A stretch of 64,000 nucleotides of DNA, from positions 1,798,001 through 1,862,000 of the forward strand of contig NC_013174.1 in NCBI RefSeq assembly GCF_000024065.1. Reading direction: 5' to 3'. The notes under the pieces were generated by a model. The model had not been told where the DNA came from. It saw only the letters and a list, made by a program, of their open reading frames with translations, and searched no databases. Both the position numbers and the translations under genes were made by a program. Source of the stretch: Jonesia denitrificans DSM 20603 (lineage in GTDB: Bacteria > Actinomycetota > Actinomycetes > Actinomycetales > Cellulomonadaceae). Below, one piece after another: positions 1-64,000 of this stretch (its first letter is position 1; each line of letters starts with the position of its first letter).

Positions 1-1
1 A

Positions 2-196
2 GGCTCCCTTGGTGGAGCAGCCCTGGATGTCACCGACCGTGAACCACTCCCAGACTCTTCCCCATTATGGGACGCCCCCAACCTGATCCTTACCCCGCAC
101 GCTGCAGGTGGACGCCCAGAAGGGGCTGGTGAGTTCCTGTCCACAAACATTGAGGTATTCCATGCAGGCGGCACCCCCGCCAACCTCGTCACCTAG
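2..196 (+). CDS. D-2-hydroxyacid dehydrogenase, C-terminal 64 residues (5' end outside window)
   Basis: The open frame enters at the window edge and ends at TAG 194-196. The peptide contains GAALDV, EPLP, LWDAPNLILTPH and a Gly-rich tail, the C-terminal pattern of NAD-dependent D-isomer-specific 2-hydroxyacid dehydrogenases (D-3-phosphoglycerate dehydrogenase superfamily). In that family the TPH histidine is the catalytic acid/base next to the cofactor fold. The exact substrate cannot be read from this fragment; glyoxylate/hydroxypyruvate reductase or a SerA-like enzyme are both possible. The first 100 bases recur almost unchanged at 1001-1100, so this gene's 3' part has been duplicated. Confidence 0.8.
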   Translation, partial: GSLGGAALDVTDREPLPDSSPLWDAPNLILTPHAAGGRPEGAGEFLSTNIEVFHAGGTPANLVT

Positions 197-212
197 ACGC
201 CCTTATTTCCCT

Positions 213-300
213 GGGACACCAACCTTACTTCCATGAACGTTGCCATCCGCCCCGGTATGACCGCTCGTGACCGGTTCGTCAAACACCACCAGGGCGTTGA
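213..300 (+). pseudogene. GNAT acetyltransferase remnant (internal fragment)
   Basis: These 88 bases match 1544-1631 of the intact acetyltransferase gene with about 10 mismatches (about 89% by hand count) at a constant offset of 1331. The piece covers the motif around NVAIRLGMT. No start, N-terminal half or C-terminal end is present. It is preceded at about 199-212 by sequence matching 1101-1116, just before the intact gene, so the remnant looks like a copy from which about 430 bp was deleted. The likely junction is a shared GGG at about 213-215. Confidence 0.7.
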
Positions 301-337
301 AGACCAGGGCACCGAGGTGATCCACCGGCAGTTTGCC

Positions 338-592
338 TCAGTAGTGGTAGCGGGCCTGCAGGATCACGAGATCGTCGCCGTCGACGAGATAGACGAGCCT
401 GTGCTCCTCATTGATCCGCCGGGACCACGAGCCCTGCACGCCGTACTTCAGCTGCTCAGGCTTGCCAATGCCCTCGAACGGCTCGCGCAGGCAGGCGTCA
501 ATGAGCAGGTTGATCCGCTTGAGGACCCTCCGGTCGGCCGTCTGCCAGTGCTTGTAGTCCTCCCAGGCGGCCTCGTCCCAAACCAGCCGCAC
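338..592 (-). CDS. yoeB: YoeB/Txe-family mRNA interferase toxin
   Basis: An 84-residue protein, exactly the usual YoeB length. The three residues known to be catalytic in E. coli YoeB are present at the same positions: E46, R65 and the penultimate H83 before the C-terminal Tyr. YoeB toxins bind the ribosomal A site and cut mRNA during translation; the partner antitoxin neutralises them. The start is GTG at 592, directly after the TGA of the antitoxin gene, so the two are translationally coupled. Local base composition looks richer in G+C than the neighbours, which together with the gene fragments on both sides suggests acquisition by transfer (inference). Confidence 0.93.
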   Translation of the reverse strand: MRLVWDEAAWEDYKHWQTADRRVLKRINLLIDACLREPFEGIGKPEQLKYGVQGSWSRRINEEHRLVYLVDGDDLVILQARYHY

Positions 593-871
593 TCAGATGC
601 CCCGAGGCTGATCTGCGGGCTCGTCGGAGCGGTCGAGTTCGTGAGCCTGCACCTTCCCGGCGCGGGCGCGGTCGTAGGCGTCGAGCAGCCTGCGCGCGTT
701 CGCCGGCGAGCGGAACAGGTAGGCGGTCTCCTGCCAGGCGGCGTACTCGTCGGCCGGCATGAGCACCGCGTTGCCCTTGCGGGAGACGATCTCGATAGCT
801 TCGTGATCCTGGTTCACGCGCTCGATGAGCGGAAACAGCGTCTTGCGGGCCTCGCTCGCGCTGATGGACAT
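593..871 (-). CDS. yefM: YefM/Phd-family antitoxin
   Basis: A 92-residue protein beginning MSISASEARKTLFPLI, the standard N-terminus of the YefM/Phd fold (DNA-binding and dimerising part), followed by a charged, probably disordered C-terminal tail that in this family wraps the toxin. The ATG at 871 was chosen because a good AAGGAG sits 8 nt upstream; an in-frame GTG at 886 would add five residues and cover that site. It is first in the two-gene unit with the toxin. Such antitoxins repress their own promoter; a fitting operator lies at 896-916. Confidence 0.93.
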   Translation of the reverse strand: MSISASEARKTLFPLIERVNQDHEAIEIVSRKGNAVLMPADEYAAWQETAYLFRSPANARRLLDAYDRARAGKVQAHELDRSDEPADQPRGI

Positions 872-895
872 GGCGGTCTCCTTCACTCACTTGGC

Positions 896-916
896 TGGTA
901 CAGATTTATGGTACCA
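896..916 (-). promoter_or_regulatory. Probable YefM/YoeB operator and promoter
   Basis: Two short palindromic blocks precede the antitoxin gene: TGGTACA at 896-902 and the perfect 8-mer TGGTACCA at 909-916, centres about 14 bp apart. YefM operators are known to be built from repeated short palindromes with a TGTACA core, so these GTAC-centred blocks are good candidates. A weak -10-like CATAAA lies between them on the minus strand. Assignment as the autoregulatory site is inference. Confidence 0.5.
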
Positions 917-1000
917 CTCAGCACTTGCGGCGCTCAGATTCGACGATCAAGACACACACCGATGCGGAACCTCATCACAGGGAAAACCTCCGTTTCATTC

Positions 1001-1100
1001 AGGTGCTCTTGGTGGAGCAGCCGTGGATGTCACCGACCGTGAACCACTCCCAGACTCTTCCCCATTATGGGACGCCCCCAACCTGATCCTTACCCCGCAC
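1001..1100 (+). pseudogene. Duplicated 3' fragment of the D-2-hydroxyacid dehydrogenase gene
   Basis: Bases 1001-1100 match 1-100 at an exact offset of 1000 with about 4 mismatches. The copy stops at the TPH codons (CCGCAC) and joins directly to GCCCTTGTTTCCCTGGG, which in the first copy (199 onward) follows the stop codon. About 98 bp including the true 3' end is therefore missing, with a shared CGC at the join. There is no start codon; it is a remnant between the toxin-antitoxin promoter and the intact acetyltransferase gene. Confidence 0.8.
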
Positions 1101-1134
1101 GCCCTTGTTTCCCTGGGGCACGTAGGATCACTGC

Positions 1135-1686
1135 ATGACCAGTGCTGCCCCTACAGTTCACCTGATGACTCCGCGTTTGATTCTGCGCGAGCTCACTGAA
1201 GAAGACCTTCCCAGCCTGTCTACTCTCCTCCAGGACGAACAGACAATGCACGCCTACGAGGGTGCGTTCAGCAACGACATGGTTCATGCATGGTTCTGCC
1301 GGATGCTCGAGCGGTATGACTCTGACGGGTATGGGTTATGGGCTGCCATCAACCGTGACACTGGTGTGATGATCGGGCAGTGTGGACTGACCCGGCAAAC
1401 AATACTCGACCGCGATGTGATTGAGGTGGGATACCTGTTTCATCACGCTCACTGGCATCAAGGGTTCGCCGTTGAGGCTGCGTCCGCATGCAGAGACTAT
1501 GCGTTTCACCACGTCAACGAGCACAAGGTGTGGGCTCAGGTGCGGGACACCAACATTGCCTCCATGAACGTTGCGATCCGCCTCGGTATGACCGTTCGTG
1601 GCCGGTTCGTCAAACACTACCGGGGTGTTGACATGCCACACCTAGCGTTCGCAATCAACAATCCACGGTTCACTCAGAATGCGTAA
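1135..1686 (+). CDS. GNAT-family N-acetyltransferase (RimJ/RimL-like)
   Basis: A 183-residue protein with the GNAT layout: substrate-binding N-terminus (TPRLILREL), a central strand (GQCGLT, EVGYLF), an acetyl-CoA loop (HHAHWHQGFAVEA) and the late NIASMNVAIRLGMTVRGRF block typical of RimJ/RimL and ribosomal-protein acetyltransferases. The substrate is unknown. No Shine-Dalgarno is seen; TAGGAT at 1123-1128 lies 6 nt before the ATG, so the mRNA is probably leaderless. A broken copy of its 3' third lies at 213-300. It converges on mutM with a 10-nt gap. Confidence 0.85.
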   Translation: MTSAAPTVHLMTPRLILRELTEEDLPSLSTLLQDEQTMHAYEGAFSNDMVHAWFCRMLERYDSDGYGLWAAINRDTGVMIGQCGLTRQTILDRDVIEVGYLFHHAHWHQGFAVEAASACRDYAFHHVNEHKVWAQVRDTNIASMNVAIRLGMTVRGRFVKHYRGVDMPHLAFAINNPRFTQNA

Positions 1687-1696
1687 CAACCAGGTA

Positions 1697-2626
1697 TTAC
1701 CCCGTACGCAGTGACCGTTTCCGTTGGCACCGCGGACACCAGAATGAAGACCGGTTCATGAACGCTGAGCGGCGGATAGGGGTAGCACACCGCCTGCATG
1801 GCTCACCCTCACGCCCATACACGTTCAACGACCGGTCAAAATACCCCGACTGTCCGTTAACGTTGACATACAAGTCATCAAAGCTGGTGCCGCCCTGCAC
1901 CAACGCTTCACCCATCACCTCACCCAGGTGAGTAAGAAGACGCCGCCACGCGGTGCGGGTCACCGCGTTCGCGGCGCTCTCTCCATGAATACGCGCCCGC
2001 CACAACCCCTCATCAGCGTAAATGTTGCCCACACCAGACATCACAGACTGGTCAAGCAGAAGCCGTTTCACCGCAACCTTCGACCCCACACACCGGTCAA
2101 GGAGAGCCTCCCACTGCACAGACCCCACCGCCAACACCGGGTCAAGAAGATCACGGGCGATATGCTCCGCCAACGAAGGGACAACAGCACGTTCGCTACC
2201 CCGCCCACCAGGACGCGCATCGGCAGTAGCAACAGTAGGTGACAACGCTAAATACCCGAACGTGCGCTGGTCCACAAAATCAACGACGCCTTCTCTACCG
2301 TCCGCTGTGTGCGTCCACAAACGCACCCGCACATGCGGGTGGCGCGGTTCCGCGTCCTGAGCTTCCTTAATGAGCAATTGCCCGCTCATCCCCAAATGGG
2401 CGACCAACACCTCACCAGGCTCATCAAACTCACACCACAAGAACTTCCCACGACGCGCCCACCCGCGCATCACCCGGCCAGAAAGCCGCGCACTAAAATC
2501 GTGGGGACCACCCTCATGGCGGCGCACCGAATACTCACGGAACACCTCAACACCAGTGACCTGGTGACCCAGCACATGACGAGCTAACCCATCACGCACA
2601 GTTTCCACCTCAGGTAACTCCGGCAC
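1697..2626 (-). CDS. mutM: Formamidopyrimidine-DNA glycosylase (Fpg/MutM)
   Basis: A base-excision repair enzyme removing 8-oxoguanine and ring-opened purines and nicking the abasic site. The protein starts MPELPEVETV, giving the catalytic N-terminal proline and the following glutamate once Met is removed. The C-terminus has the zinc finger CRRC...CPRC (about residues 277-300), and the helix-two-turn-helix region lies before it (VGNIYADEGLWRARI). At 309 residues it is slightly longer than the usual 270-290, through a variable stretch around residues 130-150. Start is GTG at 2626, 6 nt after the rnc stop, so the genes are coupled in the yceD-rpmF-rnc-mutM unit common in actinobacteria. Confidence 0.97.
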   Translation of the reverse strand: MPELPEVETVRDGLARHVLGHQVTGVEVFREYSVRRHEGGPHDFSARLSGRVMRGWARRGKFLWCEFDEPGEVLVAHLGMSGQLLIKEAQDAEPRHPHVRVRLWTHTADGREGVVDFVDQRTFGYLALSPTVATADARPGGRGSERAVVPSLAEHIARDLLDPVLAVGSVQWEALLDRCVGSKVAVKRLLLDQSVMSGVGNIYADEGLWRARIHGESAANAVTRTAWRRLLTHLGEVMGEALVQGGTSFDDLYVNVNGQSGYFDRSLNVYGREGEPCRRCATPIRRSAFMNRSSFWCPRCQRKRSLRTG

Positions 2627-2632
2627 CCCAGG

Positions 2633-3373
2633 TCACTTCCCCTGAGCGGCGTCTCGTTCCGCAACAAGCACGTCATAGCTACGGTGCGCAGCCTGCTGCT
2701 CCGCAAGTTTCTTTGACGTGCCTTCACCGGAACCATAACGACGGTCCTCAATCACCACAGTGGAGGTAAAAACGCGCGCATGATCAGGGCCCTGCGACGT
2801 GAAATCGTACGTCGGTTGCGGGTACCCTAGCTGGGCACACAACTCCTGGATCGCTGTTTTCCAATCCAAACCAGCACCCATTGTCGCGGCCTCACGCATG
2901 GTCTCCCCCAGCAACCGGTGCACAAACTCCCGGGCAGTTTCCAACCCATGAGTGACATACACAGCGCCAATGATCGCTTCCACCGTGTCCGACAAAATAG
3001 AGTCCTTGTCCGCACCACCAGTACGAGACTCCCCCTTGCCCAGCAAAATATACGACCCCAAATTCAAGGTCCGCGCCGCCTGAGCCAACGGCCGCTGCGA
3101 CACCGTTGCCGCACGCATCCGCGCCAAATCACCCTCAGGTCGGTCCGGGTGACCACGGAACAACGCTTCCGCACTCACCAGTCCAAGAACCGCATCGCCA
3201 AGAAACTCAAGCCGCTCATTCGTGGGGATCCCCCCCGCCTCATGAGCAAAGGATCGGTGCGTCAACGCGAGAACAAGAAGCTCGGGATCCAGATGGATCC
3301 CGAGCTTCGAGAGAAGTTCTGACGCCGGCGCGGCCTGTTTGTCTTTCGCAGAAGCCACCGGAGTACCCTTCAT
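2633..3373 (-). CDS. rnc: Ribonuclease III
   Basis: A double-strand RNA endonuclease that processes rRNA precursors and hairpins. The catalytic signature NERLEFLGDAVLGLV is near residues 56-70; further acidic active-site residues lie in SILSDTVEAIIGAVY. The dsRNA-binding domain fills the C-terminal third (DWKTAIQELC to AEQQAAHRSYDVL). The frame is open further upstream but that part overlaps rpmF and is not homologous. ATG at 3373 gives 246 residues; the in-frame GTG at 3358 has the better ribosome site (GAAGGG, 7 nt) and may be the true start. The neighbours rpmF and mutM are the classical context. Confidence 0.95.
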   Translation of the reverse strand: MKGTPVASAKDKQAAPASELLSKLGIHLDPELLVLALTHRSFAHEAGGIPTNERLEFLGDAVLGLVSAEALFRGHPDRPEGDLARMRAATVSQRPLAQAARTLNLGSYILLGKGESRTGGADKDSILSDTVEAIIGAVYVTHGLETAREFVHRLLGETMREAATMGAGLDWKTAIQELCAQLGYPQPTYDFTSQGPDHARVFTSTVVIEDRRYGSGEGTSKKLAEQQAAHRSYDVLVAERDAAQGK

Positions 3374-3395
3374 CAGGTCAGTGAGGAAAAACCCA

Positions 3396-3590
3396 TCACT
3401 CAGCGTGCACGGAACGCAGCGCCTCAGCGTACTGACGCCCGTTGTAGGACCCGCACGTTGGGCACGCAGTGTGCGGCAACTTTGCGGCCTTGCACTGCGG
3501 GCAAGTGGCGAGGTTCGCTGCGGTTGCCTTCCACTGCGAACGGCGCGCACGGGTGTTGGCGCGCGACATCTTGCGCTTTGGAACAGCCAC
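3396..3590 (-). CDS. rpmF: 50S ribosomal protein L32
   Basis: A 64-residue protein starting [20 protein letters not shown], the L32 signature. Four cysteines at 30, 33, 43 and 46 form the zinc ribbon of the C+ form of L32. The start lies 2 nt after the yceD stop, and rnc follows within about 22 nt; the yceD-rpmF pair is one of the most conserved small operons in bacteria. Confidence 0.98.
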
Positions 3591-3592
3591 GG

Positions 3593-4123
3593 CTAGCTCT
3601 CTTTCGTCTCGTTGAACAAGGTATGTAACGCCGACCAGCGAGGGTCAACATTGTCATGATAGTGGTCATCGTCATCTGCCAGACGCGCTCCGCATTCGGA
3701 ACACAAACCACGGCAGTCCGGTGAACACAACGGTTGAAATGGTAGTTCAAAGACGACGGAATCGCGAAGAACTTGCTCCAGATCGATTTCATCGTCCTCG
3801 AGGACTACAACATCATCGTCCTCGTCTCCCTCGTCACTCATGAGACGTGCACGCTCAGGGTAGAAGAACAGTTCATGGAACGTGACATCAACAGGTGACG
3901 TCACAGGTTCCAAGCACCGAACACACTCCCCGCGGGCAGTACCGCGAATGGTTCCGGACACAAGAACACCTTCAACAACCGACTCAGCGCGAACAGACAC
4001 GTCAAGTGGGTCGCCTTCAGGAATGCTCAGGACAGGTGTACCAAAGTCAGCCGGCGCGTGAAGGTCGAGGTCATACTCACGCATGGACCCTGGACGGCGG
4101 CTGAGCTCCAACACATCGAGCAC
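3593..4123 (-). CDS. yceD: YceD/DUF177 family protein (23S rRNA accumulation protein)
   Basis: A DUF177 protein with the two cysteine pairs of the family (CVRC near residue 68 and [13 protein letters not shown] near the end) and an acidic middle. YceD homologues are linked to 23S rRNA/L32 metabolism in bacteria and plastids. The first standard start in frame is GTG at 4123, but it has no ribosome site and the conserved-looking residues ASPRSPF lie upstream of it in frame. AAGGGAG at 4154-4160 sits 6 nt before an in-frame ATC at 4147 (another ATC is at 4150), so initiation at a non-standard ATC giving 184 residues is possible. Confidence 0.9.
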
Positions 4124-4290
4124 AAACGGCGAACGTGGGCTTGCGATGATTGACTCCCTTTTTCATAGCGATAGTGACAGGTGAACACACCCATTAGCGC
4201 GCAACCGCTGCACGCCAACGATTAATCCTACGCCACAGAGCCCCAACACCCAACCCTTCACGGGTCACAGTGCCGGTGATACCAACCACA

Positions 4291-4803
4291 TCACGTCTCC
4301 GGCGAATCCTGAGCAAGCCGCTGCCCCAACCGGGCCCGACCCGCCTGAACCTGCGTCACCAACTTACCCAAATCAATCTCAAACTCAGCAAGCCGTCGGT
4401 CACAATAATCATCCGCTTCGTGCCGCAACCGCTCCGCCTCAACACGAGCCTGAGTCACAATCTCCTCAGCACGCCCCTGCGCGACCCGCACCACCTCTTC
4501 GCGAGCAACCAACTCCTGGGCCCGCGCGCGAGCAGCCGCAACAATTCGGTCCGCCTCATCACGCGCATCGTCAAGCACATGCCCCGCATCTGACAACACC
4601 TCATCAGCACGCGTAATCTGCGTAGGCAACTGCTCACGCAGTTCATCCAACAAATCAAGCGCCTCATTGCGGTTCACCAACACCGACGACGACATCGGCA
4701 TCGCACGGGCACGCTCCACCAAGTCCGTGAGAGCATCCAACAACGCTGGAACTCCCAGCCGATCCTGTTCCACAAACGTCTCCGACGACGGCATATCAGA
4801 CAT
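4291..4803 (-). CDS. DivIVA-like coiled-coil protein, function unknown
   Basis: A 170-residue protein made almost entirely of charged helix (LLDALTDLVERAR, LDLLDELREQL, ARDEADRIVAAARARAQEL, AEEIVTQARVEAERLRHEA), which predicts a long coiled coil of the DivIVA/ATP-synthase-b-like type. Proteins of this kind are regularly encoded beside coaD in actinobacteria and are often named cell-division initiation proteins, but a role has not been demonstrated here. The ATG at 4803 has GAGG 6 nt upstream. No membrane segment is visible. It probably lies in one transcript with coaD upstream. Confidence 0.8.
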   Translation of the reverse strand: MSDMPSSETFVEQDRLGVPALLDALTDLVERARAMPMSSSVLVNRNEALDLLDELREQLPTQITRADEVLSDAGHVLDDARDEADRIVAAARARAQELVAREEVVRVAQGRAEEIVTQARVEAERLRHEADDYCDRRLAEFEIDLGKLVTQVQAGRARLGQRLAQDSPET

Positions 4804-4872
4804 GGTGACCTCGTTGTGTAAGCGGGCTGACCGTTCCACCATAACGCCGAGACAGCACGTTAGCGCGAAGAC

Positions 4873-5355
4873 TCACTCAGTGGGTGAAAAACGCTCACGC
4901 AACGCAACCGCAACCGCTGGCGGAACAAACGTGGACACATCCCCACCATGGCGAGCAACATCCTTGACCAGAGAAGACGCCACATGCGCATGCTCAGGCC
5001 GAGCAGGAAGAAACACCGTATCCACCCCAGAAATCGCCCGGTTCATACCAGACATAGCCAGCTCCTGATCCACATCAGCACCCGACCGCACACCACGAAC
5101 AAGCACCCTCGCCCCCCGGTCAACGCAATACTGGGCGATCAACCCATCGGTCACATCGACAGTGACACCAGGAAGATCAGCAACGACCGCGCGCACCAAC
5201 GACACCCGCTCGGCCACCGAAAACACTGCGTTCTTCGCCGCGTTGCCCGCAACCACCACGATCACCTCGTCAAAAAGCTCGTGTGCGCGTTTCACCACGT
5301 CGTAATGCCCCCACGTGATGGGGTCGAAACTTCCAGAACAAACGGCTATAGTCAC
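4873..5355 (-). CDS. coaD: Phosphopantetheine adenylyltransferase
   Basis: Transfers AMP from ATP to 4'-phosphopantetheine, the penultimate step of coenzyme A synthesis. The nucleotidyltransferase signature GSFDPITWGH is at residues 8-17, with the second motif in VRGVRSGADVDQELAMSGMNR. Length (160) is normal. The start is GTG at 5355, with TACCCT 6 nt upstream and no Shine-Dalgarno, so a leaderless transcript is likely. The neighbour rsmD is a frequent partner of coaD. Confidence 0.97.
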   Translation of the reverse strand: MTIAVCSGSFDPITWGHYDVVKRAHELFDEVIVVVAGNAAKNAVFSVAERVSLVRAVVADLPGVTVDVTDGLIAQYCVDRGARVLVRGVRSGADVDQELAMSGMNRAISGVDTVFLPARPEHAHVASSLVKDVARHGGDVSTFVPPAVAVALRERFSPTE

Positions 5356-5425
5356 TCTGCAAGGGTAATGGAACGGACGCTTTCATGGGCGCCCAACAAC
5401 ACCATTGCCACCACGGCACGATGGG

Positions 5426-6154
5426 ATGATGACCTTGCCTTTCGCGGTGCTCGAGTCACCACAGGACCTCGCAGAATTTTATGACAATGTGCTCCTTCCG
5501 TCTTTTCCTGCAACGGAGCTGGTCACAAAAGACGAATTTCTCGAAGCCTGCACACAACGTTTCCTGCACGTCATTGGTGCAGTAGAAGATGGAAAAATCA
5601 TTGCCGGTGCGGTAGGAACAGTACCCACCCACGAAGGCGTCATGATGCTGCTGTACCTCGCCCTGCAACCCGGGCTCCGTGGAGCAGGAATCGGAGGACG
5701 GCTCGTGGACTGTGCCGTTGCGAAATGGTGTGACGAGTTCTCCCCCACCATGATCCTCGCCGAGGTGGAACACCCCACCTACCACCCCAGTTCCGATGAC
5801 CACGGTGACCCTGCTGCCCGCATGCGCTTCTACGCAAAGCACGGCGGCCGCATCCTTGACATCCCCTACTTCCAGCCAGCAATCCGCGACGGGGAACCAC
5901 CTGTTCCCGCGCTCATGCTGGTCACCTTGTGGGTTGCCCCTGAAGCCTTTATTGATGAGGACACCATCATTGCGTGGCCACTTCGAGCAGCCCTTCGCCG
6001 TGAAATAGTTGACACCTGCCCAGAAGGGTTTGGTCCAGCTATTGCTGTTGCAGAATCAGTTGCAGGTGACGCGGTACGGCTGTGGCAGCCCACAGACATC
6101 GACCGAGTCCCCGTCGGCCTATTTGACCCCAGCGAGTATCACGCGCACGTGTAA
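5426..6154 (+). CDS. GNAT-family N-acetyltransferase
   Basis: About 242 residues. The acetyl-CoA binding motif is clear: LYLALQPGLRGAGIGGRLVD. It is followed by a segment ending MRFYAKHGGRIL, the usual GNAT FY..GF-like strand, and about 90 extra C-terminal residues of unknown role, making it longer than most single-domain GNATs. Two ATGs at 5426 and 5429 are possible starts; a TTG further upstream (5405) is less likely. Its 3' end overlaps the convergent rsmD gene by 16 bp. The substrate is unknown. Confidence 0.8.
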   Translation: MMTLPFAVLESPQDLAEFYDNVLLPSFPATELVTKDEFLEACTQRFLHVIGAVEDGKIIAGAVGTVPTHEGVMMLLYLALQPGLRGAGIGGRLVDCAVAKWCDEFSPTMILAEVEHPTYHPSSDDHGDPAARMRFYAKHGGRILDIPYFQPAIRDGEPPVPALMLVTLWVAPEAFIDEDTIIAWPLRAALRREIVDTCPEGFGPAIAVAESVAGDAVRLWQPTDIDRVPVGLFDPSEYHAHV

Positions 6155-6714
6155 CCAACGAGCGGCACTTCAGGTTCCACGTAGTACACGGTTGACTCAC
6201 CGTAGGTTTTACTTGTCATGACCCGCCATTGTTTGGGCAAGAGAGGCATCCCACTGCGTGCAGAACGCTCAATGACGATCACAGCACGTTCGTCAACATG
6301 CGGAACAAGCGCCGCCAACACATCATGAAGACGCTCATTGCTGAGGTCATACGGCGGGTCTAGAAACACGACATCCCATGGTGGGGAGGTCGGTAGCCCA
6401 GCCACGTGTTCCGCGCGGTCACACCGCACGCTCACCCCAGCCAAACCGAGTTTTGTGGCATTGTCTCGGGCGATGCCGGCTGCAGCTTTGTGTGCCTCAA
6501 CCAACAGCACCTCCCGCGCACCGCGGGATGCTGCTTCTAACCCCAGCGCCCCAGAGCCCGCATACAGGTCAAGAACCTTGGTGTCCCGGAGAAGGTCGTA
6601 GTGCTCCAGGCGGGAGAAAATCGCTTCGCGTACTCGTTCGCTTGTGGGTCGTGTCCCTTTCGGGGGAACTTTGAGTACTCGGCCGCCTGCCAGGCCCGCA
6701 ACGATTCTAGTCAC
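6139..6714 (-). CDS. rsmD: 16S rRNA (guanine966-N2)-methyltransferase
   Basis: A 191-residue Rossmann methyltransferase: SAM motif LDLYAGSGALGLEAASRGA near residue 50, and the catalytic N6/N2-amine motif DPPY in VVFLDPPYDLS. The N-terminal MTRIVAGLAGGRVLKVP and RPTSERVREAIFS blocks are diagnostic of RsmD. Start is GTG at 6714 with TAGAAT 6 nt upstream (leaderless type). It precedes coaD in many bacteria, and here follows recG on the same strand. Confidence 0.96.
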   Translation of the reverse strand: MTRIVAGLAGGRVLKVPPKGTRPTSERVREAIFSRLEHYDLLRDTKVLDLYAGSGALGLEAASRGAREVLLVEAHKAAAGIARDNATKLGLAGVSVRCDRAEHVAGLPTSPPWDVVFLDPPYDLSNERLHDVLAALVPHVDERAVIVIERSARSGMPLLPKQWRVMTSKTYGESTVYYVEPEVPLVGYTCA

Positions 6715-6731
6715 CGTGGGATTCTACTTCG

Positions 6732-8984
6732 TTAAGCGCGGTCAAGGTACTCGTCGCGACCAGCGTCACTATAGGCCCTGACTGCAGCAGCCAGTTCCGG
6801 GTGGTCTGTGAGTGTGGGGTCTGCAGTCACGATGGTGATGGCATCTTCGCGGGCGGTGGCGATCAGGTCTGCATCGGTGATGACGCGCAAGAACTTCAGG
6901 GAACTTCCCCGCCCCGATTGGGTTGCCCCTAACACGTCCCCTTCACGCCGAAGTTCCAAGTCTCGCGCGGCGAGGTCGAACCCGTCGGTGGTGCTGGCGA
7001 CCGCGTTGAGTCGGTCATCAGCGGGGGTTCCTGGTTGGGTGTCGGCCACGAGGAGACACAGTCCAGGTTCGGTTCCTCGGCCAACCCGGCCACGGAGCTG
7101 GTGGAGTTGGGAAATCCCGAACCTGTCCGCATCCAGGATGATCATGGTCGATGCGGTGGGGACGTTGACCCCCACCTCGATGACCGTTGTGGCAACCAGG
7201 AGCGGGGTGGTGTGGTCGGCGAAGTTGACCATGGCTGCGTCTTTGTCGTCGCCGGACATCCCGCCATGCAAGACACCGATGCGCACCCCTGCGAGCGCGG
7301 GTTCGTTGGCGAGCATGGTGGCGGTGGTGGTGACGGAGGCGAGGGTGCGTGGGGTGGGTGTGTTGTCGAGGGGCAGTGTGTCAGGGTCGGTGAGGTCGGG
7401 TTCGGTGGTGGGGTCTGGTTCGGTGTCGTTGATGCGGGGGCAGACGACGTAGACCTGGCGGCCTTGGTGGATTTCTTCGGCGGCGCGTTGCCAGACTCTG
7501 CTCATCCAGGTGGGGTTTTTTGCGGGGACGCGGTGGGTGGTGATGCCGGCTCTGCCTGCGGGCATGTCGGTGAGGGTGGAGATGTCGAGGTCGCCGAAGA
7601 CTGTCATGGCGACGGTGCGTGGGATGGGGGTGGCGGTCATGACGAGCATGTGGGGGGTGTGGGTTCCGCGGGTGCGGAGGGTGTCGCGTTGGTGGACGCC
7701 GAATCGGTGTTGTTCGTCGACGATGACGAGTCCGAGGTCGGCGTAGTGGACGTTGTCGGAGAGTACTGCGTGGGTGCCGATGATGATTCCGGCCATGCCG
7801 CTGGCGATGTCGAGGAGCGCACGTTTGCGTTGTGTGGTGGTCAGGGAACCGGTGAGGAGGGTGATGGTGGTGGCGGGGCCCTTTGTGAGGGGCCCGTTGG
7901 CGAGGGGGCCAAGGAGTTGGGTGAGGGTCGCGGCGTGTTGGGTTGCGAGGACTTCAGTGGGGGCAAGGAGTACTGCTTGTCCGTGGTTGTCGATGACTTG
8001 GAGCATTGCTCTGAGTGCGACGAGTGTTTTTCCTGATCCGACGTCTCCTTGGAGGAGGCGTTGCATGGGGTGGGTGGAGGCGAGGTCTGTGGCGATGTCT
8101 GCGCCGACGTCGCGTTGTCCTTGGGTGAGGGTGTAGGGCAGGGTCGCGTCGAAGGTGTCGGCGAGTTGACCGGCGATGTGGGGGCGGGCGGTGGCGGGGA
8201 GGGTGCGGGTTGTGTGGCGTCGTTGGATGAGCGCGGTTTGGATGACGAAGGCTTCGTCGATGCGCATGCGGTGACGGGCGCGGCGCCAGTCGCTGTCGGT
8301 GTGGGGTTGGTGGATCATCCGCAGCGCTTCGTAGGCGGTGGGGAGTTGGTCGCGTTCGCGGATGGTGGCTGGGAGTGGGTCGGGGACGTCGGTGGGGGTG
8401 AGTTGACCAAGGACGGTGGCGACGGCGCGTTCGATGCGCCAGGTGGGGACGCCTGCGGTGGCGGGGTAGATGGGGATGGGGCGGTTGGCTACGTCGATGG
8501 CGTCGTCGGTGGTGGTGGCGTCGATTCCGATGATGATGTAGTCGGGGTGGGTGAGTTGGCGTTCGCCTCGGTAGTCGCGCACTGTTCCGGTGAAGAGGGC
8601 GACTCGACCGGGTTGGAGTTTACTTTCGTGGACGCGTAGGGCTCCTGCGCTGCGGGCGAAGAACGCGAGTGTGAGTGTGTGGGTGTCGTCGGTGACGAGG
8701 GCGGTGAGTAGTGCGCCGGATCGGGATCGCATGGTGCGGGTGCTGGTGGAGTGGATGCGCGCCATGACGGTGACGTGTTCACCTTCGGTGAGTGCGCCGA
8801 TGTTGGTGAGGCGTCCAGGTTCGGCGTAGCGCCGTGGTGTGTGCCAGAGGAGGTCTTGGGCGGTGGTGAGCCCAAGTTTGGTGAGGGCGGTCGCGGTTTT
8901 TGTTCCGAGGAGTTTGGTGAGGGGCCGGCTGAGGAATGGTTGGTTGGCGAGGGCGTCGTCGGTGAGGGGGGCCGGGTGGCTCAT
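6732..8984 (-). CDS. recG: ATP-dependent DNA helicase RecG
   Basis: Branch-migration helicase that reverses stalled replication forks. In order: wedge/OB domain in the first 250 residues, Walker A GDVGSGKT near residue 315, DEQHRFG (motif II), TATPIPRT (motif III), and QLRGRVGRG (motif VI) in the second RecA domain. The 750-residue length is normal for actinobacteria. Start ATG 8984 has GGAG at a good distance. The coding strand is unusually rich in C and A, giving a Thr/His/Pro-heavy protein; the neighbour downstream on the map (9002-10540) shares this. The order rpmB, DAK protein, recG, rsmD, coaD is standard. Confidence 0.97.
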   Translation of the reverse strand: MSHPAPLTDDALANQPFLSRPLTKLLGTKTATALTKLGLTTAQDLLWHTPRRYAEPGRLTNIGALTEGEHVTVMARIHSTSTRTMRSRSGALLTALVTDDTHTLTLAFFARSAGALRVHESKLQPGRVALFTGTVRDYRGERQLTHPDYIIIGIDATTTDDAIDVANRPIPIYPATAGVPTWRIERAVATVLGQLTPTDVPDPLPATIRERDQLPTAYEALRMIHQPHTDSDWRRARHRMRIDEAFVIQTALIQRRHTTRTLPATARPHIAGQLADTFDATLPYTLTQGQRDVGADIATDLASTHPMQRLLQGDVGSGKTLVALRAMLQVIDNHGQAVLLAPTEVLATQHAATLTQLLGPLANGPLTKGPATTITLLTGSLTTTQRKRALLDIASGMAGIIIGTHAVLSDNVHYADLGLVIVDEQHRFGVHQRDTLRTRGTHTPHMLVMTATPIPRTVAMTVFGDLDISTLTDMPAGRAGITTHRVPAKNPTWMSRVWQRAAEEIHQGRQVYVVCPRINDTEPDPTTEPDLTDPDTLPLDNTPTPRTLASVTTTATMLANEPALAGVRIGVLHGGMSGDDKDAAMVNFADHTTPLLVATTVIEVGVNVPTASTMIILDADRFGISQLHQLRGRVGRGTEPGLCLLVADTQPGTPADDRLNAVASTTDGFDLAARDLELRREGDVLGATQSGRGSSLKFLRVITDADLIATAREDAITIVTADPTLTDHPELAAAVRAYSDAGRDEYLDRA

Positions 8985-9001
8985 GGGGGTCTCCTGCAGC
9001 G

Positions 9002-10540
9002 TCAGTGATGACGGGTGAGGGTGATGTCTGCGGTGGTGCCGGCGGTGTGGGCGGGGATGACGGTGAGGTGTGGGGGTGTGGGGTGGAGGGTGGTGAGGTG
9101 GTGGGTGAGCGCGCTGATGTGGTGGGCGGGGTAATGCGTGTCGGTGAGCATGGTGATGGTGGTTGTGCCGTTTGTGGCGGGTTGGGGGGCGGCGTCGGTG
9201 AGGGTGTTGAGGGCGTTGGTGATCGCTGTGATGGGGTTGTCGTCGCGGGTGAGGGTGAGGTGGGTTGTGGGTGGTGTGTCGTTGGGGTCGATCGCCCAGG
9301 CGTGGTGGGTGAGGTGGGTGGCTAGTGCAATGTCGTTGGGGTGTGGTGTGGCGTGGGGGAAGGCCGCGGCGGTGTGCGGGTGGGTTGCGCGGTTGGTGAT
9401 GTGGAGGTTGCTGGTGTGTGTGTCGTCGAGAAGTGCGGTGAGTTCCTCGGTGGTGATGTGGTGGGTTCCGGTGAGGATGACGAGCGCACCGGTGCGTGCT
9501 AGTTCTCGGGCGAATACGGGTGTGCGTAGGACCACGACGGGTTGGGGGGCGTCGGGGGTGTGGGGCGGAGTGAGGGAACGAAGTGCGATGTGACTGACCT
9601 GGTCTGCCACGTCGGCGCAGATGTTGAGGACGCGTTCTGGGTGGTCGGTGTGGATGTGGAATGGGACGCTGTCGTTGGGTGATACACCACGACCAAGGAC
9701 CAGTGAGTCTCCGGCGTCTTTTAGGCGGCGTTCGATACCGGGGCGTTGAGTGGGTGACAGTGGCTTGTTCCAGGTCAGGAGTGCGGTGACTTCATATCCA
9801 GCGGTGGTGGTGTCCGTTGTGGTGTGGGGTCTGTTGGGGTGGTCTGGTGCCGGTGGGGTCACACGGAGGAAGTCTTGGGGGGTAGGGCGCCCATTGGTGT
9901 GGTGATGGCCGAGGATCGTGGTAGCGAGCGCTTGGATGATGAGCACAAAACCGCAGGCTCCAGCGTCCCGCACACCGTGGTCTGCCAGGGCATCGAGCTG
10001 GGTGTTGGTGGCGAGGAAGGACGTGTAGGCCACTTCGGCGAGATTGTCGATGCGCGTGGCAGCATCAGTGGTTGTGTCACCTGTACTCGCGGCGCGCGCA
10101 ACGGCGTGCGCGACAGTGAGGACGGTTCCGTCCACCGGGTCAGCGACCGCACGGTAGGCGCTGTCAGCGCCCTCGACACATGCTGCGGGCACCCCCGCTT
10201 GGGTGTGACCATGGGCGAATCCGTTGAGCCATTGCGCAAGAATGGCTCCGGAGTTCCCTCGGGCGCTGTGCATCGCAGCGCGGGCAACTTCTGACAGGAG
10301 GGCGTTGGCCTCAATGTGTGGCTGTGTTCTGGTTGCGGCCTGGGCTGCGCGAGCGGCGTGGGAGATGGTGACAGCCATGTTTGTTCCGGTGTCTGCGTCC
10401 GCGACGGGGAACACATTGGCGCGATTGAGCGCATCTCGGGCTTGGGTGAGTTGTTGGGCGGCCTCGTTCATCCACTGATGGACGTGGTCAGGAGTCAGGA
10501 GCCACTGGTCACTCACTGCTGCGTCTTCACCGCCCTTCAC
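9002..10540 (-). CDS. DAK2-domain protein, FakA/YloV-like (fatty acid kinase-type)
   Basis: A 512-residue protein with an N-terminal DhaL/DAK2 kinase domain. The Mg-ATP binding motifs are NVFPVADADTGTNM near residue 45 and ARGNSGAILAQWLNG near residue 95. The middle and C-terminal parts correspond to the DegV-fold-associated regions of FakA/YloV. In Gram-positives FakA phosphorylates fatty acids delivered by FakB; whether this protein does so is inferred from family only. The C-terminal half is very rich in Thr and His (C/A-rich coding strand). Start could be GTG 10540 or an in-frame GTG eight codons later; neither has a strong ribosome site. It sits between rpmB and recG, the usual place. 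Confidence 0.85.
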   Translation of the reverse strand: MKGGEDAAVSDQWLLTPDHVHQWMNEAAQQLTQARDALNRANVFPVADADTGTNMAVTISHAARAAQAATRTQPHIEANALLSEVARAAMHSARGNSGAILAQWLNGFAHGHTQAGVPAACVEGADSAYRAVADPVDGTVLTVAHAVARAASTGDTTTDAATRIDNLAEVAYTSFLATNTQLDALADHGVRDAGACGFVLIIQALATTILGHHHTNGRPTPQDFLRVTPPAPDHPNRPHTTTDTTTAGYEVTALLTWNKPLSPTQRPGIERRLKDAGDSLVLGRGVSPNDSVPFHIHTDHPERVLNICADVADQVSHIALRSLTPPHTPDAPQPVVVLRTPVFARELARTGALVILTGTHHITTEELTALLDDTHTSNLHITNRATHPHTAAAFPHATPHPNDIALATHLTHHAWAIDPNDTPPTTHLTLTRDDNPITAITNALNTLTDAAPQPATNGTTTITMLTDTHYPAHHISALTHHLTTLHPTPPHLTVIPAHTAGTTADITLTRHH

Positions 10541-10925
10541 TGTTTCGTGTCGTGTTGTACCAGCGTACTGCGCACCCGCGACAGTCAGCTGTGCTTGTCA
10601 CACCTCAACGGCGAGGGTGTCACATCTCACGCATGGGAAGCGATTCGGCCCTAGAGTCTGAGGTGAGTGGTTCGCTAGACTGGACCACGCCTTGTTCCCG
10701 TTGCAGCACACCATCATCGTTGTGCAACGTGACGAAGAACGTACGCACTATATTTGGGGTTCGCCCTCCTTATCGGCTAACCTAGTGTAGTTGCCCACTG
10801 GGCACGTGGGGACACCACCGCGCTTCGTCGCCCGCCGTCAGGCAGGCGCCACGGTGACAACTCACACCAAGACATACTGACTGAGCCGTCGCATCTCGCG
10901 ACGTGCATGACGACCAGGAGAGACC
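10541..10925. other. Divergent intergenic region between DAK gene and rpmB
   Basis: A 385-bp stretch with no convincing gene. It must hold the promoters of both flanking genes. The clearest signal is the rpmB promoter at 10754-10783. Nothing resembling a riboswitch, tRNA or leader peptide was recognised. Confidence 0.6.
10754..10783 (+). promoter_or_regulatory. Probable rpmB promoter
   Basis: TTGGGG (10754-10759) and TAACCT (10778-10783) are separated by 18 bp and fit a housekeeping actinobacterial promoter; a second -10-like TAGTGT follows at 10784-10789. Transcription would leave a leader of roughly 130 nt before rpmB. Confidence 0.5.
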
Positions 10926-11117
10926 GTGGCTGCTATCTGCGACGTCTGCGCCAAGGGCCCAAGCTTCGGGCACAGCATCTCGCACTCGCACGTGCGCACG
11001 AAGCGCCGCTGGAACCCAAACATCCAGCGCGTTCGCGCAATCGTCAACGGTGCACCCAAGCGCCTCAACGTTTGCACCTCATGCCTCAAAGCAGGCAAGG
11101 TGACCCGCAACATCTGA
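10926..11117 (+). CDS. rpmB: 50S ribosomal protein L28
   Basis: A 63-residue protein beginning MAAICDVCAKGPSFGHSISHS, the L28 signature. Cysteines at 5, 8, 50 and 53 make a zinc ribbon, so this is the C+ (zinc-binding) paralogue type. Start GTG 10926 has AGGAG 6-7 nt upstream. It is a single-gene unit closed by the strong terminator at 11143-11188. Confidence 0.98.
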   Translation: MAAICDVCAKGPSFGHSISHSHVRTKRRWNPNIQRVRAIVNGAPKRLNVCTSCLKAGKVTRNI

Positions 11118-11142
11118 CAGGACACAGCAGTACGCTGACCTG

Positions 11143-11191
11143 AACGCCACGAGGGAGATCACATGCGTGTGATCTCCCTCGTGGCGTTTTC
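11143..11191. terminator. Strong bidirectional-type terminator after rpmB
   Basis: A perfect 21-bp inverted repeat, arms 11143-11163 and 11168-11188 with loop TGCG, beginning AACGCCACGAGG and ending CCTCGTGGCGTT, followed by TT on the plus strand. This is a textbook factor-independent terminator and the strongest hairpin in the window by arm length. Confidence 0.93.
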
Positions 11192-11274
11192 TGTGCATCC
11201 TCAATCCCATGCGTAGACTGGACACAGACAGAACCCCCCTACAACTCACCACAACAACGTGGCAAGGTGGACAC

Positions 11275-11790
11275 ATGGCAGAGGAATTCTCACAGATCAC
11301 CGTTCGACACGCGCAGCACTCCGATGCAAGCGCGATCGCACGCATCCACATCATGTCGTGGCGGCAGGCCTACTCCGGGTACATTTCCAACGACTACCTT
11401 GACCAGTTAGACGTGGATGAACGCGAAAACATGTGGCGTGACGTTCTCGCCATGGAGGACACAACCGTATTCCTGGCAGAAAACGGTCGAGTCCTTGGGT
11501 TCGCCTCCATTGGTGCCGCAAAAGATGAGGACGCCGAACCAGGCGACCTCCAGTTGTACACCATGTACCTCGACCCGGAAGCATGGGGCCTTGGTGTCGC
11601 GAAAGAACTCATGCACCACGCAGATTCACTCATCCCCGAAGGTCACGCCATGACCCTTTGGGTGTTTGAAAAGAACGATCGTGCGCGCCGTTTTTACGAG
11701 CGACACGGATTCACCCACGACGGTGTGGAACGCATCGAGAATTACGGGGACGACTACCTCACGTCGCTGCGGTACCGGAAGACCCACTGA
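11275..11790 (+). CDS. GNAT-family N-acetyltransferase
   Basis: A 171-residue GNAT enzyme starting MAEEFSQITVRHAQHSDASA. The N-terminal segment IARIHIMSWRQAYSGYIS is typical of a large GNAT group seen in Gram-positives; LYTMYLDPEAWGLGVAKELM is the acetyl-CoA loop (variant of QxxGxG/A), and NDRARRFYERHGF the closing motif. The ATG at 11275 has AAGGTGG 6 nt upstream. The substrate is not known. Its 3' end overlaps the convergent thiL gene by 32 bp. Confidence 0.88.
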   Translation: MAEEFSQITVRHAQHSDASAIARIHIMSWRQAYSGYISNDYLDQLDVDERENMWRDVLAMEDTTVFLAENGRVLGFASIGAAKDEDAEPGDLQLYTMYLDPEAWGLGVAKELMHHADSLIPEGHAMTLWVFEKNDRARRFYERHGFTHDGVERIENYGDDYLTSLRYRKTH

Positions 11791-12826
11791 AATGGTCCCA
11801 GCCTGACCCCATCTCACCGGTCTCCACACCACGCACCCGCACACGGTGAACTGCTCCCCCACAAGGACCACTCGGGGTACGTGGAGGGGGCACCACGGTG
11901 CCAATAGCAGTCCACCCGTCAGGAAGAGCAACATCCGGTGGGAACACAGCAATAAACCCATGATCCTCACCCCCTGTGAGCATCCACTGACGTACAACAT
12001 ATGCCGGATCATCCTCATCAACCACGGCCGCTACCTGCATCAATGGTTGAGGGTCATACCAGGTGAGTGGGTCGTCAAGATTGACCCCCACCCCTGAAGC
12101 TGTTGCGATTCGCCCCACATCGCGCAGCACCCCGTCAGAGACATCAAGCATCGCGCGGGCATGACCATGCTGAGCCGCCAAACCATGAACAAACGGAGAA
12201 GTCGGCGCACGAAATGCAGCCAGTGCACGCTCCACCACTGCCATAGGGGCACCAGGAGCATCTCCTCGGAGATCACCACCATGCTGCAACAGTGCAAACC
12301 CAGCCGCTGACCACCCACACGAACCCGTGTGAGCAACAACGTCCCCGACGCTGGCACCTGAACGTAATATCGGGGGCTGCCCACCTAAGTTTCCATGCAC
12401 CGTCACCGCAACCATGATGACAGGGGCAGCCGTCAAATCACCCCCAACGATCTCCGCACCCACCGTGGCACACACCTGAGACAACCCGTCATAAAAGTCC
12501 ATCACCCACTGAACCGGGGTGTCACGCGGCACCCCCAACGCGACCACCATGGATGTAGGAGACGCCCCCATCGCAACAATGTCAGCAAGGTTTTGAGTCC
12601 CAGCCCGCCACCCCACATCCCGCGCACTCGACCACTCCCGGCGGAAATGATGCCCCTCCACCAACGCATCAGTGGACACCACCACACGACCATCTGGGGC
12701 ACGCACAACAGCAGCATCATCGCCCACTCCCACCTCAGTGTGGACTGTGCCACAAAGAAACCGCTGGATCCGGTCAATAATCTGCGACTCATCAAGGTCA
12801 CCCACACGCTCAATCACGCTCGCCAC
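11759..12826 (-). CDS. thiL: Thiamine-monophosphate kinase
   Basis: Phosphorylates thiamine monophosphate to the active diphosphate. It belongs to the PurM/ThiL fold: metal-binding VGVGDDAAVV near residue 35, STDALVEGHHF, GxNLADIVAMGA, and the later MLDVSDGVLRDVGRIA motif. The GTG at 12826 (VASVIERVGDL) has GGAG 8 nt upstream and gives 355 residues; the frame is open further but would run into the divergent lipoprotein gene. In actinobacteria thiL commonly neighbours ddl and a DUF3515 gene, as here. Confidence 0.94.
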   Translation of the reverse strand: MASVIERVGDLDESQIIDRIQRFLCGTVHTEVGVGDDAAVVRAPDGRVVVSTDALVEGHHFRREWSSARDVGWRAGTQNLADIVAMGASPTSMVVALGVPRDTPVQWVMDFYDGLSQVCATVGAEIVGGDLTAAPVIMVAVTVHGNLGGQPPILRSGASVGDVVAHTGSCGWSAAGFALLQHGGDLRGDAPGAPMAVVERALAAFRAPTSPFVHGLAAQHGHARAMLDVSDGVLRDVGRIATASGVGVNLDDPLTWYDPQPLMQVAAVVDEDDPAYVVRQWMLTGGEDHGFIAVFPPDVALPDGWTAIGTVVPPPRTPSGPCGGAVHRVRVRGVETGEMGSGWDHFSGSSGTAAT

Positions 12827-12873
12827 GATACCCACTCCCCACCCACCCAAGCGAACCCGATAGGCTGGTTGCT

Positions 12874-13347
12874 GTGACCCAACAGCGACGCGCACTCACC
12901 CTGAGCGCAAGTTTCCTCATCCTGGCAGGCTGCGCCCCCACGATCGCCACCACCGCTGGCCCCTACGCGCCCGACCCAGCCTGCGCATCAGTGATGCTCG
13001 CCCTCCCAGAATCAGTGCTGAACCTTCCCCGGGCGCAAGTCACAGCGCAAGGAACCGCCGCATGGAGTGAAGGAAACGGTGCGGTCGTCGTTACCTGTGG
13101 GGTCGAACAGCCCGCCCCCACACAAGAAGACTGCCAATCCATCACCACGAACGTGTTCGGCATCGAAGAAACCGTCGACTGGATCTCCACCTCCGACGAC
13201 CGCGGGTGGATCTTCACCACCTACGGGCGCGACCCTGCCATCATGGTCCAAGTGCCACACGCACTCAACGAACCACAACCCACCGGCGCACTCGTTGACG
13301 TAGCCCCCGCCATCGCGAAAGTCGAACAAACCCAGTTCTGCCGATAA
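12874..13347 (+). CDS. DUF3515 family lipoprotein
   Basis: A 157-residue protein with a lipoprotein signal peptide: positive start (TQQRRALT), hydrophobic core and lipobox LILAGC ending at Cys about residue 20. The mature part carries three further conserved-looking cysteines (ACAS, VTCGVE, EDCQS) and the C-terminal FCR. DUF3515 proteins are found almost only in actinobacteria between ddl and thiL; no function is established. The start is GTG 12874 with TAGGCT 7 nt upstream and no ribosome site, so leaderless expression is likely. It should be anchored outside the cytoplasmic membrane. Confidence 0.88.
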   Translation: MTQQRRALTLSASFLILAGCAPTIATTAGPYAPDPACASVMLALPESVLNLPRAQVTAQGTAAWSEGNGAVVVTCGVEQPAPTQEDCQSITTNVFGIEETVDWISTSDDRGWIFTTYGRDPAIMVQVPHALNEPQPTGALVDVAPAIAKVEQTQFCR

Positions 13348-13395
13348 CCCACGTTACGTAACTACTGCCCCCTGACAGCGGGCTGGTCACGGCAA

Positions 13396-14565
13396 CTAAC
13401 GCAGACCCAGCGGACGCTCCAACGCAAGATCAATGAGTTCCGAAATCAACTCGGTGTACGACACACCCGATCGCTCCCACATCCGCGGATACATGGAAAT
13501 CGGCGTGAACCCCGGCATCGTGTTGATCTCATTGACCACCACTGCACCATCTTCTTGAACAAACACGTCAACGCGAGACAACCCTTCCCCGCCCACCGCG
13601 TCAAAAGCGCGAACCGCCACCTCACGCACGGTCGCAGTGGTGGTCTCATCCAACTCAGCTGGGCAACTCAACTGGGCTGACGCATCGTCAAGGTACTTCG
13701 CCTCAAAGTCATAAAACTCATGGGCGCTACCAGTCATCGTGATCTCACCTGGAAGCGATGCTCGGGCCGGGGTGTCCCCATGCCCGCCAAGAACAGCACA
13801 CTCAATCTCACGGCCGACAATGCCCGCCTCAATAATCACCTTCGGGTCATGCTTGAGCGCCTCAGCCATCGCCCGGTCAAGATCACCCACATCGGAGACC
13901 TTCGAAATCCCCAATGATGAGCCCGCACGAGTCGGCTTCACAAAAACAGGCAACCCCAACGCCACAACCCGGGCACGAACCTCATCCGGGTCACGCTGCC
14001 ACTGCCCGGGAAACACAGTGGTATACGGCCCTACTGGAAGGCCATGTCCTTCAAAAACAAGCTTCATGTAGTGCTTGTCCATCCCCACAGCAGAGCCCAG
14101 CACCCCCACACCCACATACCGTAGGTCAGCGAGCTCCAACATGCCCTGCACTGTGCCATCTTCACCAAATGGGCCATGCAGCAACGGCAGCACTACATCA
14201 ACAGGTCCTACCGACTCAAGAACACCATCGCGGATGACCCGCACCTCGTTGTCACCCGAGGCAAAGGGCAACAACACCTCGGTACCGTTGTCCGCCACGT
14301 GAGGTAGATCGTCACCCGAGGTCACCACCTCATCAGGATCAGTGGACGCCAACACCCACTTTCCCCCCTGGGTGATGCCCACCGCAACCACATCAAACCG
14401 GTCACGGTCAATAGCACGCAACACACCCGCGGCAGTGATACACGAAATAGGGTGCTCACCGGAGCGGCCCCCAAACAGGACAAGAACGCGAGTGCGGACA
14501 CGATCCGCCGCGTGGGGAGCCCCCAGATTATTGGGGCGCGTCTGAGATGTGGACATGTTTTCCAT
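13396..14565 (-). CDS. ddl: D-alanine--D-alanine ligase
   Basis: ATP-grasp ligase forming the D-Ala-D-Ala dipeptide for peptidoglycan. Motifs: VLVLFGGRSGEHPISCITAAGV near the N-terminus, LHGPFGEDGTVQGMLE, YVGVGVLGSAVGMDK, FVKPTRAGSSLGISKV, and the C-terminal RVDVFVQEDG...NEINTMPGFTPISMYP metal/ATP site. ATG 14565 or the nearby ATG 14556 are plausible starts; TAAAGT lies 8 nt before 14565. With 14565 it is 389 residues, near the 360-380 usual for actinobacteria. The divergent PLP enzyme begins 42 bp away. Confidence 0.96.
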   Translation of the reverse strand: MENMSTSQTRPNNLGAPHAADRVRTRVLVLFGGRSGEHPISCITAAGVLRAIDRDRFDVVAVGITQGGKWVLASTDPDEVVTSGDDLPHVADNGTEVLLPFASGDNEVRVIRDGVLESVGPVDVVLPLLHGPFGEDGTVQGMLELADLRYVGVGVLGSAVGMDKHYMKLVFEGHGLPVGPYTTVFPGQWQRDPDEVRARVVALGLPVFVKPTRAGSSLGISKVSDVGDLDRAMAEALKHDPKVIIEAGIVGREIECAVLGGHGDTPARASLPGEITMTGSAHEFYDFEAKYLDDASAQLSCPAELDETTTATVREVAVRAFDAVGGEGLSRVDVFVQEDGAVVVNEINTMPGFTPISMYPRMWERSGVSYTELISELIDLALERPLGLR

Positions 14566-14607
14566 CGGGTGCGACTTTACCGGAGATTTCACCGTAGTCT
14601 CATCAGT

Positions 14608-15867
14608 ATGACCGGCGATCAGCACAATCTCACAGAGCACACACCAAACCAGTCACAACTCCCCATGACCACGCCACCTCACCACGCGCACCCCCCAGTT
14701 GCCCACCCCACAACCGGCTGGTCTCCCGCGACCCAGGTTGTCGCCGCTGGGCGTCCTGCCCGCACACGAGGCAACCCCCTCAACCCCCCACTGGTGTTTT
14801 CCTCCACATACCACTCCACTGGCACCGTGACGCCAGAAGAATTTCTGTACACCCGGATGGACACAGAAACGTGGCACCCCTTTGAGCAAGCCCTCGCCGA
14901 CCTTGAGGGTTCCCCCGCACCCGCAGTGGTGTTCTCCTCCGGAATGTCCGCAATCGCAGCTGTTCTCGCTCTCGTTCCCGCTGGTGGGCGGCTCGTTGTA
15001 CCGCGGCACGCCTACCAAGTCACCCTCGGATTCGCCGCTGACCTCCACACACGACTGGGTGTGGACGTCATCAAAGTCGACATTGATGACACTGACTCCG
15101 TCCTCGCCGCCTGCCACGACGCCGATGTCCTCCTCATCGAGTCCCCCACCAACCCCATGCTCGAAGTCGCTGATCTTCCCGCAGTGATCGCAGGAGCAAA
15201 ACAACTCGGTGTCACTGTCGCTGTGGACAACACCTTCGCGACCCCGTTGTTGCAGCAACCACTGACCCTAGGCGCCGACTACGTCATCCACTCCGCAACC
15301 AAATACTTGTCAGGACACTCCGATGTTGTCCTCGGGGTTGTCGTCGCCGCAGACTCCGAGGCACGCGCCCCCATTCACGCATATCGCACCCTGCACGGCG
15401 CTATTGCCGGCCCCATGGAAGTGTGGCTTGCCCTGCGTGGGCTACGCACGCTTGCTGTTCGAGTTCGGGAAGCGAACGCCAACGCTCTCTACCTGGCTCA
15501 CAAACTTCAACAACACCCGGCAATCGCCCATGTTCGTTACCCCGGTCTGCCCACAGACCCTGGCTACACCAACGCAACCGCCACGATGTCCAACTACGGG
15601 GCAATTATTGCGATCCAACCACACGGTGATGCAGCCACAGCAGACGCCATCATCGATGCGCTCACACTCTGGACGCCCGCCACGTCTCTCGGCGGAGTGG
15701 AATCGACCCTCGAACGACGCCGTCGCTTTGGCACTGAATCCCCCACCGTCCCCGAGAATCTCATTCGCATGTCCGTAGGAATCGAAGACAAACACGACCT
15801 GTGGAACGACCTCAATGCGGCCCTTACCCGAGTGGTCAGCGCGTCCCGTCCACACGAACAGGAGTAG
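14608..15867 (+). CDS. Cystathionine gamma-synthase/lyase family PLP enzyme
   Basis: A trans-sulfuration enzyme (Cys/Met metabolism PLP family), about 419 residues. The PLP lysine is in HSATKYLSGHSDVV; the phosphate loop is VVFSSGMSAIAAVL; YHSTGTVTPEEFLYTR and the C-terminal GGVESTLERRRRFGTES are family motifs. It could act as cystathionine gamma-synthase, gamma-lyase or homocysteine/methionine-degrading enzyme; sequence alone does not decide. ATG 14608 lacks a ribosome site but has TAGTCT 7 nt upstream (leaderless type); a second ATG at 14665 would remove a low-complexity N-terminus. Its 3' end overlaps gpsA by 32 bp, convergent. Confidence 0.9.
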   Translation: MTGDQHNLTEHTPNQSQLPMTTPPHHAHPPVAHPTTGWSPATQVVAAGRPARTRGNPLNPPLVFSSTYHSTGTVTPEEFLYTRMDTETWHPFEQALADLEGSPAPAVVFSSGMSAIAAVLALVPAGGRLVVPRHAYQVTLGFAADLHTRLGVDVIKVDIDDTDSVLAACHDADVLLIESPTNPMLEVADLPAVIAGAKQLGVTVAVDNTFATPLLQQPLTLGADYVIHSATKYLSGHSDVVLGVVVAADSEARAPIHAYRTLHGAIAGPMEVWLALRGLRTLAVRVREANANALYLAHKLQQHPAIAHVRYPGLPTDPGYTNATATMSNYGAIIAIQPHGDAATADAIIDALTLWTPATSLGGVESTLERRRRFGTESPTVPENLIRMSVGIEDKHDLWNDLNAALTRVVSASRPHEQE

Positions 15868-16867
15868 CGTCCACACCCTCGGATTTGTGTGGACGAGACA
15901 GCAACGCACGGGTCATGTCATCAACCGGCATCCCCTCATGCAACACGGCAACCACCGCATCGGTGATGGGCATGTCCACGCCCACCTGCCGGGCAAGTTC
16001 CTGCACACTGCGGCAGGACTTCACACCCTCAGCGGTGCCACCGGTCTGCGCAATGGCCTCATCTAACGTGAGCCCCTGCCCCAAGTGCTTACCCAACGTG
16101 TGGTTCCGCGACAAAGGTGAAGCACACGTCGCCATGAGGTCGCCCATGCCGGCGAGCCCAGGGAACGTCTCACCTTCGGCGCCTAATCGAAGGCCTAAGC
16201 GAGTAATTTCCGCCAACCCTCGAGTAATAATCGTCGCCGTGGTGTTATGGCCAAAACCGCGGCCCTGCGCCATACCCACAGCCACCGCGATGACGTTCTT
16301 GACCGCACCACACAACTCCACACCGATCACATCAGCATTCGTGTACGGACGGAAATATGCGTTAGAACACGCAGTGGTAACCGTTGCCATCGCGTCAGTG
16401 CTCGCCCCTGACACCACAGTGGCAGTGGGTTGACGCGCAGCGATCTCAGCAGCGAGATTAGGGCCAGAGACGACCACCACACGATCCGGCGACACAGCAA
16501 GAGCTTGACTGACCACCTCGCTCATCCGCAGATCCGTGCCCAGTTCCACACCCTTCATCAACGACACAACCACCGCTGATAGGGGAACACTGGCAGCTAA
16601 CGGCTCCAAAATCCCGCGCGCAAACTGGGAGGGAACAGCGACAACCACCACGTCCGCCCCGCTCAGGGCCGCTGACGCATCAGTTGTCGCAGTCACACGA
16701 TCAGGGAGCGTGACCTGCGGCAATCTGCGACTGTTCGTGTGCTCAACGGTAATCTCCTGTGCGGTCGCCTCATCGCGACCCCACATGACCACATCCACAC
16801 CCGCATCTGCCATCACCTGAGCAAACGTGGTTCCCCACGCGCCCATCCCTAGAACCGCCGCTTTCAT
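15836..16867 (-). CDS. gpsA: Glycerol-3-phosphate dehydrogenase [NAD(P)+]
   Basis: Reduces dihydroxyacetone phosphate to sn-glycerol-3-phosphate for phospholipid synthesis. N-terminal Rossmann GMGAWGTTFAQVMADAG near residue 7; the catalytic lysine region is GAVKNVIAVAVGMAQGRGFGHNT; the signature LAGMGDLMATCASPLSRNHTLG follows. 343 residues, normal. The ATG overlaps the plsC stop (ATGA at 16864-16867), so the two phospholipid enzymes are translationally coupled. Confidence 0.97.
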   Translation of the reverse strand: MKAAVLGMGAWGTTFAQVMADAGVDVVMWGRDEATAQEITVEHTNSRRLPQVTLPDRVTATTDASAALSGADVVVVAVPSQFARGILEPLAASVPLSAVVVSLMKGVELGTDLRMSEVVSQALAVSPDRVVVVSGPNLAAEIAARQPTATVVSGASTDAMATVTTACSNAYFRPYTNADVIGVELCGAVKNVIAVAVGMAQGRGFGHNTTATIITRGLAEITRLGLRLGAEGETFPGLAGMGDLMATCASPLSRNHTLGKHLGQGLTLDEAIAQTGGTAEGVKSCRSVQELARQVGVDMPITDAVVAVLHEGMPVDDMTRALLSRPHKSEGVDATPVRVDGTR

Positions 16868-17604
16868 TGTTCCTCCCTCGCATGTGTTCGAGGGTTATAG
16901 AACCCCGCAGGCGGTTGTTCACCACGCATCTCAGCAATCATTTCCGTGATTGCACGCATAATGCGGTCAGTTGCTTCACGCAACGTGTGAGAATCTGTGG
17001 GCCGGTCATACAGGTCCGACAAATCCACCGGTTTCCCGGCACGCAACTGAACGGTTTGCCGCGGGAAAAGCTTGGGGAACTTCCCACCACGCGGCAACAC
17101 ATCAGTGACACCCCACTGTGCCAACGGAATCACCGGGCGTTGCGACGCCAACGCAAGACGGGCGACCCCCGTGCGTGCCTGCATCGGCCAACCCTCCGGG
17201 TCACGTGTCAATGTGCCCTCTGGAAACACTGCGATACAGAATCCCGCATCAAGGCGTTCCTTGGCGATCTCGAGGGACTGAGACGCCTCCGCTGATCCAC
17301 GTAACACCGGGATCATTTGAGTGCGGCGCAACACCCACCCGACGAAAGGAACACGCCACAGGGACGCTTTCGCAAGGATACGCGGGGGACGATTTGCGTT
17401 GTACAAAAAGTGCGCAGCGGTTAACGGGTCCAACAGAGACGCGTGATTCGCGGCCACAATGATTCCACCATCGCTGGGAATGTTCTCCATCCCGCGCCAC
17501 TTCTTGCCAAACATGAGGGTGACAAGAGGCTTAATGATCATGGCAGCAAAACGGTACGTACCGTTTTTCCCAGGATGTGCATCACGTGTTGTTGAATCAT
17601 TCAC
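16864..17604 (-). CDS. plsC: 1-acyl-sn-glycerol-3-phosphate acyltransferase
   Basis: Acylates lysophosphatidic acid at the membrane. The acyltransferase motif NHASLLD (HX4D) and the FPEGTLTRD block are present, with RRTQMIPVLRG between them. The start is uncertain: GTG 17604 has TACCCT 6 nt upstream (leaderless type) and gives 246 residues, while GTG 17643 adds 13 residues. Coupled to gpsA by ATGA. murA ends 55 nt upstream on the same strand. Confidence 0.93.
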   Translation of the reverse strand: MNDSTTRDAHPGKNGTYRFAAMIIKPLVTLMFGKKWRGMENIPSDGGIIVAANHASLLDPLTAAHFLYNANRPPRILAKASLWRVPFVGWVLRRTQMIPVLRGSAEASQSLEIAKERLDAGFCIAVFPEGTLTRDPEGWPMQARTGVARLALASQRPVIPLAQWGVTDVLPRGGKFPKLFPRQTVQLRAGKPVDLSDLYDRPTDSHTLREATDRIMRAITEMIAEMRGEQPPAGFYNPRTHAREEQ

Positions 17605-17658
17605 CGCACTAGGGTACCGCGACCGAGGAACGGCCACCTGCACTGCCCGTGGGCAGAA

Positions 17659-18978
17659 CTAATCCGACAGCTCGAAGCTCGCCCCCAGCGCCTTGAGTTT
17701 GCCCATGAAGTTCTCATACCCACGGTCAATGAGGGTAATTCCACGCACTTTAGAACGCCCCTCTGCGGCGAGTGCGGCAATGAGGTGGGAGAACCCGCCT
17801 CGAAGGTCGGGAACCTCAATGTCTGCTGCTGTGAGCGGGGTGGGTCCTGCAACCACGGCGGAGTGGTGGAAGTTCATTTGTCCAAAACGGCAGTCGCGCC
17901 CGCCCAGGCATTCTTTGTAGACCTGGATTTGTGCACCCATTCCGCGCAGCGCCTCAGTGAAGCCCAACCGGTTCTCGTACACCGTTTCGTGGACGATAGA
18001 AAGCCCTTTTGCTTGGGTGAGCGCAACCACAAGAGGCTGCTGCCAGTCGGTCATAAAGCCAGGGTGAACATCAGTTTCCAACACGATAGATTTCAGGTCA
18101 CCACCTGGGTGGTAAAACCGAATCCCGTTGTCTTGCACCTCAAACTGTCCCCCCACTTTGCGGAAGGTGTTCAGGAAAGCAAGCATTTCAGGTTGGGTGG
18201 CTCCCTCAACAAAAATGTCACCCTTGGTGGCAAGCGCTGCCGACGCCCATGATGCTGCTTCAATGCGGTCACTCAATGCCGTGTGGGAGTACCCTTTCAG
18301 CGAGCTGACACCCTCGATCCGGATCACACGGTCGGTGTCCACAGAAATGATGGCACCCATCTTTTGCAGCACGTTGATGAGATCCATGATCTCCGGTTCA
18401 ATGGCCGCATTAGAGAGTTCAGTGATTCCCTCTGCGCGCACAGCGGTTAACAGCAGTTGCTCTGTTGCTCCGACTGACGGGTAGGCGAGCTGGTATTTTG
18501 TCCCCTTTAACCCGTTTGGTGCCGACAGGAAAATCCCGTGTGGGTGTTTATCCACCTGCGCACCGAACGCCCGCAAAATATCCAAGTGATAGTTGATGGG
18601 GCGGTCCCCAATACGGCAACCACCCAGGTCAGGGATAAACGCTTCGCCTAAACGGTGAAGCAGCGGGCCACAGAACAAAATAGGGATTCGGCTCGACCCT
18701 GCATGCGCATCGATATCTGCGACGTGCGCGGTTTCCACGTTTGATGGGTCCAGCGACAACGTTCCGGCCTCAACGTCATAGTCCACGTTGACACCGTGAA
18801 GTTGGAGCAGCCCTGAGACCACGTGAACATCGCGGATTTCTGGCACGTTGCGCAACACTGAGGGGGTTTCCCCAAGGAGCGCAGCAACCATCGCTTTGGA
18901 CACAAAGTTCTTCGCGCCGCGTACCCGAATAGTGCCGTTCAGAGGCGTGCCGCCGTTGACGTAAAGGAGATCTGACAT
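17659..18978 (-). CDS. murA: UDP-N-acetylglucosamine 1-carboxyvinyltransferase
   Basis: First committed enzyme of peptidoglycan synthesis (enolpyruvyl transfer from PEP). 439 residues from ATG 18978. The start region GGTPLNGTIRVRGAKNF and DLRGGFSHLIAALAAEG are family hallmarks. The catalytic residue in LGGCRIGDRPINYH is cysteine (C121), not the aspartate known from mycobacteria, so the fosfomycin target residue is present. The frame is open 42 codons upstream, but that part is not MurA-like. No ribosome site is obvious at 18978. Confidence 0.96.
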   Translation of the reverse strand: MSDLLYVNGGTPLNGTIRVRGAKNFVSKAMVAALLGETPSVLRNVPEIRDVHVVSGLLQLHGVNVDYDVEAGTLSLDPSNVETAHVADIDAHAGSSRIPILFCGPLLHRLGEAFIPDLGGCRIGDRPINYHLDILRAFGAQVDKHPHGIFLSAPNGLKGTKYQLAYPSVGATEQLLLTAVRAEGITELSNAAIEPEIMDLINVLQKMGAIISVDTDRVIRIEGVSSLKGYSHTALSDRIEAASWASAALATKGDIFVEGATQPEMLAFLNTFRKVGGQFEVQDNGIRFYHPGGDLKSIVLETDVHPGFMTDWQQPLVVALTQAKGLSIVHETVYENRLGFTEALRGMGAQIQVYKECLGGRDCRFGQMNFHHSAVVAGPTPLTAADIEVPDLRGGFSHLIAALAAEGRSKVRGITLIDRGYENFMGKLKALGASFELSD

Positions 18979-19073
18979 GAAGTAATCGTTACCTATCTTG
19001 AACCGTGCTGCCGGGCGTTTGGTGTTGTTGCAGGTTGATGAACCGACAACTGTTACCCGTTGAGTTAACACAG

Positions 19074-19106
19074 ATGTGGGGTCGCGCATTCCGCGCGACC
19101 CCACAT
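19074..19106. terminator. Hairpin between leuD and murA
   Basis: Perfect 14-bp inverted repeat, arms 19074-19087 (ATGTGGGGTCGCGC) and 19093-19106, loop 5 nt. It lies about 70 nt after the leuD stop and about 95 nt before murA, so it probably ends the leuCD transcript. There is no T run, so it is a weaker terminator call than those at 11143 and 22215. Confidence 0.6.
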
Positions 19107-19178
19107 TACCGCGATCAGGACCATGAACCTACCGTGGTGGGTAGTTCTTCACGATGCCCGCGCAAACTGTGTGGTGTG

Positions 19179-19841
19179 TCAGTGCACTGGTTGAGCGTCT
19201 TCTTCATCAACCGGGCGGGCAGCTTCCACGTGTTCTTTGGGTTCGTGTTTTGCGGGCAGCGTCTGTGGGCGCCACGACGCACGGTGCGCTTCGAACTCTG
19301 TGATGTCACTTTCGTGCTGCAAGGTAAGGCCGATGTCATCAAGACCTTCCATCAACCGCCAGCGCGTGTAGTCGTCGATCTGGAACTGGACGGTCACATC
19401 GCCTGCGGTCACTGTGCGATCTTCGAGAGACACTGTCAGTTCTGTGCCTGGGTTTTCTTCCAGGATCTTCCACAGCAGTTCAATGTCTGCTTGGGCGCAA
19501 ATCCCGGCGACGAGGCCTTGCTTGCCTGAGTTTCCACGGAAGATGTCAGCGAACCGCGAGGACAACACCACCCGGAAACCGTAATCCTTGAGCGCCCACA
19601 CAGCGTGCTCACGTGAGGACCCCGTCCCGAAGTCAGGTCCCGCCACCAGGACGGACCCGTTGCGGTATGCGTCCTGGTTGAGGACGAACTCTGGGTCGTT
19701 GCGCCACGCAGAAAACAGTGCATCTTCAAAGCCTGTCCGAGTGACACGCTTGAGGTAAACAGCCGGGATGATCTGGTCTGTGTCCACATTGGAACGGCGC
19801 AGAGGGACACCCACACCGGTGTGTACTGTGATTTTTTCCAT
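19179..19841 (-). CDS. leuD: 3-isopropylmalate dehydratase small subunit
   Basis: Forms the isomerase with LeuC in leucine synthesis. 220 residues; motifs [15 protein letters not shown] near residue 18, [17 protein letters not shown] near residue 68 and [17 protein letters not shown] are the aconitase-swivel signatures. ATG 19841 has GGAG 8 nt upstream. The C-terminal 40 residues are acidic/proline-rich and longer than usual. The LeuC reading frame continues across the first 405 bp of this gene in another frame. Confidence 0.96.
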
Positions 19842-21301
19842 GATTGCTCTCCAGTCCTACGCTCAGGCGCCCGTGCCGACAAGTTCAGGGGTGTGTGCTG
19901 GCTCAGGTCAGCAGGGGATGACAGGGTTCCGCGGATCGCGGTTGCTGCCGCAACAAGTGGCGACACCAGGTGGGTGCGACCACCTTTTCCTTGCCGTCCT
20001 TCAAAGTTGCGGTTTGAGGTGGATGCTGCACGCTCCCCTGGCTTGAGCTGGTCGGGGTTCATACCCAGACACATGGAACAGCCGGCGTTACGCCATTCAG
20101 CGCCGAAGTCTTTGAAGACTTGATCCAGTCCTTCAGCTTCAGCTTGGAGGCGGACACGTGCAGAACCAGGAACCACCAGCACACGGACGTCCTCGTGCTT
20201 GGTGCGCCCCTTGATGATCTCAACGACAGAGCGGAGGTCCTCAATGCGCCCGTTGGTGCAGGACCCGATGAACACGGTGTCGACTTTGATGTCACGCAAT
20301 GGGGTACCAGCGGTCAATCCCATGTATTCCAGGGCACGCTCAGCAGCCACGCGTTCGTTTTCGTCGGCGATGTCCTCAGGGTTGGGAACATCAGCGGACA
20401 GTGGCAGCCCTTGCCCGGGGTTTGTTCCCCAGGTGACAAACGGCTCAATGTCTTTAGCTTCCAGGACCACCTCAGCGTCGAACACGGCGTTATCGTCGCT
20501 GCGCAGGGTTTTCCAGTAGTCCACGGCAGCATCCCAGTCTGCGCCTTCTGGGGCGTGTGGGCGGCCTTTGAGGTAGTTGAACGTGGTCTCGTCTGGGGCG
20601 ATCATCCCAGCCCGAGCACCAGCTTCAATGGACATGTTGCAGATCGTCATGCGACCTTCCATGGACAACTGACGGATTGCTTCACCCCGGTATTCCAGGA
20701 CGTACCCTTGCCCCCCACCGGTTCCAATCTTCGCGATGATCGCCAAGATGATGTCCTTGGCTGTTGATCCCTCAGGTAGGTCGCCGTTGATGGTGATCGC
20801 CATGGTCTTGAATGGTTGCAGTGGCAACGTTTGGGTTGCCAAGACGTGCTCCACCTCGGAGGTTCCAATACCAAACGCGAGCGCACCAAAGGCACCGTGG
20901 GTGGAGGTGTGGGAGTCACCGCACACCACAGTGAGGCCGGGCATGGTTAACCCCAACTGTGGGCCAACAACGTGCACAATGCCTTGGTCTGCGTCACCCA
21001 GCGAGTGGATGCGCACACCAAATTCCTTGACGTTCGCCCGCAACGTGTCAATCTGGGTCCGTGAGGTGAGGTCCGCAATGGGCCGGTCAATGTTGAGGGT
21101 GGGGGTGTTGTGGTCTTCGGTCGCGATCGTGAGATCCGGGCGGCGTACGGGGCGTCCTGCTAGCCGGAGCCCTTCGAAGGCCTGCGGGCTGGTGACCTCG
21201 TGCACAAGGTGCAGGTCTATGTAGAGCAGGTCCGGTGAGCCGTCTGTGCCGCGTCGCACAAGATGCGCTTCCCATACTTTCTCTGCCAGGGTGCCGGCCA
21301 T
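19436..21301 (-). CDS. leuC: 3-isopropylmalate dehydratase large subunit with aberrant 155-residue C-terminal extension
   Basis: Catalytic [4Fe-4S] subunit. The Fe-S cysteines are in FIGSCTNGR and in the CSMC motif ([15 protein letters not shown]); [14 protein letters not shown] and [18 protein letters not shown] are also classic. ATG 21301 has GAGG 7 nt upstream. The normal protein would end near [10 protein letters not shown] (residue 466, about base 19904), which is the usual LeuC length. No stop occurs there; the frame runs on for 155 codons, into leuD in a different frame, to a stop at 19436. The tail is Ser/Arg/Thr/Trp-rich and looks like non-coding-frame sequence. A lost stop is more likely than a real domain. 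Confidence 0.9.
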
Positions 21302-21377
21302 GGTGTTTCCTCTCGTCAACCGCTGCGCGTTGGGGCTGCAGCGAACGGTTTTGTCCTGCCTTTATCGGAGAGTCTAC

Positions 21378-21404
21378 TTGCATTCTCAGCCGTTGAGACT
21401 GCAA
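21378..21404. promoter_or_regulatory. Inverted-repeat operator between leuCD and ndgR
   Basis: TTGCATTCTCA (21378-21388) and TGAGACTGCAA (21394-21404) form an 11-bp inverted repeat with one mismatch and a 5-nt spacer. It sits directly upstream of a -10-like TAGACT (21371-21376, minus strand) for leuC and 10 bp before the ndgR ATG. NdgR/LeuR-type IclR proteins are known to control leuCD from the divergent region; that this repeat is the site is inference. Confidence 0.6.
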
Positions 21405-21413
21405 TATCAATAC

Positions 21414-22154
21414 ATGGACAACTCAAGTGGAGTCGGCGTACTCGACAAAGCCGCCGCAGTTTTAGGGGCCCTAGAAGCTGGACCCGCAACCTTGGCGCAA
21501 CTCGTTGCCGCCACCCAACTCGCCCGCCCGACAGCGCATCGGCTGGCAGTTGCACTCGAGCATCACCGCCTGGTCACACGCGACATGCAAGGGCGTTTCA
21601 TCCTCGGGCCACGGCTCAACGAACTCGCCACCGCAGCGGGCGAAGACCGCCTCCTGGCCGCCGCGAACCCCGTACTTGCAGCCCTGCGCGACCACACAGG
21701 AGAAAGCGCTCAATTGTATCGCCGTCAAGGCGATCAACGCATCTGTGTGGCCGCAGCAGAACGCCCAGTTGGGCTGCGCGACTCCATCCCTGTCGGCGCA
21801 ACACTCACCATGCAAGCAGGGTCAGCCGCCCAGATTCTGCTCGCCTGGGAGGAACCCGACCGTCTCCACCGAGGTTTACAAGGCGCAAAGTTTACGGCCA
21901 CAGTCCTCTCCGGGGTACGCCGCCGGGGCTGGGCTCAGTCAGTCTCCGAACGTGAAGTTGGGGTCGCATCCGTGTCCGCGCCGGTGCGCGGACCATCAGG
22001 ACGCATCGTTGCCGCCGTCTCCATTTCAGGTCCTGTTGAGCGTCTCACCCGGCAACCGGGGCGGCTGCATGCTGGCTCCGTTGTCGCTGCTGCAAACCGG
22101 TTAACCGAAGTTCTCCGGCGCGCATCCGAGGAGTCCCGGGCAGCCTCACAGTAA
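21414..22154 (+). CDS. ndgR: IclR-family transcriptional regulator (NdgR/LeuR/LtbR type)
   Basis: 246 residues: N-terminal winged helix-turn-helix (VLDKAAAVLGALEAG, LAQLVAATQLARPTAHRLAVALE, LVTRDMQGRFILGPR) and C-terminal IclR effector domain (RICVAAAERPVGLRDSIPVGATLTMQAGSAAQILLA; SVSEREVGVASVSAPVRGPSGRIVAAVSISGP). Divergent position to leuCD is the conserved actinobacterial setting for NdgR/LtbR, which regulate leucine and related amino-acid genes. ATG 21414 is used; the frame is open upstream across the leuC promoter. Confidence 0.92.
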   Translation: MDNSSGVGVLDKAAAVLGALEAGPATLAQLVAATQLARPTAHRLAVALEHHRLVTRDMQGRFILGPRLNELATAAGEDRLLAAANPVLAALRDHTGESAQLYRRQGDQRICVAAAERPVGLRDSIPVGATLTMQAGSAAQILLAWEEPDRLHRGLQGAKFTATVLSGVRRRGWAQSVSEREVGVASVSAPVRGPSGRIVAAVSISGPVERLTRQPGRLHAGSVVAAANRLTEVLRRASEESRAASQ

Positions 22155-22214
22155 CGCTTGACGATGCGCACCCCCAGAGGGTGAAGCGGGCCTACTGTCC
22201 CCTGACGGAGAAAA

Positions 22215-22251
22215 GAAGAAAGCCACTCAGGTCACCTGAGTGGCTTTCTTC
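22215..22251. terminator. Bidirectional terminator between ndgR and tRNA-Glu
   Basis: Perfect inverted repeat: left arm 22215-22232 (GAAGAAAGCCACTCAGGT), right arm 22234-22251, with the turn formed by the innermost bases. On the minus strand it is followed by TTCTTTTCTCC and ends the tRNA transcript; on the plus strand it follows ndgR. Confidence 0.9.
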
Positions 22252-22255
22252 ATGC

Positions 22256-22331
22256 TGGTACCCCCAACGGGATTTGAACCCGTGTTACCGCCGTGAGAGG
22301 GCGGCGTCCTAGGCCGCTAGACGATGGGGGC
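22256..22331 (-). tRNA. tRNA-Glu (anticodon CTC), CCA encoded
   Basis: Full cloverleaf on the minus strand: acceptor GCCCCCA/TGGGGGT, anticodon stem CCGCC/GGCGG with loop CTCTCAC (anticodon CTC), T arm ACGGG-TTCAAAT-CCCGT, discriminator A, and an encoded CCA (22256-22258). It is identical to the copy at 22529-22604, about 270 bp away. Confidence 0.97.
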
Positions 22332-22489
22332 CTGGAACTGTTGGTCACCGCAGTGAACAACCAGGTTAGTTTATCCTGCACCGCAGGTGAGGCCGCAACC
22401 CGCAGGTGTATGACACTGCCCACAGTTGTGACGTGGGGCGTCATATCTGCTTTCTGCTGCCCGCAGGTCGGCGCATCTTCTGTTGAGAC

Positions 22490-22521
22490 AACAAAACCAC
22501 CCTGGCCTGAACCGGGTGGTT
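22490..22521 (-). terminator. Terminator between the two tRNA-Glu genes
   Basis: On the minus strand AACCACCC and GGGTGGTT (arms 22514-22521 and 22495-22502) pair around an 11-nt loop and are followed by TTGTTG. It closes the tRNA-Gln/tRNA-Glu unit upstream and means the second tRNA-Glu probably has its own promoter in 22332-22489. Confidence 0.75.
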
Positions 22522-22528
22522 GCTGATG

Positions 22529-22604
22529 TGGTACCCCCAACGGGATTTGAACCCGTGTTACCGCCGTGAGAGGGCGGCGTCCTAGGCCGCTAGACGATGG
22601 GGGC
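22529..22604 (-). tRNA. tRNA-Glu (anticodon CTC), second identical copy, CCA encoded
   Basis: Same sequence and folding as the copy at 22256-22331, including the encoded CCA (22529-22531). It lies 37 nt after tRNA-Gln and is probably cut from one precursor with it. Confidence 0.97.
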
Positions 22605-22641
22605 CTTGAACTTACTCGTCAGATCACGCAGGTGATCTGAG

Positions 22642-22713
22642 CTGGGGTACCAGGACTCGAACCTAGAATGACGGTACCAGAAACCGTTGTGTTGCCAATT
22701 ACACCATACCCCA
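22642..22713 (-). tRNA. tRNA-Gln (anticodon CTG)
   Basis: Cloverleaf on the minus strand: acceptor TGGGGTA/TACCCCA, D arm with GTGTAATTGGCAACAC, anticodon loop TTCTGGT (anticodon CTG), T arm with GGTTCGAGTCC, discriminator G. CCA is not encoded. It is first in a unit with tRNA-Glu, and the two are the substrates handled by GltX and GatCAB in this window. Confidence 0.96.
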
Positions 22714-22917
22714 ATGACTGTGACCTTTTGGCGCGAAATCAACGTTTTCGCGCCGACTTCCTGTGGTCTACGCAGTTTTCTGCGCTGTCACCAACGAAAA
22801 CAATACCCGAGTGCACGCCTACGAACCAAATTCTTCCAACGTGTTCTGCGTTACCTCGTAACAAGGGTTAGCCACTCACGGTCGAGCAACTCCCCCCGCC
22901 ACAAGCAACAGCATCCG
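22714..22917 (-). promoter_or_regulatory. tRNA-Gln/Glu upstream region with candidate promoter
   Basis: On the minus strand TTGGTG (22789-22794) and TAGACC (22765-22770) are spaced by 18 bp and could start the tRNA transcript. Between them and the tRNA is a 9-bp inverted repeat, GGCGCGAAA (22730-22738) with TTTCGCGCC (22746-22754), which has no T run and is more likely a leader hairpin than a terminator. No gene is seen. Confidence 0.4.
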
Positions 22918-23664
22918 TCACCTGCCAGGATCAGTACGCAATTCGTTCAGGGACGTAATGACCGAGACCCCCAACGCCACCGCACGGTCACGTCCTTCAG
23001 TGTGTGACCCGCCTCGCCGGGCCCCTGGGCGGTCAAGCCACACCCCAGTAAGACCTGCTCGCTGCGCACCATGCGCATCGATATCAAGTTCGTCGCCGAC
23101 ATACACTGTGTTCTCCGCCGAAAGTCCAAGCAGGCGGGTTGCCTCGAGGAACACGCGGGGGTCAGGTTTCCCCACACCAAAAGTGTCGAGCGTCACAAGG
23201 AGCGGGACGTCGTCCAGCCCGCATGCACGCAACTTCCGAGTTTGCATCGACTGGTTTGCGTTCGTCACCGCGCCCACTGCAAGGCCGCGCTCAGAGAAAT
23301 CCGCCAGCACAGCGTCAACCTCAGGAAATGGTGCCCACCCGGCAGCAAACGCCACCATGAACAGCTCTTCCCATTCCGCGTAGAGTCGGTCAGTGATCAT
23401 TGGGCCACCAAACGCGGCATGCAATTCCTCAGCACGTGCCCGGCGCTGCTGCTGCTCACTCAGGCGCCCTTGCGTGTACGCACGGTAAAAACCGTTGCGG
23501 TCAGCGCGCCACATGGCCAGCACATCACCGTGTCGTTCACCAGGAAGATGCGGGAAGTACTCATCCGCGATCGCGCCCATGGCATGCGCAAAGGCGCCCC
23601 GCGTGTCAACGAGTGTGTCGTCAACATCAAGCAGGACGCCTTTGGTGTTCTCAGGCAGGGTCAC
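22918..23664 (-). CDS. HAD-superfamily hydrolase
   Basis: 248 residues. Motif I is LDVDDTLVD with nucleophile D13 and acid/base D15; motif II is AVTNAN; motif III lysine lies in [10 protein letters not shown], and motif IV is [26 protein letters not shown] helical cap lies between motifs I and II, as in subfamily IA (pyrimidine nucleotidase/phosphoglycolate phosphatase-like). Substrate unknown. Its ATG overlaps the gltX stop by 4 nt, so it is translated coupled to gltX, a common actinobacterial pairing. Confidence 0.9.
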
Positions 23665-25178
23665 TCAGCTTCTCCAAGGAAATCCCGAAACGCTGTCAAG
23701 CGACGCAATGACGACTCCAATCCCAGGATTTCCATTGACTCAAACAGCGGCGGGGACACGCGACGCCCAGTGATCCCCACACGCAATGGTGTGAACGCAA
23801 GACGCGGTTTGACACCCATCTCGTCAACAAGAATGGCCCGGAGCGCCTGCTGGACCCCGTGCGGGTCAGCCAGCGAATCCAATGACTGCAGCAGTTCAAT
23901 AGACCGGTCAAGGATGGCGCGACGTTCGGCGATCTTGTTCACCTGCGCCAAAGAATCCTCATCGTAGGTGAGTTCACTGTCGTTGGTGAACAAGAAGCCC
24001 ACCATGCCCGGCGCCTCACCAAGAAGGGTCATACGCTCCTGAACGAGTGGAGCAGCAGCTGTGAAGATGGCGCGTTCACGCTCAGTAAGTTCGTCGTAGC
24101 GGGGCGCAGTAACCAACCCCGCAGCATGCACATACGGAACTAGGCGCGCCCGGAAATCCTCTGGTTCAAGTAACCGCAGGTGGGTGGCGTTGATTGCCTC
24201 CGCCTTCTTCTGGTCAAACCGCGCCGGGTTGGACAACACATCCTTGACATCAAAGGCTGCAACGAGTTCATCCATGGTGAAGATGTCACGGTCGGGAGCG
24301 ATTGACCACCCCAACAACGCCAAATAGTTCAGCAACCCTTCAGGAATAAACCCGCGGTCACGGTGGTGGAACAAGTTAGATTGCGGGTCACGCTTCGACA
24401 GTTTCTTGTTGCCCTCCCCCATCACGTAAGGCAAGTGCCCGAACTGCGGCATGACCGTGGCAATTCCCAACTCCATCAACGCCCGGTACAACACCACTTG
24501 CCGTGGAGTGGAGGACAACAAATCCTCCCCACGTAACACGTGGGTGATCTCCATGAGCGCATCGTCAACCGGGTTCACCAGTGTGTACAGCGGCTGACCA
24601 TTGGCGCGAACGACCACGTAGTCAGGCACGGAACCAGCCTTGAAGGTCACATCTTCACCGCGCACCAGATCGTAGAAGGTGACGTCCTCGTCGGGCATCC
24701 GCATGCGCCACACAGGTTCGCGCCCCTCAGCGCGGAACGTCGCTTTCTGCTCCTCGGTGAGGGTGCGGTCATACCCGTCATACCCCATCGCTTTGGAGCG
24801 CCCCGCCGCAACGTTGCGTGCCTCAATTTCCTCTGGGGTGGAATAGGACTCGTAAATGTACCCGCCTTCTTTGAGGCGAGCAATTACATCCTGGTAAATA
24901 TCAGCACGCTGCGATTGCCGGTAGGGGCCGTGTGGCCCACCCTTTTCCACACCCTCATCCCAGTCCATACCCAACCAGGTCAACGCATCAAGGAGCTGCT
25001 GGTAGCTCTCCTCGGAGTCACGTTGCGCATCAGTATCTTCAATGCGGAACACCAGTTTTCCGCCAGTGTGGCGCGCGTACGCCCAGTTAAACAACGCAGT
25101 ACGGATGAGCCCAACGTGAGGCGTGCCGGTAGGGGACGGGCAGAAACGTACCCGGACAGAGGAATTGTGAGCAGTCAT
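23661..25178 (-). CDS. gltX: Glutamyl-tRNA synthetase
   Basis: Class I synthetase, 505 residues from ATG 25178. The HIGH-like motif is [11 protein letters not shown] near residue 14 and the KMSKS-like motif KLSKRD lies near residue 255. With GatCAB also encoded in this window, it is probably the non-discriminating type that charges both tRNA-Glu and tRNA-Gln with glutamate (inference). The frame is open 13 codons upstream. No strong ribosome site is seen. Neighbours: a HAD hydrolase downstream (coupled) and an FAH-family gene upstream. Confidence 0.96.
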
Positions 25179-25226
25179 GGTGTGAGGCTTGTTCTCTCGA
25201 GTTGCGGGGCGGGACAAAGTGGGCGG

Positions 25227-26012
25227 TTATGCGTGGCGTTGAATCGCAATGTTCGACAACGTGCCGAGACCGTCAATGGAACACTCAACACGGTCACCGT
25301 GCGTGAGCGTCCCAACCCCTGCCGGAGTCCCGGTGAGGATGACGTCCCCTGGCAGGAGAGTAAACGCTTCAGAGATGTAAGACACCAGGTAGGCAACGTC
25401 AAAGATCATGTCTGCCGTGGACCCATGTTGGCGTTGCTCACCATTGACGGTAGTCGTGATCGTCAATGCTTCGGTGTTGAGGTCGGTGTCAATCCATGGG
25501 CCAAGAGGACACGAGGAATCAAAACCTTTCGCACGTGCCCACTGGCCGTCAGTGCGCTGAGCGTCACGGGCCGTCACATCGTTGGCGATTGTGTACCCCA
25601 AAATGTGGCGATGGGCGTTCTCAGGAGTGACATCTTTCGTCATGCGGCCAATGACCACTGCGAGTTCAGCCTCATAGGACACTTCCTGGGAAAACGGTGG
25701 CAACACAATCGGGTCATCGGGCCCCACCACGGATGTGTTGGGTTTCAAGAACAGCAACGGTTGGGTGGGCATCTCATTGCCCATTTCTTTGACGTGATCT
25801 GCGTAGTTACGCCCCACCCCAATAACCTTAGAGCGCGGAATAACCGGGGCAAGTAACCGAACCCCATCCCCTAGTTCAATCCGTTCGCCGGTGGGGGCAA
25901 TGGGGGTGTAGAGCGGGTCACCGCTGAGAACTGCGATGTAGTCGCGGTCATTGTCACGTTGAAGGAACCCAAACCGTGGGTCGTCACCTGTTGTAAATCT
26001 TGCGATACGCAC
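25227..26012 (-). CDS. Fumarylacetoacetate hydrolase family protein
   Basis: 261 residues with the FAH C-terminal fold: IGVGRNYADHVKEMGNE, FLKPNTSVVGPDDPI, SYEAELAVVIGR (metal ligands E, E, D around here), GYTIANDVTARDAQR, KGFDSSCPLGPW, and LLPGDVILTGTPAGVG. Enzymes of this group hydrolyse or decarboxylate acylpyruvates and 2-hydroxyhepta-2,4-dienedioate. The exact reaction is not decided; acylpyruvase/oxaloacetate decarboxylase activity is plausible. Start is GTG 26012 with TAACCT 6 nt upstream (leaderless type). It commonly precedes gltX in actinobacteria. Confidence 0.9.
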   Translation of the reverse strand: MRIARFTTGDDPRFGFLQRDNDRDYIAVLSGDPLYTPIAPTGERIELGDGVRLLAPVIPRSKVIGVGRNYADHVKEMGNEMPTQPLLFLKPNTSVVGPDDPIVLPPFSQEVSYEAELAVVIGRMTKDVTPENAHRHILGYTIANDVTARDAQRTDGQWARAKGFDSSCPLGPWIDTDLNTEALTITTTVNGEQRQHGSTADMIFDVAYLVSYISEAFTLLPGDVILTGTPAGVGTLTHGDRVECSIDGLGTLSNIAIQRHA

Positions 26013-26055
26013 ACAGCCAGGTTAATGCATGAGCGCGGGGCCTGCCGGTGGCGTG

Positions 26056-26970
26056 TCACACGTGGGCGATGATCTCTCCGTGGGGGATGGTGAACCAGCC
26101 GTGGGGGTGTTCAGCCCAGGTGCGCCATTGTTCGGCAAGTTCTTCGAGTGCCACGTCGTCGGCGAGGTCGGCGTCTTTTGCTTGGGCTGCGAAGTTCGAT
26201 GCGACGCACCGTTCAGCCCACAGGGTTCCCCACCAGTGGCGAGATTCCGGGGTTGCGTAGCTCCAGATCCCAGCGGAGGGTTGGAGGTCGTCGCTGGTGA
26301 ATCCGGCGTCGTGAAACCAGGCGAGGAGGTGGCGTCCGGCGTCTGCTTCGTACCCGTAGGCGTGGGTGACTTCGTGGTAGAGGAGGTTCCATTCGCTCAG
26401 GCCTTCGCTGGGCGGGTACCACGACATGGCCCCGTAGTCTGCTTCACGCACGGCGATGATCCCGCCGGGTGCTACGACACGGCGCATTTCTTGGATTGCT
26501 TTGACCGGGTCAGACAAGTGTTGGAGGACTTGGTGGGCGTGAACGATGTCGAAGCTGCCGTCGTCGAAGGGGAGTTCGTAGGCGTTGGCTTGGGTGAAGG
26601 TGACATTGGTGACGCTGGACTCTGCTGCGTGGTCACGGGCCGCTTCTAGTGCGATAGCTGCAGCGTCCACGCCGGTGACGTGCCCTGGGGCGATGCGTCG
26701 GGCAAGGTCGATGGTGAGGGTTCCTGGGCCACATCCGACGTCGAGCATGGTCATACCGGGCATGAGTCGGGAGGCAAGGTAGGCGGCGGAGTTGTCCACG
26801 TTGCGTACCCGGTGGGATCTGAGGACTGATTCGTGGTGTCCGTGGGTGTAGGACTCAGATTCTCGGCGCTGGTCGGAGTTGTTGGTGTGGGGGGCGTCGT
26901 CGGCGTTGTGCAAGGGTGTCACAACGTTCACGTCGCTGACCGCAAGGTCGTTGGTGGCCACGTTCGTCAT
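26056..26970 (-). CDS. SAM-dependent class I methyltransferase (UbiE/COQ5-like)
   Basis: 304 residues. After about 60 poorly structured N-terminal residues comes a class I fold: motif I MLDVGCGPGTLTIDLA at about 76-90, the acidic loop GVDAAAIALEAA, FDIVHAHQVLQHL (motif II region) and VAPGGIIAVREADYG. This matches small-molecule methyltransferases of the UbiE type; the substrate is unknown. ATG 26970 has TACCGT 7 nt upstream and no ribosome site (leaderless type). It is divergent from the aldo/keto reductase gene. Confidence 0.85.
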   Translation of the reverse strand: MTNVATNDLAVSDVNVVTPLHNADDAPHTNNSDQRRESESYTHGHHESVLRSHRVRNVDNSAAYLASRLMPGMTMLDVGCGPGTLTIDLARRIAPGHVTGVDAAAIALEAARDHAAESSVTNVTFTQANAYELPFDDGSFDIVHAHQVLQHLSDPVKAIQEMRRVVAPGGIIAVREADYGAMSWYPPSEGLSEWNLLYHEVTHAYGYEADAGRHLLAWFHDAGFTSDDLQPSAGIWSYATPESRHWWGTLWAERCVASNFAAQAKDADLADDVALEELAEQWRTWAEHPHGWFTIPHGEIIAHV

Positions 26971-27153
26971 ACTGACGACGGTAGGCCCATCGGCCACATA
27001 TTGGACCCCCACTCTCATATTGTGGAAGCAACATCCGGGTGATTCTCGTCTGTCACCACCTCACCGCCCTCCCCCCCTCACCGCCCTCCCAAGCAGCCCT
27101 TCCCCCGTCCAGCTACTGTGACCCAGCAGCGCATCGCGAGTATCTTTACTGTT

Positions 27154-28164
27154 ATGACTCATCCCTTCCACATCACCTCCCGTCCTGGCGCTCCTGACCT
27201 TCGATCCCTTGGCCGCAGCGGCCTGGCAGTGTCTGCTGTGGGTTTAGGATGCAACAATTTGGGTCGCCCCAAAACGGCGACCGAATCAGTGTCCGGGTCA
27301 CAAGCTGTCATTGACGCCGCACTGGATGCTGGCATCACGTTCTTTGACGTTGCTGACATGTACGGGGCTGAGCCTGGTGTCTCTGAGGAAATCCTTGGCA
27401 CCTGTTTAGGCAACAGGCGCGACGAGGTTGTCGTTGCCACGAAATTTGGGCTCCCCGCAGGTACTGTGAATGGCCCAGATTTTGGGGTGCGCGGGTCACG
27501 CCGGTACATCATGAACGCCGTGGAGGCGTCATTGCGTCGCCTGGGTACCGACTACATTGACCTCTACCAGTTCCACACCCCTGACCCCATCACCCCGGTT
27601 GAGGAAACCCTGACCGCATTGGATGACCTGGTACGCAGCGGCAAGGTGCGTTACGTTGGGCACTCCAACATGGCCGGGTGGCAGATCGCAGATCTGGAAC
27701 ACACCGCCCGCGCCGCGGGCACTGCTCGCTGTGTGTCATCACAAAATCACTACAACCTCCTTGACCGACGAGCAGAGTTGGAGGTAGTTCCTGCCGCCCG
27801 CGCCTACGGACTTGGCGTGCTGCCCTATTTCCCGCTTGCTAATGGTCTTTTAACCGGCAAGTACACGCGCACCGATGCGCCCGCTGACGGGCGCATCTCC
27901 CATTCCAAACCAGCCTTACTGGACACAGCCCCGTGGGAGATCCTCGAAGCGCTTCAGGCGTTCGCGCATGACCGCTCCATGTCTCTACTCGACCTGGCGT
28001 TCTCCTGGCTCGCTGCACAACCGGTTGTGTCCAGTGTCATTGCGGGGGCAACCAAACCCGACCATGTTGCTACCAACGCGCAAGCGATCCACCCGTTGAG
28101 CGTGAGCGACCTGGAGACGATCGACCAGATTGTTGCCCCACCCACGAAAGTGGCGCTGTTTTAA
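27154..28164 (+). CDS. Aldo/keto reductase
   Basis: 336-residue (beta/alpha)8 NADPH-dependent oxidoreductase. Catalytic tetrad: D65, Y70 (FDVADMYG), K97 (VATKFG) and His in LYQFHTP. The C-terminal AGATKPDHVATNAQA block binds the cofactor phosphate. It resembles the Tas/YghZ/voltage-gated-K-channel-beta-like group. ATG 27154 has TATCTT 7 nt upstream (leaderless type); the in-frame upstream extension is ignored. The following gene starts 2 nt after its stop. Confidence 0.92.
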   Translation: MTHPFHITSRPGAPDLRSLGRSGLAVSAVGLGCNNLGRPKTATESVSGSQAVIDAALDAGITFFDVADMYGAEPGVSEEILGTCLGNRRDEVVVATKFGLPAGTVNGPDFGVRGSRRYIMNAVEASLRRLGTDYIDLYQFHTPDPITPVEETLTALDDLVRSGKVRYVGHSNMAGWQIADLEHTARAAGTARCVSSQNHYNLLDRRAELEVVPAARAYGLGVLPYFPLANGLLTGKYTRTDAPADGRISHSKPALLDTAPWEILEALQAFAHDRSMSLLDLAFSWLAAQPVVSSVIAGATKPDHVATNAQAIHPLSVSDLETIDQIVAPPTKVALF

Positions 28165-28166
28165 TC

Positions 28167-29102
28167 ATGACAACAACGTGGCTGACCTACGACCAGTGGA
28201 CTGAGGAACATGACACCCACCGCGAGCGCGCACGCGGGTTGACGGCGACGTTTCGTGCTGCGCAGGAGCGTGGTGAGCGGCATGAGATTGAGGAGTTTTT
28301 GTTTTCGTATTATCCGATTCGCCCGCGCAGGTTGGAGCGGTGGTCTGCTGGGGTGGGTGTGGGTTTGTGGGTGCCTGCGGGGGTTGGGTGTGGTGATGCG
28401 CGGGCTGAGGTGGACCGGGTGGCTGATGGGCGGTGGATGCGTGTGGTGGAGGGCCCCGATGGTGTGGGGGTTGAGCTTGATGTGGCTGCGTTTGTGAAGG
28501 ACCGTGGCGCGACGGTGCGGTTTGTTCGTTCGTTGTTGGCGCAGACGGATGGTCGGGCACCTCAGTTGGGGTGTTTTGGGTTGCATGAGTGGGCGATGGT
28601 GTATCGCAGTGTGGAGCCTCGGCATGGGTTGCCGTTGCGGTTGGGTGAGCAGGGAACTAACGATGTGGTGGATGCGCAGCGGTTACGGTGTACGCATGTG
28701 GATGCGTTTCGGTTTTTTACGCCGGCTGCTGTTCCTCGTAACCGGTGGCAACCCACGCGCGAGACTCAGCCTGCTCTTGAGCAGCCGGGGTGTTTGCACG
28801 CGAATATGGATTTGTATAAGTGGGCGTGGAAGTTGCAGCCTGCTGTTCCTGGTGGTTTGCTTCTTGATTGTTTTGAGTTAGCTCGTGATATCCGTTATCT
28901 CGACATGCAGGCCTCTCCGTATGATGTGTCACGTTTTGGGTTGCCTGCGGTCATGGTTGAGACCGCGGGTGGGCGTGCGGAGTATGCGCGGCGGCAGAAG
29001 GAGTTTGCGGAGCGGTCGCAGCCGTTGCGGCGCCGGTTAATTGAGGTGTGTGACGAGGTGTTGGCCAGGGCTGAGGCTGCTGCGGGCCTGTGTGTTGCCT
29101 GA
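28167..29102 (+). CDS. Conserved actinobacterial protein, sometimes named 3-methyladenine DNA glycosylase
   Basis: 311 residues, ATG 2 nt after the aldo/keto reductase stop, so translationally coupled. I recognise it as a family widespread in actinobacteria (HEWAMVYR, LRLGEQGTNDVVDAQRLRCTHVDAFRFFTPAAVPRN, LHANMDLYKWAWKLQP, LARDIRYLDMQASPYD) that databases often label 3-methyladenine DNA glycosylase without direct proof. No signal peptide or membrane segment. The coding strand is strikingly G+T-rich, unlike the preceding gene, shifting third codon positions to G/T. Confidence 0.7.
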   Translation: MTTTWLTYDQWTEEHDTHRERARGLTATFRAAQERGERHEIEEFLFSYYPIRPRRLERWSAGVGVGLWVPAGVGCGDARAEVDRVADGRWMRVVEGPDGVGVELDVAAFVKDRGATVRFVRSLLAQTDGRAPQLGCFGLHEWAMVYRSVEPRHGLPLRLGEQGTNDVVDAQRLRCTHVDAFRFFTPAAVPRNRWQPTRETQPALEQPGCLHANMDLYKWAWKLQPAVPGGLLLDCFELARDIRYLDMQASPYDVSRFGLPAVMVETAGGRAEYARRQKEFAERSQPLRRRLIEVCDEVLARAEAAAGLCVA

Positions 29103-29121
29103 TGTCGTTTACGATTCACCC

Positions 29122-29946
29122 ATGACCGGATCATTGTCGGGGCGTGGTGTGGACGGTTCGACGGTGTGTGAGGTGTTTGTGTACCGCCGTTCTGGTGAGC
29201 TCACTGTCGATGCGCTGGCTGAGTATGCCCGGGGCCGGTCTGTGATTGCTGGGGTTGGCCCTGGCGAGGATTGTGGTGTTCCTGGCACTGTGGTGTTGCG
29301 TGTTGCTGTGGATAACGACACCGGTTCGGTCTTGCGGACGGACTCTTCAGGGCTCCTTGATGCAAGTGATCACGTGGATGTGTGGTTGACCCAGTTGGCA
29401 CGTCACCTTGGGGTGTCGGTTGACTATGGTGATGGCAGCGTGATTCGACCCAATGGTGATGAGGTTGAGTTGGACACCCCGGAGCGCCCTGGCAGTGTTC
29501 GCCGTGTGGTGTTGTGGGATCAAGATTGTGTCTATGACGCTGTGTTGTGTGCTGATGGGGTTGGTGTTCCGCTGTGGCTTGGGTCATGGCCAGGGGTGAC
29601 CGCGTTCTCCCCCATCGCCCTAGAAACACTGTCCTACGCAGTTGAAGAACGCACATTGCGCGCTCGCGGTGTTCGCAGACCGTGGAACGTGTGGTCACGA
29701 GGAACCCGTGTTGGTCTCCTCATGGGTGCAGCTTGGGGCGTTCTTCTTGCTCTCGCAGGTGTGACGCTTGCGGTCAGCAGTTGGAATGCTGGTGAACTGA
29801 ATTGGTTTGAGGGTATTGGTCTGACTTTCCTGGTTGGGTTGTTTTCCTGGACTGCCTGGGCAAGTGTTCGCGCGCTGCCCGTCATCAAGCAAGCACCACG
29901 ACTCATCCCCCCAACACTGAGGCAACAGGACGAACCATTCGTGTGA
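29122..29946 (+). CDS. Hypothetical protein with two C-terminal membrane segments
   Basis: 274 residues, not recognised. The N-terminal 185 residues look globular and rich in Asp, Val and Gly. Two hydrophobic stretches, GLLMGAAWGVLLALAGVTLAV and ITF-type IGLTFLVGLFSWTAWASV, near residues 205-255 predict a hairpin anchor in the cytoplasmic membrane. ATG 29122 has TACGAT 6 nt upstream (leaderless type). It starts 19 bp after the preceding gene and may be expressed with it or alone. Confidence 0.65.
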   Translation: MTGSLSGRGVDGSTVCEVFVYRRSGELTVDALAEYARGRSVIAGVGPGEDCGVPGTVVLRVAVDNDTGSVLRTDSSGLLDASDHVDVWLTQLARHLGVSVDYGDGSVIRPNGDEVELDTPERPGSVRRVVLWDQDCVYDAVLCADGVGVPLWLGSWPGVTAFSPIALETLSYAVEERTLRARGVRRPWNVWSRGTRVGLLMGAAWGVLLALAGVTLAVSSWNAGELNWFEGIGLTFLVGLFSWTAWASVRALPVIKQAPRLIPPTLRQQDEPFV

Positions 29947-30008
29947 GGTCAGCACGCCCCGTACTGTCCTGACCCAACTGCAGTGCATGTCGGGTTCCAC
30001 CCATGCCG

Positions 30009-31490
30009 CTAGTGGCGGTCAGGATCTTTGACACCCCACACATCGCCAGGAATATCACCGGGTAGGTGAGGATTGTTGTGCCCGACAAAACGTGAGACTC
30101 GCTGACCACCTGCCGTCATCGCTTCGTAGTCTTTGAGCGCCCCAAAGAACCAGCGGGACAGCAACACAATCGCAACAAGGTTCGTCATCGCCATCATCCA
30201 CATAGCGATATCTGCTAACCCCCACGCTGCTGGCAGTGTCAGCAACGCACCCAACGCCACAGCCGCAAGGATCACCACACGAAGGCGGCGAGTGCCGCGC
30301 TCTGACACATTGAGATAGTGCAGGTTCACCTCCGCATACGAATAGTTCCCAAAAATGGAGGTGAACGCAAAGAGGAACACAATCACCGTCATGAGGATCG
30401 TCGCCCAGCTACCAAACTCTGTGGTCACCGCAGCAGTGGTCAAAGCAGCACCCTGCTGTGAACCAATAAGCGACACATCCCACGCCCCAGACACCAAAAT
30501 CATGATCGCCGTACCCGTACAAATCACGATCGTGTCAATGAAAACCCCCAACGACTGAATCAGCCCCTGCTGCACCGGGTGCGTCACACTAGCCGTGGCC
30601 GCCATGTTCGGGGCCGACCCCATCCCCGCCTCGTTCGAGAACAACCCACGCCGAGTCCCGTTCATCAATGCCGCAAAAATACCAGCACCTGTCCCAGCAA
30701 CCGCCTCATTGAGACCAAACGCAGAGGTCACAATGTCAGCAAAAACACCAGGAACTGCCGGGAGGTTCAACAACGCGACCGCGAGCGCCACAAGAATGTA
30801 CACACCGGCAACAATGGGCATCCAGGTTCCGGCGAACCGGGCAATGGCGCTGATCCCACGCAACAGCAACGGAGCTAACAGCAGCACCAGCGCAATCGCG
30901 GTCACCCACGGTGGAATCGAGTGCCCTTGTTCCAAGGCGTCAGCAATCGTGTTTGCTTGAACCATGTTGAAAGCAAACCCGAACACAAAAATCACGATGA
31001 TCGCAAACATCGCGGCAAACCGCCGCGACCCCAGCCCGGCGCGAATGTAGTACGCCGGTCCACCACGGAACGTGGCATCACCGTTGTAGCGTTCCTTGAA
31101 AATTTGGGCGAGGGTCGCCTCCACAAAACCGGTGGCCATCCCCACAAACGCAACAACCCACATCCAAAAGATGGCACCTGGTCCACCCAGTGTCAGCGCA
31201 ATGGCAACACCCACAATGTTCCCGGTTCCTACCCGCGAGGCCATACCGGTGGCGAATGCTTGGAATGAGGAAATACCGGGGTGCTGAGTGTCATCGTCAC
31301 GTCCAAGTACAGTTGCCCACATGCGCGGGAACAACCGCAATTGCACACACCGGGTGCGGATGGTGAAGAACACCCCGACCCCGAGCAGCAGTGCCGCAAG
31401 GATCCACCCGTGAAGGAAGTCACTGGTCGGTTGGATGAGGTTGTCGGTCACATCCCAGGCGAGGACAAGCGGTGACGAGTGGTCAGTCAT
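30009..31490 (-). CDS. Amino acid carrier protein, alanine/glycine:Na+ symporter (AGCS family)
   Basis: 493-residue integral membrane protein with about 11 hydrophobic segments. The AGCS signature FQAFATGMASRVGTGNIVGVAIAL is near residue 80, followed by GGPGAIFWMW, GGPAYYIRAGLG and SNEAGMGSAPNMAATA. It imports alanine or glycine with sodium. ATG 31490 with AAGGTGG 8 nt upstream; the frame is open further but overlaps the divergent helicase promoter. Runs divergently from the helicase gene. Confidence 0.94.
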   Translation of the reverse strand: MTDHSSPLVLAWDVTDNLIQPTSDFLHGWILAALLLGVGVFFTIRTRCVQLRLFPRMWATVLGRDDDTQHPGISSFQAFATGMASRVGTGNIVGVAIALTLGGPGAIFWMWVVAFVGMATGFVEATLAQIFKERYNGDATFRGGPAYYIRAGLGSRRFAAMFAIIVIFVFGFAFNMVQANTIADALEQGHSIPPWVTAIALVLLLAPLLLRGISAIARFAGTWMPIVAGVYILVALAVALLNLPAVPGVFADIVTSAFGLNEAVAGTGAGIFAALMNGTRRGLFSNEAGMGSAPNMAATASVTHPVQQGLIQSLGVFIDTIVICTGTAIMILVSGAWDVSLIGSQQGAALTTAAVTTEFGSWATILMTVIVFLFAFTSIFGNYSYAEVNLHYLNVSERGTRRLRVVILAAVALGALLTLPAAWGLADIAMWMMAMTNLVAIVLLSRWFFGALKDYEAMTAGGQRVSRFVGHNNPHLPGDIPGDVWGVKDPDRH

Positions 31491-31576
31491 GAAGTTCCAC
31501 CTTGTTGTTCGAGTTGAAAATAGGGTACGCGGGCGGGCACGGGGGCGCTCGCTGAACAGGCACCAGACCTGAGACA

Positions 31577-34207
31577 ATGGTGGGGATGACTACCAAAGCC
31601 CCGCTAGATGCGATCCTTTCCTCCCTGCGTGACCCCCACGATGATGACGAGCTTTTTGATGCGATGAGTCAGTTTGCAGCCTCGCGTGGGCTCACCTTGT
31701 ACCCGGCGCAAGAAGAGGCATTGTTGGAGGTTCTTTCTGGCAACCATGTCATCATGGCGACCCCCACCGGTTCAGGTAAGTCTTTGGTAGCTATGGCTGC
31801 GCACTTTGTGGCCCTTGCGCGGGGGCAACGCACGTACTACACGGCCCCACTGAAGGCACTGGTGTCGGAGAAGTTCTTTGCGTTGGTGGAGGTATTTGGG
31901 TCCCACAACGTCGGGATGATGACCGGTGATTCTGCGGTGAACCCGGACGCCCCGATTATTTGTTGCACGGCGGAGATCTTGGCGAACCAGGCGCTTCGGC
32001 GTGGGGGCGAGCAGTCTCAAGATCCTGGTGTGGACCAGGTGGTCATGGATGAGTTCCACTTTTATGCTGACCCACAGCGTGGGTGGGCGTGGCAGGTTCC
32101 TCTCCTGGAGCTTCCGCGAGCGCAATTTGTGCTGATGTCGGCAACTTTGGGTGACACCTCGTTCTTTATCACGGACATTAAGGAGCGCACTGGCCGGGAT
32201 GTCGTGGAGGTCAGTGGTGCTGAGCGACCTGTTCCGCTCATGTTCTCCTACGTTATTGAGCCGCTTCCTGAGGTGATTGAGGAGTTGGTGACTACCCACC
32301 GGGCGCCGGTGTACATTGTGCACTTCACCCAAAAAGACGCGGTGGAACGCGCCCAGGCGTTGTTGTCGACCAAGCTCTCGAGCGCGGCGGAGAAAGCCGC
32401 GATCGTGGAGGAGTTGGGGGCGTTTCGTTTTGGCTCTGGGTTTGGGAAGCTGCTGTCGAAGTTTTTGCGGCACGGGGTGGGGGTTCACCACGCGGGAATG
32501 TTACCGAAGTACCGGCGGGTGGTGGAGCGGCTCACCCAAAAGGGGTTACTCAAGGTGGTGTGTGGGACGGACACGCTGGGGGTGGGAATTAATGTTCCTA
32601 TTCGAACCGTGCTGTTGACGTCACTGGTGAAGTTCGACGGTGAGCGGATGCGCCACATTACCGCTCGTGAGTTTCATCAGATTGCGGGTCGGGCGGGGCG
32701 CGCCGGGTATGACACGTTGGGTGAGGTCCTTGTGATGGCCCCCGACCATGTCATTGAGAACCGTAAGGCGTTGATCAAGGCGGGGGATGACCCGAAGAAG
32801 ATCAAGAAAATTGTGAAGAAGAAGGCGCCTGCTGGTGCGGTGAACTGGACTGAGGGCACGTTTGAGCGGTTGCGTGATGCAGATCCGGAACCGTTGACTT
32901 CCCAGTTCGCGATGTCTCACGCCATGGTGCTTAATGTTCTTGCGCGGACCCGGGACGGGTATGGGTCTGACCCGGTTGCAGCGATGCGGCACCTGCTCAC
33001 AGCAAACCATGATTCGCCGGCGCGGCAGCGTGAGCATGTGCGCCAGGCGTTTCGGATTTACCGGTCGTTGCGTCAGGCGGGCATTGTGACGCGTACTCGC
33101 CCGGTCACTGGGATTGTTGGGCATGTTCCGGCGGCTCGAATTGAGTTGACGACTGATTTGCCGGAGAACTTTGCGTTGAACCAGCCGTTGTCGCCGTTTG
33201 CGGTGGCAGCTCAAGAGTTACTTGACCCGCAGTCCCCCACCCATGCACTTGATGTGGTCTCTGTTGTGGAGTCAATTTTGGATGATCCCCGTCAGGTGTT
33301 GTTTGCCCAGCAGAAAGTGGCGAAGGGCTTGGCGATCGCGGAGATGAAAGCCGATGGTCTGGAGTATGACCAGCGGATGGAGTTGTTGGAAGAGATCACG
33401 TGGCCTCGCCCATTGGCGGACATGTTGGAACCAGCTTTCCGCACCTACCGGTTGACGAACCCGTGGATCATTGAGCACGAACTCTCACCGAAGTCCGTGG
33501 TCCGGGAAATGTTTGAGACGGCTTCGTCGTTTCAGGAGTACATTTCGCGGTATCAGTTGGACCGTTCTGAGGGTGTGTTGTTGCGGTATCTTGCCGATGC
33601 GTACCGTACGTTACGGCAGATCGTGGCCGCTGAGCATCGAACAGAAGAGGTGGATACGCTCATTGAGTGGTTGGGGGCGCTCGTGCGTGGTGTGGATTCC
33701 TCACTCCTTGACGAGTGGGAGCGCCTGTCACACCCTGAAGCGTTCGCTGACCAAACAGTTCCTGACCCTGTGGAGGACCAAGGGCCACCACCGTTGTCCG
33801 CGAACCGACGAGTATTCACCGCCATGATCCGTCAAGCACTGTTCCACCGGGTGGAGTTGGCTGCCCGTGAAGACTATGACGCGTTTGACCGTCTTGCTGC
33901 CAAGGACGGGTGGAACGGTGACCAGTGGGCTGATGCACTGGACCCCATGTTTTCTGAGTACGGGGATGACGCTATTGGGATGAGCGCTCAAGCCCGCAGC
34001 CCACAGCTGTTCCATGTAGACACAGCACCCAGCGGCGGTCAGGGCACCGTGTGGACCGTCACCCAGATCCTTGATGACCCCAACGAGGACCACGACTGGC
34101 GCATCATCGCCCACGTGGATGTGGCAGCCAGCGACGAGGCTGGGGAACTACGCATGCGCATCGTTCATGTCGGAACAAAGGACACAGCACCAACGCAAGG
34201 AGAATAA
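31577..34207 (+). CDS. DEAD/DEAH-box helicase with DUF3516 C-terminal domain
   Basis: 876-residue superfamily 2 helicase related to Ski2/HelY. Walker A TPTGSGKS near residue 62, DEFHFY (DExH variant) near residue 157, SATLGD, and the second-domain motifs GVHHAGMLPKYRR, GTDTLGVGINVPIRTV and HQIAGRAGRAGYD. The long C-terminal part corresponds to DUF3516, seen in a group of actinobacterial helicases. Role in RNA or DNA metabolism is unproven. ATG 31577; an in-frame ATG at 31586 is an alternative. The stop overlaps the ybaK ATG (TAATG). Confidence 0.9.
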   Translation: MVGMTTKAPLDAILSSLRDPHDDDELFDAMSQFAASRGLTLYPAQEEALLEVLSGNHVIMATPTGSGKSLVAMAAHFVALARGQRTYYTAPLKALVSEKFFALVEVFGSHNVGMMTGDSAVNPDAPIICCTAEILANQALRRGGEQSQDPGVDQVVMDEFHFYADPQRGWAWQVPLLELPRAQFVLMSATLGDTSFFITDIKERTGRDVVEVSGAERPVPLMFSYVIEPLPEVIEELVTTHRAPVYIVHFTQKDAVERAQALLSTKLSSAAEKAAIVEELGAFRFGSGFGKLLSKFLRHGVGVHHAGMLPKYRRVVERLTQKGLLKVVCGTDTLGVGINVPIRTVLLTSLVKFDGERMRHITAREFHQIAGRAGRAGYDTLGEVLVMAPDHVIENRKALIKAGDDPKKIKKIVKKKAPAGAVNWTEGTFERLRDADPEPLTSQFAMSHAMVLNVLARTRDGYGSDPVAAMRHLLTANHDSPARQREHVRQAFRIYRSLRQAGIVTRTRPVTGIVGHVPAARIELTTDLPENFALNQPLSPFAVAAQELLDPQSPTHALDVVSVVESILDDPRQVLFAQQKVAKGLAIAEMKADGLEYDQRMELLEEITWPRPLADMLEPAFRTYRLTNPWIIEHELSPKSVVREMFETASSFQEYISRYQLDRSEGVLLRYLADAYRTLRQIVAAEHRTEEVDTLIEWLGALVRGVDSSLLDEWERLSHPEAFADQTVPDPVEDQGPPPLSANRRVFTAMIRQALFHRVELAAREDYDAFDRLAAKDGWNGDQWADALDPMFSEYGDDAIGMSAQARSPQLFHVDTAPSGGQGTVWTVTQILDDPNEDHDWRIIAHVDVAASDEAGELRMRIVHVGTKDTAPTQGE

Positions 34208-34713
34208 TGGGCAAGAAGAAAGCGGCAGCGTCCACGCCGGCGGTTGCTGCCCTCAATTCAGCAGGCATCTCGCACACAACTCACCCCTATGAGCACGACC
34301 CACGCAGCGACCTTGGGTATGGGCTTGAAGCAGCGCAAGCCATTGGTGTGCCACCTGAGCAGGTATTCAAAACGCTGATGGTCAGCGTCGACGGAACCCT
34401 GACCGTTGCGATCATCCCGGTCAACTGCACCCTGGACCTCAAAGCGGTCGCCCACACGGTCCACGGGAAAAAAGCCACCATGGCCCCCGTCGATGCGGCG
34501 CAACGCGCCACCGGTTACGTAGTAGGTGGGATTTCACCCCTTGGCCAAAAAACTCAACACACCACGCTCCTTGACGCCAGCGCCCTCAACCACGACACAG
34601 TGTACGTGTCCGGTGGGCGGCGCGGCTTTGATGTCGGGTTACGCCCTCAGGACTTAGTGGCGGTCACCCACGCAGTCACAGCCCCCATTGCGCTTCGAAC
34701 CGAGCACGGGTGA
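34207..34713 (+). CDS. ybaK: YbaK/EbsC-type Cys-tRNA(Pro) deacylase
   Basis: 168 residues. Trans-editing enzyme that hydrolyses mischarged Cys-tRNA(Pro). Typical YbaK features: HPYEHDPRS near residue 22, EAAQAIGVPPEQVFKTLMV, DGTLTVAIIPVNCTLDLKAVA, KATMA and the substrate loop GYVVGGISPLGQK. Its ATG overlaps the helicase stop by one base, so it is coupled. The 3' end overlaps the convergent GNAT gene by 38 bp. Confidence 0.93.
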   Translation: MGKKKAAASTPAVAALNSAGISHTTHPYEHDPRSDLGYGLEAAQAIGVPPEQVFKTLMVSVDGTLTVAIIPVNCTLDLKAVAHTVHGKKATMAPVDAAQRATGYVVGGISPLGQKTQHTTLLDASALNHDTVYVSGGRRGFDVGLRPQDLVAVTHAVTAPIALRTEHG

Positions 34714-35254
34714 GGGTACCACCCACCTCATCAACGTACTCACCTTGGGTGTAAAACCACCCGGGCAGCAGCGACGTGCACTCAAACCCTAGTTTCTGTG
34801 CCACCCGAAGAGATACCTCATTACCGCCGACGGCACGCCACAGCACAACCTGAGCTCCCAACTCGGTAAACGCCCACCGTAAAGCAACCCTTGCGGCAGC
34901 AGTCGCAAGACCACGCCCACGTGCATCAGGGTGAAGCAAATACCCAATCTCATACCGGTCGTGATCTCTCGCCTTCAACGACATCGACCCCAGGTATGTG
35001 TCCGACACGTCGGCAATCGCGAACTCAGCGTGCTCGCGGCGGTTCCACCCACCTGCCACATAACCCGTCAAAAAATCGTGTGCAGTGCTGTGAGTGTACG
35101 GGGAAGGCAGCGGCACAAACCGTTGCGCCAACGGGTCTTGGCACTGTTCAACGATCCGCTCCAGGTCCCCTGGCCCATGGGCACGCAACACAAACCCATC
35201 CCCACGCAACCTCGGCACACACTCAGGGAACTCCCCGCAAATCACCTCAGACAC
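34676..35254 (-). CDS. GNAT-family N-acetyltransferase (RimJ/RimL-like)
   Basis: 192 residues. RimJ/RimL pattern: PRLRGDGFVLRAHGPGDLERI at the N-terminus, EIGYLLHPDARGRGLATAAARVALRWAF as acetyl-CoA motif near residue 110, and GGNEVSLRVAQKLGFE near residue 142. The start is GTG 35254; no clear ribosome site. Convergent 38-bp overlap with ybaK. Substrate unknown. Confidence 0.86.
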   Translation of the reverse strand: MSEVICGEFPECVPRLRGDGFVLRAHGPGDLERIVEQCQDPLAQRFVPLPSPYTHSTAHDFLTGYVAGGWNRREHAEFAIADVSDTYLGSMSLKARDHDRYEIGYLLHPDARGRGLATAAARVALRWAFTELGAQVVLWRAVGGNEVSLRVAQKLGFECTSLLPGWFYTQGEYVDEVGGTLTRARFEAQWGL

Positions 35255-35275
35255 AACCAGTCTCGTTTCCCTGCA

Positions 35276-35656
35276 CTACCAGCGGTTGGACTCAACAATA
35301 CGTTTGCCCATGGGCAACAATGCCAACGGAATCATCTTGAAATTCGCGATCCCCATCGGAATCCCAATGATCGTCACACACAACGCAATCCCCGTGACCA
35401 AGTGCTCCAACGCCAACCACCAGCCAGCCACAATCAACCACACAATGTTGCCCAGCGTCGACCACCCACCGGCACCAGGATGATCCACCACGTCACGCCC
35501 AAACGGCCACAACACATAGTTCGCCATCCGGAACGAAGCAATACCAAAAGGAATGGTCACAATCAGGACCATACAAATGAGCCCGGCAACCGCATACCCC
35601 ACAGCCAGCCAAAACCCCGCGAAGACCAACCAAATAATGTTCAAAACAGTGCGCAT
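35276..35656 (-). CDS. YccF-domain integral membrane protein
   Basis: 126 residues composed of two similar YccF repeats, each with NIIWLV(F/I)AG(F/W)WLA followed by VTIPFGIASFRMANYVLWPFGR or VTIIGIPMGIANFKMIPLALLPMGK. Four membrane segments are predicted. Function is unknown in bacteria. ATG 35656 has TAGGGT 6 nt upstream (leaderless type). Confidence 0.9.
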   Translation of the reverse strand: MRTVLNIIWLVFAGFWLAVGYAVAGLICMVLIVTIPFGIASFRMANYVLWPFGRDVVDHPGAGGWSTLGNIVWLIVAGWWLALEHLVTGIALCVTIIGIPMGIANFKMIPLALLPMGKRIVESNRW

Positions 35657-35770
35657 ACCGCCACCCTACAACCCAGGTCACACCCACCGCATCGAGATAA
35701 CTACCCGCACACCCAATCCACACATCGGGCTGTTCCGCACCACGCGCATCGGCAGTTTTAGGATGGCAGT

Positions 35771-36532
35771 ATGCCAGCCCACACACCCCACCCGCAGTAC
35801 CGTGTTCCCCTCACCACTGTGAGCACCCGCATCGACAATGCTGCCCACACCGCCCACCGCAACCCGGCTGACATCACCCTGCTCCTGGCCACCAAAACCC
35901 AACCCACACCCACAATCACCGATGCGATCCACACCTACCGGCACCTAGTCACCACCCAGCAAATCACCAACCGCCCCTTAGCCATAGGCGAAAACCGGGT
36001 CCAGGAACTCAGCAATAAAGCCGCCGACCTCAGTTCCCTGCGACTCTCTGCACACCTGATTGGGCCGCTGCAATCCAACAAAATCAACCACACCCTCACC
36101 GCACTGGCCCACCACGCCGACGCGTGGGTTGACAGTGTGAGCACCCCACAACTAGCCACCAAACTCAACGACCGCTGGTCCCACACCCACCCACTCAACG
36201 TGCTCATCCAAATCAACGTCTCCGGTGCCCCCACCCAACACGGTTGCCCCCCTAGCGACGCACTCACCCTGGCCAACCACATTCACACACTCCCCCACCT
36301 CCAGTTACGGGGATTCATGGCAATCGGGCCCCGCACCACCGACCAAACCCTTCTACGCGACAGCTACCACAGTGTTGCCGCCATCCGTGATGCCGCGCTC
36401 GCCGAGGGACACAAGCACGCCACACACCTCTCCATGGGGATGAGTAACGACCTTGACATTGCCGTCGAATGTGGCGCAACAATTGTCCGAGTCGGGACTG
36501 CCGTGTTCGGTGCACGACCCTCACTGGCATAA
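35771..36532 (+). CDS. yggS: YggS/PLPBP family pyridoxal phosphate homeostasis protein
   Basis: 253-residue single-domain fold-type III PLP protein without known catalysis; it balances free PLP. The PLP lysine is K42 in LLLATKTQ. Other motifs: GENRVQEL, HLIGPLQSNK, IQINVSG, LRGFMAIGP and the phosphate-binding SMGMSNDLDIAVECGATIVRVGTAVFG. The protein is unusually Thr/His-rich in its first half (C/A-rich coding strand). TAGGAT lies 6 nt before ATG 35771 (leaderless type). Confidence 0.95.
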   Translation: MPAHTPHPQYRVPLTTVSTRIDNAAHTAHRNPADITLLLATKTQPTPTITDAIHTYRHLVTTQQITNRPLAIGENRVQELSNKAADLSSLRLSAHLIGPLQSNKINHTLTALAHHADAWVDSVSTPQLATKLNDRWSHTHPLNVLIQINVSGAPTQHGCPPSDALTLANHIHTLPHLQLRGFMAIGPRTTDQTLLRDSYHSVAAIRDAALAEGHKHATHLSMGMSNDLDIAVECGATIVRVGTAVFGARPSLA

Positions 36533-36542
36533 CCTTAGAACC

Positions 36543-37409
36543 ATGAGTTTCTTCCGCCGTAAACCCGCCACCCACGCCCCCGCAGATGTCACCGAACGTT
36601 GGTCCGAGCAGGACACATCAGTTCACCTGCACATACCTTTCAATGGCGCGGACCGGGAACCGGCAAAAACCGCTGACGAACTCACCCAACGCATTATTGC
36701 AACCGTGAACGCTGTCCAAGCCGGCGAATTTGGGCAAAGCATCCCCGACGGCGTCCAAGGCGCCACAGTCACCCTGGTTGTTGACTGCGGTGACACGGCC
36801 ATCACCCCGTTAGCAACTCAGGCGATCGAGGTGCTGCGCGAACGCCTTGGCAAGTCCATGCCCATCATGGTTCAGTCCAACCCCGACGCAGCCCGCACCG
36901 GGGCACACGGCGACACCAGCGCTGCCGTGTCCTTGCCCACAGTCCCCCGGACAGGACCAGATGGAAAGAAACTTGGTCTTTGGGATTCATTGAAGGCCGC
37001 CGCGGAGGAGCAAGCTCGCGCCCAAAGCGCGGCAGCCGGATCACCACGCGCGCCTCGTGACACCCTCACGTTGCCGACCTACACCTGGAACGACAACGCC
37101 ACTGAACTCCAGGCAGACATCATCGTTCTTGGGGACGCAGGCGACGACGAACAAACCCGAACCGACGTGTCCTACCTGGTTGAGCAGTCACTGGCAGCGC
37201 TTGCCACCCCCGAGGTTACCTCGCTAGTTCCCGCAGGGACCGAAGGTTACGGGATTCGACTCACCGTCACTGTCAACGACGACGCCGCTGGTGACCGCAC
37301 TCGGCAAAAACTCGATGAGGGCAAGAACCAGTTCGCGAACACCCGCGTTATTTTCGATGTGACCATCGCGTCCCGCGAAGACGTGAAGGCGCTCCTCCCA
37401 CCGGCCTAG
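36543..37409 (+). CDS. Hypothetical protein
   Basis: 288 residues, not recognised. Starts MSFFRRKPATHAPAD; contains two similar alpha/beta stretches (ATVTLVVDCGDTAITPLATQA near 75-95 and QADIIVLGDAGDDEQTRTDVSYL near 190-215) separated by a polar Ala-rich linker, which may be an internal duplication. No signal peptide or membrane helix. ATG 36543 has TAACCT 7 nt upstream (leaderless type) and begins 10 bp after yggS. Confidence 0.7.
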   Translation: MSFFRRKPATHAPADVTERWSEQDTSVHLHIPFNGADREPAKTADELTQRIIATVNAVQAGEFGQSIPDGVQGATVTLVVDCGDTAITPLATQAIEVLRERLGKSMPIMVQSNPDAARTGAHGDTSAAVSLPTVPRTGPDGKKLGLWDSLKAAAEEQARAQSAAAGSPRAPRDTLTLPTYTWNDNATELQADIIVLGDAGDDEQTRTDVSYLVEQSLAALATPEVTSLVPAGTEGYGIRLTVTVNDDAAGDRTRQKLDEGKNQFANTRVIFDVTIASREDVKALLPPA

Positions 37410-37436
37410 TGTGAGCCGTGAACCTCACACGGCATG

Positions 37437-38486
37437 TTAGGGCACGCGAGTAAGCCACTCACGTGTCGAGAACTTTTCTTCAACCAGTTGCTTTGCCCGC
37501 GTCAACTCCCACTCACTGACGTGGGCGTCTTGCGTGCGGTACCGCGACCGGAAATGGTCTTTGAACGCCTCAATAATGGACTCACGGGACATTCCGGTTT
37601 GCGACCGCAACGGGTCCACGCGTTTCTTCGCCGACTTCGTACCCTTATCAGAGAGCTTTTCGCGCCCAATGCGCAACACATCAAGCATCTTGTCTGCGTC
37701 AATGTTGTACGCCATGGTGACGTGATGGAGCACCGTGCCGCCAGCAAGACGTTTTTGCGCCGCACCCGCGATCTTCCCCTGGTCAGAAGCGATGTCATTC
37801 AGGGGAACATACCGCGCCTGAACGCCGATCTCCTTGAGCGCGTCAATGACCCACCGGTCCAAAAACTCATAGGACTCTTCAAAGGACATGCCATCAACCA
37901 GTGATCCAGGCACAATCAACGAGTACGTAATCGTGTTCCCCGGTTCCACAAACATTGCTCCACCACCAGAGATGCGCCGCACAACGGTCACATTGTGACG
38001 CTCGGCGGCTTCCTCATCAACCTCGTTGCGGTAGGACTGGAACGAACCAATAATGACAGCGTTAGCACCCCATTCCCACACCCGAAGCAAAGGGCCACGC
38101 AAACCTTGATCCACCGCCTCTGTTTGCGCCTGGTCAAGGGCAATCTGCATGTAAGGCAGTTGAGGGGTGTCATGAATGATGTCAAACGCGTGATCATCCC
38201 AGGTCGTTGCTTTCCCCAGGGCCCGGCGCACGGCAACAACAATGTCCCGCGGAGCAAAACCCATCATGGTGACCCCAGGAGTCACTGCCTCTTCAACGGC
38301 AGTTCTGAACTCACTAAACGACGCATCAACAGGCATCCCATTGAGTGCGTCATTAAACCCCATGAGCGCATCGTCAGGTTCGAGGAAAAAATCGCCATGA
38401 ACAGCGACGTTCGCAAGCCGTCCGTCCACCACATCAAGATCGACTGCCACAAGTTTGCCACCGGGGACTTTGTATTCTGCTCTCAC
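37437..38486 (-). CDS. lplA: Lipoate-protein ligase A family, with LplA C-terminal-type domain at the N-terminus
   Basis: 349 residues. The biotin/lipoate ligase core spans about 105-290: RVWEWGANAVIIGSFQSYRNEVD, RRISGGGAMFVEPGNTITYSLIVP and the adenylate-binding QGKIAGAAQKRLAGG. The first ~95 residues (YKVPGGKLVAVDLDVVDGRLANVAVHGDFFLEPDDAL) resemble the small accessory domain that in E. coli LplA lies at the C-terminus, so the domain order is permuted. It attaches lipoate or octanoate to E2/GcvH proteins. GTG 38486 has TAGGAT 7 nt upstream (leaderless type). Confidence 0.88.
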   Translation of the reverse strand: MRAEYKVPGGKLVAVDLDVVDGRLANVAVHGDFFLEPDDALMGFNDALNGMPVDASFSEFRTAVEEAVTPGVTMMGFAPRDIVVAVRRALGKATTWDDHAFDIIHDTPQLPYMQIALDQAQTEAVDQGLRGPLLRVWEWGANAVIIGSFQSYRNEVDEEAAERHNVTVVRRISGGGAMFVEPGNTITYSLIVPGSLVDGMSFEESYEFLDRWVIDALKEIGVQARYVPLNDIASDQGKIAGAAQKRLAGGTVLHHVTMAYNIDADKMLDVLRIGREKLSDKGTKSAKKRVDPLRSQTGMSRESIIEAFKDHFRSRYRTQDAHVSEWELTRAKQLVEEKFSTREWLTRVP

Positions 38487-38517
38487 GTCCTCGATCCTAC
38501 GCCGTTCCCGACCTCAC

Positions 38518-38554
38518 GAAACTGTGGTGTTCCTCATGAGACCACCACAGTTTC
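38518..38554 (-). terminator. Hairpin after cimA
   Basis: A 12-bp perfect inverted repeat, arms 38518-38529 (GAAACTGTGGTG) and 38543-38554, just past the cimA stop. A second, overlapping stem (CCACCA with TGGTGG, within about 38542-38562) could compete with it. The T tract is short, so termination is probable but not certain. Confidence 0.6.
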
Positions 38555-38568
38555 CGTGGTGGTTATCG

Positions 38569-40209
38569 TTATGCAACCGGTTTGACCCCCGCGTGGATAA
38601 GCCCGTACACGGCAGAATCAATGAGCGCTTCCCACGAAGCTTCTAAGATGTTCGGACCGATCCCGACAGTGAACCACGAACTCACACCATCTGTTGTTTC
38701 GATCAGAACTCGGGTGATCGCATCAGTTCCCTGTTCTTGATCCAGAATCCGCACCTTGAAGTCAATGAGTTCAAACTTGGCAATCTCCGGGTAAATCTTC
38801 TCAACCGCATGGCGCAACGCCTGGTCAAGGGCGTTCACCGGGCCGTTTCCTTCCGCGGTGACAATGATGCGTTCCCCACCGGCATGGAGTTTGACCGTTG
38901 CTTCCGCGATCGCTTCGTCACCGGTGGACCCATAGTTTTCCACAATGGTCCGCCATGACTCGACCGTGAAATACTCCGGGAGCCCACCAGATACCTCATC
39001 CCGCAACACAAGATCAAACGATGCGTCCGCAGCTTCATAGGTGTACCCCTGCTGTTCCGCTGACTTCACACGGTTCGTGATACGAGTAAGCACCTCGGTT
39101 TGACCCGCCAGGTCAAACCCCAGCTCTTTTCCTTTGAGTTCAATCGATGCGCGGCCCGCCATGTCAGAGACAAGCATGCGCATGTCATTGCCCACTTTGG
39201 TGGGGTCTGTGTGCTGGTACAGGTCAGCGTCGACCTTGATCGCTGACGCATGTAACCCTGCCTTGTGTGCAAACGCCGAAGCCCCCACGTAGGGTTGACG
39301 GGCGAATGGAGAAATGTTCGTGATCTCAGAGATGGCGTGCGCGATACGCGTCGCATCATCAAGACGTCCACCACGAAGAACGCGACGGTCATACTTGATC
39401 TCCAAGTTCGCCACTGTCGTGATGAGGTCAACGTTGCCGGTTCGTTCCCCATACCCGTTGACGGTGCCTTGGAAATGCTGGGCTCCCGCATCCAACGCAG
39501 CCAACGTATTGGCCACCGCGCACCCAGAATCGTTGTGGGCGTGCATCCCAAGGATGCCCTCCCCTGTGCGCTCACGCAGTTCGCTGACAATGTCACTCAC
39601 CCAGTTGGGGAGCATCCCACCGTTAGTGTCACACAGACACACCACTTCAGCGCCCGCATCGAACGCCGCGAGTGCAGCATTGGTGGCATAGTCGGGGTCG
39701 TACCGGTACCCGTCAAAGAAGTGCTCCGCGTCGACAAACACACGGCGCCCTTCCCCCACCAGGAAAGCAACTGTGTCCCGGATCATGGCTAGGTTCTCAG
39801 CACCATCAGTTTTCAGTGCCCGCTCAACATGCCGGATATCTGACTTCGCCACCAACGTCACCACAGGTGCTTGGGAGTCAAGAAGCGCGCGAACCTGAGG
39901 GTCCTTATCTGTGGCCACTCCCACCTTACGGGTGGCCCCAAACGCGGCCAACACCGCGTTCTTTAATGTCAACTCCCGGGCAGCACGAGCAAAAAAGTCC
40001 GTGTCCTTGGGGACAGCACCAGGCCATCCTCCCTCAATAAACCCCACGCCCAGCTCGTCTAGGAGAGGAGCAATGGCCAGTTTATCCGTGACGGACAAAC
40101 TGATGCCTTCCTGCTGCGCACCGTCGCGCAAAGTGGTGTCGTAGACGTGGAGAGTCACAGTCGGTTCCAACTTTCGTTCTCTGGGGCGTGCGGCGGTGAG
40201 CAGATCCAT
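38569..40209 (-). CDS. cimA: (R)-citramalate synthase
   Basis: Condenses pyruvate and acetyl-CoA to citramalate, a threonine-independent route to 2-oxobutanoate for isoleucine. DRE-TIM metallolyase: VYDTTLRDGAQQEGISLS near residue 22, GFIEGGWPGAVPKD, GMHAHNDSGCAVANTLAALDAGA, NGYGERTGN; LeuA-type allosteric dimer domain at about 410-540. The long CimA-type N-terminus and the GGWPGAVPKD motif favour citramalate over isopropylmalate synthase. ATG 40209 is used; GTG 40158 (VTLHVYDTT) is an alternative. Preceded by a leader-peptide attenuator (40252-40386). Confidence 0.93.
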   Translation of the reverse strand: MDLLTAARPRERKLEPTVTLHVYDTTLRDGAQQEGISLSVTDKLAIAPLLDELGVGFIEGGWPGAVPKDTDFFARAARELTLKNAVLAAFGATRKVGVATDKDPQVRALLDSQAPVVTLVAKSDIRHVERALKTDGAENLAMIRDTVAFLVGEGRRVFVDAEHFFDGYRYDPDYATNAALAAFDAGAEVVCLCDTNGGMLPNWVSDIVSELRERTGEGILGMHAHNDSGCAVANTLAALDAGAQHFQGTVNGYGERTGNVDLITTVANLEIKYDRRVLRGGRLDDATRIAHAISEITNISPFARQPYVGASAFAHKAGLHASAIKVDADLYQHTDPTKVGNDMRMLVSDMAGRASIELKGKELGFDLAGQTEVLTRITNRVKSAEQQGYTYEAADASFDLVLRDEVSGGLPEYFTVESWRTIVENYGSTGDEAIAEATVKLHAGGERIIVTAEGNGPVNALDQALRHAVEKIYPEIAKFELIDFKVRILDQEQGTDAITRVLIETTDGVSSWFTVGIGPNILEASWEALIDSAVYGLIHAGVKPVA

Positions 40210-40251
40210 CACCTGGGTGTGTGACGTTCGCTGAGGCGTAGCGGGTGTGCT

Positions 40252-40296
40252 GTGCCAACAAAAAAACCTCCCGACTGGGTCATGGGAGGTTGGCAC
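40252..40296 (-). terminator. Attenuator terminator upstream of cimA
   Basis: On the minus strand AACCTCCC (40284-40291) pairs with GGGAGGTT (40265-40272), followed by a run of seven T's: a strong factor-independent terminator placed between the leader peptide and cimA. It is nested in a wider repeat GTGCCAAC/GTTGGCAC (40289-40296 and 40252-40259) that shares bases with the stem and may form an alternative structure. Confidence 0.85.
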
Positions 40297-40317
40297 GTTC
40301 GACGGGTGAGTCGAACG
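40296..40317 (-). promoter_or_regulatory. Leader hairpin in the cimA attenuator
   Basis: Perfect 8-bp inverted repeat, CGTTCGAC (40296-40303) and GTCGAACG (40310-40317), 6-nt loop, starting 3 nt after the leader-peptide stop. Position fits a pause or regulatory hairpin in a ribosome-dependent attenuator. Confidence 0.6.
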
Positions 40318-40319
40318 CG

Positions 40320-40349
40320 CTAGCGAATAATGAGCTGCATCAGTGCCAT
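40320..40349 (-). CDS. cimA leader peptide MALMQLIIR
   Basis: A nine-codon frame, ATG GCA CTG ATG CAG CTC ATT ATT CGC TAG, with two Leu and two adjacent Ile codons just before the stop. It starts exactly 7 nt after the -10 box, so the transcript would begin at or next to the AUG (leaderless). It is followed by a hairpin and a strong terminator before cimA. This is the layout of amino-acid-sensing transcription attenuators; stalling at Leu/Ile codons would allow read-through into an isoleucine-pathway gene. The expression itself is inferred. Confidence 0.75.
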   Translation of the reverse strand: MALMQLIIR

Positions 40350-40356
40350 AGGCCAC

Positions 40357-40386
40357 ATTCTAGGTGAGGAAGTGGGTGTGTCCCAA
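40357..40386 (-). promoter_or_regulatory. Promoter of the cimA leader
   Basis: Minus strand: -35 TTGGGA (40381-40386), 18-bp spacer, -10 TAGAAT (40357-40362), leader ATG 7 nt later. It lies between the ilvE hairpin and the leader peptide, so cimA has its own promoter. Confidence 0.7.
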
Positions 40387-40417
40387 GTTTCGTCTCACAC
40401 TCAGGGACAGTTCACCC

Positions 40418-40452
40418 GCTCCCTGCAACCACGCCCAGTGGTTGCAGGGAGC
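40418..40452 (-). terminator. Hairpin after ilvE
   Basis: Perfect 15-bp inverted repeat, arms 40418-40432 (GCTCCCTGCAACCAC) and 40438-40452, loop GCCCA, 21 nt after the ilvE stop. No T run follows, but stem strength and place suggest transcription ends here before the cimA promoter. Confidence 0.65.
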
Positions 40453-40472
40453 ATGAGCAAGGCGCCGAACAG

Positions 40473-41600
40473 TTACGCGAGGCGCGTCATCCACCCGTGC
40501 GGGTCTGGACGACGCCCATACTGGATGTCTGTCAACTCACGGCGAATGTCCATCGTGAGGGTGCCTGATTCACCGTTGTTGATAGTGACATCAAAGTCAT
40601 TGTCAGCGAGGCGACCGATGGGGGTGACCACAGCAGCTGTTCCACAGGCGAACGCTTCCACGATTCGCCCTTTTTCCAAACCATCGCGCAGTGCGTCAAG
40701 GGTGAGATGTTCCTCGCGCACAGTCAAACCACGGTCAGTGAGGAGTTGAATGATCGAGGAGCGTGTGACCCCACGCAGGATGGAACCCGACAGCGCCGGG
40801 GTCACCACGGTCCCGTCGTCATGGACGAAGAACACGTTCATCCCACCGAGCTCTTCAAGGGCAGGAGTCTGCCCACCATCCAGGAAACACACCTGATCAA
40901 ACCCTCGTTTGCCAGCTTCCTGCTGTGGGAGCAACGATGCGGCATAGTTGCCGCCACATTTGGCTTCCCCCGTGCCACCACGGCCAGCGCGAGCATAATC
41001 CCTGGAAATCCAGATGTTGACGGGGTGAACACCCTTATCAAAGTAGGGGCCAACCGGTGACGCAATCACAAGGTGTTCCGCCTCATGGGTGGGACGCACC
41101 CCTAAGAACACTTCGGACGCGATCATGAAAGGACGCAGATAGAGGCTTGCTTCTTCCCCCGATGGCACCCAGTCAACGTCTGTTCGCACCAACGCCGCAA
41201 CGGAACCGAGGAAATCGTCAACGGGTAACTCTGGGAGTGCTAGCCGTCGGGCTGACAGCGCATATCGCAGCGCGTTTTGCTCGGGCCGAAACGACCACAC
41301 GGAACCATCAGCGTGCCGGTACGCTTTTAACCCTTCAAAAATTTCCTGCCCGTAGTGCAGTACTGCGGCCGCAGGGTCCATGTGGAGTGGCCCGTAGGGT
41401 TCAACCCTCCGGTTGTGCCACCCTTCGTCAACAGTCCAGGTCATTCGGGTCATGTGGTCGGTGAAGACCGTCCCGAACTTCGGCGATGCGGTCAGTGCTA
41501 CGCGTTCCTCCACCGGCAATGGGCTGGTGGAACGGTGCACGCTGAATTGTGACACGAGTTCATCGAGTGAGCGTGTCTGGGAGGTGAGCGTTGTGCTCAT
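40473..41600 (-). CDS. ilvE: Branched-chain amino acid aminotransferase
   Basis: Final transamination for Ile, Val and Leu. 375-residue fold-type IV PLP enzyme. The PLP lysine is in GEAKCGGNYAASLLPQ; HYGQEIFEGLKAYRHADGSVWSFRPEQNA and FLDGGQTPALEELGGMNVFFV are further hallmarks of the BCAT family. ATG 41600 has AAAGG about 8 nt upstream. It follows leuB on the same strand but has its own promoter (TATAAT). Confidence 0.97.
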   Translation of the reverse strand: MSTTLTSQTRSLDELVSQFSVHRSTSPLPVEERVALTASPKFGTVFTDHMTRMTWTVDEGWHNRRVEPYGPLHMDPAAAVLHYGQEIFEGLKAYRHADGSVWSFRPEQNALRYALSARRLALPELPVDDFLGSVAALVRTDVDWVPSGEEASLYLRPFMIASEVFLGVRPTHEAEHLVIASPVGPYFDKGVHPVNIWISRDYARAGRGGTGEAKCGGNYAASLLPQQEAGKRGFDQVCFLDGGQTPALEELGGMNVFFVHDDGTVVTPALSGSILRGVTRSSIIQLLTDRGLTVREEHLTLDALRDGLEKGRIVEAFACGTAAVVTPIGRLADNDFDVTINNGESGTLTMDIRRELTDIQYGRRPDPHGWMTRLA

Positions 41601-41626
41601 GGAATCGGCCTTTCACCTGATGACCG

Positions 41627-41696
41627 GTGCACCGCCTCTGAGGAGGCGGTGCACACACATTGGTCTCATTATAGGAGCCGAGCCGTCACGCGGTCA
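41627..41696 (-). promoter_or_regulatory. ilvE promoter and leader hairpin
   Basis: Minus strand -35 TGACCG (41691-41696), 17-bp spacer and perfect -10 TATAAT (41668-41673). Downstream in the leader is a 12-bp inverted repeat, GTGCACCGCCTC with GAGGCGGTGCAC (about 41628-41655), without a T run. I looked for a leader peptide here and found none convincing. Confidence 0.6.
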
Positions 41697-41735
41697 TTGC
41701 CCCGCCGGGCAGTCCGGTTGATTCCTGGGGCAGGG

Positions 41736-42782
41736 TTACAGACCACCGATGCGCTCGGTGATTGCCTGACCGACCTCACGTGTGGATCGTGGCGTGGTGC
41801 CACGTTCGGCGAGGTCCGCTGCGACTGCAGCTTCAACGCGCGCAGATTCTGTGTGGTAACCCAGGTGATCGAGCATAAGTGCTACCGACAGAATTGTTGC
41901 CGTGGGGTCAGCCTTCCCTTGCCCAGCAATGTCCGGTGCTGAACCGTGAACAGGCTCGAACATGGAGGGTGCGGTGCGGTCGGGGTTAATGTTCGCCGAC
42001 GCCGCAAGGCCAATACCACCGGTGATCGCGGCAGCTTGGTCGGTCAAAATGTCACCAAAGAGGTTGTCAGTCACGATGACATCAAAGCGTGAGGGGTTTG
42101 TTGTCAGGAAGATGGTTGCTGCATCAACGTGGAGGTAATCAGTAGTGACCTGGGGGAACTCTTCGTTGACTCGCTCGACTGTGCGGCGCCACAGGTGACC
42201 CGCGTGGACGAGAACATTGTGTTTGTGCACCAGTGTGAGGTGTTTGCGTTCGCGTGCAGCGGCTCGTGTGAAGGCGTCTCGCACAACCCGTTCGACACCA
42301 AAGGCCGTGTTCACGGACACTTCGTTCGCTACTTCATGGGGTGTTCCCACACGAATGGCGCCACCGTTACCCACGTAGGGGCCTTCTGTTCCTTCGCGGA
42401 CGACAACGAAATCAATGTCCCCTGGGTTAGCCAAAGGGGAGGAGACGCCCTGGTAGAGCTTTCCGGGGCGCAGGTTAACGTAGTGGTCAAGACTGAAACG
42501 GAGCTTCAGGAGTAGTCCACGCTCAAGAACACCGGACGGAACACTCGGATCACCAATCGCACCAAGAAGAATCGCATCATGCTGGCGGATCGCGTCAAGG
42601 TCGGAATCAGTCAGCGTTTCCCCGGTGGTGTGCCACCGCTGCGCACCCAGGTTGAACTCGGTGGGTTCCACCGACACCTGCGTACCCGCTAGTGCCGCAT
42701 CCAGTGCCACAAGGCCCTGTTCGACAACTTCGATACCGATGCCGTCACCAGCGACGACTGCCAGTTTGATGTTCTTGGTCAT
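41736..42782 (-). CDS. leuB: 3-isopropylmalate dehydrogenase
   Basis: Oxidative decarboxylation of 3-isopropylmalate in leucine synthesis. 348 residues, starting [23 protein letters not shown]. The family motifs [46 protein letters not shown], and the metal site [29 protein letters not shown] are intact; C-terminal [25 protein letters not shown] binds NAD. ATG 42782 has TAGTGT 7 nt upstream; the six G's just before the ATG are too close for a normal ribosome site. Confidence 0.97.
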
Positions 42783-42943
42783 GCCCCCCACACTACTCCG
42801 TCTGTCCACACAGCGGGATGGGGGTTTCACTATTCGGTCACACGTGTGCCCCAGCAAGTCTTCTCAAGAAGCAAGGAACCGTAATAAATCACGGATTTCT
42901 CGAACCGGACATACCTCCACGCTAAGAAACTGCGACAATGCTC

Positions 42944-42972
42944 TTGACCTGCAGAGGTCTTACATCTACTGT
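42944..42972 (+). promoter_or_regulatory. Promoter of the ABC transporter operon
   Basis: TTGACC (42944-42949), 17-bp spacer, TACTGT (42967-42972), giving a leader of about 80 nt before the ATP-binding gene. The 275-bp gap 42783-43057 otherwise holds the divergent leuB start signal. Confidence 0.55.
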
Positions 42973-43057
42973 CTTCAGGACGTCGAAACGCTCCCATAAC
43001 ACGCATCCCCCATGATGAGATCACGCGAGTTCACGCGTCAGATAACGGAGAATCAGG

Positions 43058-43768
43058 ATGACCCTGCAACTCGCTCAACTTACGGTGTCGCATCGGCGCT
43101 CTCACTTCACACTAGGTCCCATAACCGCGGAGTTTTCTCCCGGCATCACCGGGATCGTGGGTGTGAATGGTGCTGGTAAGAGCACCCTCTTCAACACCAT
43201 CGTCGGAACGTTGCGTCCCTCCTCTGGCCGCGTCATGCACCGTGACACCAACATTGGATATTTACCGCAGAACCCTATCTTTCCCAAGAATGCAACTGTC
43301 CGTGACGTGTTGACATTCTCTGCATGGTTACACATGCTCAAGGATCCACAAGAACGGATTACTGACCTCATCACACGGCTTGGTTTGGAAGAACACGCAA
43401 CTAAGCGCACGTCGCAATTATCAGGAGGCATGCAGCGCCGACTTGGAATAGCACAGGCTCTCGTCCACGACCCGGCGATTCTTCTCCTTGATGAACCCAC
43501 TGCAGGGCTGGACCCAGTTCAACGCATCGCAGTCAGGACAACTATCGAGGAAGAGTTGGGGAATAAAACAGTTCTCCTGTCCACCCACCTCGTGGAAGAT
43601 ATCCGGCACCTCGCCTCACAACTACTTGTCCTTGATCAAGGGCAGGTCGTTTTCAATGGCAGCGTCGATGAACTTGAATCAACAGCGCGCGACACACATC
43701 TTGGAGCTACCCCACTTGAGGTGGCACTCAACCAGCTCTACACGGGAAGCGGGAAAGTAGCACCGTGA
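43058..43768 (+). CDS. ABC transporter ATP-binding protein
   Basis: 236 residues. Walker A GVNGAGKST at 35-43, Q-loop in YLPQNP, signature LSGGMQRR near 134, Walker B ILLLDEPTAGLDP near 154, and switch histidine in LLSTHLVED. It resembles the CcmA/ABC-2-exporter ATPase group. ATG 43058 has GGAG 8 nt upstream. The stop overlaps the next gene by 4 nt, so the ATPase and permease are coupled. Exported substrate unknown. Confidence 0.93.
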   Translation: MTLQLAQLTVSHRRSHFTLGPITAEFSPGITGIVGVNGAGKSTLFNTIVGTLRPSSGRVMHRDTNIGYLPQNPIFPKNATVRDVLTFSAWLHMLKDPQERITDLITRLGLEEHATKRTSQLSGGMQRRLGIAQALVHDPAILLLDEPTAGLDPVQRIAVRTTIEEELGNKTVLLSTHLVEDIRHLASQLLVLDQGQVVFNGSVDELESTARDTHLGATPLEVALNQLYTGSGKVAP

Positions 43769-45039
43769 AGTCATTGTTTCGCACTTTCCTCAGCCCCTAC
43801 GTTGGTGTTGCGTATTTGCTCTTTGCTGGCAGTTTTATTGTGGTTTCAGGTCGGTGGGACTTTCTTGGTGATTCCTACCTGACATTGGAAACACTGTCGA
43901 ACTTCAACATCTACACACTCCCACTCCTGGCAGCATTCGTCAGCTACGACACCGCATCACTTTGCAGGCCCGGCTCACTCCACATGATCGCTGCAACACC
44001 ACGATGGAAAGCAGCACTCCTATTACCAAGCATCATCGCAACAGCATCCATCACCACAACCCACATCATCATGACACTTACCATGCTGATGTGGGGCCAG
44101 GTCACAAACCCCATGGTCGGTTGGGAACGCATCGCACTAACCCTTACACTCCAAATCCTCACGTTCCTCGCGGTCGCACTTATCGGTGCAACCATCGGAC
44201 GCCACACACCAGCCCACACAGCAGGATTCATCGCATTCGCGGCACTGTTTCTTCTGGCACTCACGTCGGAGTCTTTTCCTGGAGGCACCCCCTGGCTCGT
44301 GTTGCAAGGTGCAACAGCCCCACAGGTTGGTTATGTGTGGACCTGGCAAGGACAACTACTCAGGCTTATCCAAGTCTTCCTCATTACGGCTGCGGCTGCT
44401 TACACCATCACTGCCCGGAAAACACCTACCTCCGAGCAAGGCCCGTCAAAACTAGCACCCATCGCGATACTCGCCGCCACCACACTCACAGGGTTCGCCC
44501 TACCCACCACAACCTACAAAACCCCTTTGACCACAACACTCGAGCGAAGTGCCTGTTCTCATTACATCCTTAGCACCAACGACCCCTTAGAGATATGCCT
44601 CACATACGAACATAGGCGGGCGATACACTACGTTGCTGATTCCTATGTTGAAGCGTATGAACGGATGATTTCCGCGGGAGTTGACCCCCTACTTCTTCCT
44701 TCACGGCTCGAAGAAGAAACAGCTGTCCCGAGCCCTCATGAAGGAAAAGAAGGTGTTGCTTACCTTGGAATCCCTGCCCTTGGCCCCTTCGTTCCACAAG
44801 CTGATCTTAGTCACGACCCAGACTTCCAAATGCTCATTGCGAACACAGTGTCAGTGCCTGCTCAGTGTTACAACGATACTTTTAATACGTTGGTTGGTGG
44901 GCAAGACATGTCCTTCCTCAATCACTGGGATATAACCTTCGGATTTGCAACCGCTGCACTTGCACTAACTCCCACACCTTTTACTACCGACGAGTACGCT
45001 GATTCGTTACATGCCATGGCAGACGCGTGCAGCCAATGA
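43765..45039 (+). CDS. ABC-2-like permease with extracytoplasmic C-terminal domain
   Basis: 424 residues. Six hydrophobic segments in the first ~245 residues (VGVAYLLFAGSFIVVSG; LPLLAAFVSYDTASL; SIIATASITTTHIIMTLTML; LTLQILTFLAVALIGATIG; AGFIAFAALFLLALTS; IAILAATTLTGFALP) then about 175 residues with no membrane span. That tail has four cysteines (SACSH, EICLTY, AQCYN, DACSQ) and probably lies outside the membrane with two disulfides. I do not recognise the tail. Codon use is more A+T-rich than the ilv genes nearby. The unit is probably a small exporter, with the tail in a sensing or substrate role (inference). Confidence 0.8.
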   Translation: MKSLFRTFLSPYVGVAYLLFAGSFIVVSGRWDFLGDSYLTLETLSNFNIYTLPLLAAFVSYDTASLCRPGSLHMIAATPRWKAALLLPSIIATASITTTHIIMTLTMLMWGQVTNPMVGWERIALTLTLQILTFLAVALIGATIGRHTPAHTAGFIAFAALFLLALTSESFPGGTPWLVLQGATAPQVGYVWTWQGQLLRLIQVFLITAAAAYTITARKTPTSEQGPSKLAPIAILAATTLTGFALPTTTYKTPLTTTLERSACSHYILSTNDPLEICLTYEHRRAIHYVADSYVEAYERMISAGVDPLLLPSRLEEETAVPSPHEGKEGVAYLGIPALGPFVPQADLSHDPDFQMLIANTVSVPAQCYNDTFNTLVGGQDMSFLNHWDITFGFATAALALTPTPFTTDEYADSLHAMADACSQ

Positions 45040-45638
45040 ACGCCACGCGGCTGATTCCTTTATGGTTACGCATCTACGATGTCAGGTCTCTTGTGCCCCT
45101 CATCGTCGTGTACGCGCTACTCAGTTGTGCGATAGGGGGCGTCAGCGTCCAACGACTTGGCCCGTTATCCTTCCAGGTCCCCATTCACTTAGGGATGCTA
45201 CTCCCAGTGATTGCGGGGTTCGTGATCGCGTCATTCACAATGTTGGAAAGCAACTTCGCCTACCCGCAGAACTCACGTTTCCGGGTCGCTCGACTCTGTG
45301 GTGTCCTCACAATCACCGTGTTTGTGCTCGCCTGCGGGTTGTCCTACCGATTAATTCCCAATGCACACGGTGGTGAACTCGCACTGATCCGAAACACAGT
45401 GTTCTTCGCAGGCTTTTTCATGCTCTCACAACGGGTCATGCCGCGGACCTTCTGGATTCCGACAACCTCGTTCCTCTTCATATCCATGTTCCTGGGATAC
45501 AACTCACAAGGGTTTTACTGGTGGGCACTCCCCCTGTGGGACGGATCATCCAAAACCCACTTCACCGCCGCACTCATCATCTGGGGTGTCGCGTTAGCCG
45601 TTCTTCTCCATTCACCTGCCCGCCGCGGACAAGCATAA
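45036..45638 (+). CDS. Integral membrane protein of the ABC transporter operon
   Basis: 200 residues with about five hydrophobic segments (LVPLIVVYALLSCAIGG; HLGMLLPVIAGFVIASFT; LCGVLTITVFVLACGLSY; NTVFFAGFFMLSQ; FTAALIIWGVALAVLLH). ATG 45036 overlaps the permease stop (ATGA). It has no recognised family; a second permease subunit or immunity-like membrane partner is plausible. A long terminator-like hairpin follows. Confidence 0.75.
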   Translation: MNATRLIPLWLRIYDVRSLVPLIVVYALLSCAIGGVSVQRLGPLSFQVPIHLGMLLPVIAGFVIASFTMLESNFAYPQNSRFRVARLCGVLTITVFVLACGLSYRLIPNAHGGELALIRNTVFFAGFFMLSQRVMPRTFWIPTTSFLFISMFLGYNSQGFYWWALPLWDGSSKTHFTAALIIWGVALAVLLHSPARRGQA

Positions 45639-45641
45639 ACG

Positions 45642-45682
45642 TATTGATGCCCGCCACTGTGTCACAGTGGCGGGCATCAATA
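45642..45682. terminator. Bidirectional terminator between ABC operon and ilvC
   Basis: Perfect 20-bp inverted repeat, arms 45642-45661 and 45663-45682, starting TATTGATGCCCGCC, with only one unpaired base at the centre. It separates the convergent ABC operon and ilvBNC and probably ends both. Confidence 0.85.
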
Positions 45683-45697
45683 TATGGTGATGACAGG

Positions 45698-47306
<1,609 letters not shown>

Positions 47307-47323
47307 GATGTGCTTCCTCTCCG

Positions 47324-49171
47324 TTACTCTTCGCGGTCCCACGCAGGAGAAATACCCCGCGCGTATTGAATGTCGTCGTTGGACACACCGGCTGCAACCA
47401 TTGGCCACACCATGGCGTTACGAGACACGTTGAAGTCAATGAGAACTGGGCGGTCGTTGATTTCTTCGGCGCGCCGAATCGCGTCATCGACCTCGTCAAG
47501 GCGTTCCACTCGGATACCTTCGCACCCATAAGCGTCAGCAAGTTTGACAAAGTCAGGGACGCGACGAGTGCCGTGGCCGGTGTGCAAATCAGTGTTGGAA
47601 TACCGTTCGTTGTAGAACAGTGTCTGCCACTGACGAACCATGCCCAACGACGAGTTATTGATCAACGCGACCTTGATGGGGATGTCATTAATGGTGCAGG
47701 TCGCCAACTCTTGGTTGGTCATTTGGAAGCACCCATCACCGTCGATGGCCCACACTGTGCGGTCCGGTGCTCCTACCTTCGCACCCATTGCTGCGGGGAT
47801 GGAATACCCCATGGTGCCTAAACCACCGGAGTTAATCCACGAGTTCGGCCGTTCATAACGGATAAACTGTGACGCCCACATCTGGTGTTGCCCAACACCC
47901 GCCACATAGATCGACTCGGGTCCTGAGATTTCTGACAGGCGCGACAGGATGTGTTGCGGAGCGAGCAACCCATCGTTGGGTTCAGTGAAACCAAGAGGGT
48001 ACGTGTCGCGCCACGCATCGATCTGACGCCACCACCCCTCAATGTCCGGGCGACCGTTTTTGTCGTGTTCCCGTTCCAGCTCAGGGATAAGGTCGTCAAT
48101 GACTTCTTTCAAGTCACCAACGATCGGAACGTCAACATCACGGTTCTTCCCAATTTCTGCGGGGTCAATGTCGGCGTGCACGATCGTTGCCAAAGGAGCG
48201 AACGAATCCAAACGGCCTGTCACACGGTCATCAAACCGTGCCCCCAAAGCAACAACCAGGTCAGCCTTCTGCAAGGCTGCCACCGCAGGAACTGTCCCAT
48301 GCATGCCAGGCATACCCAAGTGCTGCGGGTGCGAGTCAGGCAACGCGCCACGAGCCATCAGCGTTGTCACCACAGCGGCACCAGACAGGTCAACCAGTCG
48401 GCGCAACTGGGCTGCAGCACCCGAACGGATAATTCCGCCCCCCACATACAACACGGGTTTGCGTGACGATGCGATCAGCCGTGCCGCTTCACGGATCTGC
48501 TTCGAGTGGGGTTTCGTCACCGGGTGGTACCCAGGAAGATTCAGTTCACTTGGCCATTCAAAACGTGTCTGCGCCTGCATCGCCGATTTTGCGATGTCCA
48601 CCAGAACCGGGCCGGGACGACCTGTTTGCGCGATGTGGAACGCTTCAGCAATCGTGCGAGGAATCTCAGCTGGGTCAGTCACCAGGAAGTTGTGCTTGGT
48701 GACGGGCAAAGTAATACCGACAATGTCTGCCTCTTGGAACGCATCAGTCCCAATGAGAGGTGCACCCACCTGACCGGTGATCGCAACCAATGGGATCGAA
48801 TCCATATGCGCATCGGCAAGGGGCGTGACCAGGTTCGTCGCACCTGGACCAGAGGTCGCCATGGTGACGCCCACTCGACCAGTTGCGTGAGCATAACCAG
48901 ACGCAGCATGCCCACCCCCCTGCTCATGGCGCACGAGAATGTGGCGTAGCTTCTTCGAATCCATCAACGGGTCATACGTCGGAAGAATCGCGCCTCCCGG
49001 GATCCCGAAAACAGTGTCGACCCCGGCTGCCTCCAAAGAACGCACAATGGACTCAGCGCCCGTGCAATCGTGGGGGGCGGGTGAGCCGTGCGCAGGCCGC
49101 GCCAGCGCGGCAGGGCTTGGAGCTGGCTTGGAGCCCTGCGGCTTCCCAGCCTGCTTGTTGGCCTGAACCAT
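47324..49171 (-). CDS. ilvB: Acetolactate synthase large (catalytic) subunit
   Basis: TPP/FAD enzyme, 615 residues. Catalytic glutamate region is [23 protein letters not shown] near residue 75; [12 protein letters not shown]-binding central domain; TPP motif [18 protein letters not shown]...[12 protein letters not shown] near 500. ATG 49171 has AGGAG 7 nt upstream; the frame is open ten more codons. Transcription is probably controlled by the leader-peptide attenuator at 49323-49470. Confidence 0.98.
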
Positions 49172-49322
49172 CAAGTTCTCCTCATCGTTGTTGTCGTGCA
49201 ATAGCCGGCTGCTGGTCGAGCAAGTCGGGACACCTCTACACGGGGCGCGTACCCCAAAGCATCCTTCAGTGTGTCCAAGACTTTCTGGGTCTAGGACTTA
49301 TGTCCGCTTTCATGCTGACATG

Positions 49323-49350
49323 AAAAAACCCCCCGCACCGGGTGAGGTGA
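49323..49350 (-). terminator. Attenuator terminator upstream of ilvB
   Basis: On the minus strand ACCTCACCCG (49338-49347), a short GTG loop and CGGGGGG form a GC-rich stem followed by six T's (49323-49328). It lies between the leader peptide stop (49385) and ilvB, 150 nt before the ilvB start, so it can abort transcription before the structural genes. Confidence 0.8.
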
Positions 49351-49362
49351 CTGGGAGGATCC

Positions 49363-49406
49363 GCGCGTTGACAATCAGCTCAAGTTAGTGGGCTATGCCA
49401 ACGCGC
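49363..49406 (-). promoter_or_regulatory. Regulatory stem overlapping the ilvB leader peptide codons
   Basis: A perfect 8-bp inverted repeat, GCGCGTTG (49363-49370) and CAACGCGC (49399-49406). The 5' arm in the RNA lies within leader codons 10-13, so a ribosome stalled on or before these codons would prevent this stem from forming. That is the expected switch element of a translation-dependent attenuator. Confidence 0.65.
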
Positions 49407-49435
49407 TTGAGAACTAGGACGACTGTCTTCCGCAT
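49385..49435 (-). CDS. ilvB leader peptide MRKTVVLVLKRVGIAH
   Basis: A 16-codon frame (ATG 49435, TAA 49385) with four Val, two Leu and one Ile among 16 residues, including the run VVLVL. It is too short for standard gene finding. ATG lies 6 nt after a -10 TAGTCT, so the mRNA probably starts at this AUG. A stem overlapping its codons and a terminator follow. Leader peptides of this kind are known before ilvB in corynebacteria and other actinobacteria; identity here rests on composition and layout. Confidence 0.85.
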   Translation of the reverse strand: MRKTVVLVLKRVGIAH

Positions 49436-49441
49436 ATAAGC

Positions 49442-49470
49442 AGACTACGCTCCCCACGTGGCCATGTCAC
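49442..49470 (-). promoter_or_regulatory. Promoter of the ilvBNC leader
   Basis: Minus strand -35 GTGACA (49465-49470; five of six to TTGACA), 17-bp spacer, -10 TAGTCT (49442-49447), then 6 nt to the leader ATG. The remaining 49172-49514 gap holds the attenuator elements listed separately and no other gene. Confidence 0.75.
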
Positions 49471-49514
49471 CCCGCCACACCGAGTTCTCACATCATGAAC
49501 AGTCCGCCTGTCGG

Positions 49515-51230
49515 TCACCCAAGGACCGCACCTCGAGACGCACTCCCAACAAGTTGTGCGTACTTCGCCAACACGCCGCGCTTGACCGGCCTCGATGCCG
49601 GAACCCAATCAACAGCCCGGGCCGCCATCTCCCCCTCATCAACAAGCACATCGAGAGTGCCCGCGTCCACGTCCAACCGGATCGTGTCCCCATCACGCAC
49701 CAACGCAATAGGGCCACCATCCACAGCCTCCGGAGCAATATGCCCCACGCACAGTCCCGTTGTCCCACCGGAAAAACGCCCATCAGTCAACAACAGCACA
49801 TCTCGCCCCAGCCCAGCCCCCTTAATCGCGCCAGTCACCGCAAGCATCTCTCGCATCCCAGGGCCACCCTTCGGCCCCTCATAACGGATCACCACCGCGT
49901 CCCCAGCCCGAATAGTCCCATCCTCCAACGCATCCATGGCGGCACGTTCCCCCTCAAACACCCGGGCGGTCCCCGTGAACACCGACCGGTCAAAACCAGC
50001 AGACTTCACCACCGCCCCCTCAGGCGCCAACGACCCATGCAAAATCGTGATCCCTCCCGTGGGATGAATCGGCTGATCCATCACCCGAAGAATGACCCCG
50101 TCAGGGTCCGGAGGAGCAATATCGGCGAGGTTCTCCGCCACCGTTCGCCCTGTCACTGTCAGACAATCCCCATCAAGCAGCCCCGCATCAGCAAGCGCCT
50201 TCATGACAACCGGGATACCACCGATGCGATCCACATCATTCATCACGTAACGACCAAACGGTTTCACATCCGCGAGGTGCGGAACGCGGCGAGCAACCGC
50301 CGCAAAATCATCCAACGACAAATCAACCTCAGCTTCGTGAGCAATCGCCAACAAATGCAACACCGCATTCGTTGACCCACCCAGAGCCATCACCACAGCA
50401 ATAGCATTCTCAAACGCAGGCTTCGTCATAATGTCACGTGCGGTTATCCCCGCATTGAGCAAGTCGACCACCGCCTGACCGCTTCGACGAGCAAACATAT
50501 CCCGACGGCGATCCGCACTCGGAGGCGCCGCAGAACCCGGGATCGACATTCCCAATGCCTCGGCCACAGCAGCCATCGTATTTGCGGTATACATCCCACC
50601 GCATGCACCCTCACCAGGGCAAATAGCACGTTCGATGCGATCCACATCCTCACGTGACATCAGCCCGCGCACACACGCCCCTACTGCCTCAAACGCGTCA
50701 ATGAGGGTGACGTCTTTTTCCGTTCCATCGCTAAGTTTGACCCACCCCGGCATGATCGATCCGGCATACAAGAACACACTCGAGACATTGAGACGCGCAG
50801 CCGCCATCAGCATCCCCGGCAACGACTTATCACAACCGGCTAGAAGTACGGAACCGTCGAGTCGTTCCGCTTCCATGACAACTTCCACAGAATCAGCAAT
50901 GACATCACGGGAAACCAACGAATAGTGCATCCCCTCATGTCCCATGGAGATACCATCCGACACCGAAATTGTGCCAAACTCCAACGGGAACCCACCTGCG
51001 GCGTGCACACCCTCTTTCACCGCCCCCGCAAGACGATCCAACGACAAGTTGCACGGGGTTATTTCGTTCCACGACGATGCCACCCCAATTTGGGGTTTGG
51101 CAAAATCATCATCGCCCAACCCGACTGCGCGCAACATCCCCCGTGAAGCCGTCGCTTCAAGCCCATCTGTCACACGCCATGAACGTGGTTTACCGGGCGT
51201 CGGTCCTTGTGTGTGTCTGTCATCAACCAT
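49515..51230 (-). CDS. ilvD: Dihydroxy-acid dehydratase
   Basis: Fe-S dehydratase giving the 2-oxo acids of Ile and Val. 571 residues. Cluster-ligand cysteines: [11 protein letters not shown] (about residue 60), [13 protein letters not shown], and [16 protein letters not shown]-terminal [17 protein letters not shown] is typical. ATG 51230 has TAGGAT 6 nt upstream and no ribosome site (leaderless type). It lies just upstream of the ilvB leader on the same strand but seems to be a separate unit. Confidence 0.97.
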
Positions 51231-51276
51231 GGTGCGATCCTATGACTGGGATCACACAACCGCACGGTGAGGGGAA

Positions 51277-51849
51277 CTACTCGGGCAAGTCGATATCATC
51301 CTCGAGTAGCGACATCACCACAACGTCACACCAGTGCTCACCGTCACGACCAGCGTCTCTCAAGACGCCTTCTTGGACAAACCCTAACGACTCATACAAC
51401 ATTCGGGCACGCGGGTTAATCGCCAGCACCTCCAGCGACAACCGATGAAGCCCCAATCCTTGCGGTGGTGTGGCAAACACATACGACACAACCAAAGAGA
51501 TCGCCTCACGCCCATAGCCGCGGCCACGGAACTCAGGTAACGACTGCAACCGCAGTGACGCGCTGCGGTTCACCTGATCAATATTGTCAATGACAATTTC
51601 GCCGATGCATTCGTCGCTCATCGCACCATCACCGTTGGGCATCAAAGACGTCATCGCGTAGTCCACACGCGTGGGAGATTCCGCCCCTTCCTCAATCCAC
51701 TGCTGCCATTGGGCATCAGTCATATTCTTGACGATGCCCGTCAACCGCTGGGTTTCCGGGTCGCGTGATGCACGGGCGAGCGGCCCTGCGTCCCGTGGTT
51801 CCACGGGACGCAGGGCAACAAGCTCACCTGTTAGCACAGGACCAATCAT
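51277..51849 (-). CDS. GNAT-family N-acetyltransferase (RimJ/RimL-like)
   Basis: 190 residues: VALRPVEPRDAGPLARASRDPETQRLTG, IDNIDQVNRSASLRLQSLPEFRGRGYGREAISLVVSYVF (acetyl-CoA motif near 100-125), and LEVLAINPRARMLYESLGFVQEGVLRD at 135-160. This matches the RimJ/RimL/DUF-type GNATs that acetylate protein N-termini or small amines. The ATG follows the gatB stop by 2 nt, so it is coupled to gatCAB. Confidence 0.88.
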   Translation of the reverse strand: MIGPVLTGELVALRPVEPRDAGPLARASRDPETQRLTGIVKNMTDAQWQQWIEEGAESPTRVDYAMTSLMPNGDGAMSDECIGEIVIDNIDQVNRSASLRLQSLPEFRGRGYGREAISLVVSYVFATPPQGLGLHRLSLEVLAINPRARMLYESLGFVQEGVLRDAGRDGEHWCDVVVMSLLEDDIDLPE

Positions 51850-51851
51850 GA

Positions 51852-53357
51852 TCAGCCGATGCGTTCGATGATGAGTTCACGGACACGCCCTGCATCAGCT
51901 TGACCGCGAGTTGCCTTCATGACCGCGCCAATGATGGCGCCAACCGGCCCCATATTGCCTGATCGGACTTTCTCAACGATGTCAGGTTGATCTGCGAGGA
52001 CCTGGTCAATAGCCGCAAGAAGTGGACCATCATCAGAGACGATCTCCAATCCACGGGCGGATACGATCTCTGCGGGGTCACCTTCACCGGCGAGAACCCC
52101 CTCGAGTACTTGCCGACCAATTTTGTCGTTGATTTTCTTCTCATCGATCAGGCGCTGTAACTCGGCGATCTGTGCAGGGCTCACGGGAACTGATGCCAAC
52201 TCACGGTCGTTTTCTTTGGCAAACCGGGCGAGCTCTCCCATCCACCACTTTCGTGCTGCGGCAGGGCTAACACCACCAGCAACGGTGTTCTCGATGAGTT
52301 CCAACGCACCGGCGTTGACAACGTCACGCATTTCGATGTCGGAATAGCCCCATTCCTCACGCAACCGACGCCGTTTGACCGCTGGCATCTCTGGAAGAGA
52401 CGCTCGCAGTTCCTCAACCCACTCACGGCTTGGTTCTACCGGAACCAGGTCGGGCTCGGGGAAGTACCGGTAGTCCTCAGCGTCAGACTTCTCGCGACCA
52501 GCTGTGGTGATCCCTGTATCCTCATGCCAGTGACGAGTTTCCTGTGTGACAGTTTTCCCCGCATTAAGGATGGCCGCCTGACGTTCCACCTCGTAACGAA
52601 CAGCCCGTTCAATAGACCTAAATGAGTTGACGTTCTTGGTTTCTGTGCGGGTACCCAGCGGAGACTCAGGTGTTGGACGCAGTGAGAGGTTCACGTCCGC
52701 GCGAACGTTTCCACGTTCCATCCGGGCCTCTGACACATCAAGAGCACGGAAAATATCGCGAAGAGTTTGCACGTAAGCACGCGCTACCTCAGGTGCACGC
52801 TCCCCGGCGCCTTCAATGGGTTTCGTCACGATCTCGACGAGGGGAATACCCGCACGGTTGTAGTCGACTAGTGAGTATTCCGCACCATGGATACGCCCTG
52901 TTGAACCGCCAACGTGCGTGTTTTTACCTGCGTCTTCTTCCATGTGCGCGCGCTCAATTTCGACACGGAAGATTTCGCCGTCGTCCAACTCAACATCCAA
53001 GTACCCGTCATAGGCGATCGGCTCATCGTACTGGGATGTTTGGAAGTTTTTCGGCACGTCAGGATAGAAATAGTTCTTGCGCGCGAACCGGCACGAATCA
53101 GCGATAGTGCAGTGCAAAGCTAACCCAATTTTGATCGCTGACTCAACAGCTTTACCGTTCACCACCGGCAAGGCACCTGGCAACCCTAGTGACACGGGTG
53201 TCACTTGTGTGTTCGCCTCGCCCCCGAACTCCACCTCAGCTGAACAAAACATCTTGGTTTTTGTGCCCAGTTCGACGTGAACTTCAATCCCAATGACTGG
53301 GTCGTACTGGGTGACTGCCTCATCGTAAGCAACAAGGTCAGGTGAGGACACGCTCAT
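51852..53357 (-). CDS. gatB: Asp-tRNA(Asn)/Glu-tRNA(Gln) amidotransferase subunit B
   Basis: 501 residues. GatB signatures: [21 protein letters not shown] near the N-terminus, [29 protein letters not shown], and the C-terminal YqeY/tail domain with [19 protein letters not shown]. It binds and phosphorylates Glu-tRNA(Gln) for amidation. ATG overlaps the gatA stop by 4 nt. Confidence 0.98.
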
Positions 53358-54868
53358 GCTTGGGCCTCCAGTTCAGGAACACGGTTGATCAGGGGTTCGC
53401 CCCACTGCTTTTCCAATGCGGACTCCAACGCTGCACCAATTCGGTACATGCGTGCGTCTTCACTGATCGGAGCAAGAATTTGGAACCCTACTGGCATTCC
53501 ATCGTCGCTCACACCGTTGGGCAGCGACATACCGGGGACACCAGCGAGGTTCGCTGGAATGGTGGCAATGTCGTTGAGGTACATAGCCAGTGGGTCATCA
53601 AGCTTCTCACCGAACTTAAAGGCGGTGGTTGGTGAGGTTGGTGACACGAGAACGTCTGCCTGCTCGAACGCCGCAGTGAAGTCGCGTTGGATGAGTGTGC
53701 GTACTTTCTGGGCAGAGCCGTAGTAAGCGTCGTAGTAGCCGGAGGATAACGCGTAGGTTCCGATGATGATGCGTCGCTTCACTTCATCACCAAAACCTTG
53801 CCCGCGGGTGGCAGCCATGACACGTTCTGCAGTCAGCGGTCCATCTGTGGGTTCCACGCGTAAACCGAAACGCATTCCATCGAACTTGGCAAGGTTCGAG
53901 GACGCTTCTGCAGGCATAATGAGGTAGTAGGCTGCGAGAGCTGTTGTGAACGATGGGCAGGACACCTCAACGACTGTGGCACCTGCGTCACGCAGGAGCG
54001 CTACGGATTCATCAAACCGTGCCTGTACACCTGGCTGATATCCCTCCCCGGTGAGTTCTTTGACGATGCCAACTCTTACTCCGGTCAGGTCGCCGAGCGC
54101 GCCTTCTTGTGCCGCTTTGACGTAACCGGTTGCCGGTTGTGGCAGTGACGTGGAGTCTTTGGGGTCATGCCCACCGATCAGTTCGTGTAGCAGTGCTGCA
54201 TCCAACACAGTCCGGGTGACAGGTCCGGCCTGGTCTAGTGAGGATGCCATAGCGATCAACCCGTATCGGGACACCGAACCATAGGTGGGTTTGACCCCCA
54301 CGGTTCCGGTAACTGCCCCGGGTTGACGGATGGACCCACCGGTGTCTGTCCCGATCGCGAGGGGGGCTTCAAAAGCTGCGAGAGCTGCGGCGGAGCCTCC
54401 TCCTGAGCCTCCTGGGATGCGTTCGATGTCCCACGGGTTGAGGGTGTTTCCGTACGCTGAGTGTTCCGTTGATGACCCCATGGCAAATTCGTCCATGTTG
54501 GTTTTGCCGAGAATGGGGAGGCGGGCCTCTTTGATTTTTTCGACGAGCGTTGCGTCGTAGGGTGGGATCCATCCTTCGAGCATTTTTGACCCGGCAGTTG
54601 TTTGCACTCCGTCAGTGACGACAACGTCTTTGATTGCGATGGGCACGCCGGCAAGTGGGTGGAGTTGTTCTCCGCGTGCGCGGCGCTCGTCGACGTCTCG
54701 TGCGGTCGCGAGTGCGTCCTCGGCGGTGACTGTGACAAAAGCGTTAATGGTCGGGTCGACGGCTGCGATGCGGTCGAGATGCGCTTGGGTCGCTTGTTCT
54801 GAGGTGATGTCGCCTGCTTGCAGTTTTTGGGCAAGCTCGGCTGCGGTGAGTCTCGTGATGTCCGACAT
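53354..54868 (-). CDS. gatA: Glu-tRNA(Gln) amidotransferase subunit A (amidase)
   Basis: 504 residues of the amidase-signature family. Catalytic Lys in [12 protein letters not shown], and the Ser-Ser pair in [35 protein letters not shown]. It liberates ammonia from glutamine for GatB. ATG is separated from the gatC stop by one base. Confidence 0.98.
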
Positions 54869-54869
54869 G

Positions 54870-55166
54870 TTATTCCTCTCCGAGGATTTGGGGGACGAGG
54901 AACTTCCCGTCTTCGCTGGCGGGCGCTGCGTTCAGAACTTTGTCCCGATCAAGTGGCGGGGTTGGTTCGTCGTCGCGGAACACGTTGCTCAGCGGTACTG
55001 GGTGGCTTGTTGCGGGGACGTCTGGGGTGGCGAGTTCGCTCACTTGGGCGACTGCGTTCACGATGACGTCAAGTTCCCCGGTGAGCCGGTCGACTTCTTC
55101 TGGTCGCAGTTCGATGCGTGCTAGGGCAGCGACGCGTGCGACCTCATCACGAGAGATTGTGGACAT
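54870..55166 (-). CDS. gatC: Glu-tRNA(Gln) amidotransferase subunit C
   Basis: 98 residues; starts [32 protein letters not shown], the GatC pattern, with the C-terminal [30 protein letters not shown] that wraps GatA. ATG 55166 has TAGACT 6 nt upstream (leaderless type), so gatCAB has its own start point after the rRNA operon. Confidence 0.97.
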
Positions 55167-55250
55167 GTGTCTAGTCTACGTGGTTTCGTGAGAGCGCTAG
55201 TCGCCTGACGATGTGTGTTGTGGTGCTGGTTGTTGTGTGGGGGTATGGGT

Positions 55251-55281
55251 GAAGCCCTGACCGGGTGGTGGTCAGGGCTTC
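55251..55281 (-). terminator. rRNA operon terminator
   Basis: Perfect 12-bp inverted repeat, arms 55251-55262 (GAAGCCCTGACC) and 55270-55281, just beyond the 3' end of 5S rRNA on the minus strand. The T tract is poor, as often in actinobacterial terminators. Confidence 0.75.
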
Positions 55282-55289
55282 TAGTGGTG

Positions 55290-55406
55290 TTGCGGTCGTG
55301 TCCTACTCTCCCACACCCTGTCGGGTGCAGTACCATCGGCGCTGGTAGGCTTAGCTTCCGGGTTCGGGATGGGACCGGGCGTTTCCCTGCCGCTATGACG
55401 ACCGCG
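55290..55406 (-). rRNA. rrf: 5S ribosomal RNA
   Basis: Minus strand sequence with GTCATAGCGGCAGGGAAACGCCCG, CCGAACCCGGAAGCTAAGCC, GCGCCGATGGTACTGCA and GTGGGAGAGTAGGACAC, all conserved 5S elements. The terminal stem GCGGTCGT/ACGACCGC pairs 55398-55405 with 55292-55299. Ends are approximate by a few bases. Confidence 0.96.
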
Positions 55407-55498
55407 AGTTGTGTGGGCCACTGAACCGTGTGTGGTGTGGTGGTTTGTGGGTGGTGAACCGGGTAGTGGACGTGGTGTGCAGGTGTGTTTGTGTGGTG

Positions 55499-60498
<5,000 letters not shown>

Positions 60499-60982
60499 AA
60501 CCAAACAAAAACCAACCACCAAACAAGGCAGCCAGCCCTCATCCATACAAAGAAAATCCCAACCCCACAACAACCACCCAAACAGGCAGCCATCGCAAAA
60601 TTGACTAAAAAAATCCAACCACCAAAAAAAGCAGCCAGACAACAAACAAAACAACTACAAAACACACTATTGAGATAACAAACCACAAACCCACAACCAG
60701 GAACAACCACCCAGAAAACCAGGCGCCATCCCCTCGGAGGCAACTTCTCAACCTTACCAGACCAACCCCACCCCCGCAACCATCCGCCCCAGGCAACACC
60801 CGAAGCACACAACCACGAAGAAAAAGAGGAAAGACCAACCGGTCAAGAACACCCGCTCAGCGGGCCGAGAAACAACACTACAACACCCCAACCCCCCAAC
60901 GCAACAACCGCATCGAAAGTTCCTGGAAAAATCCTGTTACCGCTGGTCAAAAGCGGTGACAGCACAGAGTGATCGACCCTGA
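60499..60982 (-). promoter_or_regulatory. rRNA operon upstream region and candidate promoter
   Basis: A 484-bp region with no gene. On the minus strand TTGCGG (60774-60779), 17-bp spacer and TAAGGT (60751-60756) form the best promoter candidate, which would give a leader of roughly 245 nt. The leader is T/G-rich with repeated GGTGGTTG and TTTTT tracts. A second promoter nearer the 16S may exist but I cannot place it with confidence. Confidence 0.45.
60925..60960 (-). terminator. ligA terminator
   Basis: On the minus strand ACCGCT (60952-60957) and AGCGGT (60939-60944) pair around TTTGACC, extended by flanking GT/AC, and are followed by ATTTTTCC. It lies 23 nt after the ligA stop. Confidence 0.7.

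Positions 60983-64000
<3,018 letters not shown>

Follow-up and report, generated by a model that had tools for sequence, protein, structure and literature searches.

What controls transcription into cimA, the citramalate synthase gene of Jonesia denitrificans DSM 20603, and what could oppose the terminator that stands ahead of it? The DNA that we analysed (the window) is a stretch of 64,000 nucleotides, for which an initial annotation had proposed a leaderless leader-peptide attenuator with isoleucine control codons ahead of cimA. Comparison with relatives supports this central claim, and we hold with high confidence that the predicted isoleucine attenuator is real. The antiterminator had been left open. 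In our opinion it is most likely the first hairpin of the leader itself, here called P1, which abuts the terminator hairpin (T) and has no segment in common with it.

The cimA leader and its relatives

The promoter, the nine-codon frame ending Leu-Ile-Ile-Arg and the terminator with seven T's are all present as they had been described, and the downstream gene is indeed cimA. The first hairpin had to be redrawn. It was thought to have 8 bp and to begin 3 nt past the stop; it has 11 bp and starts with the G of the leader stop codon. The features are as follows.

40357-40386, minus strand: promoter read from the sequence, TTGGGA (40386-40381), an 18-nt spacer and the -10 hexamer TAGAAT (40362-40357), which lies 7 nt from the leader ATG
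40320-40349, minus strand: leader frame MALMQLIIR and stop, predicted to be leaderless (ATG 40349-40347, TAG 40322-40320), with the codons ATG GCA CTG ATG CAG CTC ATT ATT CGC TAG
40326-40331, minus strand: control codons ATT ATT (Ile-Ile), codons -3 and -2 relative to the stop
40293-40320, minus strand: hairpin P1, 11 bp, the proposed antiterminator, with 5' arm 40320-40310 (GCGCGUUCGAC), loop 40309-40304 and 3' arm 40303-40293 (GUCGAACGUGC)
40292, minus strand: linker of 1 nt between P1 and the terminator, an unpaired C
40260-40291, minus strand: intrinsic terminator T, with arms 40291-40284 (AACCTCCC) and 40272-40265 (GGGAGGTT) and seven T's at 40266-40260
38569-40209, minus strand: cimA, citramalate synthase, the putative regulated gene (TIGR00977, 602.6 bits against a cut-off of 450), beginning about 50 nt after the T run

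The genes around cimA are ilvE, leuB, ilvC, ilvB and ilvD. Between the end of ilvE and the promoter of the cimA leader lies a 15-bp perfect hairpin without a T run (GCTCCCTGCAACCAC/GTGGTTGCAGGGAGC, 40418-40452, minus strand), possibly the end of the ilvE operon. The leader RNA folds with -37 kcal/mol (z -4.1 against dinucleotide shuffles), and its minimum free energy fold contains P1 and T together. Since the two hairpins have no paired bases in common, both can coexist at equilibrium.

The region upstream of cimA was compared across the family in 30 genomes from 25 genera, this genome among them, and the element is present in all 30. The order of its parts is a -10-like hexamer, 6-7 nt, ATG or GTG, a short frame with terminal Ile codons, a stop, P1, T, the T run and cimA. 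A covariance model built from these 30 elements (R1) gives the element of the window 75 bits and an E-value of 2e-16 within its own genome, this sequence being itself part of the model. At the level of the order, R1 matches 177 of 396 genomes; a second, broader model (R2) was applied to 395 genomes of the class, of which it matches 269, and to 198 of the phylum, of which it matches 48. A protein search supplied a second set of 80 named cimA loci of actinomycetes, whose genomes partly overlap the family sample. The element stands directly upstream in 76 of them, including loci of Cellulomonas, Sanguibacter, Promicromonospora, Ruania, Nocardioides, Jiangella, Knoellia and Actinopolymorpha; the other four (L130, L177, L181 and L183) show no trace of it within 300 nt 5' of the gene. 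The gene downstream of the 199 elements collected is cimA in 197 cases and ilvB in 2. Judged by these matches, the cimA element is far more widespread than the initial annotation suspected. The best match to cimA in four genomes (G556, G574, G703 and G710) has a single in-frame TGA, which may be due to a sequencing error, a pseudogene or recoding.

Conservation of the leader frame was the point on which the initial annotation had staked its proposal, and the frame is conserved. For 93 of 106 non-redundant elements the best pair of -10 and start codon shares its frame with the stop at P1; in the remaining 13 it is mostly the stop that is shifted, with the Ile codons still terminal beside P1. 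An extended -10 (with an upstream TG) is conserved in the 93 in-frame relatives, and so is its spacing of 6-8 nt to the start codon; a -35 is not conserved among them. The leaders have 7 to 20 codons, with a median of 9.

The presence of a frame open from a GTG at 40356 into cimA would allow the whole region to be read as the 5' part of a longer cimA (595 aa). We regard the chance of this as negligible, because leader, P1 and T are what is conserved: relatives keep the short frame, its stop, the helices and the T run, and they do not conserve the distance to cimA.

The control codons had been proposed to be Ile and Leu. Isoleucine stands: in 84 leaders with TAG at the foot of P1, for which codon positions were counted, Ile occupies position -2 in 81, -3 in 69 and -4 in 37, and its frequency is 27.8% in frame against 0.9% and 0.2% in the other two frames. 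Leucine at -4 is no more than frequent (27 of 84). That Ile codons make biological sense on cimA, the gene that opens one isoleucine route, was rightly pointed out at the start.

The distance between these codons and P1 is conserved as well. From the first nucleotide of the last Ile codon to P1 there are 8 nt in 90 of 103 leaders and 6-11 nt in all 103. In nine leaders the stop codon is shifted 7-16 nt into P1, and the Ile codons remain close to P1. Selection seems, from the comparison of leaders, to act on the spacing of control codons and P1, not on the position of the stop. Two loci of one genus (g5; L015 and L017) are a natural stop-shift variant, in which TAG has become GAG and the leader ends 3-4 codons later within P1 (VSNEAVVIIAERV and VSGEIIIRERA, each followed by a stop). 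In four further loci of a family that is probably Streptomyces (f37; L240, L242, L244 and L253) the cimA leader continues past Ile-Ile (for example VLSFAMIIGSRRAGPQ and stop) and the loop of P1 is long; these leaders are missing from the leader-peptide list of S. lividans TK24 (PMC8079986).

Coevolving helices and candidate antiterminators

Covariation in related genomes had been suggested as a check on the leader, and both P1 and T do covary. Across 98 distinct sequences 94.8% of the pair cells of the two helices hold standard pairs, 13 of the 19 pairs have changed on both sides, and cells with double changes number 193 against 56 in shuffles (none of 500 shuffles was as high), counts that are inflated by relatedness and come from an alignment fitted to the structure, though both helices rest on many pairs. 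In P1, 96.1% of cells are paired and double changes occur in 7 of 10 pairs; the values for T are 93.4% and 6 of 9. The signal is lost when the pairing partners are slid.

A permutation test over 106 non-redundant elements set the energies of duplexes between native partner segments against those obtained after partners were swapped between genomes. It gives z -20 for the arms of P1 and z -15 for those of T, and all other tested segment pairs have |z| of at most 2; the relatives are not independent, so these scores, like the covariation counts and the Fisher test given below, overstate the number of events. A run with finer segments, the sequence after the T run included, found nothing coevolving beyond P1 and T, and there is no conserved structure 3' of the terminator (mean z 0.2).

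In a trp-type attenuator the antiterminator shares a paired segment with the terminator, and it could be argued that the true antiterminator is of this kind, its pairings being too variable for the alignment. Indeed, UUCGACU in the 5' arm of P1 can pair over 7 bp with AGUCGGG in the loop or 3' arm of T in the window, UCCGG can pair with CCGGG in many relatives, and the ilvB-II motif has been modelled with the 3' shoulder of the terminator pairing into the loop of P1 (PMC10272879). However, such segments gain nothing from their own partners over swapped ones. Pairing of the 5' arm of P1 with the 3' arm of T (a:d) has z +1.4, for which we rejected this candidate, and the P1 loop with d has z -0.3; the same holds for b:d and for the leader with a, b or d. 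Moreover, a weaker later helix would need to displace the earlier 10-bp P1. We thus consider a shared-segment antiterminator unlikely. As only P1 and T coevolve, a strand-sharing arrangement is not conserved here, and the comparison supports no third pairing.

Two other candidates were set aside. Single folds suggest an extension of P1 into T, or of T into P1, in the style of C. glutamicum; pairings of the leader with the T arms, or of P1 with the sequence after T, do not coevolve. The nested repeat that the initial annotation had noticed (40252-40259 with 40289-40296; GTGCCAAC/GTTGGCAC) does exist, and its suggested part in the switch has to be given up: the repeat is absent in the sister species J. 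quinghaiensis, its coevolution z within the family is about 0 to 1, and with P1 and T as the only coevolving helices it falls outside the switch.

What the comparison supports in its place is abutment. In single folds, P1 and T adjoin with no nucleotide between them in 112 of 180 relatives; they are 1 nt apart in 63 and 2 nt apart in 5. The loops vary from 2 to 44 nt in P1 and from 5 to 12 nt in T.

Ribosome position and the proposed blocking of T

Our reading as a whole, in which a ribosome-mediated attenuator senses charged Ile-tRNA and controls cimA, with P1 blocking T by abutment, appears to us quite probable. The following course is what we infer for translation and stalling, for the direction in which the element responds and for the block. 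Transcription would start at or beside the leader ATG, and a ribosome would translate the nine codons that end in Leu-Ile-Ile-Arg. With sufficient isoleucine the ribosome would come to the stop, where, reaching about 12 nt past its A site, it would cover the 5' arm of P1; with P1 prevented, T would close and transcription would end ahead of cimA. With isoleucine short it would stall at the Ile codons, 2-3 codons before the stop, and P1 would form. Standing 0-2 nt from the foot of T, P1 would keep the lower pairs of T from closing in the RNA exit channel, and RNA polymerase would continue into cimA. The block would be steric and kinetic: at termination the foot of T would sit deep in the exit channel, where an adjoining P1 could hardly fit at the same time. 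Taken by itself, this abutment step is one that we think somewhat likely to be correct.

The dimensions of the leader agree with such a course. A ribosome that stands at a stop codon extends about 12 nt past it (PMC4833913). The 5' arm of P1 usually starts at the last base of the stop codon and takes up 10 nt. If the footprint is taken as 12 nt counted from the A site, masking this 10-nt arm changes the median energy of P1 from -19.8 to -1.2 kcal/mol, which abolishes it. With the Ile codon at -3 in the A site 1 nt is masked and a median of -16.8 kcal/mol is left; with the one at -2 in the A site 4 nt are masked and -10.0 kcal/mol is left. From these energies, the formation of P1 should depend on whether the ribosome is stalled at the Ile codons or stands at the stop.

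P1 could instead be a transcription pause or synchronising hairpin, as 1:2 is in trp, with the stalled ribosome acting in some other way. A hairpin beside the terminator could well pause RNA polymerase during ribosome loading, P1 forms only once the leader frame has been transcribed, and a pause role has been proposed for the tip of the first hairpin in C. glutamicum (PMC11857589). Yet the conserved distance between the Ile codons and P1, together with the way the P1 arm fits the footprint at the stop, ties P1 to the position of the ribosome, and a pause alone would presumably mean more termination on starvation, not less. We find it quite improbable that pausing is all that P1 does.

The same scaffold ahead of other genes

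The genes 3' of the sampled R2 matches in class and phylum are cimA, ilvB, ilvA, leuA, leuS and one further case. The window itself holds an example:

49319-49435, minus strand: ilvB attenuator with the P1 and T scaffold and Val/Leu codons, leader MRKTVVLVLKRVGIAH and stop (49435-49385), R1 score 24.5 bits

It was found by R1, which is a cimA-only model. Its leader starts 6 nt past TAGTCT and its stop lies within the loop of P1; CUCAAG of the leader can pair with CUUGAG of this loop, which resembles the anti-antiterminator of C. glutamicum.

The ends of the leaders differ with the gene. They read IIIP, LIIE and SIIIIA before cimA, ILVL, LVVV, VVVI and LVLI before ilvB, NLLLT and ALLLL with the stop following before leuA, and AIT and stop before ilvA; before leuS the codons are for Leu. 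In codons -5 to -2, cimA leaders have 202 Ile against 59 Leu and Val, and ilvB leaders 13 against 64 (Fisher P 6e-22, uncorrected for relatedness). The ilvA (threonine ammonia-lyase) cases are three loci of one family (f36; L246, L247 and L251), and in L251 the leader VTVHEMAIT has Ile and then Thr directly before the stop. The leuS scaffold was seen at one locus and the leuA scaffold at two, all in other families; both leuA loci (L265, NLLLT, and L276, ALLLL) belong to other classes of the phylum and have a terminator. In L272 (1401-1482, minus strand) a leader ending SRVLLIT and stop is followed by a small ORF (MRFELYGRDRVGTVTW...) and then by prephenate dehydratase.

We read this, as far as sequences reach, as one module related by common descent with retargeting of its codons; convergence on the GCGCG foot of P1 may be the explanation instead. 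More tentatively, and with about as much doubt as belief, we propose a single attenuator design throughout the phylum, in which a ribosome-gated hairpin would block the terminator sterically by touching its foot, with no strand in common, the module having moved between cimA, ilvA, ilvB, leuA and leuS by a change of codons.

These codons also bear on the view that there is no amino-acid response at all, with cimA held at a fixed low level by the leaderless peptide and terminator, or with P1 and T serving RNA stability. An argument for it comes from Streptomyces, where regulation of ilvB was unchanged by codon replacement; at least in the way PMC1262725 cites this work, changes of the candidate control codons of S. 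coelicolor ilvB had no effect. Against it stand the fixed positions of Ile (81 of 84 at -2) and the fact that the codon follows the gene, with Ile for cimA, Leu/Val for ilvB and Leu for leuA. Both are hard to explain other than by a codon-specific response, and hence we think it very unlikely that the element is a fixed device.

Among known systems, ilvBNC of C. glutamicum (PMC11857589) and the ilvB-II motif of Corynebacterium (PMC10272879) come close. As predicted here, their leader starts at or beside the transcription start; they too have branched-chain codons, an intrinsic terminator, and bases of antiterminator and terminator that adjoin, if the proposed role of P1 is correct. In ilvBNC the two hairpins overlap by 3 nt (GCC), and mutations support switching at this boundary (PMC11857589). 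These systems differ in that they control ilvB, not cimA, and have 15-17 codons with Ile, Leu and Val mixed. Neither the GCC overlap nor the anti-antiterminator pairing with the leader is conserved in the cimA element: for a trinucleotide overlap at the boundary, or a pairing of leader and P1, no coevolution is found in cimA elements.

A short leader with branched-chain codons and a terminator is likewise found in the ilvB attenuators of Streptomyces, Mycobacterium and other Actinobacteria (PMC1262725; M. tuberculosis ilvB1, PMC13236596; S. lividans ilvL, PMC8079986). The Streptomyces one is leaderless, as predicted for the cimA element. The published codons are rich in Leu and Val, in contrast to Ile in the cimA element, and the scaffold seen here ahead of ilvB appears to be of the same kind as these published attenuators. 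Leaderless too, though rich in Leu, are the leuS and leuA leaders of Streptomyces (PMC1262725, PMC8079986). The published LEU element of leuA consists of a pseudoknot with Leu codons paired to the Shine-Dalgarno sequence and lacks a terminator (PMC1262725, PMC8079986), unlike the leuA elements described above. The cimA element differs from it by its terminator, its Ile codons and the lack of pairing between leader and downstream sequence.

With the trp-type attenuators of E. coli the cimA element shares a short leader frame rich in codons for the product and an intrinsic terminator between this frame and the gene, and by analogy ribosome stalling would decide between termination and readthrough. 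It differs in that, being leaderless, it has no Shine-Dalgarno sequence, and in that only two hairpins are conserved, with no conserved segment that antiterminator and terminator would have in common. To judge from sequence, then, it works like a leader-peptide attenuator, yet without the classical shared segment. To our knowledge, the polycysteine uORFs of mycobacteria act without an intrinsic terminator. Going by the reference list of PMC13236596, they are leaderless short frames with a regulatory run of codons as well, for cysteine and not isoleucine.

Leader-peptide attenuators of ilvB, leuS and trp genes are known in Actinobacteria (PMC1262725, PMC8079986, PMC10272879, PMC13236596). An attenuator of cimA had been called less described, and this holds, as we found no earlier description in Rfam or in the searched literature. 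At the gathering score no family of Rfam 15, the T-box included, matches the leader or ten further loci; the sole match at a lenient threshold, Phe_leader with an E-value of 3.6, is due to chance. No cimA or ilvA attenuator was found in the actinobacterial attenuation literature that we searched, and an older attenuation survey (Lopatovskaya et al. 2010) may contain some.

The comparison describes an RNA family that is not yet listed, from a phylum that matters to industry and medicine. It also raises a mechanistic question, namely whether a hairpin that merely touches a terminator can silence it. The scaffold reads different codons ahead of different genes and so provides natural variants with which to test how codon, ribosome position and termination are coupled. 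For the organism, the element would be an isoleucine-specific control point for citramalate synthase, the entry to a pathway that is used for isoleucine, butanol and propanol.
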